Source: Caulobacter sp. SL161 (GTDB lineage: Bacteria; Pseudomonadota; Alphaproteobacteria; Caulobacterales; Caulobacteraceae). Taken from it: a stretch of DNA of 64,000 bases. The notes beneath the pieces were generated by a model. The model ran no database searches, was not told the DNA's origin, and saw nothing but the letters and a program-made list of their open reading frames with translations. The stretch is taken from assembly GCF_026672375.1 (NCBI RefSeq), contig NZ_JAPPRA010000001.1, positions 3,720,001 through 3,784,000 of the forward strand. The letters are read 5' to 3'. This document shows, in pieces, positions 1 through 64,000 of the stretch. Every line of letters begins with the position of its first letter. Position 1 is the stretch's first letter. A program made the position numbers and the translations under genes.

Positions 1-60
1 CGAAGCAGGGCGTTTGCGTCATCTTTCCACCTGTTCGATCCCTCTGAACGCGTACCAAAG

Positions 61-95
61 AAAGGGCCCGCACCCCTCCCAGGCGGGCCCTTTTT
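61..95 (+). terminator. Rho-independent terminator
   Basis: A perfect GC-rich stem (GGGCCCGC at 64-71 pairs with GCGGGCCC at 83-90) is followed directly by a run of five T. It ends a plus-strand transcript whose gene lies left of the window. Bases 1-60 hold no gene I can support. Confidence 0.85.
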
Positions 96-161
96 ACTTT
101 CCGGACGTCGCGTGCGATCGACTGCGGCTAAAAGGCCTGTTCAGGCTTGGCCGGAGACGAC

Positions 162-665
162 ATGACGGACATTCCCGAACTCCAGCGCGTGACCACCGAA
201 TATGTCGCGGTCGAGGACCGCATCCGGCTCAGCGGCGAGGCCGCCGATGGCGCGACCATCGTCCTGTGGCTCACCCAGCGCCTTCTCAACCTGCTGGCGC
301 CTAGCCTGACCAGCGGCCTGGAGCGCCCGGACTCGGCCAGCGACGCCTTGCTGCAAGGGTTCGCCCAGCAGGCGGCTGAAGCGTCGCTGTCGCCTCAGCC
401 GGCCGTCCAGGCCACGGCGCCCGCCGCCAGCTGGCGCGTCGACTCGGTGGACATCCTGTCCGGTCCGGACGGCGTCGCCCTCACCTTCCGGTCTGATGAT
501 GGGCCTGCGGCGCGTCTAACGCTGGCCACCGAGCCCCTGCGTCAATGGCTGGGCATCCTGCGCCGGCAGTATCAGGCGGCGGGCTGGATAGATCGCGTGT
601 GGCCCGACTGGATGGAGGACGACATGCGCCCAGCGGCGAGACCCGACGCGATACCGCTCCACTGA
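162..665 (+). CDS. Conserved protein of unknown function
   Basis: This encodes a soluble protein of 167 residues that I do not recognise. There is no signal peptide or membrane helix. The middle is rich in Ala, Ser and Pro (about residues 60-95), and the C-terminal part is compact and Trp-rich (about residues 125-160). I chose the ATG at 162 because GGAGA stands five bases before it; a TTG at 147 would add five residues without a ribosome site. It follows a strong terminator, so it starts its own transcript. The next gene begins about 100 bases later. The coding bias matches the neighbours, so I take it as a real gene, but no function can be proposed. Confidence 0.7.
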   Translation: MTDIPELQRVTTEYVAVEDRIRLSGEAADGATIVLWLTQRLLNLLAPSLTSGLERPDSASDALLQGFAQQAAEASLSPQPAVQATAPAASWRVDSVDILSGPDGVALTFRSDDGPAARLTLATEPLRQWLGILRRQYQAAGWIDRVWPDWMEDDMRPAARPDAIPLH

Positions 666-767
666 CCCGCGCTTCGTGGTCCGGCCGCCTTGACCCTGAA
701 CGGACCGCAAGGGAACGATAGGTCAACGAGCCGGGGCCTCCCGGCTTCTTGAGTTTTAAGGATCGCC

Positions 768-2561
768 ATGTCCCTGCCCGACCGTCGCCAGATCCTGATG
801 GGAGCGGCCGCGACCGCCCTTACCGCCGGGCTCGCCTCCGCCGCCCAGGCCGCAACGCCGAAGGATCAGCTCTATGCGCTGTTCGACGCCTTCTTCGACG
901 AGGACCTGAGCCAGAGCCCCGAACAGGCCACCAGCCTTGGCCTCGACACCGGCAAGCACGCCGACGCGCGCAGCAAGCTCTCGGACCGCTCGACCGCCGC
1001 CTGGCTGCGCGACCGCGCCGAACCGGCCCAGCGGATCGCCCGCCTGAAGACGATCGACCGCAAGGCGCTGAGCGGCGACGACGCCATCAACTACGACACC
1101 GCCCTCTTCAATTACGAGGCCCGGGGCGGAACCTCGCGCTTCGACTTCGGCGACGGGGCGCGCCCCTTCGTCCTGACCCAGTACTATGGGTCCTATATCT
1201 CGACCCCCAGCTTCCTCGACGGCCGTCACAAGATCGCCTCGGCCGCCGACGCCGACGCCTATCTGGCCCGTATGAGGGCCTTCGCCGCCGTGCTGGACCA
1301 GGAGACGCAGCGCGCCGGCGCCGACGCGGCCAAGGGCGTGATCCCTGCCGACTTCATGGTCGACAAGGCCATCGCCCAGCTCCAGCAGTTCCGCAGCCTG
1401 CCGGTCGAGAAGAACGTGCTGGTCGCCTCGGCCGCCCGCCGCGCCAAGGCCTACGGCGACTATGACGCCAAGGCGGCCGCCATCCTGACCGGCGAGATCC
1501 ACCCGGCCCTGGACCGCCAGATCGCCGCCCTGCAGGCGATGCGCGCCAAGGCCACGCCGGACGCCGGCATCGGTCGCCTCAAGGACGGCGACGCCTTCTA
1601 CGCCGCCCTCCTCAAGATCTACACGACCACCAACAAGACCGCCGAAGAGGTCCATCGCCTGGGCCTGGAGGAAGGCGCCGAGATCCAGGCGCGGATGGAC
1701 GAGATCCTCAAGAAGCGCGGCCTGACCCAAGGCACGGTGGGCCAGCGCATGGCGAGCCTCAACACCATGCCCGGCCAGGTGTTCGCCAACACCGACGAGG
1801 GCCGCGCCGAGCTGCTGGCCTATTGCAACGCGCGCATGGCCAAGCTGCAGCCGCTCTTGCCGCAATGGTTCGGCGTCATGCCCAAGACCCCGGTCGTGGT
1901 GCGCCGCGTGCCGGCCTACACCGAGGCCGGGGCGGCGGGCGCCTATTACGAGCGCCCGGCCCTGGACGGCTCGCGCCCGGGGGCGGTCTATATCAATCTG
2001 CGCGACACGGCCGAGCGCCCGCGCTGGTCGCTGGCCACGCTGATGCACCACGAGGGCTCCCCGGGGCACCACTTCCAGCTGGCCCTGGTGGCCGAGAGCA
2101 ACCTGCCGAAGCTGCGCCAGAACATGGGCTTCTCGGCCAATACCGAGGGCTGGGCGCTCTACGCCGAGCAGGTGGCCATGGAGATGGGCGTCTATGACGA
2201 CGGCGACGATCTGGGCCTCCTGGGCATGTACCAGGCCCGGCTGTTCCGCGCCTCGCGCTGCGTGGTCGACACCGGCATCCACGCCAAGGGCTGGAGCCGC
2301 GAAAAGGCCATCGCCTACATGATCCAGACCGGCGGCGACCCGGAGGTGCGGGTCTCGCGCGAGGTCGAACGCTACTGCGCCAATCCCGGCCAGGCCTGCT
2401 CGTACAAGGTCGGCCACACGGTCTGGGCGGCCCTGCGCGAGCGCACCAAGCAGCGCCTGGGGAGCAAGTTCGACATCAAGCGCTTCCACGACACAGCGCT
2501 TCGGGTCGGTCCGGCGCCGTTGACCGTGCTGGAGGGCGTGATCGACCGCTGGCAAGGGTGA
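768..2561 (+). CDS. DUF885 family exported protein (putative metallopeptidase)
   Basis: The product has 597 residues and belongs to the DUF885 family, recognised by the motif HHEGSPGHH at about residues 426-434, which resembles a zinc-peptidase HExxH-type site. The N-terminus has a twin-arginine signal (DRRQILMG, then a hydrophobic stretch ending AAQA near residue 28), so it is probably exported folded to the periplasm. The family is usually annotated as peptidase-like, but its substrates are largely unknown. It stands directly before a GH3 glycosidase, separated by a hairpin repeat and a separate promoter, so it is probably not co-transcribed with it. Length is normal for the family and the reading frame is intact. 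Confidence 0.85.
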
Positions 2562-2587
2562 GGGCTGCGCCTCAAAGGACGCAGGGA

Positions 2588-2720
2588 CGCCCCTCCGTCT
2601 CGCTGCGTATCCGCAGCGATCCACCTCCCCCGCAAGCGGGGCAGGAGGGCTGAGCTTCCTCCTCACCCGCATCGCGGGGGAGGTGGCGCGGCGCGAAGCG
2701 CCGTGACGGAGGGGGCGTTT
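2588..2720. repeat. R1 intergenic hairpin repeat, copy 1
   Basis: This element begins with GCCCCTCCGTC and ends with GACGGAGGGGGCG. An inner CCACCTCCCCCG near the left end pairs with GGGGGAGGTGG near the right end, so the whole can fold into one long imperfect hairpin. Other copies are at 5279, 7381 and 17850, and a diverged one at 33318. Confidence 0.8.
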
Positions 2721-2731
2721 CAACGACACAA

Positions 2732-2751
2732 AATGAGACCGGTACCATTTC
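2732..2751 (+). promoter_or_regulatory. LacI-type operator upstream of GH3 gene
   Basis: A 20-base dyad has perfect outer arms AAATG and CATTT around a palindromic core ACCGGT. A CG-centred dyad is the usual form of LacI/GalR-family operators. It sits just upstream of a -35 element, so it could serve repression or activation of the GH3 gene. Which regulator binds is not shown; XylR at 18586 is one candidate. Confidence 0.55.
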
Positions 2752-2756
2752 TGGCT

Positions 2757-2785
2757 TGAGTGGTCTGACAAGTCCCCTCATAGTG
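2757..2785 (+). promoter_or_regulatory. Predicted promoter of GH3 gene
   Basis: A -35 element TTGAGT (2757-2762) is separated by 17 bases from CATAGT (2780-2785). This is a plausible housekeeping sigma promoter that would leave a leader of roughly 55 bases before the ATG at 2847. Confidence 0.45.
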
Positions 2786-2846
2786 CCTCACAACAGCGGC
2801 GATTGAGAGCCGCCTCAGTAAAGCGCAGCCTCGGGGAAACGACCGG

Positions 2847-5267
2847 ATGAACACCACCCTCACCCGCCGCCTGTTCGGCGCGAGCCTGGCGGCCCTGTCC
2901 GCCGCCGCCCTGCCCGGCCTGGCGCAAGCCGCCGGCCAAGCCTCCAAGACATCGGGCGGCAAGCCGCTCTACAAGGATCCGGCCCAGCCGGTCGACGCGC
3001 GCGTGCAGGATCTGCTGTCGCGCATGACCCTGGAAGAGAAGGCCGCCCAGCTGGTCGGCATCTGGCTGACCAAGAACAAGATCCAGACGCCGGAAGGCGA
3101 CTTCTCGGCCGAGCAGGCCAGCAAGAGCTTCCCGCACGGCCTGGGGCAGATCTCGCGTCCGTCCGACCGCAAGGGCGCCAAGCCCGCCACGGTGATCGAC
3201 GCGGCCGCCGGCGCCGACGACGGCGCGATCAACCGCAACGCCGTCGAGACCGCCCGCTACACCAACGCCGCCCAGAAATGGGCCGTGGAGAAGACCCGCC
3301 TGGGCATCCCGCTGCTGATGCACGACGAGGCCCTGCACGGCTATGTGGCGCGCGACGCGACCAGCTTCCCGCAGTCGATCGCCCTGGCCTCGACCTTCGA
3401 CACCGAACTGACCGAAAAGATCTTCGCCGTCGCCGCCCGCGAAATGCGCGCTCGTGGCTCGAACCTGGCCCTGGCCCCGGTGGTCGACGTGGCCCGCGAC
3501 CCGCGCTGGGGCCGCATCGAGGAGACCTACGGCGAAGACCCGCACCTGTGCGCCGAGATCGGCCTGGCCTCGATCCGCGGCTTCCAGGGAACGACCCTGC
3601 CGCTGGCCAAGGACAAGGTGTTCGTCACCCTCAAGCACATGACCGGCCACGGCCAGCCCGAGAACGGCACCAACGTCGGCCCGGCCCAGATCGCCGAGCG
3701 CACCCTGCGCGAGAACTTCTTCCCGCCGTTCGAGCGCGCGGTGACCGAGCTGCCCGTGCGGGCGGTCATGCCCAGCTATAACGAGATCGACGGCGTACCC
3801 TCGCACGCCAGCCGCTGGCTGCTGACCAAGATCCTGCGCGAGGAGTGGGGCTACAAGGGCTCGATCCAGAGCGACTACTTCGCCATCAAGGAGCTGATCA
3901 GCCGCCACAAGCTGACCAGCGACCTGGGCGAGACGGCCGTTATGGCCATGCGCGCCGGCGTCGATGTCGAGCTGCCCGACGGCGAGGCCTACGCCCTGCT
4001 GCCCGAGTTGGTGAAGGCCGGCCGCATCCCGCAGTTCGAGGTCGACGCCGCCGTCGCCCGGGTGCTGGAGATGAAGTTCCAGGCCGGCCTCTTCGAGAAC
4101 CCCTACTGCGACGAGAAGACCGCCGACGCCAAGACCGCCACGCCGGACGCCGTGGCCCTGGCCCGCGAAGCCGCCCGCAAGGCCGTGGTCCTCTTGAAGA
4201 ACGACAAGGGCCTGCTGCCCCTGGACGGCAAGAAGTTCAAGCGCATGGCCCTGTTGGGGACCCACGCCAAGGACACGCCGATCGGCGGCTACTCGGACAT
4301 TCCGCGTCACGTGGTCTCGATCCACGAGGGCCTGACCGCCGAGGCCAAGGCGCAAGGCTTCCAGCTCGACTACGCCGAGGCCGTGCGGATCACCGAGCAG
4401 CGCATCTGGGCCCAGGACGCGGTCAACTTCACCGACCCGGCCGTCAACGCCAAGCTGATCGCCGAAGCCGTTGAGGTCGCCAAGAAGGCCGACATCGTGG
4501 TCATGGTGCTGGGCGACAACGAGCAGACCAGCCGCGAGGCCTGGGCCGACCATCACCTGGGCGACCGTGACAGCCTGGACCTGATGGGCCAGCAGAACGA
4601 TCTGGCCAAGGCGATCTTCGATCTGGGCAAGCCGACCGTGGTGTTCCTGCTGAACGGCCGTCCGCTGTCGATCAACCTGCTCAAAGAGCGCGCCGACGCC
4701 ATCATCGAGGGCTGGTACCTGGGCCAGGAGACCGGCCACGCCGCCGCCGACGTGCTGTTTGGCCGGGCCAATCCGGGCGGCAAGCTGCCGGTCAGCATCG
4801 CCCGCGACGTCGGCCAGCTGCCGGTCTACTACAACCGCAAGCCCACGGCCCGCCGCGGCTATCTGGACGGCGAGACCACCCCGCTCTACCCGTTCGGTTT
4901 CGGCCTGTCGTACACCACCTTCGACATCTCGGCCCCGCGCCTGGCCAAGACCAGGATCGGCCAGGGCGAGCGCGTCAAGGTCGAGGTCGACGTCACCAAC
5001 ACCGGCAAGGTGGCCGGCGACGAGGTGGTCCAGCTCTATGTCCACGATGAGGCGGCCTCGGTCACCCGTCCGGTGCTGGAGCTGAAGCACTTCAAGCGCG
5101 TCACCCTGGCCCCCGGCGCCAAGACCACCGTCACCTTCGAGATCAAGCCCTCGGACCTGTGGATGTGGAACCTGGACATGAAGCGCGTCGTCGAGCCCGG
5201 CGACTTCTCGATCATGGTCGGCCCCAACTCCGTGGACCTGAAGAAGGCGACGCTGACGGTCGCTTAA
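2847..5267 (+). CDS. Glycoside hydrolase family 3 (beta-xylosidase/beta-glucosidase type)
   Basis: This 806-residue exported enzyme should remove terminal beta-linked sugars from oligosaccharides. The N-terminus carries a Tat signal (TRRLFG at residues 6-11, cleavage after LAQA near residue 28). The GH3 N-terminal barrel (about 60-390) has the substrate-binding KH at 263-264 and the motif QSDYFAI with the likely nucleophile Asp343. The GH3 C-terminal alpha/beta domain spans about 435-680, and a fibronectin III-like domain about 725-795. Length and domain order are those of BglX-type enzymes. Neighbouring acetylesterase and GH115 glucuronidase genes make a xylo-oligosaccharide substrate likely, but family GH3 alone does not fix specificity. 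A LacI-type operator and promoter lie upstream. Confidence 0.93.
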   Translation: MNTTLTRRLFGASLAALSAAALPGLAQAAGQASKTSGGKPLYKDPAQPVDARVQDLLSRMTLEEKAAQLVGIWLTKNKIQTPEGDFSAEQASKSFPHGLGQISRPSDRKGAKPATVIDAAAGADDGAINRNAVETARYTNAAQKWAVEKTRLGIPLLMHDEALHGYVARDATSFPQSIALASTFDTELTEKIFAVAAREMRARGSNLALAPVVDVARDPRWGRIEETYGEDPHLCAEIGLASIRGFQGTTLPLAKDKVFVTLKHMTGHGQPENGTNVGPAQIAERTLRENFFPPFERAVTELPVRAVMPSYNEIDGVPSHASRWLLTKILREEWGYKGSIQSDYFAIKELISRHKLTSDLGETAVMAMRAGVDVELPDGEAYALLPELVKAGRIPQFEVDAAVARVLEMKFQAGLFENPYCDEKTADAKTATPDAVALAREAARKAVVLLKNDKGLLPLDGKKFKRMALLGTHAKDTPIGGYSDIPRHVVSIHEGLTAEAKAQGFQLDYAEAVRITEQRIWAQDAVNFTDPAVNAKLIAEAVEVAKKADIVVMVLGDNEQTSREAWADHHLGDRDSLDLMGQQNDLAKAIFDLGKPTVVFLLNGRPLSINLLKERADAIIEGWYLGQETGHAAADVLFGRANPGGKLPVSIARDVGQLPVYYNRKPTARRGYLDGETTPLYPFGFGLSYTTFDISAPRLAKTRIGQGERVKVEVDVTNTGKVAGDEVVQLYVHDEAASVTRPVLELKHFKRVTLAPGAKTTVTFEIKPSDLWMWNLDMKRVVEPGDFSIMVGPNSVDLKKATLTVA

Positions 5268-5278
5268 GGCTCGGAAGA

Positions 5279-5423
5279 GCGCCCCCTCCGTCACGGCGTC
5301 TATCGACGCCGCGCCACCTCCCCCGCTCGCTTCGCTACGGGGCAGGAGGGAGCGCTCTTCTCCTGGCCGTGAAACGGGGGAGGTGGCGCGCTGCGGATAC
5401 GCAGCGCGACGGAGGGGGCGTTC
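5279..5423. repeat. R1 intergenic hairpin repeat, copy 2
   Basis: GCGCCCCCTCCGTC on the left pairs with GACGGAGGGGGCG on the right, with the inner CCACCTCCCCC/GGGGGAGGTGG arms also present. It fills most of the gap between the GH3 and acetylesterase genes and may stabilise or attenuate the transcript. Confidence 0.8.
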
Positions 5424-5462
5424 AGATTTCGCCGCAGGACACTTGCGGCACGGGAGTTCACC

Positions 5463-7373
5463 ATGCGCCGTCTCGCGCCGATCCTGCTGGCCGCCCTGGC
5501 CGTTTCGCCGGCTAGCGCCCAGTCTCTCCTCAACGGCCTGTTCGCCGACCACGCCGTGGTCCAGCGCGACCGCCCCCTGCCGGTGTTCGGGACCGCCAAG
5601 CCGGGCGAGACCGTCACCGCGTCCTTCGCCGGCCAGACCCTGACCGCCAAGGCCGGTCCCGACGGCGCCTGGCGCGTCAACTTCCCGGCCACGCCCGCCG
5701 GCGGCCCCTACGCCCTGACCGCCGCCACCGCCTCGGCCAAGGCCAGCGCGTCCGACGTGCTGGTCGGCGATGTCTGGCTGTGCTCGGGCCAGTCGAACAT
5801 GGATATGCAGGTCTCCGCCTCCGGCGACGCCTGGAACCAGATCAACAACGGCGCGCCCAACGACACGATCCGCATGGCGACCATCGAGAAGGCCGACGCC
5901 CGCTCGCCCGCCAAGGACTTCAAGAAGCCGCCCGTCTGGAAGCCGACCAGCAAGGACACGGTCGGCGCCTTCTCGGCCAGCTGCTTCTACTTCGCCCGCG
6001 AGCTGCAGAAGACGCGTCAGGTGCCGCTGGGCCTGATCCACGCCTCGTGGGGCGGCTCGGGCATCGAGGCCTGGATGACCCCGACGGCCCTGCGCAAGGT
6101 CGGCGGCTATGACGACGCCATCGAGGTCCTGAACCTGTCGATCACCGACCAGGCCGCCGCCAGCCGCCGCTGGGGCGAGGTGATCAAGGCCTGGTGGAGC
6201 GCCAAGACCCCCGGCCAGGCGGCGCTGGCGCCCTGGACCGGCGCCGGGACCTGGACGGCCGCGCCGCAAGGCCTCGGGATCTGGGAGCGCTGGGGCGTTC
6301 CGGCCCTGGCCGAGTTCAACGGCGTCGTCTGGTTCAAGACCGAGATCGAACTGACGGCCGCCCAGGCCGCGCAGGCCGCCACCTTGGGCCTCGCCCAGAT
6401 CGACGAGATGGACACCACCTATCTCAACGGCGTGGGCGTCGGCGCGACCTCGGGCTCCTGGCTGGAGCGCCGCTACGCCCTGCCCGCCGGCGCGCTGAGG
6501 GTCGGCAAGAACACCCTGGTGGTCTCGGCCTACGACACCTACGCCAACGGCGGGATGTATGGCGATCCGGCCAAGCGGGTCCTGACCCTGGCCGATGGAA
6601 CGTCGCTGCCGCTGACCGACTGGACATACCGGATCGAGCCTCGCGCCGGCGGCGATCCGCCCCGCGCGCCGTGGGACACCCTGTCGGGCGTCTCCACCCT
6701 CTATAACGGCATGATCGCCCCGATGGGTCCTTATGCCTATGCGGGCCTGGCCTGGTATCAGGGCGAGACCAATGTCGGCCGCGACAAGGCCTATGTCGGC
6801 CTGCTGGGCGCCTTCATGGCCGAGCGCCGTCTGGGCCAGTCGCCCGACATGCCGGCCCTGGTGGTGCAACTGGCCGACTATGGCGGCTTCGCCATCGCGC
6901 CGGGTCAGCCCGCGGCCACCGCCGCCCTGCGCGACGCCCAGCGCCGCGCGGTCGCCGCCGATCCCCGTGCGGGCCTCGTGGTCACCCACGACATCGGCGA
7001 CCCCTACGACATCCACCCCGCCAACAAGCAGGAGGTCGGCCGCCGCCTGGCCCTGGCCGCCCGCCGCCTCTACGGCGAGCCGGTGACCACCGGCCCCGAG
7101 GTCGTCTCCGCCAAGCGGACCGGCGAGACCGTGGTGGTCAGCTTCGCCCAGGTGGGTGGCGGACGGCTAGTGTCGCGCGGCTCTGACCGCGTGATCGGCT
7201 TTGAGCTGTGCGACACGACCTGCCGCTGGGTCGACGGCCGCATCGACGGGACCTCGGTGGTGCTGAACGGGTCCGGCTCCAAGGTCCGCTTCGCCTGGGC
7301 CGACAGCCCCACGTTCAATCTGTTCGACGCCGCCGATCTGCCGGCCGGACCGTTCGAGATCGAGGTTCAGTAG
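5463..7373 (+). CDS. Sialate O-acetylesterase family carbohydrate esterase (SASA domain)
   Basis: The product has 636 residues and a Sec signal peptide (about residues 1-20, ending PASAQ). It is an SGNH-fold esterase of the SASA family: the block GQSNM places the nucleophile at Ser111, WYQGETN forms the conserved middle block, and DIHP gives the likely catalytic pair Asp516 and His518. A jelly-roll sugar-binding-like insert lies at about residues 260-380. Family members remove O-acetyl groups from sugars. Between GH3 and GH115 genes the likely substrate is acetylated xylan fragments rather than sialic acid. Its stop codon overlaps the proposed GTG of the GH115 gene by one base. Confidence 0.88.
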   Translation: MRRLAPILLAALAVSPASAQSLLNGLFADHAVVQRDRPLPVFGTAKPGETVTASFAGQTLTAKAGPDGAWRVNFPATPAGGPYALTAATASAKASASDVLVGDVWLCSGQSNMDMQVSASGDAWNQINNGAPNDTIRMATIEKADARSPAKDFKKPPVWKPTSKDTVGAFSASCFYFARELQKTRQVPLGLIHASWGGSGIEAWMTPTALRKVGGYDDAIEVLNLSITDQAAASRRWGEVIKAWWSAKTPGQAALAPWTGAGTWTAAPQGLGIWERWGVPALAEFNGVVWFKTEIELTAAQAAQAATLGLAQIDEMDTTYLNGVGVGATSGSWLERRYALPAGALRVGKNTLVVSAYDTYANGGMYGDPAKRVLTLADGTSLPLTDWTYRIEPRAGGDPPRAPWDTLSGVSTLYNGMIAPMGPYAYAGLAWYQGETNVGRDKAYVGLLGAFMAERRLGQSPDMPALVVQLADYGGFAIAPGQPAATAALRDAQRRAVAADPRAGLVVTHDIGDPYDIHPANKQEVGRRLALAARRLYGEPVTTGPEVVSAKRTGETVVVSFAQVGGGRLVSRGSDRVIGFELCDTTCRWVDGRIDGTSVVLNGSGSKVRFAWADSPTFNLFDAADLPAGPFEIEVQ

Positions 7374-10321
7374 TGTCCGCAGCGCCCCCTCCGTCACGAG
7401 GCTTCGCCTCGCGCCACCTCCCCCGTTTTACGGGTGAGGAGGATGCGATCTCCCTCCTGCCCCGCTTGCGGGGGAGGTGGCGCGGCGCCGAGAGGCGACG
7501 CTACGGAGGGGGCGTCTGGGCCGCCGCGTCCGCCCTCGCCCTGGCCGCCGGTCTGTTGACGTCCGTCGCCCTCCCCACCCCGGCTGAGGCCGCCGAGCCC
7601 GCCGCGATCAGCCTGTCGCCCAGCGCCGAGGCCTTTCCGCTGATCGCCGGCGGCAAGCCCGCGCGGATCGCCTATGACACCACCGACTTCCCCGGCGCGA
7701 TCCGCGCGATCCACGGGCTGCGCAGCGACCTGACGGCCCTGTCCGGCGCCGGCGCCGGCGCCGACAAGGACGCGCCGCTGGTCATCATCGGCACGATCGG
7801 CAAGAGCGCGGCCATCGACGCCCTGATCGCCTCGGGCAAGCTGGACGTGTCCCAGGTGAAGGGACGCTGGGAGGCCTTCGTCCAGCAGGTCGTCGAGAAC
7901 CCGCGCCCGGGCGTCGCCCGCGCCCTGGTGATCGCCGGCTCCGACAAGCGCGGCACGATCTACGGGGCCTATGACCTGTCCGAGCGCGCGGGCGTCTCGC
8001 CCTGGACCTGGTGGGCCGACGTCCCCGTCCCCCGGCGCGCCAACGTCTATGTCGCCCCCGGCGCCAATGTTCAAAAGCCCGCCGTCAAGTATCGCGGCAT
8101 CTTCCTCAACGACGAGGAGCCCGCGCTCGGCTCGTGGGCGCGCGCCAAGTTCGGCGGGATCAACCACGCCTTCTACGAGCGGGTCTTCGAGCTGATCCTG
8201 CGGCTGAAGGGCGACTTCCTGTGGCCGGCCATGTGGGGCAAGGCGCTGTATGACGACGACCCGCTGACCGCCTCGCTGGCCGACGAGATGGGCGTGGTCC
8301 TGGGAACCTCGCACCACGAGCCGATGAGCCGCGCCCACGTCGAGTGGGATCGCCACGGCGCGGGCGCGTGGGACTACGCCAAGAACGCGGAGAACCTGCG
8401 CGCGTTCTGGCGCGACGGCGTCGAGCGCATGGGCGCCAACGAGAGCCTTGTCACCGTGGGCATGCGCGGCGACGGCGACGAGCCGATGACGCAGGGCACG
8501 GCGACCCGCCTGCTGGAGACCATCGTCGCCGACCAGCGCCAGATCATCGCCGAGGTCACCAAGAAGCCCGCCGCCGAGACGCCGCAGGTCTGGGCGCTCT
8601 ACAAGGAAGTCCAGGACTATTTCGACGCGGGGATGCGGGTTCCCGACGACGTGACCCTGCTGTTCGCCGACGACAACTGGGGCAACATCCGCCGCCTGCC
8701 CGAGCCGGGCAAGACGCGCCCGGGCGGCTACGGCGTCTACTACCACTTCGACTATGTGGGCGGCCCTCGGAACTACAAGTGGCTGAACACCAACCAGATC
8801 GAGCGCACCTGGGAGCAGATGAAGCTGGCCGCCGACCATGGGGCCGACCGCCTGTGGATCGTCAATGTCGGCGACCTCAAGCCCATGGAGCTGCCGACCG
8901 AGTTCTTCCTCGACTACGCTTGGAACCCGGCGGCCATGCCCGTCGAGACCTTGCCGCGCTACACGACCGCCTGGGCGGCCCAGCAGTTCGGCCCCGAGCG
9001 GGCGAGCCAGATCGCCGCCGTGCTGGACGGCTACACCATGCTGAACGCGCGCCGTAAGCCCGAGCTGATCGACGCGGCGACCTTCAGCCTCGTTCACTTC
9101 AACGAGGCCGAGCGGGTGGAGGGCGAGTGGGCGGCGCTGGAGGCGCGCGTCGACGCCCTGCGCGCGGCCATCCCCAAGGAACAGGACAGCGCCTTCGTCC
9201 AGCTGGCCTGGTTCCCGGTGAAGGCGGCGGCCAACTATAACCGGCTGCAGATCGCGACCGGCCGTAACCGCCTGTGGGCCGGCCAGGGGCGGATCGCCGC
9301 CAATGCGCAGGCCGACCTGGTCAAGACCCTGTTCGCGCGGGACGCCGAACTGACGCGCCTGCACGACGCCCTCAACGGCGGCAAGTGGCGTCACATGATG
9401 GACCAGACCCATATCGGCTACACCAGTTGGCAGCAGCCGGCGCAGAATATCATGCCGGCCACCCAGACCGTCGCGGCCGCCGCCGGCTGGGGCGTCGCGG
9501 TCGAGGGCGGCGGCGAGGCTCCGCCCGCGCTGGCGCGCTGGGGCGCGAACCGCCGGTGGATCGACGTGTTCAGCAAGGGCGCGCCGATCGCCGTCACGGC
9601 CGTCAGCGACGCCCCCTGGCTCAAGGTGACGACCGGCCCCGCCAACGCCTCGGGCGACGTGCGCCTGGAGGTCTCGGCCGATTGGAGCCAGGCCCCCAAG
9701 GGCCAGACCTCCGGCCTGGTGAAGATCATCGTCGGCGGCGAGACCCGCACCGTCTCGATCACCGCCTCGAACCCTGCCCGCGCGCCGGCTCGAGGAGCCT
9801 TCGTCGAGGCCGGAGGCGTCACGGCGATCGAGGCTGAACACCACGCCGCCGCGAAGGGCGGACAGGGCGTCGCCTGGGCCACCATCCCCAACCTTGGGCG
9901 CACGCTGTCGGGCGTGACCAGCTATCCGTCCACCGCGCCCAGCTCCAAGCCGGGCGGCGCGTCGCCGGCGCTCGAGTATCTGGTCGACTTCGAGGCGGCG
10001 GGACCGGTGGACCTGACCGTGCTCGTCTCCCCGACCCTGGACTTCCGAGGCGGCAAGGGCCTGGCCTATGCGGTCTCGATCGGCGACGGCGCGCCGGTGA
10101 TCGTCAACAGCCAGCCCGACGCCTCGGAGGCCGCCTGGAACAAGGCGGTCGCCGACAATGTCCGCGCGCAGACGACACGGCTGGAGGTCCCCTCGGCCGG
10201 ACCGCACCGGGTGCGGCTGTGGCGGGTGGATCCCGGCGTCGTGTTCCAGCGGCTGGTGCTGTCGCGCGGCCCGCTGCCCGCCAGCTATCTGGGTCCGCCC
10301 GAGAGCGTCCGGGCCCCTTAA
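7373..10321 (+). CDS. Glycoside hydrolase family 115 (xylan alpha-1,2-glucuronidase type)
   Basis: GH115 enzymes remove (4-O-methyl)glucuronic acid side groups from xylan. The block YRGIFLNDEEPALGSW (near residue 239) and the surrounding large domain identify the family, and a GH115 C-terminal beta domain covers roughly the last 170 residues. The only sensible start is GTG at 7373, which overlaps the upstream TAG by one base and has GAGG seven bases before it. With this start the protein has 982 residues. The hydrophobic signal segment begins near residue 49 and is cleaved near residue 73 (TPAEAA). Residues 3-48 are Arg- and Pro-rich and are encoded by an R1 intergenic repeat, which is very odd. 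No ATG exists between the repeat and the signal segment. Confidence 0.88.
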   Translation: MSAAPPPSRGFASRHLPRFTGEEDAISLLPRLRGRWRGAERRRYGGGVWAAASALALAAGLLTSVALPTPAEAAEPAAISLSPSAEAFPLIAGGKPARIAYDTTDFPGAIRAIHGLRSDLTALSGAGAGADKDAPLVIIGTIGKSAAIDALIASGKLDVSQVKGRWEAFVQQVVENPRPGVARALVIAGSDKRGTIYGAYDLSERAGVSPWTWWADVPVPRRANVYVAPGANVQKPAVKYRGIFLNDEEPALGSWARAKFGGINHAFYERVFELILRLKGDFLWPAMWGKALYDDDPLTASLADEMGVVLGTSHHEPMSRAHVEWDRHGAGAWDYAKNAENLRAFWRDGVERMGANESLVTVGMRGDGDEPMTQGTATRLLETIVADQRQIIAEVTKKPAAETPQVWALYKEVQDYFDAGMRVPDDVTLLFADDNWGNIRRLPEPGKTRPGGYGVYYHFDYVGGPRNYKWLNTNQIERTWEQMKLAADHGADRLWIVNVGDLKPMELPTEFFLDYAWNPAAMPVETLPRYTTAWAAQQFGPERASQIAAVLDGYTMLNARRKPELIDAATFSLVHFNEAERVEGEWAALEARVDALRAAIPKEQDSAFVQLAWFPVKAAANYNRLQIATGRNRLWAGQGRIAANAQADLVKTLFARDAELTRLHDALNGGKWRHMMDQTHIGYTSWQQPAQNIMPATQTVAAAAGWGVAVEGGGEAPPALARWGANRRWIDVFSKGAPIAVTAVSDAPWLKVTTGPANASGDVRLEVSADWSQAPKGQTSGLVKIIVGGETRTVSITASNPARAPARGAFVEAGGVTAIEAEHHAAAKGGQGVAWATIPNLGRTLSGVTSYPSTAPSSKPGGASPALEYLVDFEAAGPVDLTVLVSPTLDFRGGKGLAYAVSIGDGAPVIVNSQPDASEAAWNKAVADNVRAQTTRLEVPSAGPHRVRLWRVDPGVVFQRLVLSRGPLPASYLGPPESVRAP
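7381..7516. repeat. R1 repeat copy 3, lying inside the GH115 reading frame
   Basis: It has the same outer arms (GCGCCCCCTCCGTC and CGGAGGGGGCG) and inner arms (CCACCTCCCCC and GGGGGAGGTGG) as the intergenic copies. Here the element is open in the frame of GH115 and lies between its likely GTG start and its signal sequence. Confidence 0.8.
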
Positions 10322-10339
10322 GTAAGAATCCGAAGCCAA

Positions 10340-10351
10340 GTGTGATCACAC
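10340..10351. promoter_or_regulatory. Perfect 12-base palindrome upstream of globin gene
   Basis: GTGTGATCACAC is a perfect dyad placed 41-52 bases before the ATG of the truncated haemoglobin gene. The position suits an operator. It has CRP-like half sites with no spacer and does not match the FNR/FixK consensus TTGAT-N4-ATCAA. The binding protein is unknown. Confidence 0.5.
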
Positions 10352-10391
10352 CGGGGTTCTGTAGGGAGACGCGAGGGTCCATATCGCGGCC

Positions 10392-10805
10392 ATGTCCGTT
10401 TCCCCGCGCTCCCAGGCTCGCGCCGACGCCGCTCCGTTCACCGACGAGGAGATCGACCGGCTGGTCGAGACCTTCTATGCGCGGATCCGCCAGCACCACC
10501 GCCTGGGCCCGGTCTTCGAGACCGCGATCGGCCCCGACGGCTGGCCCGAGCACCTGGCCACGCTGAAGGACTTCTGGTCGTCGGTGCTGAACACCTCGGG
10601 CCGCTACAAGGGCCAGCCGGTGGTCGCCCACCGGGGCGTCGAGGGGATCACCGAGGGGCTATTCACGCCGTGGCTGGGTCTCTTCCACATGACCTGCGCC
10701 GAGCTGTTCGACGCGCCCCGCGCGGCGATCATCGGCCAGAAGGCCGAGCGGATCGCGGCCACCCTGAAACTGGGGCTGTTTCACCGGTCAGGAGCCGTCG
10801 CTTGA
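10392..10805 (+). CDS. Group III truncated haemoglobin
   Basis: This 137-residue cytoplasmic haem protein aligns by eye with group III truncated globins such as Campylobacter Ctb. The B10 Tyr is at residue 29 (FYARIR), the proximal His at residue 80 (PVVAHRG) and the G8 Trp at residue 94 (FTPWLGLF). Such proteins bind oxygen or nitric oxide and are often linked to NO or low-oxygen stress. The next gene, a dioxygenase, starts inside its stop codon, so the two are translationally coupled. A 12-base palindrome precedes the gene. About 15 residues at the N-terminus are extra to the globin fold. Confidence 0.9.
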   Translation: MSVSPRSQARADAAPFTDEEIDRLVETFYARIRQHHRLGPVFETAIGPDGWPEHLATLKDFWSSVLNTSGRYKGQPVVAHRGVEGITEGLFTPWLGLFHMTCAELFDAPRAAIIGQKAERIAATLKLGLFHRSGAVA

Positions 10806-11512
10806 GCCCGCGCGCGGACCTGGCGGACCAGGGCTTCATCCGCTTCGCGGCGAGCGACACCCGCGCCGTTCTGGGCTCCGAGGTGATGGCGGGGTGGCAG
10901 ACCTTCGCCGCCAGCTGGAACGACCTTGGCCTCGACACCTTCATGGCCGACGGCGGTCGCTATCGGCGTCGGCGCTTCGCGGCGTTCTCGGTCGCGCCGG
11001 GCCTTTTGGAGCGCAAGCCGCACCAGCCGCACTGGCAGAGCCGCGACTACAACCCGCTGAACGGCGGCGTGCAGCGCTGGTTCGAGCCGGTCACCGACGT
11101 GATCGCCGATCATCCGGTGACGCGAGGCGTCATCGCCGCCGGGCTTGAGCTTTTCGATCCGCTGTCGCCGACCTCCGGGACGCCCTGGCACGTGGAGATG
11201 CACCAGTTCCGCATCGAGGCGCGGATCGGCGAACAGGGCCTGCCCACGCCAGAGGGCGCGCACCGGGACGGCGTCGACTGGGTGATCGTCATGCTGGTCG
11301 ACCGCCAGAACGTCGACAGCGGCGTCACCGATATCTACGCCCCCGACGGGACGAGCCTGGGCTCGTTCACCCTGACCGCGCCCGGCGACGCGGTGTTTCT
11401 GGACGACCACCGCGTCCTGCATGGCGTCACCCCGATCCGCCCCCTCGACGTCCAGACGCCGGCCGTCCGTGATGTGCTGGTTATCACATTCCGTCGGGAG
11501 GAAACGGCGTAG
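10802..11512 (+). CDS. 2-oxoglutarate/Fe(II)-dependent dioxygenase (PF10014-like)
   Basis: The protein has 236 residues and the facial-triad pattern of a double-stranded beta-helix dioxygenase: His154-x-Asp156 (AHRDGVD) and His207 (VLHGV), followed by a conserved Arg-rich C-terminus. It resembles the family that includes amino-acid hydroxylases such as isoleucine dioxygenase; its substrate here is unknown. I chose the TTG at 10802 because AGGAG stands seven bases before it and it overlaps the TGA of the globin gene (TTGA). The ATG at 10670 would lie deep inside the globin gene. Coupling to an oxygen- or NO-binding globin suggests a shared response to oxygen or nitrosative stress. Confidence 0.8.
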   Translation: MSPRADLADQGFIRFAASDTRAVLGSEVMAGWQTFAASWNDLGLDTFMADGGRYRRRRFAAFSVAPGLLERKPHQPHWQSRDYNPLNGGVQRWFEPVTDVIADHPVTRGVIAAGLELFDPLSPTSGTPWHVEMHQFRIEARIGEQGLPTPEGAHRDGVDWVIVMLVDRQNVDSGVTDIYAPDGTSLGSFTLTAPGDAVFLDDHRVLHGVTPIRPLDVQTPAVRDVLVITFRREETA

Positions 11513-11628
11513 GTTTCCCGGCGCGCAGAAGCCGCCACGACGGTTTGCCTCATGCGCCAACCATTTGGACCGGCGCCCGCGCGTGTAACGGTGGGGGTCC
11601 GTCTCCCTGGGATCGGGCGTCCATTTAC

Positions 11629-13026
11629 ATGTCTCGAGACGACCAGACCCGCCCGCCCGATCCGTCGCCTCCGCGCCGCGACCTGCTGTCCGGCGCCATG
11701 GCCGACGCGGTCCCGATACTGATCAGCTATGTCGATCGCGACGAGCGCTATCGCTTCGTCAATCGCGCCTATGAGCGCTGGTTCGGCATAGATCGCGCCG
11801 ATATCGAGGGCCGCCGCCTGTGCGAGGTGATCGGCGACGTCGCCTATCAGCGGCTACGAGGTCACGTGCGCCGGGCCTTGGCGGGCGAGACCCTGACCTT
11901 CGAGAGCGAGGTCGACTACCAGGGCGCGGGCTGCCGCTTCATCGAGGCGAAATATGTCCCGGACATCACGCCCGACGGCGACATCCCCGGCTACTATGCG
12001 CTGATCAGCGACATCACCGATCGCAAGCGCGCCGAGGAGACCGAGCGCCTTCTGGTCCGCGAGGTCGACCACCGCGCCAAGAACGTCCTGACCGTCGTGC
12101 AATCCCTGGCTCAGCTCACGCCCTTCGAGAGCAAGGACCAGTATGTGCAGGCCTTGTCGGGCCGGATCGGCTCCCTGGCGCGCGCCCACAGCCTGCTGTC
12201 GACAACCCGCTGGAGCGGGGTGGACCTGCATGATCTTCTGGAACTGGAACTGGATCCGTACGGCGGCGAAGCGGGCGAGCAGATCGCGATCCTGGGTCCC
12301 CCGGCCCTGATCGACGCGCAGGCGGCCCAGTCTCTGGCCCTGGTCGTTCACGAACTGGCCACCAACGCCAGCAAGTACGGCGCCCTGTCGCGCCCGCTGG
12401 GCCGACTGAACGTCAGCTGGGGCTTCGGCGACGCGGGCGTGCTGCATCTGACCTGGCGCGAGGATGCTGGGGTGTCGGTTGCGGCGCCAACGCAGCGCGG
12501 CTTCGGCTCGACCCTTATCCAAAGCGCGGTCAAGCAGCTGGGCGCGCGGATTGAACACATCTGGCGGCCGCAGGGGCTGAAAGTCCGCCTCGACCTGCTG
12601 AGCGGCGCACAGCCTCGTCCGGCCGAGGGCGCGCCAGTCTATCGCCCGGGCCTGAGCGCCGAAGGCGACACCAGCCTGGACGACCGGCAGGTGCTCATCG
12701 TCGAGGACGAGGCCGTCGTGGCCATGGAGCTGACGCGCATGCTGACCGCCGCCGGAGCCAAGGTCGTCGGCCCGGCCGGCACCATCGAGGAAGCGTTGGC
12801 GCTGCTGGACGCCCACCCGGTCGACTGCGCGCTTCTGGACGTCAATCTGGGCGGTCTCCCCATCACGCCCGTGGCCCACGCCCTGCACCGCCGGGGCGTC
12901 CCCTTCGTCTATCTGACCGGCTATCAGGAGCCGGCGGTCGACGACGCGCCGATTCTGCGCAAGCCGGTTCCCGCCCACGTGCTGCTCGGCGCCCTGGCGC
13001 GCGGAACCCAGTTGACGGCACAATAG
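11629..13026 (+). CDS. HWE-family hybrid histidine kinase with PAS and receiver domains
   Basis: The product has 465 residues from the ATG at 11629. A PAS domain (about 20-135) is followed by an HWE kinase core: phospho-acceptor His148 in REVDHRAKN, N-box HELATNASKYG, and the diagnostic WRE. A C-terminal receiver (about 345-460) has acidic residues in IVEDE, phospho-acceptor Asp404 in LLDVN, and a conserved Lys in LRKPVP. There is no membrane helix, so it senses a cytoplasmic signal. HWE kinases in Caulobacter include light and general-stress sensors, but this one cannot be assigned. A start at 11545 would add 28 residues unlike the family. Confidence 0.88.
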   Translation: MSRDDQTRPPDPSPPRRDLLSGAMADAVPILISYVDRDERYRFVNRAYERWFGIDRADIEGRRLCEVIGDVAYQRLRGHVRRALAGETLTFESEVDYQGAGCRFIEAKYVPDITPDGDIPGYYALISDITDRKRAEETERLLVREVDHRAKNVLTVVQSLAQLTPFESKDQYVQALSGRIGSLARAHSLLSTTRWSGVDLHDLLELELDPYGGEAGEQIAILGPPALIDAQAAQSLALVVHELATNASKYGALSRPLGRLNVSWGFGDAGVLHLTWREDAGVSVAAPTQRGFGSTLIQSAVKQLGARIEHIWRPQGLKVRLDLLSGAQPRPAEGAPVYRPGLSAEGDTSLDDRQVLIVEDEAVVAMELTRMLTAAGAKVVGPAGTIEEALALLDAHPVDCALLDVNLGGLPITPVAHALHRRGVPFVYLTGYQEPAVDDAPILRKPVPAHVLLGALARGTQLTAQ

Positions 13027-13114
13027 GCCGCAACACGCCCGCCTTGCTTGGAACACAGCCAGGCTGGACGCTATGCGGACGATCTTGCCCACGGCGCCGC
13101 CTTGCCCCTTGAAA

Positions 13115-13131
13115 TTGCAATTCGTTCTCAA
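13115..13131 (+). promoter_or_regulatory. Fur-like box upstream of ferric-reductase-type cluster
   Basis: TTGCAATTCGTTCTCAA is an imperfect 7-3-7 dyad whose right half (CGTTCTCA) equals the classical Fur half site. It is 44-60 bases before the GTG of the PepSY gene. The genes behind it fit iron reduction, which supports the call, but the left half is weak. Confidence 0.4.
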
Positions 13132-13175
13132 GTAAGGACAGGCACCCTGTCGCTCAGCCCCTGTCGCGTCCGCCT

Positions 13176-13805
13176 GTGAAATCCGCCGCCGCCCAACATC
13201 GCCGCTCGTTCTGGCTGAAACAGCTGCACCAGTGGCACTGGATCAGCGCGGCGCTGTCGCTGATCGGCATGCTGCTGTTCGCGATCACCGGCATCACCCT
13301 GAACCACGCCGGCCAGATCGAGGCCGAGCCCAAGGTGGTCAGCCGCAAGGCGACCCTGCCGCCCGACCTGCTGGCGGTGCTGGCCAAGGGTCCGGAAGAG
13401 GGTAAGCGCCCCCTGCCCGTCCAGCTTGAGCCGTTCCTCGACGAGGCCGTCGGCGCCGACGTGGCCGGACGCGAGGGCGAATGGTCGCCCGACGAGGTCT
13501 ATGTGGCCCTGGCCCGGCCGGGCGGCGACGCCTGGGTGGCGATCGACCGCGAAACCGGCGCCGTCGAGCACGAAAAGACCACGCGCGGCGCGATCAGCCT
13601 GCTCAACGACCTGCACAAGGGCCGCAACACCGGCAAGGCCTGGAGCTGGTTCATCGACATCTTCGCGGCCGCCTGCGTGATCTTCACGGTCACCGGCCTG
13701 ATCCTGCTGCAGTTCCACGCCCGCGCGCGCCCCCTGACCTGGCCGCTGGTCGGGCTGGGCCTGGTCGCGCCCGTCCTTCTTGTCATCCTGTTCGTCCACC
13801 TCTGA
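13176..13805 (+). CDS. PepSY-associated transmembrane protein
   Basis: This 209-residue membrane protein has helices at about residues 22-45, 150-175 and 185-208 and a periplasmic PepSY-like domain between the first two. The GTG at 13176 is the only start that keeps the conserved N-terminal LKQLHQWHW motif. PepSY membrane proteins of this type (COG3182-like) occur with iron-siderophore uptake and periplasmic reductases and often carry haem-binding His residues; His18 and His21 in the first motif and the His in DLHKGRN are candidates. It heads a five-gene run ending with a flavodoxin-type reductase, with a gap of only 10 bases to the next gene. Confidence 0.85.
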   Translation: MKSAAAQHRRSFWLKQLHQWHWISAALSLIGMLLFAITGITLNHAGQIEAEPKVVSRKATLPPDLLAVLAKGPEEGKRPLPVQLEPFLDEAVGADVAGREGEWSPDEVYVALARPGGDAWVAIDRETGAVEHEKTTRGAISLLNDLHKGRNTGKAWSWFIDIFAAACVIFTVTGLILLQFHARARPLTWPLVGLGLVAPVLLVILFVHL

Positions 13806-13815
13806 GGCAGACACC

Positions 13816-14331
13816 GTGAAGCGTTCGATCTCCCTGCTCACCTTCGCCGGCGCCGCTGTCGCCGCCCCGGCGATGGCCGCCGACCTCAATGTCACGGTCG
13901 AGGTGCCCAAGCTGAATGTGGCCGAGTACCACAAGCCCTATGTGGCGATCTGGATCGAGAACCCGGCCGACTCCACCGCCGCCGGCACCCTGGCTGTCTG
14001 GTACGACGCCAAGAACCGCGAGGACAACGGCGCCAAGTGGCTGAAGGACATGCGCCAGTGGTGGCGCAAGGCCGGCCGCGAAATGAGCTTCCCCGCCGAC
14101 GGCGTCAGCGGCGCCACCCGCGCGCCGGGCCCGCACAAGCTGGTCTTCTCCGACGCCAAGGGCGCCCTGAAGGGCCTGAAGCCCGGCCAGTACAACCTGG
14201 TCGTCGAGGCCGCCCGCGAGGTCGGCGGCCACGAGGCCGTCCGCGTGCCCTTCACCTGGGGCAAGCCCGGCAAGCCGGCTTCGGCCAAGGGCTCGGCCGA
14301 GCTGGGCGCCGTCACCGTTTCCGTGAAGTGA
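13816..14331 (+). CDS. DUF2271 periplasmic protein
   Basis: The product is 171 residues long with a Sec signal peptide (residues 1-21, ending AMAAD). It belongs to DUF2271, whose members are found beside PepSY, DUF4198 and ApbE genes; their biochemical role is not known. The GTG at 13816 is chosen because it starts the signal peptide; the ATG at 13780 would lie within the upstream gene. It has a motif HKPYVAIWIEN early and a Trp-rich centre. ApbE proteins covalently attach FMN to Thr or Ser in partner proteins, so a member of this cluster could be the target, but I do not see a certain flavinylation motif. Confidence 0.83.
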   Translation: MKRSISLLTFAGAAVAAPAMAADLNVTVEVPKLNVAEYHKPYVAIWIENPADSTAAGTLAVWYDAKNREDNGAKWLKDMRQWWRKAGREMSFPADGVSGATRAPGPHKLVFSDAKGALKGLKPGQYNLVVEAAREVGGHEAVRVPFTWGKPGKPASAKGSAELGAVTVSVK

Positions 14332-14339
14332 GAAAAGCC

Positions 14340-15206
14340 ATGACCTTCAAGACGCGCCTGCTCGCTGTCGCTGCCGTCAGCGTCGCCCTGGCCCTGCCGA
14401 TGTCGGCCTCCGCCCACCGGGGCTGGATGGTGCCGGCCTTCACCACCCTGTCGGGCGACGGGGCCTGGGTGACGGTCGACGCGGCCATCTCCAACGAGCT
14501 GTTCTATCCGGACCACCGCGCGATGCGCACCGACGGGGTCAAGGTGATCGCGCCCGACGGCGCGGCCGACAAGATCCAGAACGCCGCCACCGGCCAGTAC
14601 CGCTCGACCTTCGACGTCCAGCTGACCAAGCCGGGCACCTATAAGATCTTCACGGCCAGCAACACCGTCATGGCCAGCTGGACCGAGAACGGCGAGGTCA
14701 AGCGTTTCCGCGGCTCGCCCGAGGACTTCGCCAAGCAGGTCCCGGCCGGCGCCGCCGACCTGAAGACCATCAAGTCCAGCAACCGCAACGAAACCTTCGT
14801 CACCCGCGACAAGCCGACCCTCGAGGCCCTCAAGCCGACGGGCCAGGGCCTGGAGCTGGTCCCGGTCACCCACCCGACCGACGTGATCGCCACCGAGGCG
14901 GCCACCTTCAAGTTCGTGCTGGACGGCAAGCCGGCCGCCGATCTGGAGGTCACCTTCGTGCCCGGCGGCGCGCGCTGGCGCGCCACCCCCGGCGAGATCA
15001 AGGTCAAGTCGGGTCCCGACGGCGCGGTGAAGGTCACCCTGCCGGAAGCGGGCATGTATTGGGTCAACGCCACGGTCCGCTCGGGCGCCGACGCGCGCGG
15101 CGGCATGGGCGGCCCTCCGGGCGGCGCCCCCGCGCCCGCCACCCCGCTGGCCGGCGACGGCATGAGCGCCAGCTACACCGCCGTCATCGAAGCCCAGCGG
15201 CCTTAA
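14340..15206 (+). CDS. DUF4198 periplasmic protein
   Basis: This 288-residue exported protein has a Sec signal (residues 1-25, ending ASAHR), so the mature form starts with a His. Two beta-sandwich domains are likely, and the C-terminal part is a DUF4198 domain of the kind seen in metal-related periplasmic proteins (motif LEVTFVPGGARWR). A Gly/Pro/Ala-rich linker occurs near residues 258-275. It begins eight bases after DUF2271, so the two are in one operon. The family often accompanies TonB-linked metal uptake. An R2 repeat separates it from apbE. Confidence 0.83.
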   Translation: MTFKTRLLAVAAVSVALALPMSASAHRGWMVPAFTTLSGDGAWVTVDAAISNELFYPDHRAMRTDGVKVIAPDGAADKIQNAATGQYRSTFDVQLTKPGTYKIFTASNTVMASWTENGEVKRFRGSPEDFAKQVPAGAADLKTIKSSNRNETFVTRDKPTLEALKPTGQGLELVPVTHPTDVIATEAATFKFVLDGKPAADLEVTFVPGGARWRATPGEIKVKSGPDGAVKVTLPEAGMYWVNATVRSGADARGGMGGPPGGAPAPATPLAGDGMSASYTAVIEAQRP

Positions 15207-15213
15207 AAAGGAC

Positions 15214-15315
15214 CTGTCATCCCGGCCGCAGCGCAGCGGAGAGCCGGGGCCGCCGCAGGCTCAACGCTTGCCGCGGTCCCGGCTCGGCGCGCTCCGCGCT
15301 TGGCCGGGATGACAG
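15214..15315. repeat. R2 hairpin repeat, copy 1
   Basis: CTGTCATCCCGGCC on the left pairs with GGCCGGGATGACAG on the right. It is the least similar of three copies (others at 41635 and 48081) but has identical outer arms. It sits inside an operon between DUF4198 and apbE. Confidence 0.78.
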
Positions 15316-15325
15316 TTTTCAAAGA

Positions 15326-16326
15326 ATGCCTCGCGTCCTCGTCCCCGCCATCGCCACGCCGCCCGCCCGCCCCGTGGGCGGGCTTGTCCGCGCGTTCGGG
15401 GGCCAGACCATGGGCACGACCTGGTCGGTCAAGGCGGTGCTGCCGGCCACGACTGATCTTGCCGCCCTTGACGCGAGCGTTCAGCGCGCCCTCGACGGCG
15501 TCGTCGCGCAGATGAGCCCCTGGGCGCCGCTGTCGGACCTCTGTCGCTACAACCGCGCCGCACCGGGCAGTTGGACCGTGCTGCCGCAGGACACCCTGAC
15601 CGTGCTGCGCCGGGCCCTCGCGGTCGCCGCGCAGAGCGACGGCGCGTTCGATCCGACGCTGGGCGCCCTGACCGACCTCTGGGGCTTTGGCCCGCGTCCG
15701 TTCGCCGGCGAGCCGCCGCAGGCTGAGACCCTGGCCCCGCGCCGCGAGGCCTGCGGCTGGAAGCGCCTGGTGCTGGACGGGCAGGCCCTGTTCCAGCCGG
15801 GCGGGCTGAAGCTCGACTTGAACGGCATCGCCAAGGGCTTCGGCGTCGACCAGGCCGCCGCCGCGCTGGATCGCGCCGGGGTCAAAAGCTACCTCGTCGA
15901 GGTCGGCGGCGAACTGCGCGGGATCGGCGCCAAGCCCGACGGCCAGCCCTGGTGGGTCGAGCTGGAACGTCCGCCGCCGTTCGAGCCCGCCGCCAACGAC
16001 ACCCAGAAGACCCTCGTGGCCCTGCATGACCTGGCCGTGCCACCTCGGGCGACTATCGCCGGTTCTTCGACCATGGCGGCCGCCGCTACGCCCACACCCT
16101 GGACCCGGCCACCGGCGCGCCGGTCGTCCACCCCACGGTCAGCGTCACGGTGCTGGCCAAGGACTGCATGAGCGCCGACGCCTGGGCCACGGCCCTGACC
16201 GTCATGCCGCCGGAGCGCGCCCTGGCCTTCGCCGCCGCCCATGACCTGGCCGCCCTGATCGTCAGCCGAGGCGCCGCCGGCCTCGAAGAGCGCCTGTCGC
16301 CCGCACTACAGGCGATGCTGGACTGA
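15326..16326 (+). pseudogene. apbE: ApbE-type FAD:protein FMN transferase, frameshifted
   Basis: The enzyme transfers FMN from FAD to Thr/Ser of exported or membrane electron-transfer proteins. The N-terminal GGQTMGTTWSV block, the FDPTLGAL block and KLDLNGIAKGF are typical. The frame is lost after GTG at 16037-16039, where GTGCCACC stands in place of an expected GTGGCCACC. Reading on in the other frame restores the family: SGDYRRF, YAHTLDPATGAP, DAWATAL, and a stop at 16324-16326 that overlaps the next ATG. One missing G therefore breaks the gene at about residue 238 of 333. In the original frame translation runs on to about 16171. This may be a true mutation or a sequencing error; everything else looks intact. 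Confidence 0.82.
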
Positions 16327-17840
16327 TGCCCGACCTTTCCGCCCTTTCCCCCGAGGCCCGTCGCTGGTTCTGGGCCGGCGTCGTCGTGGCGCTGTACGCC
16401 CTCTTCTGCCTGGCCATCGCCCTGCGCGAGGCCTGGCGCGGCCAGCGGGCGCGGCGGGCGGCCGAGGCCCTGTCGCAGGGCGCAGGCGAGCCGGTGCTGG
16501 TCGCCTACGCCAGCCAGACGGGCTTCGCCGAGGAACTGGCGACGGCCACGGCCAAGGCCCTGTCGGACGCCGGCGCGCCGATCACCCTGAAGGACCTTTC
16601 GGCCGTCACCGCCGGCGACCTGACGGGCCGCGCCCTGTTCGTGGTCAGCACCACCGGCGAGGGCGACGCGCCCGACCCGGCCCGCGCCTTCATCCGCGAC
16701 GTGATGAAGGGACCGGCCGACCTTTCGGGTCTGCGCTACGGCGTGCTGGCGCTCGGGGATTCCACCTACGCCCACTACTGCGCCTTCGGGCGCGCGCTGG
16801 ACGCCTGGCTGGCGGGCCAGGGCGCTCAAGCCCTGTTCGACCGTGTGGAGGTGGATGACGCCGACCCGGCCGCCCTGCGCCACTGGCAGGGACAGCTGGC
16901 GACCCTGACCGGCGTCACCGACGCGCCCGACTGGACGCGGCCGACCTATGACGCGTGGACCCTGGCCGAGCGAACGCTGCTGAACCCCGGCAGCCCGGGC
17001 GGCGAGGCCTGGCACATCCGCCTGACGCCGCCCAAGAGCGCGGACTGGCAGGCCGGCGACATCCTCGAGATCGGCCCGCGCAACGATCCGGCCCAGGTCG
17101 CGGCCCTAGTCGCAGCCCTGGACCTGCCGGCCGCCACTGCCGACACCCTGGCGGGTCTTCGCCTGCCGCAGGACGAGGCCGCCCTCGAAGCCCTGCGCGG
17201 GGTGTCGCCCGAAGCCCTGGCCCAGCGCCTGACCGCCCTGCCCCATCGCGAGTACTCGATCGCCTCGCTGCCCGGCGACGGCGGGGTCGAGCTGATCGTC
17301 CGCCTGATGACCCGCGCCGACGGGGCGCTGGGCCTGGGCTCAGGCTGGCTGTGCCGCCATGCGCCGATCGGCGCGGCGATCGAGGCGCGGGTGCGCGTCA
17401 ACCGCAGCTTCCACGCGCCTGAGGCCAAGCGGCCGCTGATCCTGATCGGTTCGGGCACGGGCCTGGCGGGCCTGCGCGCGCACCTGAAGGCCCGCGCCGC
17501 CGCCGGCCTGCGCTGGAACTGGCTGGTCTTCGGCGAGCGCACCGCCGCTCACGACTATTTCCACCGCGCCGAGCTGGAAGCCTGGAAGGCCTGCGGCCTG
17601 CTGGACCGGCTGGACCTGGCCTTCTCCCGCGACCAGGCCGAGCGGATCTATGTCCAGCATCGCCTGCGGGAGAACGCCGACGTCCTGCGCCGCTGGGTGG
17701 CGAATGGCTCGGCGATCTATGTCTGCGGGTCGCTGGAGGGCATGTCGCGCGAGGTTCATGCCGCCCTGGTCGAGATCCTCGGCGCGCCGCTGCTGGAGCG
17801 CCTGACCGACGAGGGGCGGTATCGGCGGGACGTGTACTAG
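16326..17840 (+). CDS. Membrane-anchored flavodoxin/FAD reductase (CysJ/P450-reductase-like)
   Basis: The protein has 504 residues. One membrane helix (about 11-33) is followed by a flavodoxin domain (about 58-195) with the FMN-binding motif YASQTGFAEE, STTGEGDAPD and LALGDSTYAHYC. An FAD/NADPH domain follows, with REYSIAS for FAD and GSGTGLAGLRAH for NADPH. Electrons would pass from NADPH through FAD and FMN to a membrane or periplasmic acceptor. Its ATG overlaps the apbE stop (TGATG). With PepSY, DUF2271 and DUF4198 proteins upstream, a role in reducing extracytoplasmic iron chelates is likely but inferred. It is not the assimilatory sulfite reductase: no CysI or other sulfur genes are nearby. 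Confidence 0.87.
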   Translation: MPDLSALSPEARRWFWAGVVVALYALFCLAIALREAWRGQRARRAAEALSQGAGEPVLVAYASQTGFAEELATATAKALSDAGAPITLKDLSAVTAGDLTGRALFVVSTTGEGDAPDPARAFIRDVMKGPADLSGLRYGVLALGDSTYAHYCAFGRALDAWLAGQGAQALFDRVEVDDADPAALRHWQGQLATLTGVTDAPDWTRPTYDAWTLAERTLLNPGSPGGEAWHIRLTPPKSADWQAGDILEIGPRNDPAQVAALVAALDLPAATADTLAGLRLPQDEAALEALRGVSPEALAQRLTALPHREYSIASLPGDGGVELIVRLMTRADGALGLGSGWLCRHAPIGAAIEARVRVNRSFHAPEAKRPLILIGSGTGLAGLRAHLKARAAAGLRWNWLVFGERTAAHDYFHRAELEAWKACGLLDRLDLAFSRDQAERIYVQHRLRENADVLRRWVANGSAIYVCGSLEGMSREVHAALVEILGAPLLERLTDEGRYRRDVY

Positions 17841-17849
17841 GCGCTGTGG

Positions 17850-17987
17850 AGCGCCCCCTCCGTCATGTCGCCTGCGGCGCCGCGACACCTCCCCCGCAAG
17901 CGGGGCAGGAGGATAGCCAGACCTCCTCACCCGCGACGCGGGGGAGGTGGATCGACGCGGATACGCGGCGAGACGGAGGGGGCGCTC
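17850..17987. repeat. R1 intergenic hairpin repeat, copy 4
   Basis: It runs from GCGCCCCCTCCGTC to GACGGAGGGGGCGC with inner CACCTCCCCCG/CGGGGGAGGTGG arms. It fills the gap between the convergent reductase and mobA genes and reaches the mobA stop codon. Confidence 0.8.
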
Positions 17988-18498
17988 AGCCCCGTAGCAG
18001 CTCGTCCCGCTCCTCCGGCGTATTGGCCCCACGCAGCCGCAGGAGGGCGCCGTCCGGAACCGGCAGGGTGACGAGGCCCGCGCGCTCCACCAGCCGCCGC
18101 AACGGCCACCCGGCCTCGGCGTCGGCCGGCAAGGCCGCAGCGTCCAGCACCATCGGCACGGGCAAGCCCTCGTAGCAGCCGCCCTTCGCCAGCAGGGGCG
18201 CCAGGTCGCCCGGCGTGATCGTCGGCGCGTCGACCGCCAGCACCAGCAGCCGTGCGGTCCCCAGCGCCTGTGCGCCCGCCAGCACCCCGCCGACGGGCCC
18301 CGCCCCCGCCGCGTCGTCGGCGACCCAGGGCCAGCCGAGGTCCGCCCCCGCCGTCACCAGCGCCTGCGCCCCGACGGCGCGCGCCAGGTCGGCGACACGG
18401 TCGACGGCCCGGCGGCCGTCCCAATCCAGCCCGGCCTTGTCACGGCCCATGCGCCGTGAGCCGCCGCCGCACAGAATGATCGCGCCCAGAGAGGTCAT
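17986..18498 (-). CDS. mobA: Molybdenum cofactor guanylyltransferase
   Basis: MobA joins GMP from GTP to molybdopterin to make the dinucleotide cofactor of DMSO-reductase-family enzymes. The N-terminal nucleotide-binding motif [16 protein letters not shown] is diagnostic, and the segment LLVLAVDAP carries the Mg-binding Asp. At 170 residues it is slightly short for the family (about 190-200), mostly at the C-terminus. The ATG at 18498 fits the start of the Rossmann-like fold. No other cofactor genes are near. It is divergent from xylR with about 87 bases between them. Confidence 0.87.
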
Positions 18499-18585
18499 GC
18501 GCCCGGTTTAGCAGGATTTCCCGCCGCTCTTCCAAGTCCTACCCGAAGCGGTCTAGTGTCCCGGGCGAGGGGGACGGAATTTAGA

Positions 18586-19641
18586 ATGAACCAGCCTGTC
18601 GAGCGCCAGCGTCGCCGGACGACTCAGAGCGCCACGATCCGCGACGTGGCGGCCCGGGCGGGGGTCTCGCCGATGACGGTGTCGCGGGTCATCAATCGCG
18701 AGACCACGGTCAAGGAAGAGACCCGCCAACTGGTCGAGAAGGCCATCGCCGATCTCAACTACGCGCCCAATCCCGCCGCCCGCAGCCTGGCCGGCAGCGC
18801 GCCGTTCCGCATCGGTCTGCTCTATGACAACCCCTCGACGGGCTATCTGTCGGAGTTCCTGGTCGGGGCGCTGGACGAAAGCAGCCGCACCGGCGCCCAG
18901 ATCGTCATCGAAAAGTGCGCCGAGCCGGAGCTGGCCCGCGCCACCCTGGCCCGCCTGCTGAAGACCGGCGTCGACGGCCTGATCCTGCCCCCGCCCCTGT
19001 GCGAGTCGCCCGAGGTTCTGGCCGAGATCCGCGCGGCGGGCGCCGCCGCCGTGGCCGTGGCCCCGGGCACGGCCAGCGCCGACATGGCCACCATCCGCAT
19101 CGACAACGAGGCGGCCGCCTTCGAGCTGACCCAGCACCTGATCGGTCTGGGCCACAAGCGCTTCGGCTTCATCAAGGGCCACCCGAACCAGACGGTCAGC
19201 CAGCAGCGCCTGGACGGCTTCATGACCGCCCTCAAGGCCGCCGGGATCCCGCAGGAGGCCATCCGGGTCGAGCAGGGCTATTTCACCTATCGCTCGGGCC
19301 TGGAGGCGGCCGAGCGCCTGCTGGCCGCCGATCCGCGTCCGACCGCGATCTTCGCGGCCAATGACGACATGGCCGCCGCCACGGCGGGTGTCGCCCATCG
19401 CCTGGGTCTCGACGTGCCGGGCGACGTCTCGATCGTCGGCTTCGACGACACCTCGATCGCCGACAACATCTGGCCGCCGCTCACCACCGTCCACCAGCCG
19501 ATCGCGGCCATGGCCCGCGCGGCCGTCGATCTGGTGCTGGAAGAGATCCGCCGCCACCGCGACGGCGGCGGCGAACCGCGCCAGCTGATGCACCCCCATA
19601 CGCTGATCGTGCGGGATTCCAGCGGGCCGGCGGGGGCTTAG
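18586..19641 (+). CDS. xylR: LacI-family transcriptional regulator, probable xylose repressor XylR
   Basis: The product has 351 residues from the ATG at 18586. A LacI helix-turn-helix (about 15-36: IRDVAARAGVSPMTVSRVIN) with hinge helix (NPAARSLAG) is followed by a periplasmic-binding-protein-like sensor domain (about 70-340). In C. crescentus the xylose repressor XylR is a LacI-type protein which, as I recall, lies next to argJ and secA, as here; that synteny is the main reason for the symbol. XylR represses xyl genes and is released by D-xylose. The xylan-type hydrolase locus lies about 8 kb upstream, which may or may not be linked in regulation. A clear terminator follows. Confidence 0.78.
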   Translation: MNQPVERQRRRTTQSATIRDVAARAGVSPMTVSRVINRETTVKEETRQLVEKAIADLNYAPNPAARSLAGSAPFRIGLLYDNPSTGYLSEFLVGALDESSRTGAQIVIEKCAEPELARATLARLLKTGVDGLILPPPLCESPEVLAEIRAAGAAAVAVAPGTASADMATIRIDNEAAAFELTQHLIGLGHKRFGFIKGHPNQTVSQQRLDGFMTALKAAGIPQEAIRVEQGYFTYRSGLEAAERLLAADPRPTAIFAANDDMAAATAGVAHRLGLDVPGDVSIVGFDDTSIADNIWPPLTTVHQPIAAMARAAVDLVLEEIRRHRDGGGEPRQLMHPHTLIVRDSSGPAGA

Positions 19642-19643
19642 AG

Positions 19644-19676
19644 GAATCCCTCTCTCATGGAGAGAGGGATTCTGTT
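19644..19676 (+). terminator. Rho-independent terminator after xylR
   Basis: A perfect 12-base stem (GAATCCCTCTCT with AGAGAGGGATTC) and a five-base loop are followed by TGTTTT. The T run lies on the plus strand only, so it ends xylR rather than argJ. Confidence 0.85.
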
Positions 19677-19680
19677 TTCC

Positions 19681-21114
19681 CTAGCTACGGTAGTCCCCGT
19701 TGATCGCCACGTACTGCTTGGTCAGGTCGCAGGTCCACACCGTGGCCGAGCCGCGGCCGACGCCGACGTCGACCGAGACCTCGAAGGCCTGGTTCTTGAC
19801 GTAGGCGCTCATCTTGGCCTCGTCGTATTCGGCCGAGATCAGGCCGTCGCGGGCCGCGTAGAGGTCGCCGAACTTGACGCTGATCTTCTCGCGGGCGACC
19901 GGCTCGTCGGCGCGGCCCACGGCCATGACGATGCGGCCCCAGTTGGCGTCCTCGCCGGCGAAGGCGGTCTTGACCAGCGGGCTCTCGGCGATGGTGCGGG
20001 CGATCTTGCGGGCGCTGGCGGGGCTTTCGGCGCCGTTGACGGTGATCTTGACGAACTTGGTCGCGCCCTCGCCGTCCTTGACAAGTTGCAGGGCCAGATC
20101 CAGCAGCACGCCCTCCAGCTTTTCGCGGAAGTCGGCCAGGCGCTTGTCGCCCGCGCGGTGGATCTTGGGCGCGCCCGACTGGCCGGTGGCGAACAGCAAG
20201 AGCGTGTCGTTGGTCGAGCGGTCGCCGTCCACCGTCACGCAGTTGAAGGTGGTGCGGGTATACAGACTGACCAGGGTCTGCAGGGCCGCCGGAGCGATGG
20301 CCGCGTCGGTGGCCACGAAGGCCAGCATGGTGGCCATGTCGGGCGCGATCATGCCCGAGCCCTTGGCGATGCCGGCGATCTTGACCTCGACACCGTCGAT
20401 CATCGCGGTCGCATAGGCGCCCTTCGGGAAGGTGTCGGTGGTCATGATCGCCCGGCCGGCTTCGGCCCAGGCGTCGGCCTTCAGGCGGCCTTCCACCTCG
20501 GGCAGGCGGGCGGTGATCTTGCTGTCGTCCAGGATGACGCCGATGACGCCGGTCGAGGCCATCATCACGTCGCGCTGGCGGCAGTCCAGGCGCTTGCCCA
20601 CGGCCGTGGCCACGCGGCGCACTGCGTCGGCGCCCGGCTTGCCGGTGAAGCTGTTGGCGCAGCCGGCGTTGACCACCAGGGCCCGCACGTCGGCGCCGCC
20701 CGTCGCGGCCAGCTGGCGCTTGCACCAGTCGACGGGCGCAGAGCCCACGCCGTGGCGCGTAAAGACGCCCGCCGCCGAGGTGCCTTCGGCGAAGCGCATC
20801 AGCAGCAGGTCCTCGCGCTCGTGCTTGTAGAAGCCCGCCCGGCCGGTGGCGATCTCGACGCCGGCGATCGGCGGGATGGTCGGGAACGGCACGGCCAGCG
20901 GCGAGATCGCCAGACCCGGCTTGCCCGCACCGGTGGCGGCCTTGGCCGGGGCGGCGGGGGCCTGTTCGGCCTCACCGGCCGACTTCTGGGCGCGGCGCAG
21001 GCCGGCGCGCTTCAGGGCCGAGGTCAGCGGATCGACGATCGCGTCGATCACCCCGTGCGAGCGTTCGGCGGGTTCGGCGGCGGTATCGGCGGGCGTCTTC
21101 GTCGTCTTGGGCAT
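19681..21114 (-). CDS. argJ: Bifunctional ornithine acetyltransferase / N-acetylglutamate synthase
   Basis: ArgJ recycles the acetyl group from acetylornithine to glutamate in arginine synthesis and may also acetylate glutamate from acetyl-CoA. The autocleavage site is visible as MIAPDMA^TMLAF, with Thr262 as the new N-terminal nucleophile of the beta chain. STGVIG and the Asn-rich GCANSFTGKPG block are conserved. The protein has 477 residues, longer than the usual 400-410, owing to an Ala/Pro-rich N-terminal extension of about 65 residues before the core. It lies 15 bases after the ppiC gene, so the two form an operon. It converges with xylR across the terminator. Confidence 0.93.
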   Translation of the reverse strand: MPKTTKTPADTAAEPAERSHGVIDAIVDPLTSALKRAGLRRAQKSAGEAEQAPAAPAKAATGAGKPGLAISPLAVPFPTIPPIAGVEIATGRAGFYKHEREDLLLMRFAEGTSAAGVFTRHGVGSAPVDWCKRQLAATGGADVRALVVNAGCANSFTGKPGADAVRRVATAVGKRLDCRQRDVMMASTGVIGVILDDSKITARLPEVEGRLKADAWAEAGRAIMTTDTFPKGAYATAMIDGVEVKIAGIAKGSGMIAPDMATMLAFVATDAAIAPAALQTLVSLYTRTTFNCVTVDGDRSTNDTLLLFATGQSGAPKIHRAGDKRLADFREKLEGVLLDLALQLVKDGEGATKFVKITVNGAESPASARKIARTIAESPLVKTAFAGEDANWGRIVMAVGRADEPVAREKISVKFGDLYAARDGLISAEYDEAKMSAYVKNQAFEVSVDVGVGRGSATVWTCDLTKQYVAINGDYRS

Positions 21115-21129
21115 GGACCGCTCTACTGA

Positions 21130-22089
21130 CTACTTCTTCGCGGGTTGGGCGGGAGGCGGCGGAGCCGAGGCCGGCGCGGCGCCTTGCAGCTCCGGCGGGG
21201 CCGAGGCGGGTTCCTCGGCGCTGCCGGCCGGCAGCTCCTGCGACTTGCCGATCATCATCTCGACCTTGGCCGAGCCGCGCAGCTTCTCGAGGATGTCGCG
21301 GACCTGATCATAGGTCAGAAAGCGGATGATCTGCGGGCGCGCGGCCTCCAGGGTGATCGGCTCCTCGACGCGCTTGTCCTCGACCCGGACGAGGACCCAG
21401 CCGCCCTCGGCCGCGAACGGGCCGACCAGCGCGCCCTTCTGGGCGTCCTTCAGGGCCACGCCATAGGCTTCGGGCATCACGTCCAGGGTGAAATAGCCCA
21501 GGTCCCCGCCGTTGAAGCGGGTGGCCTGGTCGGTCGAGCGCTCCATGGCCAGGGCGTCGAACGAGGCCCCGGTGGCCAGGAGCTTCTTGATACTCTCGGC
21601 CTCGGCCTGGCTGCCGACCAGGATCTGGCGGGCGCGGATCTCCTCGGATCGCTTGGAGAGCTTCTGCTGCTCGGCGTAGAGCTTGCGGATGGCGTCCTCG
21701 GTCACGGCCTTCTCGACCACGCCCTCGACCAGCATATCGCCCAGGATGCGCTCGCGGGCGGCGGCCAGGCGGCGCTGGGCCAGCGGGTCCTTGTCCAGCT
21801 TGCGCTTGGTGGCCTCGGCGGCCAGCAGCTTCTGGTCGATGACCTCGTCGAGGCGCTGGCGGAACACCTCGCTGGAGATGTCCAGCGGCTCGCCCTCGCT
21901 GATCAGCCCTTGCGCCACGGCCTCGCGCTTGACGTCGCTGGCCCAGATCACCTGGCCGTTGACGCGCGCCACGGCGGTGTCGCCGGGCTCGGGCGGCTTT
22001 TCGGCGACCTTGTTCTGGCCGCAGGAGGCGATCAACAGCGCGCAGGCCATAGCGCCCAGCGCGCCCATCAGGCGGATAGAGGTCTTCAA
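21130..22089 (-). CDS. Peptidylprolyl isomerase lipoprotein (PpiC/SurA type)
   Basis: This periplasmic parvulin-type foldase has about 319 residues. I start it at the TTG at 22089, which gives MKTSIRLMG and then a lipoprotein signal with lipobox IASC, and which has GGAG nine bases before it; the long upstream extension lacks a ribosome site. A SurA-like N-terminal helical region (about 35-160) precedes the PPIC domain (about 165-260, with RARQILVGS and FNGGDLGYF). The C-terminal tail is Pro/Ala-rich. It helps outer-membrane or exported protein folding, which fits its position divergent from secA. It is co-transcribed with argJ. Confidence 0.85.
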   Translation of the reverse strand: MKTSIRLMGALGAMACALLIASCGQNKVAEKPPEPGDTAVARVNGQVIWASDVKREAVAQGLISEGEPLDISSEVFRQRLDEVIDQKLLAAEATKRKLDKDPLAQRRLAAARERILGDMLVEGVVEKAVTEDAIRKLYAEQQKLSKRSEEIRARQILVGSQAEAESIKKLLATGASFDALAMERSTDQATRFNGGDLGYFTLDVMPEAYGVALKDAQKGALVGPFAAEGGWVLVRVEDKRVEEPITLEAARPQIIRFLTYDQVRDILEKLRGSAKVEMMIGKSQELPAGSAEEPASAPPELQGAAPASAPPPPAQPAKK

Positions 22090-22242
22090 GGCCAAGATCT
22101 CCGGCTTTGCTGAAATGGGCTCTAGCGCGGTTTTTACCCAAGGGGAAACGGCTTCGCCGCCGAAAGCGTTCTGCTCTCTGAAAACCGCCCCTGGAGCCAA
22201 GGTTTCAGCTGCTTAAACCCTCTTTGTTCTAGGGTCTTCGCG

Positions 22243-22270
22243 TTGACACCACGGGGGGCGGTGCTTAAGT
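22243..22270 (+). promoter_or_regulatory. Predicted secA promoter within the ppiC-secA gap
   Basis: The 303-base gap at 22090-22392 holds no gene. TTGACA (22243-22248) lies 16 bases before TTAAGT (22265-22270), part of GCTTAAGTC, which resembles the Caulobacter sigma-73 -10 element. The resulting leader would be about 115 bases. I see no other clear element in the gap. Confidence 0.45.
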
Positions 22271-22392
22271 CTCCGGCCGCACCGGAACAGCGTGTTTACG
22301 CGTTGTTGCGGCCGATTTTCATCTCCGTAGTCGAGGCCTCTCAGCCTTAGCGCCGGCCTCCTCGTCCAAACCGCCCTCCGGATTCCCCCTGA

Positions 22393-25164
<2,772 letters not shown>

Positions 25165-25191
25165 GCTGAACGGATCTGAGTGAAGACAAAG

Positions 25192-25222
25192 AGCCCGCCT
25201 CGGGAGACCAGGGCGGGCTTTT
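25192..25222 (+). terminator. Rho-independent terminator after secA
   Basis: AGCCCGCC (25192-25199) pairs with GGCGGGCT (25212-25219) and is followed by a short T run. It is 27 bases after the secA stop. Confidence 0.85.
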
Positions 25223-25228
25223 GTTTCC

Positions 25229-25340
25229 CCTATCGCCCTGCGGGAGAGGCGACCCGCAGGGTTGGGTAAGGGGCGCCCCTGGCGTGTCTGTGAGGTCTCT
25301 GCCCCCTCATCCGGCGTTACACGCCACCCTCTTCCGCGTG
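25229..25340. repeat. Partial R4 intergenic repeat
   Basis: A degraded copy of the R4 family: GGGAGAGG-type left arm, a central CCCCTCATCCGGC, and CCACCCTCTTCC on the right. It overlaps the last codons and stop of the MFS gene on the minus strand, so that gene probably gained its 3' end from the repeat. Confidence 0.45.
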
Positions 25341-26677
25341 GGGACAAGGATAACCCCCACCGCAACGACCAGCATCGCCGCCGCCGCAACGCCTGAAAGT
25401 CGTACTCCGGCGAACACATCGAGGCTGGCCAAGCCGCCGAAGATCGCTACACCGGCCGCGCCCCCGACCTGGCGACAGGCGTTGAGCGCGCCGGAGGCCG
25501 CGCCGGCCTCATGGCGGTCGACGCTGGCCAACAGACCGCTGGTCAGGGCCGGGATGGCCAGGCCCATGCCGCCAGGGATCAGAGCGAAGCCGGGCAGCAT
25601 CTCCAGCATGCCGCTCGCCCCGTCCAACCGCGCGGTCAGAGCGTAGCCGCACGCCGCGATAGCCACGCCGCTCGCGGTCACGACCTTCGCTCCAAAGCGC
25701 GAAACGAGGCCGCCGCTGGCGAGGTTGGAGACGATGAAGGTGGCTGTCAGCGGCAGAAAGGCCAGTCCAGCCTTGCCCGGCGGCCAGCCCAGGCCACGCA
25801 ACATGTAGAGACCCAGCACGAAGATCATCCCGTAGTAGGTGAGGTTCAGGGTCGAGCCGACCACCACCGCCAGCCACGCCGGTCGCCGGGCGAAGGCGCG
25901 CAGCGGCATGACCGGATGGGGCGCGCGGCGCTGATGGAACAGGAACAGCGCGACGAGCAGCAAGCCTGCGACCAGCGCACCCGTCGGGCCGGCCCGCCAT
26001 CCGCGATGACCGCCCTCGATCAGCGCGCCAACCACGAGGGTGACGGCGACGGCGGCCAGCAACTGCCCCGTCATGTCCGGGGGCGTGGTTTTCCGGGGCG
26101 GGGTCGTCGGAGCGACGATCTGGGTCAGAACCGCGCCCAGCAGGCAGATCGGCAGGTTGACGAAGAACACCCAGCGCCAGCCCAGGGTCTCGACCAGCAG
26201 GCCGCCCAGCACGGGTCCGGCGGCGATCGACACCCCGCCGGCGGCCGTCCACCACCCCACCGCTGTGGCCCGCCCGCGGTCGTCCCCGTGGGCGGCATTG
26301 GCGATCAGGGCCAGCGACGGCGGGATCAGCAAGGCCCCGGCCGCCCCTTGAGCCGCGCGAGCCACGATCAGGCTCAACGGTCCAGGGGCCAGGCCGCAGA
26401 TCGCCGAAGCCGCGCCGAACAGCACCAGGCCCCAGACGAAGGCCCGCTTGGGCCCGACGCGGTCGCCGATCGCCCCCGCCGACAGCAGCATCGCCGCCAG
26501 CGCCAGGACGTAGGCGTCGACCAGCCACTGTAGCTGCGCCGTCGAAGCGCCGAACGCCTGGCCGATGGCGTCCAGCGCGACATTGACGATGGTGACGTCG
26601 AGCTGAGTGACGAAGAAGCCGAAGCTGGCGGCGGCGGTGACCCAGCCCAGGCGGGGCGTGTGCGAAGGAGCGATCAT
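25307..26677 (-). CDS. MFS drug/metabolite exporter (DHA2, EmrB/QacA type)
   Basis: This inner-membrane proton antiporter has 456 residues and about 12-14 predicted helices. The motif A-like loop GAIGDRVGPKRAF and the antiporter motif C-like GPVLGGLLVETLGWRWVF identify the DHA2 family; the first helix carries LDVTIVNVALDAIG, also typical. Family members export drugs or metabolites; the substrate is unknown. The divergent ArsR-type regulator gene starts 83 bases away with a small palindrome between them, so expression is probably controlled by that regulator. The last residues fall in a repeat. Confidence 0.88.
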   Translation of the reverse strand: MIAPSHTPRLGWVTAAASFGFFVTQLDVTIVNVALDAIGQAFGASTAQLQWLVDAYVLALAAMLLSAGAIGDRVGPKRAFVWGLVLFGAASAICGLAPGPLSLIVARAAQGAAGALLIPPSLALIANAAHGDDRGRATAVGWWTAAGGVSIAAGPVLGGLLVETLGWRWVFFVNLPICLLGAVLTQIVAPTTPPRKTTPPDMTGQLLAAVAVTLVVGALIEGGHRGWRAGPTGALVAGLLLVALFLFHQRRAPHPVMPLRAFARRPAWLAVVVGSTLNLTYYGMIFVLGLYMLRGLGWPPGKAGLAFLPLTATFIVSNLASGGLVSRFGAKVVTASGVAIAACGYALTARLDGASGMLEMLPGFALIPGGMGLAIPALTSGLLASVDRHEAGAASGALNACRQVGGAAGVAIFGGLASLDVFAGVRLSGVAAAAMLVVAVGVILVPTRKRVACNAG

Positions 26678-26712
26678 GGCCCGGTCATGCGTCCTGCCGC
26701 GCCGGGGTTGTT

Positions 26713-26720
26713 ACACGTGT
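26713..26720. promoter_or_regulatory. Palindrome between MFS and ArsR-type genes
   Basis: ACACGTGT is a perfect 8-base dyad within the 83-base divergent gap. Its place suits an operator for the adjacent regulator, but it is short and unproved. Confidence 0.35.
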
Positions 26721-26760
26721 CGATGAACCATCACGGCCAAATTGGGTCTAAGGTGGCGAC

Positions 26761-27465
26761 ATGGACGCCAATATCGCCTCCCCCGCCGCCCTGATCGGCG
26801 ACCCGACCCGCGCGGCCATGCTGCAGGCGCTGCAAGACGGCCGGGCCCAGCCCGCCAGCGCCCTGGCCTGGGCCGCCGGCGTCACCGCCCAGGCGGCCAG
26901 CAACCACCTGGCCAAGCTGGTCGACGGCGGTCTCCTGGCGGTCGAGCGCCAGGGCCGCCATCGCTATTACCGCCTGGCCTCCGCCGATGTGGCGCACGCC
27001 ATCGAGGCCCTGTCGGTGATCGCCGCCCCCGTCCGCTCGCTGGCGATCCCCCGCACGCCCAAGGCCCGGGCCCTGCGCGACGCTCGCTGCTGCTATGGCC
27101 ATCTGGCAGGCCGCCTCGGCGTGAAGGTCTGCGACGCCCTGCTCGAGCGCGACCTGATCCGCATGGCCGGGGAGAGGCTCTATGCCGTCACCCCCGCCGG
27201 CCAGGCCTGGTTCAAGGACCTCGGCGTTTCGCCCCAGACCCAGCGCGGCGCGCGCGGTGTGGCGCGGCCATGCCTGGACTGGACAGAGCGCCGCCATCAC
27301 CTCGCAGGCCCCCTGGGCGTCAAGCTGCTGGCGACGATGACCGAGCGGGGCTGGCTGGCCCTGGAGCCCAAGGGACGCGCGGTCCGCCTGACGCCCGACG
27401 GCGCGCGGGCGCTTCGGGAACGGCTGGGCGTAAGCCTTGAGGACGCCGATCAGGCGGCGGCGTAG
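26761..27465 (+). CDS. ArsR-family transcriptional regulator
   Basis: The 234-residue protein starts with an ArsR winged helix-turn-helix (about 5-75: IGDPTRAAMLQALQDG, then the recognition helix in VTAQAASNHLAKLVDGG and wing RQGRHRYYRL). The C-terminal part is longer than in minimal ArsR proteins and includes several His and Cys (RDARCCYGHLAG near 110), which could bind a ligand or metal, although it resembles drug- or stress-linked ArsR proteins more than the ArsR/SmtB metal type. It is divergent from the MFS exporter and probably represses it. Confidence 0.87.
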   Translation: MDANIASPAALIGDPTRAAMLQALQDGRAQPASALAWAAGVTAQAASNHLAKLVDGGLLAVERQGRHRYYRLASADVAHAIEALSVIAAPVRSLAIPRTPKARALRDARCCYGHLAGRLGVKVCDALLERDLIRMAGERLYAVTPAGQAWFKDLGVSPQTQRGARGVARPCLDWTERRHHLAGPLGVKLLATMTERGWLALEPKGRAVRLTPDGARALRERLGVSLEDADQAAA

Positions 27466-27488
27466 CCCCCGCGCCGAAGACTCAGCGA

Positions 27489-28352
27489 CTACTGATTCCC
27501 AGAATAGGGCACGCCCTTGACGGTTTCGTCGAAAGCGGTCGGCGGGTTGTCCGGCAAGTCGCGCAGCTTGGCCTTGGGCGCGCTCAGTTCCCGCAGCCGC
27601 CAGGCGTTGGGTCCAACGCGCGTGAAGACCGCCGGGGTCTCTTCGCCGTAACCTTTCAGCCCCATGCCGGGATTGTCCTCCTCGGTGGCCGGACGCAGGC
27701 AGTAACCCTTGATCTTGGTGTCGCTGACCCACTCGGTGATCAGGCAGCGCGACTTGAACTCGAATTTGCGGTGCGGCTTGCTCGACCAGTCGCGCAGCTC
27801 GGTGCTGGCGCGGGGGTCGTCGTCCGCCTCAAGGGTCTCGGCCTGGGACGAAATCGCGAGCACGGCGCCCCGCCACTGGCCGAGTTCGGAAGATTCGATC
27901 TCGACGCCTCGCTTGTCATAGAAGGTGCTGATGGGCACGTAGTCGGCGGGCGCAGCGAAATAGGACGTGACGACCTCGTAGACGGTCTGCATGCCTTGGA
28001 CGGTCGGCACCTCAAAGACACGCGTCAGCACGCTGAAGGTTTCCTCGTCGTCGGTCACCGTCAGGCTGGGCTGGCCGTTGTGCTGCAGCGTCAGGGTCGG
28101 ACCCTTGCGCGCGTCCGGCTGGCCCAATTCCTTCAGCAACTTGGCCTCGACAAGGCGCTCCTCGTCACGTTGGGCGTACAGGTCGAACTGCGGCAGCTCT
28201 GGCTCCGGCGCGGTGGCGGACGTCGCCGGTGCGACAGGCTTGGGCGCTTCGGCCGGCGGCTTGGCGGCGCCGGGCGGCTTGTCACAGCCGGACAGCGCCG
28301 CCAGGGCGGTCAGGGTCAGGGCGAGCGTGATGGATTTGGACTGCGACGACAT
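27489..28352 (-). CDS. Putative lipoprotein of unknown function
   Basis: The product has 287 residues from the ATG at 28352. The N-terminus is a lipoprotein signal with lipobox ALSGC near residue 22, followed by a Pro/Ala-rich linker (about 25-55). The rest is a soluble periplasmic domain with no family I recognise. Two Cys in the second half (CLITEW and GYCLRP) could form a disulfide. A longer start would place extra residues before the signal and has no ribosome site. It is divergent from the glycine-zipper gene across a 216-base gap and stands alone. Confidence 0.75.
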   Translation of the reverse strand: MSSQSKSITLALTLTALAALSGCDKPPGAAKPPAEAPKPVAPATSATAPEPELPQFDLYAQRDEERLVEAKLLKELGQPDARKGPTLTLQHNGQPSLTVTDDEETFSVLTRVFEVPTVQGMQTVYEVVTSYFAAPADYVPISTFYDKRGVEIESSELGQWRGAVLAISSQAETLEADDDPRASTELRDWSSKPHRKFEFKSRCLITEWVSDTKIKGYCLRPATEEDNPGMGLKGYGEETPAVFTRVGPNAWRLRELSAPKAKLRDLPDNPPTAFDETVKGVPYSGNQ

Positions 28353-28471
28353 AAGCCCCCCCGGGCGACTGAACTGGCGACCGCACCCTAGCCAGAAGCG
28401 CCCGGCGAGCAAGGCGGCGCCGCGTGCGGTTGTGCGGGGCGAAGATTTTTTCACATGAACGAAATCTGTCG

Positions 28472-28536
28472 GAACGGTCGGCGCAACCGTTCAGCTTGGC
28501 CCTGCCATGGTCTGTCTCACGGGGTTGCTGACCCCG
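28472..28536 (+). other. Two small inverted repeats in the leader of the glycine-zipper gene
   Basis: GAACGGT (28472-28478) pairs with ACCGTTC (28486-28492), and CGGGGT (28520-28525) pairs with ACCCCG (28531-28536). Both are perfect and lie 33-97 bases before the ATG at 28569. They may be an operator and a leader hairpin; nothing proves either. Confidence 0.3.
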
Positions 28537-28568
28537 CAGACTTTCAAAAGGGACGAAGGACCAAGACC

Positions 28569-29141
28569 ATGACCATCACGACTAAGATCAAGACGATCAC
28601 CCTGACCCTGGGCGCCGCCGCCACCGCGCTGGCGATGACCGCCGCGCCCGCCGCCCACGCCATGGACGAAAAGCTGGGCGGCGTCGTCGGCTGCAAGGCC
28701 TCGGGCAAGAAGCAGGAAGTCGGCGCCGTCGTCGGGGCCCTGCTGGGCGCCGCGGCCGGCTCGAACCTGGCCAAGAACGACCAGGGCACGGGCACGGCGA
28801 TCGGCGCGGTGGTCGGCGCGGGCGCCGGCTCGCTGATCGGCTGCAAGATGCAGAAGAGCGACGCGGCCCAGGAGGTCGGCGGGATCTACAAGTCGGGCGG
28901 CTTCCGCTACGCCCAGACCGTCCAGGCCGCCCCGCTGGTCAAGATCGAGAAGAAGATGGTCGCCCGTTCGACCGTCAACCTGCGGGCTTCGGCCTCCACC
29001 CGGGGCGAACGCCTGGGCGCGGTGGACTCGGGCACGACCTTCCAGGCCCTGGGCCGCACCAAGGACGGCAAGTGGATCCTGGTTGGCCAGGACGGCGTCG
29101 GCGTCGGCTTCGTCTCCAGCGCCTACGTCTACCGCGCCTAA
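28569..29141 (+). CDS. Glycine-zipper and SH3-domain envelope protein
   Basis: This 190-residue exported protein has a Sec signal (about residues 1-30, ending AAHAM). A Gly-zipper region (about 38-90, VVGALLGAAAGSN and GAVVGAGAGSLIG) probably inserts in or packs against a membrane. A bacterial SH3 domain (about 125-190: STVNLRASASTRGERLG and VGFVSSAYVY) follows, as in proteins that bind peptidoglycan. AAGGA stands eight bases before the ATG. It resembles 17-kDa surface antigen-like proteins combined with SH3. It is likely monocistronic, with a terminator about 90 bases after the stop. Confidence 0.83.
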   Translation: MTITTKIKTITLTLGAAATALAMTAAPAAHAMDEKLGGVVGCKASGKKQEVGAVVGALLGAAAGSNLAKNDQGTGTAIGAVVGAGAGSLIGCKMQKSDAAQEVGGIYKSGGFRYAQTVQAAPLVKIEKKMVARSTVNLRASASTRGERLGAVDSGTTFQALGRTKDGKWILVGQDGVGVGFVSSAYVYRA

Positions 29142-29228
29142 GCGGGGCTAGAGCGATCGAGGGCTAAACCCCCTCGCCGAGCTTTCGGGGCGCGACCGCT
29201 CCGTCCCTCTGGCCGCGTTCCGAGAAGA

Positions 29229-29271
29229 GAGCCCGTCCGGTCTCCCCATGACCGGGCGGGCTTTTTCGTGG
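29229..29271 (+). terminator. Rho-independent terminator between convergent genes
   Basis: GAGCCCGTCCGGT pairs with ACCGGGCGGGCT (one mismatch) across an 11-base loop and is followed by five T on the plus strand. It ends the glycine-zipper gene transcript; its other strand lacks a T run. Confidence 0.75.
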
Positions 29272-29278
29272 GCGAGGC

Positions 29279-29800
29279 TCAGGACAGCGCGCTGACCCCG
29301 CCCAGCCAGGTCTGCCAGACCACCACCAGCGCCCAGTGCAACAGCACCGCCGGCCAGACCGAGCCGGTCACCCGCTTGGTCACCGCGCAACCCAGACCCA
29401 GCACCGCGCAGCACAACAGGAAGTCGGCCCGCAGGAACACCGGCGCGGCGTTGGGCAGGAAAGTCAGGGCCTCGATCACGTGCCACAGCACATAGAGGCC
29501 GGTGGCGACCCCGATCTCGACCCACGGCCGCCGCCCCTGGCCCGGCCCCGGCGTCAGCACCGCGCGGAACGGGATCTCCTCGCCCAGCGCCGGGATCAGG
29601 ATCACCGTCAGCATCCGAAGAGCCAGGTCCGGCTGGGTGGGGGTCAGGTGATAGAGACCGGTCGAGAAGCCGATGGCGGCCATGGTCGCCAGGGTCAGCG
29701 CCGAGACCCCGAGGCAGAACAGCCACCCCCGCGCGCTCGGCAGAGTGCGCAGGCTGGTGATCAGGCGCTGGCGGTACATCTCAATGCTCTGCGCCATCAT
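29279..29800 (-). CDS. CPBP-family intramembrane protease-like protein
   Basis: The 173-residue membrane protein has about four to five helices. It carries the CPBP (Abi) signature: Glu74-Glu75 and Arg79 in GEEIPFR, then a conserved His in LWHVIEAL and a C-terminal LLHWALV. These residues form the active site of Rce1-like glutamate proteases. In bacteria the family is linked to processing of small peptides or immunity to them; the target is unknown here. No bacteriocin-like gene is nearby. It may follow the hybrid kinase gene in one transcript. Confidence 0.8.
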   Translation of the reverse strand: MMAQSIEMYRQRLITSLRTLPSARGWLFCLGVSALTLATMAAIGFSTGLYHLTPTQPDLALRMLTVILIPALGEEIPFRAVLTPGPGQGRRPWVEIGVATGLYVLWHVIEALTFLPNAAPVFLRADFLLCCAVLGLGCAVTKRVTGSVWPAVLLHWALVVVWQTWLGGVSALS

Positions 29801-29848
29801 CGACCTGGACCCGATCCCATACGCGTCGCTCCCGCAAGGCGCGTGCGC

Positions 29849-32401
29849 CTACAACGCCCCCAGCCTCGCCGCCGCGTCGCGGGCCAGGCTCTGGGCCAGG
29901 CAGCGGTCCATGACCGATAAGAGATTGCGCAGATCGATGGGCTTGGCGACGTGGGCGTCGCAGCCGGCGTCGAGGCAGGTTTTGATCTGGGCCGACATGA
30001 CGTCGGCGGTCAGGGCGACCACCGGCAGGCGGGCGAAGCGTGGGTCCTGGCGCAGGCGGCGGGTGGCCTCCAGCCCGTCCATGACCGGCATGTTGACGTC
30101 CATCAGCACCAGATCGACCGCTTCGTGCTGCAAGACGTCCAGCGCGTGTCGACCGTTCTCGGCCTCGACCAGTTCGCACTCGAACGGCTCGAGGAACAGG
30201 CGGATGACGCGGCGGTTGACGGGGTGGTCGTCGACGACCAGCACACGGCGGCCCTGCAGGGCGGCGGCGCCGATCGACTCGCTGGTCGCGCCCGCCTCGC
30301 TCGGCGCGGCCTCTATGGCGAGGGCCTGGTCCATCACCATCTCGATGGTGAAGACCGAACCCACGCCCTCCTCGCTTTCGACCTTGATGTCGCCGCGCAT
30401 CATCTCGACCAGCCGGCGGGTGATGTTGAGCCCCAGGCCGGTACCGCCGAAGTTTCGCGTCGTCGAGGCGTCAGCCTGGGTGAAGGGCCGGAACAGCTTG
30501 GCGACCGTGGCCTCGTTCATGCCGATGCCGGTGTCGGCCACGCGCAGGCGCACCCGGACACGGTCGCCCGCCTCGGGGTAGCAGGCCAGCGCCACCTCGA
30601 CCTTGCCCTGGCTGGTGAACTTCAGGGCGTTGGAGACAAGGTTGCTCAGGCACTGGCGCACCCGCACGCCATCAAACATCAGCCATCCGGGCGCCTCGCC
30701 ATCCAACTGGAAGGTCAGGGTCACGCCCTTCTCGCGCGCGGTCGGTTGATAGCCGCCCACCAGGCGCGCGCAGGTCTGAACGAGATCACCCGCGGTCGGC
30801 GCGATCTCAAGCTTTCCCGCCTCGATCTTAGAAAGGTCCAGTATGTCGTTCAGCAGCACCAGCAGGGTGTCGCCGCTGTCGAGGATCAGGTCGACCTGCT
30901 CGCGCTGGAGGGGAGTCAGCTGATCCGAGCGCAACGCCTGGGCCAGGCCCAGCATGCCGTTCAGGGGCGTGCGAAGCTCGTGGCTCATCACGGCCAGGAA
31001 CGCCGACTTCGCGGTGCTGGCCGCTTCCGCCCGCTCCTGGGCGAGCCGGAGCCGTCGCGAGGCCCCGCGCTGGTGCACGGCCCACGCTGCGGCGCCCGCC
31101 ACCAACACGCCCAGCAGCAGCGCGATCACGACCGAGGCCCGCGCCAGGCTCCGGGACAGGCGGACCTGTTCGGTGAGGCGACGGCTCTCGTCGCGCTTGA
31201 CCCGCAGCTCGCTTTCCAGCGCCGCCGACATCTCGGCGACGCCCTTGGCGTAGGCGTTGCGCGAGGCCAGACCGTCGGCCTTGCGCCAGGCGTCCAGTTT
31301 CCGGAACGCGTCGGCGCTGCGTCCCTCATACTGATCGATATAGGCCTCGACCAAGGCCTCCAGCGGCCGATCGCGCGAGGCCAGGGTCTCGGGGATGGTC
31401 TTCAGTCGTTCCAGATCGCGCCGCGCCGCCTGGGACTGCCCCAGCTGCGCCAGCGCCAGCGCCCGCTGTCCCAGCATGCGAACCTGCAGGCGACGATCGG
31501 GGTTGGCCAAAAGGCCAGCAGCGGGCGCCAGGCACTGGATCACCCGCTCGGGCGCCTCGCGCAGGCCCGCGATCCGCGCGCAGAGGAACCGGTCCCAGGT
31601 GACCAGGCCCGGATCGCCATCCGCCATGGTCAACTTGTGATGCAGGGCCGCAAAGCGTTCGGCGGCGGCCAGTTCGCCCAGGTCCGCCGCGCTGAAGGCG
31701 ATGTCGTAGATCCGCTCGATCTTGCGAACATAGAAGGTGTCCCGCTCGTCCAGCGCGGCCGCCTGGGCCATGTGATCGAGCGCGCCTTCCTTGTCGCCGA
31801 GATCCGACAGCGTATAGCTGTGCACCTGATGCAGCTCGGCCAGCAGCGGCCGGGCGATGTGGCCGCGGCGTTCAAGGTCGCCGGTCAGTTCCGCCGCCAG
31901 CCGCGCCGCCTCCGCCCAGCGGCCGATCTGTCCCAGGTGACGGACCCGCTCAATGCCCGCCATCAGCCGGATGTCCGGGCCTGACGACTTCAGAAAGCGG
32001 TCCCAGTCCTTGTCCTGAAAGGCCTGAAAGCCGCCGCTCTCGTGCCGGTAGGCCAGCACCTCGAGGTCGACCAGGGCTTCGAGCGTCGCATCCTTGTCGC
32101 GTCGCGCCACCTCGCGCGTGCGGGCCGCCCAGGCGTCGAACCGTCCCTGAATCTGGTTGCTCTTGAGTGCGTAGAGCACGCGCCATAGACCGTAGAGACG
32201 CTCCTGCCCCGCCTCGCGCAGGGCGCGGCGGCCGGCCCGTTCGATATCGTCATTGTCGCGGGGCGGTTTGCGGACCTCGTGCGCGCCGATCTTCTGGTTC
32301 AGCTGCTCAAGCCGCTGGGCGAGGGGCGCGTCGCTCTTGGCCCAGGCGCTGCTGGCGCCGAAGGTCATGACCAACACGAAGAGAATCAGTACGCGCCGCA
32401 A
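29849..32401 (-). CDS. Hybrid sensor histidine kinase with periplasmic TPR-like sensor
   Basis: The product has 850 residues. A signal peptide (1-22, ending SAWA) leads to a helical, TPR-like periplasmic sensor region (about 25-390). One membrane helix (about 412-432, VVIALLLGVLVAGAAAWAV) is followed by a HisKA domain with FLAVMSHELRTPLNG, an ATPase domain with N box LVSNALKF and GGTGLGLNITR, and a receiver (about 705-825) with VLVVDDHPVN and phospho-acceptor Asp in LMDVNMPVMDG. The TTG at 32401 is used because AGGA lies seven bases before it and it keeps the signal peptide whole. The partner phosphotransferase is not in the window. Confidence 0.9.
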   Translation of the reverse strand: MRRVLILFVLVMTFGASSAWAKSDAPLAQRLEQLNQKIGAHEVRKPPRDNDDIERAGRRALREAGQERLYGLWRVLYALKSNQIQGRFDAWAARTREVARRDKDATLEALVDLEVLAYRHESGGFQAFQDKDWDRFLKSSGPDIRLMAGIERVRHLGQIGRWAEAARLAAELTGDLERRGHIARPLLAELHQVHSYTLSDLGDKEGALDHMAQAAALDERDTFYVRKIERIYDIAFSAADLGELAAAERFAALHHKLTMADGDPGLVTWDRFLCARIAGLREAPERVIQCLAPAAGLLANPDRRLQVRMLGQRALALAQLGQSQAARRDLERLKTIPETLASRDRPLEALVEAYIDQYEGRSADAFRKLDAWRKADGLASRNAYAKGVAEMSAALESELRVKRDESRRLTEQVRLSRSLARASVVIALLLGVLVAGAAAWAVHQRGASRRLRLAQERAEAASTAKSAFLAVMSHELRTPLNGMLGLAQALRSDQLTPLQREQVDLILDSGDTLLVLLNDILDLSKIEAGKLEIAPTAGDLVQTCARLVGGYQPTAREKGVTLTFQLDGEAPGWLMFDGVRVRQCLSNLVSNALKFTSQGKVEVALACYPEAGDRVRVRLRVADTGIGMNEATVAKLFRPFTQADASTTRNFGGTGLGLNITRRLVEMMRGDIKVESEEGVGSVFTIEMVMDQALAIEAAPSEAGATSESIGAAALQGRRVLVVDDHPVNRRVIRLFLEPFECELVEAENGRHALDVLQHEAVDLVLMDVNMPVMDGLEATRRLRQDPRFARLPVVALTADVMSAQIKTCLDAGCDAHVAKPIDLRNLLSVMDRCLAQSLARDAAARLGAL

Positions 32402-32479
32402 GTCCGTATCCTGGAATCTGCGGCAACCCTTGGCCGCCAGAAATGTAGGACCTGTTAAGCGCCCCGCTCTGATCGCGCG

Positions 32480-33244
32480 CTAGATCGTCGCGCCGCCGTC
32501 CACGACCAGGGCCTGTCCGGTCATGAAGCTGCCGGCCTTGGAGGCCAGATAGACGGCCGCGCCGGCGATCTCGTCCGGCTCGCCGATGCGGCGCAGCGGC
32601 ACGCCTGTGGTCGAGCGCTTGAGGGTCTCGGGATTGTCCCACAGCGCCTTGGCGAAGTCGGTCTTGATCAGGCCCGGCGCGATACAGTTGACCCGCACAT
32701 TGTCGGGGCCGAACTCGTGGGCCAGGTTGCGCGCCAGCTGGAAGTCGGCGGCCTTGGAGATGTTGTAGGCGCCGATGATGGCGTTGCCGCGCAGGCCGCC
32801 GATCGAGCTGATGATGATGATCGAGCCGTCCTTGCGAGCCTGCATCTCGGGCGCGACCATCGAGATCAGCCAGTGATTGCTGATGATGTTGTTGTCCAGG
32901 ATCTTGCGGAACTGGTCGTCGGCGATCCCGGCCAGGGGTCCGTAATAGGGATTGCTGGCGGCGTTGCAGACGCAGATGTCGATCTTGCCGAACGCCTTGC
33001 GGGTCTCGTCGACCAGATTCTGAAGCTCGTCTTTGGAGGCGATATTGGCCGGCACGGCGATGGCGGCGCCCGCGCCGTGCCTGGCGTTGAGCTCGGCGGC
33101 GACCTCCTCGCACGGGCCGGCCTTGCGCGAGGAGATCACCACCTTGGCGCCGTGCTCGGCCATCCGCTCGGCGATCGCCTTGCCGATCCCGCGCGAAGAC
33201 CCGGTGATGATCGCCACCTTGCCGGCGAGGTCAAAGAGACTCAT
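32480..33244 (-). CDS. Short-chain dehydrogenase/reductase
   Basis: This 254-residue NAD(P)-dependent oxidoreductase is a classical SDR: cofactor motif TGSSRGIG (14-21), CNAAS, catalytic Ser147, Tyr160 and Lys164 (YNISK), and the C-terminal TGQALVVDGG. The type is close to enzymes acting on acyl-CoA or alcohol substrates; specificity is not certain. Just before its ATG lies an AAAC-N4-GTTT dyad which recurs before ech/ccr, mcd and DUF2855, so I infer it belongs to a fatty-acid or acyl-CoA regulon. Confidence 0.9.
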   Translation of the reverse strand: MSLFDLAGKVAIITGSSRGIGKAIAERMAEHGAKVVISSRKAGPCEEVAAELNARHGAGAAIAVPANIASKDELQNLVDETRKAFGKIDICVCNAASNPYYGPLAGIADDQFRKILDNNIISNHWLISMVAPEMQARKDGSIIIISSIGGLRGNAIIGAYNISKAADFQLARNLAHEFGPDNVRVNCIAPGLIKTDFAKALWDNPETLKRSTTGVPLRRIGEPDEIAGAAVYLASKAGSFMTGQALVVDGGATI

Positions 33245-33256
33245 GGCGCGCTCCCT

Positions 33257-33268
33257 AAACGTTTGTTT
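33257..33268. promoter_or_regulatory. AAAC-N4-GTTT dyad before SDR gene
   Basis: AAACGTTTGTTT lies 13-24 bases upstream of the SDR start. The form AAAC-N4-GTTT is that of TetR-family PsrA/FadR-like operators. Related sites occur at 40036, 45244 and 47069. Confidence 0.5.
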
Positions 33269-33317
33269 GAATTTCAGGCACAGTGCGGCGGGGCGGGGCG
33301 AGGGTCAAGCCTCGGGC

Positions 33318-33437
33318 AAATCCTCCCCCAGCGGGGGAGGTGTCGGCGCGGAGCGACGACGGAGGGGGAAGAGGCAGGCGCTAAAGCACTTCCCCTCCGG
33401 TCTTTCGGACCGCCTCCTCCGCTGGGGGGAGGATTTT
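33318..33437. repeat. Diverged R1-like hairpin repeat
   Basis: AAATCCTCCCCCA on the left pairs with TGGGGGGAGGATTT on the right, and GGAGGTGTCGGCGCGGAGCG and GACGGAGGG segments recall R1. It fills the gap between the divergent SDR and SRPBCC genes. Confidence 0.6.
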
Positions 33438-33510
33438 TCTCGTACGCCCTGTCGGCGTTCGCGCCATCGGCGCGTCCTTGGGGCAAGATCGCGCACGCAA
33501 GGAGACACCC

Positions 33511-33999
33511 ATGCCCCTCGACACCGCCGCCGCCGAAGATCGCGACCTCGTTCTGGAGCGCATCATCGATGTCCCCGCCGAGAAGCTCTACACCTGCTGG
33601 ACCACGGCTGAACTTATGCCGCAGTGGTTCTGCCCCAAGCCTTGGACCGTGTCGAACGTGCGCCTGGACGTGCGGACCGGCGGTAACAGCTACATGGAGA
33701 TGAACGGCCCGAACGGCGAAGTCGTGCCCCAGCCGGGCGTCTATCTGGAAGTGGTCCCGAACCAGAAGCTCGTCTTCACCGACGCCTTCACAGAGACCTG
33801 GAAGCCCTCGGACAAGCCGTTCATGGTGGGGATCGTCACCTTCGAGGATCTGGGCGACGGCAAGACCCGCTACCGCGCCGTGGCGCGCCACTGGACCGTC
33901 GAGGACAAGACGGCCCACGAGCAGATGGGCTTCCACGAGGGCTGGGGCGTCGCCACCGACCAGCTGACGGCGCTGGCCAAGACGCTTGTGACTCCCTAA
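33511..33999 (+). CDS. SRPBCC/AHSA1-domain protein
   Basis: The 162-residue cytoplasmic protein is a START-like, Aha1-C-terminal-type domain (SRPBCC): ERIIDVPAEKLYTCWTTAE at the start, PQWFCPKPW, and the C-terminal HEGWGVATDQL helix. The fold binds hydrophobic ligands or Hsp90-like partners; many bacterial members are of unknown function and often sit beside ArsR regulators. AAGGAGA lies six bases before the ATG, so the start is firm. It is followed closely by an MFS gene in the same direction, with possible co-transcription. Confidence 0.85.
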   Translation: MPLDTAAAEDRDLVLERIIDVPAEKLYTCWTTAELMPQWFCPKPWTVSNVRLDVRTGGNSYMEMNGPNGEVVPQPGVYLEVVPNQKLVFTDAFTETWKPSDKPFMVGIVTFEDLGDGKTRYRAVARHWTVEDKTAHEQMGFHEGWGVATDQLTALAKTLVTP

Positions 34000-34030
34000 A
34001 ACGCCCTTGGCGCGGGCGGCGAAAAGGGCC

Positions 34031-35422
34031 ATGTGCGCCGGCATGAGCTCCCCCCCCGCCCCCGCGCGTTTGGTCGACAAGGCCCTGGTTCCGCGCTTCG
34101 CCCTGCTGTGCCTGGGCATCTGGCTGAACGCCGCCGACACCCTGGTGACGGCGACGATCATGCCCAGCGTGGCCAAGGAGATCGGCGGCTACCAGTATTT
34201 CGGTTGGTCGGTGGCGGCCTATCTGACCGGCTCGATCGTGGCCGGGGCGTGCTCGGGCAAGCTGTCGATCGCGGTGGGCCTGCGCGCGGCGACGGCGATC
34301 AGCGGTCTCGTCTATGCGATCGGCTGCGCCATGAGCGCGCTGGCGCCGGAGTTCGTCACCTTCATCGTCGGACGCCTGGTCCAAGGCCTGGGCGCCGGGG
34401 CCGTGGTGGCGCTTTGCTATGTGGCCATCAGCGCGCTCTTTCCTCAGAGCCTTTGGCCGCGCGTCTATGGGGCGATCGCCGGGGTCTGGGGCGCGGCGAC
34501 CTTGCTGGGCCCCGCGCTCGGCGGCCTGTTCGCCGCCGTGGGCTTCTGGCGCGGCGTGTTCTGGATGTTCGTGATCCAGGCGGTGATCTTCATCGGCGCG
34601 GTGATGGTCATGCTGCCCGGCGGCAAGCGCGAGGAAGGCGGCGGCCGCATTCCCAGCCTGCAACTGGCCCTGCTGGTGATCGGCGTCAGCCTGATCGGCG
34701 GCGCCGGGGTCGTCGCCTCACCGCGCCTGGCCGTGATCCTGGCTGTCGGCGGCGTGATCGGCATGGCCGCCATGCTGGCCGCCAACACCCGCACCCAAGA
34801 CCGCCTTCTGCCCAAGTCCGCCGCCGACCTGCGCACCGCCACGGGTCTTGGGCTCCTGACCATCTTCGCCTGCGAAGCGGCGGTGATCGGCTTCACCGTC
34901 TATGGCCCCGCCTTCATCCAGGCCCGCCACGACGCCTCGCCCCTGCTGGCGGGCTATGTCACCGGAGCGATCGCCGCCGGCTGGACTGCTTGCGCCCTGA
35001 TCTTCGGTCACGTGCCCGCCCACAAGGACGGCCGCTTCGTGCGCCTGGGCGCCGGCGTCATCGCCTTGGGCGCGGCGCTCAGCGCCTGGGCCGTACCGCG
35101 CGGGAACCTCATGGAGACCTCGCTGGCCTTCGCGGTGCTGGGCGCGGGCTTTGGTCTCTGCCACGCCTTCATCGCCCGCCGCACCATCGCCGGCGCGCCG
35201 AGCGAAGAACAGGCCATGGCCTCGGGCGCGGTGCCGACCTCGCAACTGATCGGCGGCGCGGTCGGCTCGGCGGGCGCAGGCGCGATGGCCAATGTGCTGG
35301 GCTTTGGCCACCACGGCATCGACGCGGCGCTGGCGACCAGCCAGGGCGTGCTGCTGTTCGGCGCCTTCCTGCCCCTGGCCCTCGTCGGCTTCACGGCGGC
35401 CTGGCGGCTGGGGCGGGGTTAG
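34031..35422 (+). CDS. MFS transporter
   Basis: This inner-membrane transporter has 463 residues and about 14 hydrophobic helices. DTLVTATIMPSVAKEIGG in the first helix and GRLVQGLGAGAVVAL resemble DHA2-type exporters. The substrate is unknown. Two ATGs are possible, 34031 and 34043; neither has an ideal ribosome site, and I use the first. The stop overlaps the stop of the convergent ecm gene by four bases (TTAG), so no terminator separates them. Confidence 0.85.
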   Translation: MCAGMSSPPAPARLVDKALVPRFALLCLGIWLNAADTLVTATIMPSVAKEIGGYQYFGWSVAAYLTGSIVAGACSGKLSIAVGLRAATAISGLVYAIGCAMSALAPEFVTFIVGRLVQGLGAGAVVALCYVAISALFPQSLWPRVYGAIAGVWGAATLLGPALGGLFAAVGFWRGVFWMFVIQAVIFIGAVMVMLPGGKREEGGGRIPSLQLALLVIGVSLIGGAGVVASPRLAVILAVGGVIGMAAMLAANTRTQDRLLPKSAADLRTATGLGLLTIFACEAAVIGFTVYGPAFIQARHDASPLLAGYVTGAIAAGWTACALIFGHVPAHKDGRFVRLGAGVIALGAALSAWAVPRGNLMETSLAFAVLGAGFGLCHAFIARRTIAGAPSEEQAMASGAVPTSQLIGGAVGSAGAGAMANVLGFGHHGIDAALATSQGVLLFGAFLPLALVGFTAAWRLGRG

Positions 35423-37407
35423 GCCTCCGCCAGCGCCGTCGCCTCCACGAGCTTGACCACATCACCCATGATCTGCGTGATCTTGAAGTCCTTGGGCGTG
35501 TAGATCCGCGCCACGCCCATCTGTTTCAGGATCAGGGCGTCCTCGGGCGGGATGATGCCGCCGGCCACGACCGGGATGTCGCCCAGGCCCTCGGCGCGCA
35601 TCACCCGGATCACTTCCTGCACCAAGTCGAGGTGCGAGCCCGACAGGATCGACAGACCCACCACGTGGGCGCGGCTTTCCTTGGCGCGGCGGACGATCTC
35701 CTCGGGCGTCGAGCGGATGCCGTCATAGACGACCTCCATGCCGCAGGCGCGGGCGCGGGTGGCGATCTGCTCTGCGCCGTTGGAGTGACCGTCCAGACCC
35801 GGCTTGCCCACGAGATAGGTCAGGGTGCGGCCCAGCATTTCCGAGACCCGCTCGACCTCGTGCTTCACCGCCTCGACGTCCTCGGCCTCATTGGTCGAGA
35901 CTACGACGGCGACCCCGGTCGGGCCGCGATACTCGCCGAACACCTCGCGCAGGGCGCCGGACCACTCGCCGGTGGTGACGCCGGCCTTGGCGGCGGCGAT
36001 CGAGGGCTCCATGACGTTGCGCCCCTCGCGGGCGGCGGCCTTCAGCTCGGCCAGGGCGGTCTCGACCGCGGCGGCGTCGCGCGCCTCGCGCCAGGCCTTG
36101 ATGCGGGCCACGACCTCGGCCTCCAGGCGCGGATCGACGGTCTCGATCGAGCCTTCGCCCGCCGATAGCGGCGAGGCCTCGGTCTCGGTCCAGCGGTTGA
36201 CGCCGACCACGGTCATCTCGCCGGTCTCGACCGCCCGCACCCGCTTGGCGTTGGAGGCGACGAGCTCGGACTTCATGTAGTCGATGGCGCTGGCGGCCCC
36301 GCCCATTTCGTCGATCAAAGCCAGCTGCGAGAGCGCGCCCTTCGACAGCTCGGCGACCTTGGCCTCGACGACATGGCTGCCGTCGAACAGGTCCTCGTAT
36401 TCCAGCAGGTCGGTCTCGTAAGCCAGCACCTGCTGCAGGCGCAGCGACCACTGCTGGTCGAACGGACGCGGCAGGCCCAGGGCCTCGTTCCAGGCCGGCA
36501 GTTGCAGGGCCCGGCAGCGGGCGTCCTTGCTGAGCGTGACGGCCAGGGCCTCGATCAGAATGCGATAGACGTTGTTCTCGGGCTGCTGCTCGGTCAGACC
36601 CAGAGAGTTGACCTGCACCCCATAGCGGAAGCGGCGGGCCTTCGGGTCCTGCACGCCGTAGCGCTCCAGCAGGATCTGGTCCCACAGCTTGGTGAAGCTG
36701 CGCATCTTGCAAAGTTCGGTGACAAACCGCACGCCGGCGTTGACGAAGAAGCTGATCCGCGAGGCGACGATCTCGAAGTCCTCGTCCGGCACCTGACCGC
36801 CGGCCTTGACGGTGTCGAGCACGCTGATGGCGGTCGCCAGGGCGAAGGCCAGCTCCTGCTCGGGCGTCGCGCCGGCCTCCTGCAGGTGGTAGCTGCAGAC
36901 GTTCATCGGGTTCCACTTGGGAACCTCGCGATAGCACCAGGCGATCATGTCGCCGATCAGCCGCAAGGACGGCCCCGGCGGGAAGATGTAGGTGCCGCGC
37001 GACAGATACTCCTTGATCAGATCATTCTGCGTCGTGCCTTGCAGAAGCTTGCGGTCAGCCCCCTGCTCGTCCGCCAGCGCCACGTACATCGCCAGGAGCC
37101 AAGCCGCCGGGGCGTTGATGGTCATGGAGGTGTTCATCTTCTCCAGCGGGATCTCGCTGAAGAGCTGGCGCATGTCGCCCAGATGGCTGATCGGCACCCC
37201 GACCTTGCCGACCTCGCCGCGCGCCAGGATGTGGTCGGGGTCGTAGCCGGTCTGGGTGGGCAGGTCGAAAGCCACCGACAGCCCCGTCTGACCCTTGGCG
37301 AGGTTCGCCCGGTAGAGCGCGTTGGACTTCTCCGCCGTCGAATGGCCGGCATAGGTGCGGAAGATCCACGGCGGATCGGGCGCGTGCTGATACGGCTTGG
37401 CGGACAT
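35419..37407 (-). CDS. ecm: Ethylmalonyl-CoA mutase
   Basis: This B12 enzyme converts (2R)-ethylmalonyl-CoA to (2S)-methylsuccinyl-CoA in the ethylmalonyl-CoA pathway of acetyl-CoA assimilation. The 662-residue length and the N-terminal blocks FRTYAGHSTAEKSNALY and LPTQTGYDPDHILARGEVG match the MeaA/Ecm clade rather than methylmalonyl-CoA mutase. The C-terminal cobalamin-binding domain (about 520-655) has DGHSNG with the cobalt-ligand His near residue 542, then GLSILSGSH. ccr and mcd for the steps before and after lie within 8 kb. A TGYTGC-N3-GCARCA-like dyad lies 55-69 bases upstream of the start. Confidence 0.92.
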   Translation of the reverse strand: MSAKPYQHAPDPPWIFRTYAGHSTAEKSNALYRANLAKGQTGLSVAFDLPTQTGYDPDHILARGEVGKVGVPISHLGDMRQLFSEIPLEKMNTSMTINAPAAWLLAMYVALADEQGADRKLLQGTTQNDLIKEYLSRGTYIFPPGPSLRLIGDMIAWCYREVPKWNPMNVCSYHLQEAGATPEQELAFALATAISVLDTVKAGGQVPDEDFEIVASRISFFVNAGVRFVTELCKMRSFTKLWDQILLERYGVQDPKARRFRYGVQVNSLGLTEQQPENNVYRILIEALAVTLSKDARCRALQLPAWNEALGLPRPFDQQWSLRLQQVLAYETDLLEYEDLFDGSHVVEAKVAELSKGALSQLALIDEMGGAASAIDYMKSELVASNAKRVRAVETGEMTVVGVNRWTETEASPLSAGEGSIETVDPRLEAEVVARIKAWREARDAAAVETALAELKAAAREGRNVMEPSIAAAKAGVTTGEWSGALREVFGEYRGPTGVAVVVSTNEAEDVEAVKHEVERVSEMLGRTLTYLVGKPGLDGHSNGAEQIATRARACGMEVVYDGIRSTPEEIVRRAKESRAHVVGLSILSGSHLDLVQEVIRVMRAEGLGDIPVVAGGIIPPEDALILKQMGVARIYTPKDFKITQIMGDVVKLVEATALAEA

Positions 37408-37461
37408 GACGGGCTCCCGGCGTTTTTTGGTTCTTGTTATCGCCGATCATGAGCCGGGATT

Positions 37462-37476
37462 TGCTGCGGCGCAATA
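37462..37476. promoter_or_regulatory. TGC-N3-GCA dyad upstream of ecm
   Basis: TGCTGC-GGC-GCAATA lies between ecm and the MerR gene. The same 6-3-6 pattern stands before ech (40001), ccr (40164) and mcd/gst (45291). Confidence 0.5.
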
Positions 37477-37501
37477 TGGATTTCGCGGATGCGAACTTGG
37501 A

Positions 37502-37858
37502 TCAGGCCGCCCGTTCGAGCTCCTGGCGTTCCAGCGTCTGGATCAACGCCACCAACTCGGCCCGTCGCGCCTGGGCGGCGGCGATATGGGCGTCGACCTC
37601 GGCCAGCTTGGCCCGCAGCTTCTGCGGCAAGCCCTCGCAAGGCCTGCCCTCCAGCGCCGCGTGGCCGGCGATCTCTTTCAGCGAAAAGCCCAAGCGCTGG
37701 GCCTGTTCGATGAAGCCGAGCGTCGCGATCAGGCTTTCGGGATAGTCGCGATAGCCGTTCGTCCCGCGCGGTGCGGGCGGCAGGATGCCCTGCTCCTCAT
37801 AGAACCGGATGCGCGACGCAGGGACCCCGGCCCGCTTGGCGATCTCACCGATCTTCAT
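37502..37858 (-). CDS. MerR-family transcriptional regulator
   Basis: The 118-residue protein has the MerR helix-turn-helix at the N-terminus (IGEIAKRAGVPASRIRFYEEQG, residues 3-24), the second-helix block GYRDYPES, and a C-terminal coiled coil (about 78-112). A single Cys at residue 74 could sense thiol-reactive or electrophilic compounds, as in some one-Cys MerR proteins. It is divergent from an old-yellow-enzyme reductase, whose promoter has the over-long spacer and central dyad typical of MerR targets. I infer that it activates that reductase gene. Confidence 0.88.
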   Translation of the reverse strand: MKIGEIAKRAGVPASRIRFYEEQGILPPAPRGTNGYRDYPESLIATLGFIEQAQRLGFSLKEIAGHAALEGRPCEGLPQKLRAKLAEVDAHIAAAQARRAELVALIQTLERQELERAA

Positions 37859-37879
37859 TCCAATGCTCCAGACAGGCCC

Positions 37880-37911
37880 TTGACCTTCAACCTAGCTTGA
37901 AGGTGTAGAAG
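37880..37911 (+). promoter_or_regulatory. MerR-type promoter of old-yellow-enzyme gene
   Basis: TTGACC (37880-37885) is followed after 19-20 bases by GTAGAA/TAGAAG (37905-37911). A perfect dyad ACCTTCAA-N6-TTGAAGGT (37883-37904) fills the spacer. This long-spacer, dyad-centred layout is the hallmark of MerR-activated promoters. The transcription start would fall near 37918, which argues for the ATG at 37944 as translation start. Confidence 0.75.
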
Positions 37912-37943
37912 GTGTGACCCGCCTGAAACGAGGTCAAGATTTC

Positions 37944-39221
37944 ATGCTCACCGCCGCCTATGAGCCGCTGTTCGCGCCCCTGGTCCTGCCTAATGGCGCC
38001 GTGCTGCCCAACCGTATCGCCAAGGCGGCGATGGAAGAAAACCTCGCCGCCCCGGGCCAACTGCCCGGACCGGCCCTGTGGACCCTGTATCGGCGCTGGG
38101 CCCAGGGCGGCGTCGGCTTGCAGATCACCGGCAATGTGATGGTCGATCCCTCGGCCGTGACCGGACCCGGCGGCGTGGTGCTGGACGCACGCGCCCCGCT
38201 GGAGCCTTTCGAGACCTGGGCGAAGGAAGCCAAGTCGGGCGGCGGCCAGGTGTGGATGCAGATCAATCATCCCGGCCGCCAGACCTATGCCGATCTTGGC
38301 CAGGGCGCCGTCGCCCCGTCGGCCGTGCCGGTCGATCTGGGCAAGCTGTCGGGCCTCCTGGCTCAGCCGCGCGCCCTGACGAGCGACGAGATCCTGACGC
38401 TGATCGAGCGCTTCGCCGTCACCGCGCGACGCGCCGAGGAAGCGGGCTTCGACGGTGTTCAGATCCACGCCGCCCACGGCTATCTGCTCAGCCAGTTCCT
38501 CTCACCGCTGGTGAACCGCCGCGACGACGCCTGGGGCGGCTCGCGCGAGAACCGCGCGCGGATGCTGCTTGAGGTGATCAAGGCCGTGAGAGCGCGCGTG
38601 TCGCCGCGCTTCGTGGTCTCGGTGAAGCTGAACTCGGCCGACTTCCAGAAGGGCGGCTTTGACGCCGACGACGCCCGCTGGGTGGTCGAGCAGATGAACG
38701 GCCTGGGCGTGGACCTCGTCGAGCTGTCGGGCGGCAATTACGAAAACCCGGCCATGCAGGGGCCGACCAAGGCCGACGCGATCGCCCAGACCTCCACCAC
38801 CGCGCGCGAGGCCTATTTCGTCGACTTCGCCCGCGACATCGCCAAGGTCGCCAAGATGCCGATCATGGTCACCGGCGGCGTCTGCCGACGCGAGGTGGCG
38901 CTGGCAGCCTTGTCGCCGGAGGGCGCCTTGCCGGGCGTGCCGGTGATCGGAATCGCTCGCGCCCTGGCCTTCGCGCCGGACCTGCCCAACGCCTGGCGCA
39001 AGCCCGAGGGCCAGGACGTCGTGCTGCCGGAAGTGACCTGGAAGAACCGCTCACTGGCCGGTCTGGCGGTGATGGCCCTGACCAAGGCGCAGCTCAACCG
39101 GCTGGCGGCGGGCAAGGCGCCCGCGCGCAAGCTTTCGCCTTTGCTGAGCGTGATCAGCCAGCGGATCAAGCAGAACGCCCAGACCAAGCGCTATCGCGCC
39201 TGGCGCCTCAGCAACCCCTGA
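37944..39221 (+). CDS. Old-yellow-enzyme-type NADH:flavin oxidoreductase
   Basis: The 425-residue FMN enzyme is an OYE-family barrel: PNRIAKAAM at the start, QINHPGRQ, and the signature HAAHGYLLSQFLSP followed by NRRDDAWGGSRENR. Such enzymes reduce activated C=C bonds of electrophilic compounds or dienoyl-CoA. A GTG at 37914 lies at or before the expected transcription start, so the ATG at 37944 with GAGG before it is preferred. It is divergent from a MerR regulator and probably induced by it. Its 3' end overlaps the convergent ech gene by 14 bases. Confidence 0.88.
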   Translation: MLTAAYEPLFAPLVLPNGAVLPNRIAKAAMEENLAAPGQLPGPALWTLYRRWAQGGVGLQITGNVMVDPSAVTGPGGVVLDARAPLEPFETWAKEAKSGGGQVWMQINHPGRQTYADLGQGAVAPSAVPVDLGKLSGLLAQPRALTSDEILTLIERFAVTARRAEEAGFDGVQIHAAHGYLLSQFLSPLVNRRDDAWGGSRENRARMLLEVIKAVRARVSPRFVVSVKLNSADFQKGGFDADDARWVVEQMNGLGVDLVELSGGNYENPAMQGPTKADAIAQTSTTAREAYFVDFARDIAKVAKMPIMVTGGVCRREVALAALSPEGALPGVPVIGIARALAFAPDLPNAWRKPEGQDVVLPEVTWKNRSLAGLAVMALTKAQLNRLAAGKAPARKLSPLLSVISQRIKQNAQTKRYRAWRLSNP

Positions 39222-39939
39222 ACCCCGCCGGTCGCTTGGCGATGAACGCCGCTCGCGCCTCGGCGTGGTCGGCGCTGGCGGCGAGGGCGGGAATCTCCGC
39301 CGCTGTCGCCGACGCTCCCGAAGCCACCCGCTTGGTCGCCTCGATCGCCAGCGGGGCGCGCGAGGCGATGATGCGGGCCATGTCCAGCGCCGCCGGCAAC
39401 AGCCCCTCCGAAGGGTGAACCTGCGCCACGATCCCGTCGGCCAGGGCGCGGGCGGCGTCGAAGGGGGCGCCGGTCAGGAGGTGCGGCTTGGCGCGGCTCT
39501 CGCCGACGAGGCGGGTCAGGCGATCTGCCGAGGCGGTCAGGCCCATCCGCACCGCCGAGCAGGCGAAGCTGGCGCGCGTCCCGGCCAGGCGGATGTCGCA
39601 GGCCAGGGCCAGCTCCAGCCCGCCGCCGATGCACCAACCGTCGATGGCGGCGATCACCGGGACGCGGACGGCGGCGATGCGGTCGCACATGTCCAGGAAG
39701 TTCAGGATGGCGGCGGTCTGGGTGGGCACGTCGCGCGACAGCGACTCGGCCAGGTCATCGCCGGTGCAGAAGGCGCCGTTGCGGCCGGTGAGGATCGCGA
39801 CCCGAACCGCGCGGTCGGCCTCGATGGCCGCGAAGGCGTCCAGCAGACGGGCACGTTCGGCCATGGCCAGGACATTGGCCGGCGCGACGTCCAGCTCGAC
39901 CAACGCGACGCCGGTCTCGGGGCGGGAAAGATGGATCAT
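39208..39939 (-). CDS. Enoyl-CoA hydratase/isomerase family protein
   Basis: The 243-residue crotonase-fold protein starts at the ATG at 39939 (MIHLSRPETG). The oxyanion-hole parts TGRNGAFCTGDDLAE and DGWCIGGGLELALACD are present. The usual catalytic Glu pair is not obvious at both positions (SFACSAVRMGLTAS in place of the common PE motif), so it may be a hydratase, isomerase or hydrolase. It is divergent from ccr with a shared control region and may serve acyl-CoA turnover linked to the ethylmalonyl-CoA pathway. Its 3' end overlaps the convergent reductase gene. Confidence 0.85.
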   Translation of the reverse strand: MIHLSRPETGVALVELDVAPANVLAMAERARLLDAFAAIEADRAVRVAILTGRNGAFCTGDDLAESLSRDVPTQTAAILNFLDMCDRIAAVRVPVIAAIDGWCIGGGLELALACDIRLAGTRASFACSAVRMGLTASADRLTRLVGESRAKPHLLTGAPFDAARALADGIVAQVHPSEGLLPAALDMARIIASRAPLAIEATKRVASGASATAAEIPALAASADHAEARAAFIAKRPAGFRGC

Positions 39940-40000
39940 GCCGCCAGCCTGGCGCGCCTCGGGCAGGTCGGCAACCTTCCCCCGCGACATTCGCGACCGA

Positions 40001-40015
40001 TGTTGCGCCGCACAA
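40001..40015. promoter_or_regulatory. TGC-N3-GCA dyad, ech side of ech-ccr gap
   Basis: TGTTGC-GCC-GCACAA lies 62-76 bases before the ech start. It is a member of the four-site set listed at 37462. Confidence 0.5.
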
Positions 40016-40035
40016 AGATTCTGCTTGCCAGTTTC

Positions 40036-40047
40036 AAACAGTTGTCT
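40036..40047. promoter_or_regulatory. AAAC-N4-GTTT-like dyad in ech-ccr gap
   Basis: AAACAGTTGTCT has one mismatch to AAAC-N4-GTTT. Its first eleven bases differ only at the tenth from the site before mcd (AAACAGTTGTTT at 45244). Confidence 0.45.
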
Positions 40048-40163
40048 CAGCGTAGGGCCCTTGTGGGCGAGTTCTTGCGCCCGAGAGCCAAAAATGACCC
40101 GCCGGCGGAACTTTTTCGCGTTTCGACTGGCGGGCGGCGCAGCCGAGTTTGACCTTTGCGCAT

Positions 40164-40178
40164 TGTTGCACCGCAAGA
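40164..40178. promoter_or_regulatory. TGC-N3-GCA dyad over the probable ccr promoter
   Basis: TGTTGC-ACC-GCAAGA lies 33-47 bases before the ccr ATG. TTGACC at 40149-40154 is a likely -35 element, and a -10 at normal distance would fall within this dyad, so binding there would repress. Confidence 0.5.
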
Positions 40179-40210
40179 AAGGTTGCAGCGCGGAAGGAAC
40201 GGGGAGTGAG

Positions 40211-41485
40211 ATGACGATTGAGACGGTTGAGAAGACCGAGCTGAAGGACCTGTACGAGATCGGTGAGATCCCGCCGGCCTTCCACGTGCCAAAGACCATG
40301 TACGCCTGGAGCATCCGCAAGGAGCGCCACGGTAAGCCCTCCACCGCGATGCAGGTCGAGGTGGTCCCCACCTGGGAGATCGGCGAGGACGAGGTGCTGG
40401 TGCTCGTGATGGCGGCCGGCGTCAATTACAACGGGGTCTGGGCCGCGCTGGGCGAGCCGATCAGCCCGCTGGACGGCCACAAGCAGCCCTTCCACATCGC
40501 CGGGTCCGACGCCTCGGGCATCGTCTGGAAGGTCGGGGCCAAGGTGAAGCGGTGGAAGCTGGGCGATGAGGTCGTCATCCACTGTAACCAGGACGACGGC
40601 GACGACGAGGAGTGCAACGGGGGCGACCCGATGTTCTCGTCCAGCCAGCGCATCTGGGGTTATGAGACGCCGGACGGCAGCTTCGCCCAGTTCTGCCGGG
40701 TGCAGTCACGCCAGTTGCTGCCGCGTCCCAAGCACCTGACCTGGGAAGAGAGCGCCTGCTACACCCTGACCCTGGCGACCGCCTACCGCATGCTGTTCGG
40801 CCACAAGCCGCATGAGCTGAAGCCCGGCCAGAACGTGCTGGTCTGGGGCGCCTCGGGCGGTCTCGGCGTCTTCGCCACCCAGCTGGCCGCCGTCGCCGGC
40901 GCCAACGCCATCGGCGTGGTCAGCGACGACGACAAGCGCGAGTTCGTGCTGTCGATGGGCGCCAAGGCGGTGCTGAACCGCAAGGAGTTCAACTGCTGGG
41001 GCCAGCTGCCCAAGGTCAACGGCCCCGAGTTCAACGACTACATGAAGGAAAGCCGCAAGTTCGGTAAGGCGATCTGGCAGATCACCGGCAACAAGGACGT
41101 CGACATGGTGTTCGAGCACCCTGGCGAGCAGACCTTCCCGGTGTCGGTGTTCCTGGTCAAACGCGGCGGCATGGTGGTGATCTGCGCCGGCACCTCGGGC
41201 TTCAACCTGACGATGGACGCCCGCTTCCTGTGGATGCGCCAGAAGCGCGTGCAAGGCAGCCACTTCGCCAACCTGATGCAGGCCAGCGCCGCCAACCAGC
41301 TGGTCGTCGACCGCCGCGTCGACCCTTGTCTGTCGGAGGTCTTCCCCTGGGACCAGATCCCGGCCGCCCACGAGAAGATGCTGGCCAACCAGCACCTGCC
41401 GGGGAACATGGCCGTGCTGGTCAGCGCCCAACGCCCGGGCCTGCGCACCTTCGAGGAAGTGCAGGAACTGAGCGGCGAGCGCTGA
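40211..41485 (+). CDS. ccr: Crotonyl-CoA carboxylase/reductase
   Basis: Ccr carboxylates and reduces crotonyl-CoA to (2S)-ethylmalonyl-CoA with NADPH and CO2; it is the key step of the ethylmalonyl-CoA pathway. The 424-residue protein is a medium-chain reductase with VMAAGVNYNGVWAA and GSDASGIVWKVG at the N-terminus and the NADPH fold LVWGASGGLGVFATQ near residues 210-224. The Ccr-specific blocks HCNQDDGDDEECNGGDPM and FNCWGQLPKVNGPEFNDY distinguish it from ordinary enoyl reductases. GGGGAG precedes the ATG at 40211. ecm and mcd nearby complete the characteristic steps. Confidence 0.95.
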   Translation: MTIETVEKTELKDLYEIGEIPPAFHVPKTMYAWSIRKERHGKPSTAMQVEVVPTWEIGEDEVLVLVMAAGVNYNGVWAALGEPISPLDGHKQPFHIAGSDASGIVWKVGAKVKRWKLGDEVVIHCNQDDGDDEECNGGDPMFSSSQRIWGYETPDGSFAQFCRVQSRQLLPRPKHLTWEESACYTLTLATAYRMLFGHKPHELKPGQNVLVWGASGGLGVFATQLAAVAGANAIGVVSDDDKREFVLSMGAKAVLNRKEFNCWGQLPKVNGPEFNDYMKESRKFGKAIWQITGNKDVDMVFEHPGEQTFPVSVFLVKRGGMVVICAGTSGFNLTMDARFLWMRQKRVQGSHFANLMQASAANQLVVDRRVDPCLSEVFPWDQIPAAHEKMLANQHLPGNMAVLVSAQRPGLRTFEEVQELSGER

Positions 41486-41509
41486 GGCGCGTTGAGACCT
41501 TGTGCGCCT

Positions 41510-41622
41510 AGAGCCTTTAGCCTGAAATCGGAATCGATTTCAGGCGTTAAAAAGGCTCTAAATCAAATACTTAGAGCGTGAGAATAGCCGAAACCGGTTC
41601 CCACTTTCGGCCTCACGCTCTA
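41510..41622. repeat. R3 two-hairpin repeat, copy 1
   Basis: The 113-base element consists of two hairpins: AGAGCCTTTAGCCTGAAATC with its partner ending AAAGGCTCT, and AGAGCGTGAG with CTCACGCTCT. The first contains the palindromic core GAAATCGGAATCGATTTC. A second copy at 57186 differs at only a handful of bases. Confidence 0.85.
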
Positions 41623-41634
41623 GAGCATCAATCC

Positions 41635-41729
41635 GTGTCATCCCGGAAAGCCCGAGGGGCTTGTCCGGGACCCAGGGGCCAACGCACTGCGCCCGCTCCT
41701 GGGTCCCGGCGCTTCGGCCGGGATGACAC
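41635..41729. repeat. R2 hairpin repeat, copy 2
   Basis: GTGTCATCCCGG pairs with CCGGGATGACAC, with inner arms CCGGGACCCAGG and CCTGGGTCCCGG. Together with the adjacent R3 element it fills the 291-base gap between ccr and the convergent serine hydrolase gene. Confidence 0.8.
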
Positions 41730-41776
41730 GCTTTGAATGATCTATCGATTGCGATCTTGGCCCGCGCCGCCCGCCC

Positions 41777-43387
41777 CTACCCTTCCCGCGTCAGCCGCAA
41801 GTCGTGGTAATCGTAGCTGAAGTCGGCCAGCGGTGAGACCGCCTTGACCAGGGCCGAGACCGCCTTGCCGTCCTTGATGTCGAAGGTGAAGAACGCGTCT
41901 TCCTGGGTGCGGTCCTCGAAGGTGGTGATGAAGGTCTCGCCGTCGAACGGCGCGAGCTTGCCGCGCAACAGCGGGGTCTTGTCGAACGAGACGTAGAGGC
42001 CCTTCTTCTTGCCCTTTCCCGTGACGCTGATCGTCACCGTACCGTACCAGGGATCGCGATAGACCCCGGCATAGGCCTCCAGCGGCAGGCTCGGCGGAGC
42101 GCCGCCGCCCTTGGGCGTGGTGGCGGCCGCGGCGTCCTTGATTGTCTGGGCGTCGGCCTCGGCCTGGACGCGCTTGGACGAGGCGATCCAGTCGAAGTCG
42201 CTGCGCCCCTGCAGCCGGTCCGGTCCGCCGAAGCGCAGCGACCGCAGCACCGGGTTCTCCTCGGCGTTGGTCATGATCATGATCCCGGACTTTCGGCCGG
42301 GCAGCAGGCCCGTATAGGAGATGAAACCGGCCAGCCCTCCGGTGTGCCACAGCAGCCGCTCGCCCCGGTGATCCTGCACGTACCAGCCCAGGGCGTAGGC
42401 CTGCATCGAGGGCCGCGCCGGGTTCTCGTTGCTCGGGCCGTCCGACCAGCTGGTGATGGTCTGCGGCTTCCACATCTCGCGGGCCTGGACCTCGCCCCAC
42501 AGACGCTTGCCGTCCGCCGAGAGGCCACGACCCAGTTGAACCTGCATCCACTTGCCGATGTCGGCGGGACACGAATTGACCCCGCCTGCGGGGCCGGCCG
42601 CATCGAAGCTGGCGTCGAACGGCAGCACCTTCTGCGGTCCCAGTCCCCGCACCGGCGGACCTAGGCGCGCATGCGGCAGGGCGCGGCGGGACTGGTCGAC
42701 GAGACGCGGACTGGAGACGGTGTTGGTCATGCCCAGCGGATCGAAGATCCGCGCCTTGATCACCTGCTCCCAGGTCTGCCCCGTGACCGCCTCGATGACC
42801 GCCCCGGCGACGACATAGAGGACGTTGTCATAGGCGTAGCCGCCCCGGAACTGGCCGCCGATCGGCAGGTGCTTCAGGCCCGCCACGATCTCGGCCCGGG
42901 TGTGGGTGGGGGCCGGCCAGATCATCAGGTCGCCCGCGCCCAGGCTCAGGCCGCTGCGGTGGACCAGCAGGTCGCGCACCGTCAGCAGCTTGGTGACGAT
43001 CGGGTCCTTCATCGCAAAGTCGGGCAGGTACTGGGTGACCGGCGCGTCCCACTCGACCCGCCCCTCCTCGACCAGCATGGCCAGCAGGGCGGCGGTCATG
43101 GCCTTGGTGTTGGAGGCTATACCGAAGATCGTATTGGCGTCACAGCGGTCCTGGCCGCCCAGCGCCTTGACGCCATAGCCCTTGGCCAGGGTGATCTGGC
43201 CGTTCTCGACCACGGTGATCCCCAGGCCCGGCTGGTCGGGGAAGGCGGCCATCACGTCTTGGGCGAACTGGTCGACCGCCGCGCCGACCGCGCCCGTCTC
43301 TTGCGCGAAAGCCCGGTTCCCGAACGCCGCCAGGCCGGTGGTGGCGAGGCCTGAGATCAGGGCGGCGCGGCGGGTGGTGGTCAGCAT
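41777..43387 (-). CDS. Serine hydrolase (class C beta-lactamase/penicillin-binding protein-like)
   Basis: The 536-residue exported hydrolase starts at the ATG at 43387. A Tat signal (TTTRRAALISG, cleavage near AFAQE at about residue 30) leads to a beta-lactamase-related domain with Ser92-x-x-Lys95 (SNTK), Tyr186-x-Asn188 (YDN) and WHTGG as the third motif. A C-terminal domain resembling DUF3471 (about 430-530) is added. Such proteins are esterases, peptidases or penicillin-recognising enzymes; true beta-lactamase activity is unlikely to be the main role. It is convergent with ccr and follows mcd in direction across a repeat. Confidence 0.88.
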   Translation of the reverse strand: MLTTTRRAALISGLATTGLAAFGNRAFAQETGAVGAAVDQFAQDVMAAFPDQPGLGITVVENGQITLAKGYGVKALGGQDRCDANTIFGIASNTKAMTAALLAMLVEEGRVEWDAPVTQYLPDFAMKDPIVTKLLTVRDLLVHRSGLSLGAGDLMIWPAPTHTRAEIVAGLKHLPIGGQFRGGYAYDNVLYVVAGAVIEAVTGQTWEQVIKARIFDPLGMTNTVSSPRLVDQSRRALPHARLGPPVRGLGPQKVLPFDASFDAAGPAGGVNSCPADIGKWMQVQLGRGLSADGKRLWGEVQAREMWKPQTITSWSDGPSNENPARPSMQAYALGWYVQDHRGERLLWHTGGLAGFISYTGLLPGRKSGIMIMTNAEENPVLRSLRFGGPDRLQGRSDFDWIASSKRVQAEADAQTIKDAAAATTPKGGGAPPSLPLEAYAGVYRDPWYGTVTISVTGKGKKKGLYVSFDKTPLLRGKLAPFDGETFITTFEDRTQEDAFFTFDIKDGKAVSALVKAVSPLADFSYDYHDLRLTREG

Positions 43388-43404
43388 GGGGCGTCCCCAA
43401 AAGG

Positions 43405-43530
43405 AAACCCTCTCCCATGGGGAGAGGAGGGACCCATTGCGTAGCAATGGGAGGTGAGGGGGTAAACCGTCAGCAGCGAAACCCCTCACCCGACCGCTTC
43501 GCGGCCACCCTCTCCCTCTGGGAGAGGGAC
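43405..43530. repeat. R4 intergenic repeat, copy 1
   Basis: CCCTCTCCC at the left pairs with GGGAGAGGG at the right; inner parts include ACCCATTGCG-TAGC-AATGGG and TAAACCGTCAGC. It lies between the serine hydrolase start and the mcd stop. Confidence 0.65.
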
Positions 43531-45225
43531 CTAATTCCCGCCGTCCAGCAGGCGCCGCGCGATCACCTGGGCCTGGATCTCGCCGGCGCCTTCGAAGATG
43601 TTGAGGATGCGCGCGTCAGCCAGAAGACGGCTGGCGGCGTATTCCATCGCAAAGCCGTTACCGCCGTGGATCTGCAGGGCGTTGTCGGCGGCGGCCCAGG
43701 CGACGCGGGCGGCGATCAGCTTGGCCATGCCGGCCTCGAGGTCGCAGCGCTTGCCCTCGTCCTTCTGATGGGCGGCGAAATAGGTCAGCTGGCGCACGCC
43801 CATGATCTCGGCGGCCATCATGGCCAGCTTGTTGTGCACGCGCGGGAAGTCGAAGATCGGCTGGCCGAACTGCTTGCGGTCGAGGGCGTAGGACAGGCCG
43901 ACCTCCAGCGCCGCCTGGGCCACGCCGACGGCGCGGGCGGCGGTCTGGATGCGGGCGCTCTCGAAGGTGGCCATCAGCTGCTTGAAGCCCTGGCCGGGCA
44001 CGCCGCCCAGCAGGTTCTCGGCCGGAACGGTGAAGCCGTCGAAGCCCAGCTCGTATTCCTTCATGCCGCGATAGCCGATGACGCCGATCTCGCCGCCGCT
44101 CATGCCCTCGGCGGGGAACGGGGCCTCGTCCGTGCCACGCGGCTTGGGGGCCAGCAGCATCGAAAGGCCGCGATAGTCGGTGGTGGCCGGGTCGGTGCGA
44201 ACCAGGAGAGTCATCACGTCGGCGCGGGCGGCGTGGGTAATCCAGGTCTTGTTGCCGGTGACCACATACTGGTCGCCCTTCAGCTCGCCGCGCGTGCGCA
44301 GGGCGCCGAGGTCGCTGCCCGTGTTCGGCTCGGTGAAGACGGCGGTCGGCAGGATCTCGGCGCTGGCGATCTTGGGCAGCCAGTATTCCTTCTGAGCGTC
44401 GGTGCCGCCGGTCAGGATCAGCTCGCCGGCGATCTCCGAGCGGGTGGCCAGCGACCCGACGCCGATCCAGGCGCGCGACAGCTCCTCAGAGACCACGCAC
44501 ATGGCGGTCTTGCCCATGCCGCTGCCGCCGTATTCCTCGGGGATGGTCAGGCCGAACACGCCCAACTCGCCCAGCTCCTGCACCAGCTCCAGCGGGATCA
44601 GCTCGTCCTTCAGGTGCCATTCGTGGGCGAAGGGCGTGACCTTCTCCTCGGCGAAGGCGTGGAACTGGTCGCGGATCATCTCGAACGTCTCGTCGAGGCC
44701 GGTCTGTTCCAGGGTCGGACGGCCGCGCGCCTCGGCCAGACGCTGGGCGATGCGGGCCTTGACCGCCTGCGAACCGCCCTCGGCCGCCAGCCGGGTCATG
44801 GCCTCGGAGGCCAGGCGGTTGAGCACCGCCCGGTCCTCGACCAGATGCTGGGGACGGACGATCTCGCCCTGGTTCATCGGCACGCCGCCGACCAGCTGGG
44901 CGCAGTATTCGGAGAACAGCAGCTGGGCCAGCAGGGCCTCGATCTCGCCAAAGCGACCTTCGGCCTCCAGCCGCTCGGCCCAACCGGCGACCTGGTTCAT
45001 CAACTCGGCGTACGAGGCGCACCAGCCATAGCCGTGGACGCGGTGCTGGTGGACGTCGGCGAGCTTGCGGTCGACCTTGCCGCCATTCGGCGCAATGTGC
45101 GCCAGCACAGCCGGCTTGGCCTCGGCCACGAACAGTCCCACCGCGTCGGCGGCCGCGCGCAACAGGCCCGTCAGGCCCGGCAGGATCAGGGTCTCGTTGG
45201 TGTTCTCGGCGACCGTGTCGGTCAT
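43531..45225 (-). CDS. mcd: (2S)-Methylsuccinyl-CoA dehydrogenase
   Basis: Mcd oxidises (2S)-methylsuccinyl-CoA to mesaconyl-CoA, the step after Ecm in the ethylmalonyl-CoA pathway. The 564-residue protein has an acyl-CoA dehydrogenase core (about 185-560) with FTEPNTGSDLGALRT and NKTWITHAARAD for FAD, RKQFGQPI, and NIFEGAGEIQ at the end. The N-terminal extension of about 170 residues (with ELMNQVAGWAERLEAEGRFG) is typical of Mcd and absent from ordinary acyl-CoA dehydrogenases. The ATG at 45225 is chosen over an upstream start that would cover the control region. Two dyads lie between it and the divergent GST gene. Confidence 0.88.
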   Translation of the reverse strand: MTDTVAENTNETLILPGLTGLLRAAADAVGLFVAEAKPAVLAHIAPNGGKVDRKLADVHQHRVHGYGWCASYAELMNQVAGWAERLEAEGRFGEIEALLAQLLFSEYCAQLVGGVPMNQGEIVRPQHLVEDRAVLNRLASEAMTRLAAEGGSQAVKARIAQRLAEARGRPTLEQTGLDETFEMIRDQFHAFAEEKVTPFAHEWHLKDELIPLELVQELGELGVFGLTIPEEYGGSGMGKTAMCVVSEELSRAWIGVGSLATRSEIAGELILTGGTDAQKEYWLPKIASAEILPTAVFTEPNTGSDLGALRTRGELKGDQYVVTGNKTWITHAARADVMTLLVRTDPATTDYRGLSMLLAPKPRGTDEAPFPAEGMSGGEIGVIGYRGMKEYELGFDGFTVPAENLLGGVPGQGFKQLMATFESARIQTAARAVGVAQAALEVGLSYALDRKQFGQPIFDFPRVHNKLAMMAAEIMGVRQLTYFAAHQKDEGKRCDLEAGMAKLIAARVAWAAADNALQIHGGNGFAMEYAASRLLADARILNIFEGAGEIQAQVIARRLLDGGN

Positions 45226-45243
45226 GGCTTGCTCCCCGCGCCC

Positions 45244-45255
45244 AAACAGTTGTTT
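45244..45255. promoter_or_regulatory. AAAC-N4-GTTT dyad before mcd
   Basis: AAACAGTTGTTT is a full match to the AAAC-N4-GTTT pattern and lies 19-30 bases before the mcd start, a position for repression. Confidence 0.5.
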
Positions 45256-45290
45256 TCTTTCACTGTGGCTCTTTTCGCACCTGCGAGCAA

Positions 45291-45305
45291 TGCCGCACCG
45301 CAACA
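45291..45305. promoter_or_regulatory. TGC-N3-GCA dyad between mcd and gst
   Basis: TGCCGC-ACC-GCAACA lies 66-80 bases before mcd and 25-39 bases before the GST gene, beside a CATAAT that could be the gst -10 element. Confidence 0.5.
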
Positions 45306-45329
45306 TAATGTGGGAAATTGGGGAGACAG

Positions 45330-45956
45330 ATGATCAAGGTTCACCACCTCAACGAGTCGCGCTCGCAGCGGATCCTCTGGCTGCTGGAGGAGCTGGGCCT
45401 GCCCTATGAAGTCGTCCAGCACACCCGCGACGCCAAGACGCGCCTGGCCCCGCCCTCGCTGACCGACGTCCACCCGCTGGGCAAGTCGCCGGTGATCCAG
45501 GACGGCGATCTGGTGGTCATCGAGTCCGGCGCGATCATCGACTATGTGATCCGTCGCCACGGCGGCGGGCGCCTGGCCCCGGGTGCGGCCAGCGCCGACT
45601 ACGACCGTTACCAGCAGTGGCTGCACTACGCCGAAGGCTCGGCCATGCTGCCGCTGATGCTCAACATGTATGTAGGGCGACTGGGCGAGGCCGGCGCGCC
45701 GCTGCACCCGCGCATCCAGTCCGAGATCGCCAACCACCTGTCCTATGTCGACCAGAGCCTGGCGGGCCGCGACTACTTCGTCGGCGACAGCCTCACCGGC
45801 GCCGACATTCAGATGAGCTTCGTGCCCGAAGTCGCCAAGGCCATGGGCAAGCTGGCCGACTATCCGAACATGGCCGCGTGGATCGGCCGCATGCACGCCC
45901 GTCCGGCCTGGAAGACCGCGCTCGACAAGGGCGGGCCCTACGCGCTGGGGGCTTAA
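45330..45956 (+). CDS. Glutathione S-transferase family protein
   Basis: The 208-residue cytoplasmic protein has a thioredoxin-like N-terminal domain (1-80: HHLNESRSQRILWLLEELGL, then KSPVIQDGDLVVIESGAI with the Glu-Ser that binds glutathione) and a helical C-terminal domain with FVGDSLTGADIQMSF. GGGAGA stands before the ATG at 45330. It is divergent from mcd and shares its control region, so expression may follow acyl-CoA metabolism. The substrate is unknown. Its stop is four bases from the stop of the convergent DUF2855 gene. Confidence 0.9.
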   Translation: MIKVHHLNESRSQRILWLLEELGLPYEVVQHTRDAKTRLAPPSLTDVHPLGKSPVIQDGDLVVIESGAIIDYVIRRHGGGRLAPGAASADYDRYQQWLHYAEGSAMLPLMLNMYVGRLGEAGAPLHPRIQSEIANHLSYVDQSLAGRDYFVGDSLTGADIQMSFVPEVAKAMGKLADYPNMAAWIGRMHARPAWKTALDKGGPYALGA

Positions 45957-45959
45957 GGG

Positions 45960-47015
45960 TTAGGGCCGCAGGACCACGCCGACGTCCGGCGCGGTCCCGC
46001 CGTCCACCTGGGCCAGGTAGGCCGCGCGCATGGCGTCCTGCCCCTGGCCTTCCTCGACCTTCAGCCAGCGCGGCGCGTCGGCCACGAACGGGGCCCAGGC
46101 TGCGCCGTAGCGCTGGTCGAACTCGCCGCCCGGCCAGTCCTGGCGGCGCTTGGCCACCCGGTCGGGCGCGAAGAAGAAGGCCGGCTGCGGCCCTGGCAAC
46201 GCGGCCTGGGCGCGCGGCGCCTCCCAATGGGTGCCGCCGACCAGGATCGAGGCCTTCAGGTCGTCGGCGAAGCGGTTGTGCACTGCCGCCAGCACCGCCG
46301 AGTCGCCGGCGAAATCGACGAACACCGCCGGCCCGGCGATCGGCGCGGTCGGCAGGTCGCCGTACAGCACCACCTGGTCGTAGAAGCCGAGTCCCTCGAC
46401 GAAGGCCCTATTGCGCGGCGAGGTCAGGCCGACCACTTCGACGCCGCCACGCTTCTTGAGCAGCGCCGCCAGGGCGATGGCGGTCTTAGACGAGGCGCTG
46501 GACAGGATGACGCTCTTGGCGCCGTGGAAGCCCGCCTCGTCCAGCTGGTCGTCGATCAGGAACGAGGTGATGAACAAGGGCTGCAGCAGCGCCGTATGCG
46601 CCTCCAGCGGGCTCTCCTCGCCCACGGCGACATACTGGTTGTAGACCGCCGCCAGATGCTGGCGGTGCGGCGCGACATCGGCGAAGCCGGCCTTGCCGAC
46701 CTTGGGCGTCACGGTCAGGTGGGTGGACATCGGCCAATAGCCGTAGAACCGCTGGCCGATCTCGACGCCAGGGTGATTGCTGGCCTCGACCCGCGCGAAG
46801 CCCCAGACCGGCACACGGCCAAAGCCCTCGGCGGCCGGGAAGAAATCCCAGTACTTCATCATCTCGCCGAACACCGCGTAGGTGATATTGTTGGCCGTCA
46901 GAGCGAACCGCTCGATGATCAGGCGCACCTCGCCATCGGCCAGAGACGGCGGCGCGACGTCCTGAAAGGCAGTGCGGCGCAAGTCGCTCTTGGCGACGAC
47001 AAAATCCCAGGCCAT
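45960..47015 (-). CDS. DUF2855 family protein
   Basis: The 351-residue protein belongs to DUF2855, which resembles medium-chain reductases without the clear NADPH motif. I see ITYAVFGEMMKYWDFFPA, YGYWPMSTHL, and a Rossmann-like centre SVILSSASSKTAIALAALL (about residues 170-190). Function is unknown; it is often found near acyl-CoA genes. It is divergent from an EamA exporter. An AAAC-N4-GTTT-like dyad 54-65 bases upstream matches those before SDR and mcd, which suggests a place in the same regulon. Confidence 0.82.
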   Translation of the reverse strand: MAWDFVVAKSDLRRTAFQDVAPPSLADGEVRLIIERFALTANNITYAVFGEMMKYWDFFPAAEGFGRVPVWGFARVEASNHPGVEIGQRFYGYWPMSTHLTVTPKVGKAGFADVAPHRQHLAAVYNQYVAVGEESPLEAHTALLQPLFITSFLIDDQLDEAGFHGAKSVILSSASSKTAIALAALLKKRGGVEVVGLTSPRNRAFVEGLGFYDQVVLYGDLPTAPIAGPAVFVDFAGDSAVLAAVHNRFADDLKASILVGGTHWEAPRAQAALPGPQPAFFFAPDRVAKRRQDWPGGEFDQRYGAAWAPFVADAPRWLKVEEGQGQDAMRAAYLAQVDGGTAPDVGVVLRP

Positions 47016-47068
47016 GGGGGCCTCCCTTGATCTTTGGCGGGAAGCTAGGCGGCGGCCGAACGCCCGTC

Positions 47069-47080
47069 AAACAAACGTTC
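47069..47080. promoter_or_regulatory. AAAC-N4-GTTT-like dyad before DUF2855
   Basis: AAACAAACGTTC has one mismatch in the last position. Extended to TCAAACAAACGTT it matches the reverse strand of the SDR site over 13 bases. Confidence 0.45.
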
Positions 47081-47170
47081 GCCCACCTGCATTGTCATCG
47101 GGACAATGTTTCGGTTGCCGTGACGCGAGGCGGGGCGCAAGCGGAGGCGATCCCCGCCGATGGAGCGCCC

Positions 47171-48067
47171 ATGCCCCAAGCCGCCCTGCCCTTGCGCCAT
47201 TTCCTGCTGGCCTTGGCCGTGGTGGCGGTTTGGGGGACCAATTTCGTGGTGATCCGGGTGGGCCTGGATCACCTGCCACCGCTGCTGTTCGCCACCCTGC
47301 GCTTTTCGATGGTGCTTTTGCCGATGGCGTTCTTCGTGAAGCGGCCGGCGGTGTCGTGGGGCAACCTCGCCGCCTATGGCGTGGCGATCGGCGCCGGGCA
47401 GTTTGGCCTGCTGTTCATGGCCATGAAGGGCCATATCTCGCCGGGCCTGGCCTCGCTGGTGGTGCAGACCCAGGTGTTCTTCACCATCGGCATGGCCATG
47501 TGGGTCAGCCGCGAGCGGGTTCAGGGCTTTCAGGTCGTGGCCCTCTTGCTCGCCGCCTCGGGCATCATCCTGATCGCCGCGCACGGCGGCGGCTCGGCGA
47601 GGCCGCTGGGCGTGATCCTGGTGCTGCTGGCCGCCGCCAGTTGGTCGGCCGGAAACATCGTCGCCCGCCAGGCCGGCGCGGTGAACATGCTGGGCTATGT
47701 GGTCTGGGCCAGCCTGTTCTCGATCCCGCCGCTGTTTGCGATGTCGCTGTGGCTGGAGGGCTGGCCCGCCATCGTCCAGGGCGTCACCGCCGCCACGCCC
47801 TGGACCTGGGCCGCTGTCGCCTGGCAGGCGGTCGGCAACACCATGTTCGGCTACGCCGCCTGGGGCTGGCTTCTGGCCCGCCACCCGGCGGCCACTATCA
47901 CCCCGATGGCGCTGCTGGTGCCGGTGTTCGGCATGGGCGCCTCGGCCCTGCTGCTGCACGAGAGCCTGCCCGCCTGGAAACTGATCGCCGCAGCCCTGGT
48001 GCTGACCGGCCTGGCGGTGAACATGCTGTGGCCGAAGGTGCGGGCGCGGTTGTCGCCGGCGGCCTGA
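47171..48067 (+). CDS. EamA-family (DMT) exporter
   Basis: The 298-residue inner-membrane protein has ten predicted helices in two EamA repeats: AVVAVWGTNFVVIRVGL begins the first and LLAAASWSAGNIVARQAG the second. Related proteins export amino acids or their derivatives such as cysteine pathway products; the substrate is unknown. The ATG at 47171 has GGAG seven bases before it; a start at 47027 would cross the control region of the divergent gene. An R2 repeat follows. Confidence 0.88.
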   Translation: MPQAALPLRHFLLALAVVAVWGTNFVVIRVGLDHLPPLLFATLRFSMVLLPMAFFVKRPAVSWGNLAAYGVAIGAGQFGLLFMAMKGHISPGLASLVVQTQVFFTIGMAMWVSRERVQGFQVVALLLAASGIILIAAHGGGSARPLGVILVLLAAASWSAGNIVARQAGAVNMLGYVVWASLFSIPPLFAMSLWLEGWPAIVQGVTAATPWTWAAVAWQAVGNTMFGYAAWGWLLARHPAATITPMALLVPVFGMGASALLLHESLPAWKLIAAALVLTGLAVNMLWPKVRARLSPAA

Positions 48068-48080
48068 GATCCCCGTTTCG

Positions 48081-48190
48081 GTGTCATCCCGGAAGCCTCG
48101 CAGAGGCTATCCGGGACCCAGGGGTTGCAGAACGCCGTGCTGGCCGCTCCTGGGTCCCGGCTCTTCGCTACGCTTCGGCCGGGATGACAC
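48081..48190. repeat. R2 hairpin repeat, copy 3
   Basis: GTGTCATCCCGG pairs with CCGGGATGACAC; the inner arms CCGGGACCCAGGGG and CTCCTGGGTCCCGG are the same as in copy 2. Confidence 0.8.
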
Positions 48191-48253
48191 AGTTTGATTT
48201 GACCTCCCCCGCGTAAACCACCCGACCCTCCCATTCAAAACAGGGAGATCGCC

Positions 48254-49393
48254 ATGCCAAAGCCGTTCGAGGTGAACTGGAGCCGCGAGGCGGTCGACAA
48301 GGTGCTGGCCCAGGTCCGCGCCTATGAGTTCCCGCCGGCGCCAGAGGGCGGCGGCTGGGGCTATGGCTGTGACGCGGACTTCCTGAAGGACCTCTGCGCC
48401 TACTGGACGGGCGACTTCGACGTCGGCGCGGTCCAGGCCAACCTCAATCGCTTCCCGCAGTTCACCGCAACGATCGAGGACCTTGATATCCACTTCGTCC
48501 ACGTGGTCGGCGAGGCTGGCGGCAAGCGGCCGCTGCTGGTCACCCATGGCTGGCCGGGGTCGCACTTCGAGTTCTGGGACGCGATCGAGCCCCTGGCCTT
48601 CCCCTCGCGCCACGGCGGCGATCCAGCCGACGCGTTCGATCTGGTCATCCCGTCGCTGCCGGGCTTTGGCTTCTCGGGCAAGCCGAGGCGCCCGCTGGGC
48701 CAGCGCGCCACCGCGCGCCTGTTCAACACCCTGATGACCCGCGAGCTGGGCTACGAGACTTACCTCGCCCAAGGCGGCGACTGGGGCGGGCTCGTCACCT
48801 CGTGGCTGGGCCTCGATCACGCCGCCCATGCGAAGGCCATCCACCTGAACATGATCGGCCTGCGTCCCGCCGGTCCGCCCACGACCCAGGAAGAGATCGA
48901 CTGGATCACCGGCTTCGGCGCCCAGATGGACCTGTGGGGCGCCTATTTTCGCCTGCAGGCCAGCAAGCCCCAATCGGTGGCCTGGCTGGGCGCCAACAAC
49001 CCCGTGGGTCAGGCCGCCTGGATCCTCGAGCGCTTCCACGACTGGGCCGACCTGTCGACCAAGCCCTTCGATCAGGTCTTCACCCGCGACCAGCTGCTGA
49101 CCAACCTGATGATCTATGTGATGACCGGCAGCTTCACGACCGGCGCCTGGTACTATCGCGCCATGCTGGAAGAAGGCGGCCCGGTGCTGGCGCAGGGCCA
49201 GCGCTGCGAGACCCCGACCGCCTTCGCCAACTTCCCCGGCGAGAGCATCTACAAGCCCCCACCCCGCTCGTGGGCCGACCGGGCCTACAACATCACGCGC
49301 TGGAGCCAGATGCCGCGCGGCGGCCACTTCGCGGCGATGGAGGAGCCGGGGCTGTTCGTCGACGACGTGCGGGCGTGGGCGCGGGAACTCTAG
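48254..49393 (+). CDS. Epoxide hydrolase (alpha/beta hydrolase with EHN domain)
   Basis: The 379-residue enzyme should open epoxides with water. An N-terminal epoxide-hydrolase domain (about 4-105, FEVNWSREAVDKVLAQV and WTGDFDWR-like WTGDFDVGAV) precedes the alpha/beta fold with the oxyanion-hole motif HGWPGS (98-103), nucleophile Asp176 in GGDWGG, and catalytic His in PRGGHFAAMEEP near residue 358. GGGAG lies six bases before the ATG. It may be co-transcribed with the GFA and threonine aldolase genes that follow within 25 bases or by overlap. Confidence 0.92.
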   Translation: MPKPFEVNWSREAVDKVLAQVRAYEFPPAPEGGGWGYGCDADFLKDLCAYWTGDFDVGAVQANLNRFPQFTATIEDLDIHFVHVVGEAGGKRPLLVTHGWPGSHFEFWDAIEPLAFPSRHGGDPADAFDLVIPSLPGFGFSGKPRRPLGQRATARLFNTLMTRELGYETYLAQGGDWGGLVTSWLGLDHAAHAKAIHLNMIGLRPAGPPTTQEEIDWITGFGAQMDLWGAYFRLQASKPQSVAWLGANNPVGQAAWILERFHDWADLSTKPFDQVFTRDQLLTNLMIYVMTGSFTTGAWYYRAMLEEGGPVLAQGQRCETPTAFANFPGESIYKPPPRSWADRAYNITRWSQMPRGGHFAAMEEPGLFVDDVRAWAREL

Positions 49394-49417
49394 ACCTTTG
49401 ACGGGGGGAAGAACGCG

Positions 49418-49822
49418 ATGAGCAAGATCACCGGCGGCTGCCTGTGCGGCGAGATCCGCTACGAGATGGAGGGCGTGTTCAACGTCGCCGTCTGCCACTG
49501 CCGCGAATGCCAATATGCTTCGGGCGGCGGGCCCAACTATATCGCGCTGGTCCCCGCGCCGGCGTTCGCCTTCACCAAGGGCGAGCCCCGTCGCTACACG
49601 CGGCCCGGCGGCAGCGGCCAGGCGGTGACGCGGATCTTCTGCGCCGACTGCGGAACGCCGTTGGTGTCGGAGATCGCCATGCCCGTGGTCGCGGTGAAAC
49701 TTGGCGGTCTTGATGATCCCGCTCCCTACAAGCCCGGGGTCTCGGTCTGGACGTGCGAGGCGCAGCCGTGGCATCCGATCGATCCGGCCGCTCCGGCCTT
49801 TGCGAAAAACCCCTCAGGTTGA
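49418..49822 (+). CDS. GFA-family zinc protein (glutathione-dependent formaldehyde-activating enzyme-like)
   Basis: The 134-residue protein binds zinc through Cys8 and Cys10 (GGCLCGEIRY), Cys26, Cys28 and Cys31 (CHCREC), and Cys75 and Cys78 (FCADCGTPL). This is the full CENP-V/GFA pattern. Few members truly act on S-hydroxymethylglutathione; for most the substrate is unknown. It lies 25 bases after the epoxide hydrolase gene, and its TGA overlaps the next ATG by one base (TGATG), so the three genes form an operon, perhaps for detoxification of reactive carbonyls and epoxides. Confidence 0.9.
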   Translation: MSKITGGCLCGEIRYEMEGVFNVAVCHCRECQYASGGGPNYIALVPAPAFAFTKGEPRRYTRPGGSGQAVTRIFCADCGTPLVSEIAMPVVAVKLGGLDDPAPYKPGVSVWTCEAQPWHPIDPAAPAFAKNPSG

Positions 49823-50853
49823 TGACCCAGACCGCGCCCCGCTACGATTTCGCCTCCGACAACGTCGCCGGCGCCATGCCCGAGGTGATGGACGCGTTGA
49901 TCGCCGCCAACGCCGGCACGGCCTCGGGCTATGGGACCGACCATGTCAGCCGCGCGGCGGGCGACCGCATCCGCGCCGCGCTGGACGCGGACGCGCAGGT
50001 GCGGTTCACCGCCTCGGGCACCGCCGCCAACGCCTTCGCCCTGACCCTGCTGGCCCAGCCGCACGAGGCGGTGCTGGCCCACGAGCACGCCCACATCTGC
50101 ACCGACGAGACCGGCGCGCCCGGCTTCTTTGGCCAGGGCGTCGGCTTGATCGGCCTGCCGGGCGCATCGGGCAAGATGGAGCTGGCACCGCTGGAGGCGG
50201 CGCTGGCGCAGCCGGACGTCTCGTACCGTCAGCCGGCGGCGGCCCTGTCGCTGACCACCGCCACCGAGTACGGCACGGTCTATTCGGAAGACCACCTGCG
50301 GGCCCTGATCGCGCCGGTGAAGGCCAAGGGCTACGGCGTCCACCTGGACGGCGCGCGGCTGGCCAATGCGGTCGCGGCGGGCTTTGACCTGAAGAGCATC
50401 GCCAGGATGGGCGTCGACATCCTGGTGATGGGCGGGACTAAGGCCGGCTCGACGCCGACCGAGGCCGTGGTGTTCCTGAACCCCGATCACGCCAAACGCC
50501 TGGACGCGCGCTTGAAGCATGCCGGCCAGCTGATCTCGAAGGGACGCTTCCTGGCCGCGCCGTGGCTGGGCCTGCTGGGCGAGAACGGTCAGACCGGCCC
50601 CTGGGCCGCCCGCGCCGCCCACGCCAACGCCATGGCGCAGAAGCTGGCCGCGCTGATGCCCTTCCCGATCAAGCACCCGGTCGAGGCCAACGGCATCTTC
50701 GTCGAGATGGACGAGCCGGTGTTGGAGCGTCTGCGCGGCGAAGGCTGGTTCGTCTATCGCTTCCTGGACGGCACTGTGCGCTTCATGTGCTCGTGGGCCA
50801 CGACGCCCGAGATGGTCGAGGACCTGGGCGCGGCGCTGAAGCGGGTGGCTTAG
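49822..50853 (+). CDS. Low-specificity L-threonine aldolase
   Basis: This PLP enzyme of 343 residues splits L-threonine or allo-threonine into glycine and acetaldehyde. The fold-type I pattern includes FASDNVAGAMPEVMDAL at the start, SGTAAN, Asp176 in HLDGARL and the PLP Lys207 in GGTKAGS. The last motif is the usual signature of threonine aldolases of the beta-eliminating-lyase group. The ATG at 49822 overlaps the GFA stop codon, giving translational coupling. The acetaldehyde released may explain its grouping with epoxide and aldehyde-related genes, but that is inference. Confidence 0.9.
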   Translation: MTQTAPRYDFASDNVAGAMPEVMDALIAANAGTASGYGTDHVSRAAGDRIRAALDADAQVRFTASGTAANAFALTLLAQPHEAVLAHEHAHICTDETGAPGFFGQGVGLIGLPGASGKMELAPLEAALAQPDVSYRQPAAALSLTTATEYGTVYSEDHLRALIAPVKAKGYGVHLDGARLANAVAAGFDLKSIARMGVDILVMGGTKAGSTPTEAVVFLNPDHAKRLDARLKHAGQLISKGRFLAAPWLGLLGENGQTGPWAARAAHANAMAQKLAALMPFPIKHPVEANGIFVEMDEPVLERLRGEGWFVYRFLDGTVRFMCSWATTPEMVEDLGAALKRVA

Positions 50854-50857
50854 GAGG

Positions 50858-50993
50858 CTCCCTCTCCCTGAGGGAGAGGGTCGGGGTGAGGGTTTACGCT
50901 GTCAACCGGCGTGCCGGCAGTCCGTTTGAGGCTGTAACCCCTCATCCTCCCACGCCTGCGGCGCGGGCCCCTCCTTCTCCCTCTCGGAGAAGG
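50858..50993. repeat. R4 intergenic repeat, copy 2
   Basis: CCCTCTCCCTGAGGGAGAGGG forms the left hairpin; the middle has TCAACCGGCGTGCCGGCA and the right part CCTCCCACGCCTGCGGCG and CTTCTCC-CTC-GGAGAAG. The same blocks occur in the copy at 56150. The element overlaps the last codons of the GGDEF-EAL gene. Confidence 0.7.
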
Positions 50994-53131
50994 TGATCAA
51001 AGGCGTCATCGGCTCGGCAGCGGATACGTCAGCCACTCCCAGCATCTTGGCGATCTCGCTGGCCGGCGCCGGGCGGCTGATGAAATAGCCCTGGATCTCA
51101 GCGCAGCCCTGCTGGCGCAGAGCGTCGAGCTGGGCCTGGGTCTCGACGCCCTCGGCCGTGGTGACGACGCCCATGGAGGCCCCCAGATCCAGCACCGCCT
51201 TGATGATGGCCATGGCGTCGCTGTCGTGCAGGATGTCGCGCACGAAGGTCTGGTCGATCTTGATCTTGTCGAACGGGAAGCTGCGCAGATAGCTCAGCGA
51301 GCTGTAGCCGGTGCCGAAGTCGTCCATCGAGATCCGCACGCCCAGCGCCTTGAGGTCGTGCAGCATGGTCATGTTGGCCTGGCTGTCCTGCAGCAGCACC
51401 GACTCGGTGATCTCCAGCTCCAGGCGCTGCGCCGGCAGGCCAGACGCCGCCAGGGCCGAGACGACCGTGCGCACCAGCCCCCGGTCGCGGAACTGGGCCG
51501 GCGACAGGTTCACGGCCAGGCGCACATGCTCGGGCCAGTTCGCCGCCTCGGCGCAGGCGCGGCGTAGGACCCACTCGCCCAGTTGGACGATCAGGCCAAT
51601 CTCCTCGGCCAAGGGGATAAAGTCCGCCGGCGAAACCATGCCACGCTCAGGGTGGCGCCAGCGCAGCAGCGCCTCGCAACCCGTCACACGCTCGTCGCCC
51701 AGGTGATAGAGCGGCTGATAGAAGAGCTCGAACTCGCCAGCCTGCAGCGCGCGGCGCAGGTCCAGTTCCAGCGCCCGGCGGGCCTGCAGCTGCTCGTCCA
51801 TGGCCCGCTCGAAGAAGTGATAGGCCCCGCGCCCATCGGCCTTGGCGCGGTACAGCGCCATGTCGGCCTTCTTCAGCAACTCGTCGGCGTCGTCGCCGTC
51901 GGTCGGCGCCAGGCTGACCCCGACGCTGGCCCCGATGACGACATGGTGGCCCTGAAGGTCGAACGGCGCGGCCATGGCCTCGACGATGCGCGCGGCCAGG
52001 CGCGTGGCGCCATTGCCGTCATCCAGACCGGTCTGCACGATGGCGAACTCGTCACCGCCCAGGCGGGCGACCGTGTCGCCCTCGCGCACGCAGCCGCGCA
52101 GGCGCTCAGCGGCGATCTTCAGCAGCGCGTCGCCCAGCGGATGGCCCAGGGTGTCGTTGACCGTCTTGAAGCGGTCCAGATCCACGAAGTGCACGGCCAG
52201 GGCGTCGCCCTTGCGCGACCGGCGGGCCAGGGCCTCGCCGAGCGACTTCTGGAACAGCACGCGGTTGGGCAGATCGGTCAAAGGATCATAGTGCGCCAGG
52301 CGCGCGATCTGCGCTTCGGCGCGCTTGCGTTCGGCGATGTCCTCCGAGACGCCCAGCAGATACTCCGCGCGCCCCTCGGCGTTGAGCAGAGCGATCTTCT
52401 TGGTCCGCAGGATGGCCGTGCCGCCGTCCTTGCGCGGAACGTGATCCTCCTCGATCACCCGCACCTCGCCCGAGTCCAGCACCGCCCGGTCGCGTTCGCG
52501 ATAGAGCGCCGCCAGCTCGGCGTCATGAATGTCGGCGTCAGTCTTGCCGATCACCTCGTCGCGCTTGAAACCGAGCGTCTTCTCGCCGGCGCGATTGAGC
52601 AGGACATAGCTGTGATCGTCGGCCCGCTTGACGAACACCATGGCGGGCATGGCCTCGACAATGCCGGTCATGAAGGTCTGCGCGCGCTCCACCTCGGCCT
52701 TGGCCAGCGCCAGGGCCTCAACGCCGCGCCGGTTGGTCTCGTTCGCCGCCTGCAGGAGCGCCAGGACGGTCCCGACGCCCAGATAGCGCCCCGCCTCGGT
52801 GACGATGAAACCCCGCAGCAGATCCGATGCACGATACGACAGGCTGTCGGTCGTGAAGTCGGCCAGCGCCATCTCGGCGTCAACGACCAGCGGCTCGCGG
52901 TCCATCAGGGTCGAGATCGGACGGTTGGCATAGAGCGCGCGACCATATTCCGCGGCCATGCGCAGGAAGAAGGCGTTGCGCTCGACCAGGGCCGATGGGG
53001 CGGTCGTCAGCGTCCAGAACCGGAATGATGAGGGTGTCAGGCTCCTCGCGGAACCGCTCATACAAGGCCTTGCCGAGGTGATCCTCGCGCGCCGGCTCCA
53101 GGAAAGAAACGGTGTCCCGCAGGGTGAACAT
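50902..53131 (-). pseudogene. CBS-PAS-GGDEF-EAL cyclic-di-GMP protein, frameshifted near N-terminus
   Basis: The natural start is the ATG at 53131 (MFTLRDTVSFLEPARED), with GGAGG seven bases before it. The frame runs to DDRPIG and then needs to continue LVERNAFF, which lies in another frame. One extra C on the minus strand (GGCCCTGG at about 52986-52994) causes the shift at residue 46. After it come a CBS-like pair, a PAS domain with FMTGIVEAMPAMVFVK, an intact GGDEF domain (RLGGDEFAIV) and an intact EAL domain (GCEALLRW, MDDFGTGYSS). Both cyclase and phosphodiesterase motifs look active. The last about 30 residues are encoded by an R4 repeat. Either a real mutation or a sequencing error. Confidence 0.8.
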
Positions 53132-53286
53132 TGATACGCCTCCACTCACGCGAGGAAGAGGCCTGCGCTGACCTAACGGGGTGCTAATAACCCAGTTTGA
53201 GGACGCGAATTTCGCGAAAACTTCACAGCGCCGTCACAGTGCTTGCAGCGCCATTTACGTCCGACGCTCAATAACGCGAAGTATAG

Positions 53287-53922
53287 TTAACGACCCGTAT
53301 CGAGAAAGTCCCGCGCACTGAAACCTTCGGGCGGCGCGACCTCGACAATCGGGTCGTCGCGGTCGTCAAACTCGGTGCGCAGGGCCCGGCTCATCACCGC
53401 GTGCATCTCATAGAGGCAGGTGATGTAGGTCAGCTCCAGAATCTGCTCGTCGGACAGGAAGGCCTTGAGGGCGGCGAACACCCCGTCTGCCACGCGGCCG
53501 CCGTCCAGCACCAGGCCGTCGGTATAGGCCAACACGGCGCGCTCATGGGCGTCGAAAACCGCCGCGACCGGCCAGTGGGGGATGGCGGCGATCTTGTCCT
53601 CCGAGACCCCTAGCCCGCGCAGCGACTTGCAGTGCTGGGAGAACACGAACTGACTGCCGCGCGCCCAGCCCGCCCGGGTCTGGGCCAGTTCACGCAGCAC
53701 CGGGTCCAGCTTGCGGACGGGATCGCGATAGAGCGCAAAGCCCTGGGCGGCGTGGCGCAGGATGTCTGGACTGCCGGCGAAGACCGTCCACCAGTCGCCA
53801 CGCGTGCCGGTGTCGGTGCCCGGCTCGGCCACCGGATCGCGGTCGCCGAACAGCAGGTCGTAGAGCCTCAAGGTTCCCTTGTCGGTCACCTCGGCGCGGG
53901 GGATCTGGCGCAGGCGCGGCAT
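53287..53922 (-). CDS. Carboxymuconolactone decarboxylase (CMD/AhpD-like) family protein
   Basis: The 211-residue all-helical protein has the CMD core LRELAQTRAGWARGSQFVFSQHCK (about 78-101), where AhpD-type proteins carry a CxxC pair; here only one Cys is present next to His, so a peroxidase-reductase role is doubtful. The second half contains FLSDEQILELTYITCLYEM. Function is unknown; related proteins work with gamma-carboxymuconolactone or as oxidative-stress enzymes. Its ATG overlaps the stop of the upstream VOC gene by one base, so the two are coupled. Confidence 0.85.
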   Translation of the reverse strand: MPRLRQIPRAEVTDKGTLRLYDLLFGDRDPVAEPGTDTGTRGDWWTVFAGSPDILRHAAQGFALYRDPVRKLDPVLRELAQTRAGWARGSQFVFSQHCKSLRGLGVSEDKIAAIPHWPVAAVFDAHERAVLAYTDGLVLDGGRVADGVFAALKAFLSDEQILELTYITCLYEMHAVMSRALRTEFDDRDDPIVEVAPPEGFSARDFLDTGR

Positions 53923-54446
53923 CAGGCGTCGACCGCAGCGCGGGCCGGTTCGTGCCGCACGTCCTCGGGCCCGAACGCCCGGGTGAAGGCGGCCAGCTCC
54001 ATCATGATCCCGTTAGGATCGGTGAAGTAGACCGAGCGAACAAACACGCCCGGATGCAGCTTGCGGGCCACGCCCATCTCGCTGTCATCGTGGTTCACGA
54101 CCATCGGGAACACAGGGACCCCGGCGGCCTGCAGGCGCTGAAGGCACGCGTCGAGATCGGCCTCGTCGACGCTGAAGGCGACATGGTTCATCGAACCGAC
54201 CGCCGTCTTGGCCTCGGCAGGGAAGGCCTTGACCGACGCCACCCCCGGCGCGGCGGGCGGGACGTCCGGCCACCAGAAGAAGGCGAGGCAAGACCCGCTC
54301 CCGCAGTCGAAAAAGAAGTGCTGACCGCCGTCCGGCAGGGCCACGGTCTTGACCAGCGGCATCTGCAGGATCTGGGTGTAGAACCGCACCGTCTCGGCCA
54401 TGTCGCGGCAGACCAAGGCCAGGTGATTGACGCCGGTGATCTTCAT
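53922..54446 (-). CDS. VOC-family protein (glyoxalase/ring-cleavage dioxygenase fold)
   Basis: The 174-residue protein has two beta-alpha-beta-beta-beta units of the vicinal oxygen chelate fold: VNHLALVCRDMAETVRFYTQIL with metal ligand His8, then MNHVAFSVDEADLDA with a second His, and YFTDPNGIMMEL with the Glu ligand. It probably binds a divalent metal and acts on a small carbonyl or aromatic compound. It is the first gene of a two-gene operon with the CMD protein, and the pairing suggests breakdown of an aromatic or lactone compound; this is inference. Confidence 0.85.
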   Translation of the reverse strand: MKITGVNHLALVCRDMAETVRFYTQILQMPLVKTVALPDGGQHFFFDCGSGSCLAFFWWPDVPPAAPGVASVKAFPAEAKTAVGSMNHVAFSVDEADLDACLQRLQAAGVPVFPMVVNHDDSEMGVARKLHPGVFVRSVYFTDPNGIMMELAAFTRAFGPEDVRHEPARAAVDA

Positions 54447-54513
54447 CTCGGCTTCCTCCCGGAGACCAAGGTTACGCCAAACGGGCGGGGCGTACAGCGT
54501 GACGTGAGGGCGC

Positions 54514-54876
54514 CTACTCCCGCTCCTCCTTCTTAGTGTCGCCCAGCAGGATCTGGCCGCCCCAGCTGACCACGCCAGTGACGATGGCCGCGAGCATCCC
54601 CGCCCACAGGCCGCGAACCGTCAGGCCGTCCAGCATCCAGGCCACGAGGCCGATCATGCCGGCGTTCACCACCAGCAGGAACAGGCCCAGGGTCGCCAAG
54701 GTCAGAGGGAAGGTCAGCAGGGTCACGATCGGGCGCACCACCGCATTGACGATGCCCAGCAGCAAGCCTGCGATGAGCAGGGTCTTCCAACCGTCGGCTG
54801 AAACGCCCGGGACGATCTGGGTCGCCAGCCACAAGCCGAAGGCGGCGATCAGCAGGCGAAAAATGAGACGGACCAT
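54514..54876 (-). CDS. Holin-like membrane protein (PF04020, YvlD type)
   Basis: The 120-residue protein has four predicted membrane helices (about 3-20, 30-50, 55-78, 88-110) and a charged tail DTKKEERE. The pattern LLLGIVNAVVRPIVTLLTFPLTLATLGLF is diagnostic of the family called phage holin family 4, most of whose members are chromosomal envelope proteins unrelated to phage lysis. There are no phage genes near. It is divergent from rpoH. Confidence 0.85.
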   Translation of the reverse strand: MVRLIFRLLIAAFGLWLATQIVPGVSADGWKTLLIAGLLLGIVNAVVRPIVTLLTFPLTLATLGLFLLVVNAGMIGLVAWMLDGLTVRGLWAGMLAAIVTGVVSWGGQILLGDTKKEERE

Positions 54877-55070
54877 GACTTCTCTCCAACTTCAGCCGCA
54901 ACGCGTCCAAACCATCGCCGCATTCGTACAATATCCGAGCCCGAAACTCGGACATTACAAATGCGTTACCGCCCTTCAAACTGCCGCAGCGTGAACTATC
55001 TACCCTCCTGTGTGGGGGATGATCGCGCGCGATTGGCGAGCGGATCCGCACGCAAGGGGATATGAGTAAG

Positions 55071-55958
55071 ATGGCCGTGAATTCTCTATCGGTGATGTCG
55101 CCGGACGGCGGCTTGTCGCGTTACCTCACCGAGATCCGCAAGTTCCCGATGCTCAGCAAGGACGAAGAGTTCATGCTGGCCCAGCGCTGGAAAGAGCATC
55201 AGGACCCGCAAGCGGCCCACAAGATGGTCACCAGCCACCTGCGCCTCGTGGCCAAGATCGCCATGGGCTACCGCGGCTACGGCCTGCCGATCGGCGAGGT
55301 GATCTCCGAGGGCAATGTCGGCCTGATGCAGGCCGTCAAGAAGTTCGAGCCCGAGAAGGGCTTCCGCCTGGCCACCTACGCCATGTGGTGGATCCGCGCC
55401 TCGATCCAGGAGTACATCCTGCGCTCGTGGTCGCTGGTGAAGATGGGCACGACCGCCGCGCAGAAGAAGCTGTTCTTCAACCTGCGCAAGGCCAAGAGCC
55501 AGATCGCCGCCTTCCAGGAAGGCGACCTGCACCCCGACCAGGTCAGCCAGATCGCCACCAAGCTGGGCGTGCTGGACAGCGAAGTCATCTCGATGAACCG
55601 CCGCCTGTCGGGCCCCGACGCCTCGCTGAACGCGCCGCTGCGCGCCGACGGCGAGAGCGAGTGGCAGGACTGGCTGGCCGACGAGGAGCAGGTCTCCCAG
55701 GAGACCCGCGTCGCCGAGGACGAGGAAAAGTCGCTGCGGATGTCGCTCCTGGAAGAGGCGATGGTCGAGCTGACCGACCGCGAGCGTCATATCCTGACCG
55801 AGCGCCGCCTGAAGGACGAGCCGACCACCCTGGAAGAACTCGCCGCCCAATACGGCGTCAGCCGCGAGCGCGTGCGCCAGATCGAGGTCCGCGCGTTCGA
55901 GAAGCTGCAGAAGACCATGCGCGAGGCGGCGATCGCCAAGAACATGGTCGACGCCTAG
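55071..55958 (+). CDS. rpoH: RNA polymerase heat-shock sigma factor (sigma-32)
   Basis: The 295-residue protein directs transcription of heat-shock genes. Region 2 (FRLATYAMWWIRASIQEYILRS region), the RpoH box (QKKLFFNLR) that separates it from RpoD, and region 4 with VSRERVRQIEVRAFEKL are all present. I prefer the ATG at 55071 (MAVNSLSVMS) because AAGGGGA is about ten bases upstream; the ATG at 55062 is too close to it. C. crescentus RpoH, as I recall it, has the same length. The 194-base upstream gap contains the small inverted repeat TCCGAG-N7-CTCGGA (54934-54952); rpoH autoregulation is known in Caulobacter, but I cannot place its promoters surely. Confidence 0.97.
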   Translation: MAVNSLSVMSPDGGLSRYLTEIRKFPMLSKDEEFMLAQRWKEHQDPQAAHKMVTSHLRLVAKIAMGYRGYGLPIGEVISEGNVGLMQAVKKFEPEKGFRLATYAMWWIRASIQEYILRSWSLVKMGTTAAQKKLFFNLRKAKSQIAAFQEGDLHPDQVSQIATKLGVLDSEVISMNRRLSGPDASLNAPLRADGESEWQDWLADEEQVSQETRVAEDEEKSLRMSLLEEAMVELTDRERHILTERRLKDEPTTLEELAAQYGVSRERVRQIEVRAFEKLQKTMREAAIAKNMVDA

Positions 55959-55984
55959 GGCTTTGGCTCATGATCGTGAGACGG

Positions 55985-56013
55985 AAAGGGCGCTCTTCGG
56001 AGCGCCCTTTTTT
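55985..56013 (+). terminator. Rho-independent terminator after rpoH
   Basis: GGGCGCTC and GAGCGCCC form the stem around a TTCG tetraloop, with AAA before and a six-T run after. The 55959-56452 gap holds this terminator, then 56014-56149 where I see nothing, then an R4 repeat, then the leader of the next gene. Confidence 0.92.
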
Positions 56014-56149
56014 GTTGGGCCAACATCGGCGCCCCTACGTGCCGGCCAGACTGTCGCGGCGATGGACGCCCTAACGTGTCGCCGGCGAGGTCGGGTTTCT
56101 GGAGGAAGGCGGGAGACTGCCCACGACCCTGAGCGGACGTCGCGCAAAG

Positions 56150-56332
56150 CCCTCTCTCTTAGAGAGAGGGAGGGGCCCAAGCGAAGCTTGGGAGGGAGAG
56201 TGGTTACGCCGTCAGCCGGCGTGCCGGCACATAGATCACCACAGCGTCAGGATCGTCCAAGGGCTTCGCCTACCCACTCACCCTCCCACGCCTGCGGCGC
56301 GGGCCCCTCCCTCTCTCCATGAGAGAGGGATT
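56150..56332. repeat. R4 intergenic repeat, copy 3
   Basis: CCCTCTCTCTTAGAGAGAGGG forms the left hairpin and CCCTCTCTCCATGAGAGAGGG the right one; between them lie ACGCCGTCAGCCGGCGTGCC and CCTCCCACGCCTGCGGCG, shared with the copy at 50858. Confidence 0.7.
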
Positions 56333-56452
56333 CCTTGTGGCAACTCACCACCCTGAGCAGCCTTTAGGAACGTCCGGTCTTCGGCGTCGACTTTGATCGG
56401 CGTAGAGATAAAGCAGGCGCCAGAGCGCTGTGAGCGGGAGCTTGTAGCGGCA

Positions 56453-57187
56453 ATGATGGTACGCACGCCCATGACCACTCCTCTCCCCCAGCTGATCCTC
56501 CTGCCCGGCCTGCTGAACGACGCCGAGCTTTGGCGCGACCAGATCAGTGGGCTGGCGGACGTCGCGCGTTGTTGGGTTCCGGATCTTTCGCCGTACGCCA
56601 CGATCCGCCAGATGGCCGAGCACGTGCTCGTCCACGCCGAACCGACCTTCGCCCTCGCCGGTTTCTCGATGGGCGGCTATGTGGCCCAAGACATCGCCCG
56701 GATCGCGCCTGAGCGGATAGAGCGTCTGGCCCTGCTGGATACCTCGATCCATTTCGACACGCCCGAGCGCGCCGCCCAGCGTCGCGCGCTGAACAAGGCC
56801 GCCGCGAAGGGCGGAACGTTCCTGGGGATCGGCCAGGCGATCATGAAGAGCTATATCGACGCCTCGCGCCTGGACGACGTCGACCTCACCCGCCGCATCG
56901 TCGACATGACCCAGCGCCTGGGCCGCGAGGTGTTCCTGCGCCAGAACAGCCTGGAGCGCGAGGACGGCGAAGCCGCGTTGCGCGCCTTGCATGTTCCGTT
57001 GGTGGTCATTGTCGGCGAGAGCGACCAGATCACGCCTGCGGAGGGGCACCGCAAGATGGCCGCCGCCATAGGCTGTTCGCACCTGGTTGTGATCCCCGAT
57101 ACGGGGCACATGACGCCGATGGAGGCCCCAGGCCCCGTGAACGGCGCCTTACGGCACTGGCTGGCCCGCCCCGCCGGACATCGCTAG
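56453..57187 (+). CDS. Alpha/beta hydrolase
   Basis: The product has about 244 residues. The core has the oxyanion-hole region LLPGLLNDAELWRDQ, nucleophile elbow GFSMGG, acid Asp in VGESDQITPAE and catalytic His in PDTGHMTPME. The fold is complete and the cap region is small and helical. The substrate is unknown; it resembles esterases and carboxylic-ester hydrolases of the pimeloyl or 3-oxoadipate lactonase type. The start is unsure: ATGs at 56453, 56456 and 56471 are in frame, and GGGAG lies 12 bases before the first. The stop lies in the first bases of an R3 repeat. Confidence 0.83.
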   Translation: MMVRTPMTTPLPQLILLPGLLNDAELWRDQISGLADVARCWVPDLSPYATIRQMAEHVLVHAEPTFALAGFSMGGYVAQDIARIAPERIERLALLDTSIHFDTPERAAQRRALNKAAAKGGTFLGIGQAIMKSYIDASRLDDVDLTRRIVDMTQRLGREVFLRQNSLEREDGEAALRALHVPLVVIVGESDQITPAEGHRKMAAAIGCSHLVVIPDTGHMTPMEAPGPVNGALRHWLARPAGHR

Positions 57188-57298
57188 AGCCTTTAGCCTG
57201 AAATCGGAATCGATTTCAGGCGCTAAAAAGGCTCTAGATCAGATACTTAGAGCGTGAGAATAGCCGAAAACGGTTCCCACTTTCGGCCTCACGCTCTA
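57186..57298. repeat. R3 two-hairpin repeat, copy 2
   Basis: The 113-base copy is nearly identical to the one at 41510 (about five differences). It lies exactly between two convergent genes and overlaps the stop codons of both. Confidence 0.85.
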
Positions 57299-58099
57299 GG
57301 CCGCGCGCCCTCGGTCCTCAGACCCCATGAACCCCATCAGCGCGTCGATGCGCTTGACCAGTTCGGTGCGCACATCCGCGCCGGTGATGTCGGATTGGGT
57401 GCAGGAGGCCAGGGCATCGGCGGCTTGAACGAGACGCGGCTCATTGACCGCCTCGCCCACCCGCCGCAGCTCCAGCGCCTGCGCGGCCAGGGCCCGACGG
57501 GCCTGAGCCGGATCGCTGTCCAACGCCTGGGCGGCGGACTTCACGATCCGGAGCGCTTGCGACAGGCGCGCGGCCGGCGTGTCACTGGCGTCCGCCTTGC
57601 GCTTGCGCGGTCCCTTGTAGTCCGCCGAGTTGAAACGACGACGATCGGGCCCGACATAGGCCACGGCCTCGACCCATTCGCGCGGCTTCAGCGTCACCGC
57701 CTCAAGGCGTCGTTCCAGGTCCTTCAGATTGAAGGGTTTGCGCATGAACTCGTGCACACCGGCGTCGCGCGCGCCGAAGATCGCCTCGGCGGTGGCTTCG
57801 CTGGTGCACATGATGACCGGCGCCTCACGACAGGTCAGATCGCTGCGACGCAGCTTGCGTGTGAACGCCAGACCGTCGACGCCGCTGCTACCGTGCTCGA
57901 CAAAGATCAGCTGCGGATCGGCGGCGCGGGCCAGGGCGTAGCCCTTCTCGGCGGTCGGGGCCGGAAAGATCTGCACCCCGCCCAGAGGCCGAAGATGCTC
58001 GGTCAACAAACGTGCGGTCGCAGGGTTGGGGTCGACGACCATCACCCTCTGCACCTTCGCGGCGACACGCTGGATTGTGCGGACGTTGCCGTCAAACAC
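57296..58099 (-). CDS. Receiver-like protein with Glu at the phosphorylation position
   Basis: The product has about 267 residues. An N-terminal receiver fold (about 18-135) keeps the acidic VVDPN and the conserved Lys in MRKPFN, but the phospho-acceptor position reads LIFVEHGSSGVDG, with Glu68 in place of Asp. Glu can mimic phosphorylation, so it may be a constitutive or non-phosphorylated pseudo-receiver. The motif GPDRRRFNSADYKGPRKR follows, as in some alphaproteobacterial single-receiver proteins, and then a helical C-terminal region (about 175-260). GTG at 58099 or 58105 is the start; the first has AGGAG eight bases before it. It is in line with the unknown gene and hybrid kinase upstream. 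Confidence 0.8.
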   Translation of the reverse strand: MFDGNVRTIQRVAAKVQRVMVVDPNPATARLLTEHLRPLGGVQIFPAPTAEKGYALARAADPQLIFVEHGSSGVDGLAFTRKLRRSDLTCREAPVIMCTSEATAEAIFGARDAGVHEFMRKPFNLKDLERRLEAVTLKPREWVEAVAYVGPDRRRFNSADYKGPRKRKADASDTPAARLSQALRIVKSAAQALDSDPAQARRALAAQALELRRVGEAVNEPRLVQAADALASCTQSDITGADVRTELVKRIDALMGFMGSEDRGRAA

Positions 58100-58180
58100 G
58101 AACACGACTCCTGAACGTAAGGCCGGACCGTACGCCCCAGAGTGTAAAAATCCGCTTGATAAATCTCCAGCCGGCTTGCG

Positions 58181-59326
58181 TCAGTCCGGCAAGGGTACGG
58201 CCAGTCCAGCTTCGAAATCCATGAAGATATCGAGGGCTTCTTCAACCGAGGCGGTCAATGTTCCACCGGCCGGGTACCGGTAACGCCAGTAGCTGGAGAT
58301 GTGCGAGATCGCACCGACCCGCTCACCCAGACTCAGAAACAATTCTGGGGCTCGAAGCAGGAATTCACGGAATACACGCGCGTCGCTGTTCTCAACGAGG
58401 TGCTCGAAGGCGTCATTGTAGACCTTGAGCGTCCTGAGGATAGCGTTCCGCTCGACCAGAACGCCGGTCTGCAAGCGACGGCGCGCCTCCTCCAGATAGC
58501 GACCCGTTTCAGGGTCGCGCGGACCGCTGATCGCGAGACGACCGATCTCGGCGCCGACCTCGGCCAGACGCGGCCACAGGGTCTCCAGCATCCACTTGTA
58601 ATAGAGGAAGCCCTTCCAGCTGAAGACGCCCTCCTTGAAGCTGTCGCCCTCCAGGATCAGGGTTGCGCGCAGGGGCTCGAGACGTTCATCCACATCCGTC
58701 GCCAGCAAGGCCTCGACCATGCGGGTGGCGTGGATCGCTCCACTCCCGCCCATGTCACGATAGGCCAGCGCGATCAGGCGCGCGATCTCGACGGCCACGA
58801 AGCCCTGCATCGCATCGACATCGGCCGGCGACAGGGCGAAATAGCAGGGCGCGGCGAACACGCCGTGGCGACGCAGGTGCTCGCGCAGCAGGAACGGATC
58901 CAGCGACGGCAAGCTGTCGATCATCCGCAGGACCGACAGGTCGCGGTCGCTCTCGCCGGCGCCGTTGCAGGCGTTGATCAATAGATCGGTCCAGCCCCGC
59001 TGTCCGACAAGGATGGACTGCCCGCCAAGCGCCAGGTCCCGGCGGTCGAACGGGATGATCACCTTGGTCGTGGTCGCCCGTGCTTCCTCGAACAGGTAGA
59101 TATCGTCGTGACGCACGCGGTGCTTGACGATCAGGGCGGTGTTCAGCACCCGGTTCTTGAAAAGCGGAGCCTGAAAGTGCTCAGGCCGGTGGCCGCTTTC
59201 GGCCTCGATGGCGATCAGGTTGAGCACACGGCTGGTCGAGGCCGTCCGCTCCAGCGCACGCAGGCTGCGCGTCACCCGGTCGGATGCTCTGGCCGGCTTG
59301 AGCTTATGGCGCGCGGTGGCGAGCAC
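58181..59326 (-). CDS. Conserved protein of unknown function
   Basis: I do not recognise this 381-residue soluble protein. It is mostly helical, with no signal peptide or membrane segment. The first 25 residues are basic (MLATARHKLKPARASDRVTR). Blocks that look conserved are NRVLNTALIVKHRVRHDD, ATTTKVIIPFDRRDLALGG, SWKGFLYYKWMLETLWP and SYWRYRYPAGG. The start is GTG at 59326 with a G-rich ribosome site before it. It lies between a receiver-like gene and a hybrid kinase gene, all in one direction with gaps of about 80-105 bases, so a role in that signalling module is possible. Codon use matches the neighbours. Confidence 0.72.
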   Translation of the reverse strand: MLATARHKLKPARASDRVTRSLRALERTASTSRVLNLIAIEAESGHRPEHFQAPLFKNRVLNTALIVKHRVRHDDIYLFEEARATTTKVIIPFDRRDLALGGQSILVGQRGWTDLLINACNGAGESDRDLSVLRMIDSLPSLDPFLLREHLRRHGVFAAPCYFALSPADVDAMQGFVAVEIARLIALAYRDMGGSGAIHATRMVEALLATDVDERLEPLRATLILEGDSFKEGVFSWKGFLYYKWMLETLWPRLAEVGAEIGRLAISGPRDPETGRYLEEARRRLQTGVLVERNAILRTLKVYNDAFEHLVENSDARVFREFLLRAPELFLSLGERVGAISHISSYWRYRYPAGGTLTASVEEALDIFMDFEAGLAVPLPD

Positions 59327-59429
59327 GGATCCCCCAGGTCCTGAAGAGACCGACCTGTAACGTGAAGCTGGCTAACAAACGCTAACCGAACATCGTTCTG
59401 CGAAATGATCGGAGCCCCAGGCCGGGGCT

Positions 59430-61154
59430 CTACATCCCCACCGCGCGTAGCCGCTGCAGTTCTGTGGGCGCCTTGCGAAGGCTGGCGACGGTGGCGAGCA
59501 GCCCGGCGGGCTGCACAGGCTTGGGATGGGCGTCATCAAAGCCTTGAGCCAGCAGGCGCTCGGCGTCGCCCGCCATGGCGTCGGCGGTCAGGGCCACGAC
59601 GGGAAGGTCAATGCGTCCGGCCTCGCCCGCGCGAATGCGGCGCACCGCTTCGACCCCATCCATCCCCGGCATATGGACGTCCATCAGCACGACGTCGAAG
59701 TCCTCGATGCGCAGCCGGGCGAGCGCGGCGTGACCATCGCCGGCGACGGCGACGGCGGCGCCGACGGCCTCGAGGATCGCGCGCGCGACCGTCTGGTTCA
59801 CCAGGTTGTCGTCGACGACGAGCACCCGCGCGCCGTCAAGTTGGGTCGCCGGGGCGCGAGCCGGCGCCGCCGCCAGCGGCGCCGCCGCCGGCAGACCGAG
59901 ACGCGCGGTGAAGGTCGAGCCGACGCCCGGCTCGCTGGAAACGATGATCTCGCCCGCCATCAGCTCGGCCAATTGCCGGCAGATCGAGAGCCCCAGGCCG
60001 GTGCCGCCAAAGCGGCGCGCGATCGAGGCGTCGCCCTGAGCAAAAGGCGTGAACAGGCGGCCGATCTGCTCGGCGGTCATCCCAACCCCGGTGTCGGTGA
60101 CCGACAAGGTGGCCACCCCGCCCGCCTCGCCGCCAAGACGGATGACGACACGGCCGCTCTCGGTGAACTTCAGGGCGTTGGAGACCAGATTCATCAGGAT
60201 CTGGCGCACGCGGGTCGCGTCGCCGCTGACCCACGGCGGGACGCTGGGGCTGACCTCCAGGATGAGGTCCAGCCCCTTCAACCGCGCGCTCTCGCTCCAG
60301 ACCGCGCGCGTCTGCAGGGCCAGCTTGCGCAGATCGAACGGCGCGACCTCCAGATTGAGCTTTCCGGCCTCGATCTTGGACAGGTCAAGAATGTCGTTGA
60401 GGATCGTCATCAGGCCATGGCCCGACTGCTCAATCATCTCCAGGTACTCGGACTGCTGGGCGTCCAGCTTGGTGCCGCGCAAGGCGTGGGCCAGGCCCAA
60501 AACGCCGTTCATCGGCGTGCGCAGCTCATGGCTCATCATCGCCAGGAAGGCCGACTTGGCGCGGCTGGCCTCCAGCGCCTGGGCTTCGGCCTCCTCTCGC
60601 GCCTTGGCCGAGGCGCGCATGGTGCGGACCGCGTCGGCGACATAGCCGATGAGGCCCAGCAGGATCACAAACGCTGCGAACCTGTCCAAGAGGTCGAAGC
60701 GCTTGGCCAGCAGGGGCAAAGCGGCCAGCATCAGGAACGGCCAGACCGTCAGGGACAGCATCGCCGCCAGACTGTTCATCGCGTAGCGAACGCCCTCCAC
60801 GACGATGCCGAACAGGATCAGCAGCGCCGCATACCGCATCGCCATCGGCCCGTTGAGGACGCAGTAGGCCGACATGAACGACCAGACCATGGCGAAGGCC
60901 GAGGGCGGGCCGATCCTCATGAAGCGAATCATGCCCTGCCCCCAATCGGGCCTGTAGGCGCGCTCCAGATAGACGACCCAAAGTTCGCAGATGGTGTTGG
61001 CGACCAGCCAGACGATCAGCGCGGTCCAGCCAAGATAGAAAAACAGCAGGCCGCCCACCATGGCGGTCGCGATCAGCCGAGCCGCGCGGCTACGTCGCGT
61101 GACCACGAGCATCGCGCCCGCCTGGCCGTCATCCAGAATATCCCGGAGAGCCAA
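59430..61154 (-). CDS. Hybrid sensor histidine kinase
   Basis: The 574-residue protein has five or six membrane helices in the first 180 residues with little periplasmic sequence, so it senses a membrane or cytoplasmic signal. HisKA carries FLAMMSHELRTPMNG, the ATPase domain has LVSNALKFTESG and GGTGLGLSICRQL, and the C-terminal receiver has VLVVDDNLVNQ with phospho-acceptor Asp in LMDVHMPGMDG. The TTG at 61154 has GGGAG eight bases before it. The receiver C-terminus reads HPKPVQP, keeping the conserved Lys. Like the kinase at 29849 it needs an Hpt partner, which is not in the window. Confidence 0.9.
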   Translation of the reverse strand: MALRDILDDGQAGAMLVVTRRSRAARLIATAMVGGLLFFYLGWTALIVWLVANTICELWVVYLERAYRPDWGQGMIRFMRIGPPSAFAMVWSFMSAYCVLNGPMAMRYAALLILFGIVVEGVRYAMNSLAAMLSLTVWPFLMLAALPLLAKRFDLLDRFAAFVILLGLIGYVADAVRTMRASAKAREEAEAQALEASRAKSAFLAMMSHELRTPMNGVLGLAHALRGTKLDAQQSEYLEMIEQSGHGLMTILNDILDLSKIEAGKLNLEVAPFDLRKLALQTRAVWSESARLKGLDLILEVSPSVPPWVSGDATRVRQILMNLVSNALKFTESGRVVIRLGGEAGGVATLSVTDTGVGMTAEQIGRLFTPFAQGDASIARRFGGTGLGLSICRQLAELMAGEIIVSSEPGVGSTFTARLGLPAAAPLAAAPARAPATQLDGARVLVVDDNLVNQTVARAILEAVGAAVAVAGDGHAALARLRIEDFDVVLMDVHMPGMDGVEAVRRIRAGEAGRIDLPVVALTADAMAGDAERLLAQGFDDAHPKPVQPAGLLATVASLRKAPTELQRLRAVGM

Positions 61155-61251
61155 GCTCTCTACTCCCGCGAACTAAAAGTCGCGGGAGTTAGCGCCGACA
61201 AAGTTCAATAAGCATTTAAGCGCGGCCGCGAGAGCCTTGCTCAAAACACGA

Positions 61252-62538
<1,287 letters not shown>

Positions 62539-62659
62539 GGTTTGGATACGCCTTGTCGCCTGCCGAGTGACGCCGCGAGGTCCTTCGACAGGACTCGACC
62601 CCGGACGTGGTCTCAATTTTGGGCGGCGCCGGCCGTTGGCGTCGCGCGCCTAGCCGAAG

Positions 62660-63283
62660 TCAGAAGGCGTAAACCAGCCGAACCCCCGCGTCGTCAAGCC
62701 CCTGGTTCTTGCCTTGGTGGAAGATCTGGCCGTTCGACAGGTGGGTGTAGGAAAGCTCGACCGACACCTTGTCATTGACCTGATAGCCCAAGGCCAGCTC
62801 GGGCTCGAACAGCACCTTCGAGCCGAAATCGATGCGGTTGTAGTAGAGCCAGGTGCGGCGATCACGCTCTTCCGGCGTCAGGTTCGGCGCGTTGGCGGGC
62901 GGCAGGCCGGCCTTGCCGTCGGTATAGGCCAGACCGATGCCCGGTCTCAGATAGAAGCCGCCGGGCTGACCCAGCTCGACCTTCCAGTTGAAGCCGACGG
63001 CCGCGAAGTTCGAGGTGTTGTTGGTGTTGATCGACACCATGGCGTGAACCTGCGGCTTGCCCAGCCAGTCCAGGCGCTCAATGCGGTTGGTGCGATAGCC
63101 CAGATGGATGTCGGCGCCGCCTTCGCGGCCGGCCGCGCCGAGGCCGATGGCTTTGCCGATGAACGTGACGTCGTGCTTGTAGACGCCGACAAAGGCCTCG
63201 CCCGCAAAGGCGGAGCTCGCGCATCCGAGCCCGGCGGCGCCCAGCATCAAGGAGGCCACAGCGGCGAAAGTGGCGGTCTTCAT
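62660..63283 (-). CDS. Lipid A 3-O-deacylase, PagL-like acyloxyacyl hydrolase
   Basis: This outer-membrane beta-barrel enzyme of 207 residues would remove an acyl chain from lipid A. The signal peptide covers about residues 1-28 (ending AFAGE). The catalytic motif His181-x-Ser183 (YTHLSNG) and the C-terminal NQGLDDAGVRLVYAF, ending in Phe as outer-membrane proteins do, match PagL. The ATG at 63283 is used since AGGA lies seven bases before it; an in-frame GTG precedes it. It is divergent from the dehydratase gene. Confidence 0.85.
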   Translation of the reverse strand: MKTATFAAVASLMLGAAGLGCASSAFAGEAFVGVYKHDVTFIGKAIGLGAAGREGGADIHLGYRTNRIERLDWLGKPQVHAMVSINTNNTSNFAAVGFNWKVELGQPGGFYLRPGIGLAYTDGKAGLPPANAPNLTPEERDRRTWLYYNRIDFGSKVLFEPELALGYQVNDKVSVELSYTHLSNGQIFHQGKNQGLDDAGVRLVYAF

Positions 63284-63382
63284 CACGTCGTCCTGAACAG
63301 CTTAGCCCCCACCCCAATATGGCGGTAACGGCAGAGGTCGGAAAGGGTTTCGATCGCAGCGTCGCCACGCTAGCCTGACTCT

Positions 63383-64000
63383 ATGACCGTCTCGCTCGCC
63401 GACATCCAAGCCGCCGCCGCTCGCCTGAAGGGCCTGGCCGTCGAGACGCCGCTGATCGAGAGCCCCGCCTTGAACGAGCGGCTGGGCGGGCGGATTTTCC
63501 TCAAGCCCGAGACCTTGCAACGGGCGGGCGCCTTCAAGTTTCGCGGCGCCTACAACCGGCTGAGCCAACTGAGCGATACTGAAAAGGCGCGGGGCGTCGT
63601 GGCGTTCTCGTCCGGCAATCACGCCCAGGGCGTGGCGCTGGCGGCCAGGCTGCTGGGCGTGCCGGCGCTGATCGTGATGCCGTCCGATTCGCCCAGCGTG
63701 AAGGTCGAGGGCACGCGAAGCTTCGGCGCCGACATCCGCTTCTACGACCGCTTCACCGAGGATCGCGTCGCCATCGCCGACCAGATCGCGGCCGAGCGCG
63801 GCTGCGTGGTCGTGCCGTCCTATGACGACCCGCACATCATCGCCGGCCAGGGCACGGTGGGTCTGGAGATCGTCGCCCAGGCCGCCGCGCAAGGCGCGAC
63901 GCTGGACAGCCTGATCTGCTGCGTCGGCGGCGGCGGCCTGATCGCCGGAACCTCGACGGCGGTGAAAGCCCTGTCCCCTGCGACTCAGGTGTGGGGCGTC
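63383..64000 (+). CDS. Threonine/serine dehydratase, 5' part (runs off the window)
   Basis: The first 206 codons of a PLP-dependent dehydratase of the IlvA/TdcB family are present. The PLP Lys is in AFKFRGAYN (about residues 51-59), SSGNHAQG binds the cofactor phosphate side, and the glycine loop VGGGGLIAG is near the cut end. The enzyme deaminates threonine to 2-oxobutanoate or serine to pyruvate. The N-terminus MTVSLADIQAAAARLKGLAV is of the short catabolic or single-domain type, but whether an ACT domain follows cannot be seen. The gene starts 100 bases from the divergent PagL-like gene. Confidence 0.9.
   Translation, partial: MTVSLADIQAAAARLKGLAVETPLIESPALNERLGGRIFLKPETLQRAGAFKFRGAYNRLSQLSDTEKARGVVAFSSGNHAQGVALAARLLGVPALIVMPSDSPSVKVEGTRSFGADIRFYDRFTEDRVAIADQIAAERGCVVVPSYDDPHIIAGQGTVGLEIVAQAAAQGATLDSLICCVGGGGLIAGTSTAVKALSPATQVWGV

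Follow-up and report, generated by a model that had tools for sequence, protein, structure and literature searches.

The analysed window, a stretch of 64,000 nucleotides from Caulobacter sp. SL161 (genome G000 in our set), carries a GH3-esterase-GH115 operon in which a SASA-type carbohydrate esterase gene (5463..7373, + strand; PF03629, E=2.5e-16) is followed by a GH115 alpha-glucuronidase gene (7373..10321, + strand), whose 982 aa translation, N-terminal extension included, matches the Pfam domains PF15979 (E=6.7e-150) and PF17829 (E=4.1e-50). The GTG start of GH115 (7373..7375, + strand) overlaps the TAG stop of the esterase (7371-7373) by one base, and GAGG, a possible Shine-Dalgarno sequence, lies 7 nt 5' of it (7362..7365, + strand); this TAGTG arrangement had been described in the initial annotation and was borne out by the ORF coordinates. 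The core and cleavage region of the predicted signal sequence (WAAASALALAAGLLTSVALPTPAEA; 7517..7591, + strand) were placed by ortholog alignment, hydropathy and charge. Between start and core lies R1 (APPPSRGFASRHLPRFTGEEDAISLLPRLRGRWRGAERRRYGGG; 7381..7514, + strand), a palindromic repeat that we describe as a REP-like inverted dimer on the basis of its genome copies, fold and arm anatomy. The repeat had been reported as open in the GH115 frame and as adding about 46 Arg/Pro-rich residues, in agreement with the 48-residue extension found here, in which the frame is open and 44 codons come from R1 (HLPRFTGEEDAISLLPR is an example of the peptide predicted for the repeat part).

Besides GTG 7373, the only in-frame starts before the mature protein are TTG 7466, which lies within R1 and lacks a Shine-Dalgarno sequence, and TTG 7556, which falls within the hydrophobic core of the predicted signal sequence; the latter had been put forward as the possible true start and can be set aside, since initiation there would cut the core. 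No ATG, GTG or TTG located 3' of R1 in this gene yields an intact predicted signal peptide. The GAGG is not conserved before the GH115 start of relatives, which makes coupling to the esterase the likelier route of initiation. The RNA of R1 at GH115 forms a single long hairpin (-100.7 kcal/mol; z = -8.4 vs shuffles).

R1 in the genome and the class of the element

R1 is about 134 bp long, and a repeat search returned 76 overlapping matches, equivalent to about 40 places in the 4.0-Mb genome. Two further copies, both identified by repeat match on the - strand, lie 5' of the GH3 gene (2590..2717) and between the GH3 gene and the esterase (5280..5420), and the window thus holds three copies within 5 kb (2590-7514), one ahead of each gene of the operon, compared with about 40 in the 4 Mb of the genome. 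The earlier statement that R1 is elsewhere always intergenic stood for this genome and failed for its relatives (see below): of the 39 copies that reach 45 bp, the GH115 copy alone lies in frame in a coding-like ORF without a usable later start, as judged on the stretches around the copies by an ORF and GC3 test and not by curated annotation.

At the GH3/esterase intergenic junction (5268-5462; L171), R1 is present in G000 and an unrelated palindrome (TCATCCCGGACGG...GCCGGGATGACA) in G041, the nearest relative. As the relative has another palindrome there, no target-site duplication could be read for the R1 copy at 5280. To judge from the sequences, repeat families are swapped at junctions, the GH3/esterase intergenic DNA included. 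Several orthologous R1 copies of G000 and G041 are best aligned flipped (2590-2717/L144, L100/L170, L101/L164, L103/L153 and L105/L155), as if the element inverts in place, although its near-palindromy may blur this call.

R1 is best called REP-like. The CGTC-tagged REP dimers of alphaproteobacteria carry a CGTC (or TGTC/CCTC) tag and are mostly intergenic, with some intragenic or at the NH2 termini of ORFs (Di Nocera et al., 2013; PMC3733652). R1 resembles them in its inverted dimer, outside CGTC tags, short hairpin arms, CCA-like tails and mostly intergenic location, and the fit lies in tag, orientation, CCA tail and partly stem length. In the commonest R1 arms CGTC stands ahead of the palindrome, each of the commonest variants listed has CCA after its arm, and most copies have CGTC at both ends, inverted, around a complementary spacer, which gives a head-to-head dimer with the tags outside. 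The stem/loop sizes of the arms are 8/4 or 9/4 in 29, 6/3 in 30 and 5/5 in 29, the CGTC-tagged class being defined by an 8-9 bp stem and a 4-5 nt loop. Unlike the CGTC-tagged REPs, R1 has many shorter-stemmed arms and lacks the A-T pairs reported at stem positions 1 and 2, the commonest arms beginning TCG/ACG with C-G as second pair. It is also RPE-like in that the repeat lies within a CDS, the frame is intact and repeat-free orthologs exist. Caulobacter CIR repeats, as described by Chen and Shapiro (2003, via PMC2229807), are likewise intergenic and palindromic, about 110 bp long, contain GANTC and stops in all six frames, and are absent from genes; identity with CIR was rejected for the GH115 copy of R1, which has no GANTC and has open frames (about 55% of R1 frames are open). 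Rfam returned no family above threshold for R1, only chance miRNA-like matches, and our literature search found no paper naming R1.

Repeat-free and repeat-bearing GH115 orthologs

GH115 orthologs were drawn from 75 genomes of the genus with a query that excludes the repeat, so the upstream frame was not selected for. In nine repeat-free relatives a GTG or ATG start overlaps the esterase stop (GTGA/ATGA) and leads straight into the signal core (MSITGLR.., VSKGVTGLRTAVSALAL..); GTG 7373 is orthologous to these starts and to the ATG of G041. Since the repeat-free orthologs share the overlap start codon, the repeat was inserted within the coding sequence. Further relatives have another upstream gene and an ordinary start (MIRTA...).

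Seven orthologs with the esterase upstream have additional sequence at precisely this point, where the overlap start would otherwise run into the signal core, namely R1 in G000, G041 and G030, R2 (a palindrome unrelated to R1) in G032, G059 (Caulobacter sp. Root343) and G039, and an internally shortened R2-like remnant at the same site in G065. The reading frame is kept in all seven. G000, G041 and G059 are well assembled and G030, G032 and G039 are metagenome assemblies, with one genome per species. Whether relatives start at an ATG past the repeat was checked in each: as in G000, no ATG, GTG or TTG after the repeat would preserve the signal peptide in G041, G030, G032 and G039, that is, in five of the seven, and the ATG directly past R2 in G059 and that past the remnant in G065 are both possible starts. 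R2 of G032 and G059 (L012, L013) also contains, in the frame of GH115, GGAG-8nt-GTG, which could act as an internal start and shorten the extension. In G041 an ancestral MSK-GV can plausibly be recognised in the MSK on the left flank and the V of the GTC codon on the right.

In the GH115 tree, the sister of G030 (R1) is G032 (R2) (100/100); the clade of G000 and G041 comes next, G059 (R2) branches outside these, and G039 (R2), G065 (remnant) and G006 (repeat-free) make up a separate clade. This mixed placement indicates that one site gained or exchanged families on more than one occasion; the count of independent insertions is uncertain.

An open frame by itself was rejected as evidence, as any R1 frame is open 55% of the time (62 distinct full copies; 54% of 16 R2 copies). 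Combined with a 1/3 probability of the correct phase, the chance is about 0.18 per independent state and about 1e-3 for four states, if they are independent, which is an estimate from repeat copies and not a formal test. At 12 other orthologous R1 sites in G000 and G041, where no coding constraint acts, 13 of 39 open frames are still open and in phase, and the repeat alignment is gap-free at only one site. The GH115 copies of the same two genomes differ by five substitutions and no indel, with both open frames kept; with neutral frame survival at about one third, this pair alone is not significant. The five substitutions change amino acids, so it is the frame that is kept and not the peptide, and conservation of the amino acids of the extension was not found.

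A second junction with R1 in frame

An R1 scan of G041 revealed a metallo-beta-lactamase-like gene 3' of a metF-like gene (both names read from sequence and not from a family search) with R1 in frame (L152:722-1726, - strand). The lactamase ATG overlaps the upstream TGA (ATGA), and R1 lies between this start and the signal core, MTPL being followed by R1 and then by VAALAALFFALAPAAHA. The same arrangement with in-frame R1 is found in G031 and G003 (L196, L201), and there is no net length change among the three filled alleles. By comparison, 27 of the 30 lactamase orthologs examined begin with MKRLILA.. or a similar short n-region, and the empty MKRLILA allele is present in G000, the genome of the window, as well as in G001 and G046. 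The filled alleles are scattered over the gene tree, a pattern suggesting that recombination transferred the 5' end or that insertion occurred repeatedly. G041 has a GTG past R1 with a good Shine-Dalgarno sequence that could serve as an alternative start; no ATG, GTG or TTG past R1 keeps the signal peptide in G031 and G003.

A scan of G032 and G059 for R1 and R2 gave no clear case besides the GH115 gene of each. At L263:1210-1340, a deacetylase-like signal sequence directly follows R2; the repeat has no start ahead of it and a GTG just after it as the only likely start, and this case is ambiguous.

Probable translation of the repeat as a signal peptide n-region

R1 is very probably read as protein and forms a long new front end to the export signal of GH115, a presumably secreted enzyme that breaks down plant fibre. 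We give the whole of the following account, from insertion to tolerance, a probability of about 0.8. R1 entered the GH115 coding sequence about three codons past the start, translation would still begin at GTG 7373, probably via termination-reinitiation coupling with the esterase, and the element would be translated as about 44 Arg/Pro/Gly-rich residues. The repeat would take over the short original n-region and give Arg-rich positive charge ahead of the hydrophobic core, and the extension would leave with the signal peptide on cleavage. As the GH115 start overlaps the esterase stop, the junction has no spacer, and a repeat arriving there would be forced into the tolerant n-region of the signal peptide. 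At such a site repeats of different families could come and go with only the frame under selection. The strongest evidence is comparative, and the comparison of genes shows insertion inside the coding sequence, a conserved start, a frame kept in seven orthologs and recurrence of the pattern at a second operon junction; coupling, export, removal of the extension by cleavage and an unaltered mature enzyme are what we infer.

The n-region of a signal peptide can accommodate 44 additional residues, its chief requirement being a net positive charge. This charge would come from the right ends of the two repeats, which in translation read RRRYGGG, RRDGGG, GFRRG, GVRRGGRG and HRVGGGA, and every repeat-bearing protein has a net charge of +2 to +6 across the 15 residues ahead of the core. 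The hairpin of -100 kcal/mol begins about 10 nt past the start codon and would be expected to impede initiation in the absence of coupling. Because a ribosome that ends translation at the overlapping stop is already covering and opening this region, coupling is again the likely route.

The initial annotation had offered a repeat that inserted near the 5' end and was domesticated. The insertion is retained, the start being conserved in repeat-free orthologs, but domestication as a selected function is not needed, as tolerance suffices. It is nevertheless conceivable, if rather improbable, that the extension or the mRNA hairpin has a selected function, lowering GH115 output relative to the esterase, protecting the upstream mRNA or altering the export route, and such a function can be combined with the translated n-region that we favour. 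The hairpin at the operon junction is very stable (z = -8.4), repeats return to the same GH115 junction in several lineages, and intergenic REPs have often been proposed to tune the expression of their neighbours (PMC3733652), whereas many orthologs have no repeat at this junction and neither its sequence nor its family is conserved there. As a tentative and less likely extension, REP-family dimers may be recurrent, exchangeable n-region modules at coupled Caulobacter operon starts, each supplying a charged leader and a ratio-setting hairpin.

We consider it unlikely that a weak or non-standard start codon past or within the repeat is used and that the repeat serves as a 5' regulatory element, as Di Nocera et al. 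(PMC3733652) argue for the majority of N-terminal REPs. They warn that in three species such REPs may mostly go untranslated; in R1 itself, GGAGGGGG at the right end is a good Shine-Dalgarno sequence, and an ATG or GTG follows the repeat in G059 and in the G041 lactamase. However, a start that saves the signal peptide is absent after the repeat from the five GH115 genes and two lactamase genes named above, the frame is kept everywhere, and the repeat-free relatives use the overlap start. Least probable is that GH115 is decaying into a pseudogene after the insertion abolished effective initiation or export, and a lost start, as had been suggested, is also unlikely, for although the native n-region is replaced and a strong hairpin sits at the start, the ORF is intact with a GC3 of 0.95, the gene is 93% identical to that of G041 with the same insertion, and repeat-bearing orthologs occur in several species.

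Palindromic repeats that are translated have precedents in Rickettsia and enterobacteria (PMC3733652; PMC2759123). Rickettsia RPE-1, RPE-4 and RPE-6, compared here by published description only, are like R1 palindromic repeats translated in frame inside protein genes, and N-terminal RPE-1 proteins are described in PMC3733652 as expressed in vivo. The RPEs occur at differing positions in genes that are unrelated and for the most part metabolic and housekeeping, whereas R1 lies in the n-region at an overlapping operon start, a site taken by different families. In Yersinia, part of the signal of YPO1552, a small putative exported protein, is made up of RU-2 (Delihas, 2007; PMC2759123), whereas R1 and R2 take the place of the n-region only, in a conserved enzyme that also has orthologs without a repeat. 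N-termini decorated by REPs or RPEs are therefore already known, and what is new is the recurrent replacement of an n-region and the swap of families at one coupled start.

Translation of N-terminal REPs has been doubtful, and the comparative data argue for it in GH115. The question can be tested directly here, since alleles with and without the repeat occur naturally, one site hosts two unrelated families and a second gene shows the pattern. Should the account hold, non-autonomous repeats may enter coding sequences harmlessly at coupled junctions as signal peptide n-regions, which would provide a route from selfish DNA to protein and bears on the annotation of the start sites of secreted enzymes in GC-rich genomes.
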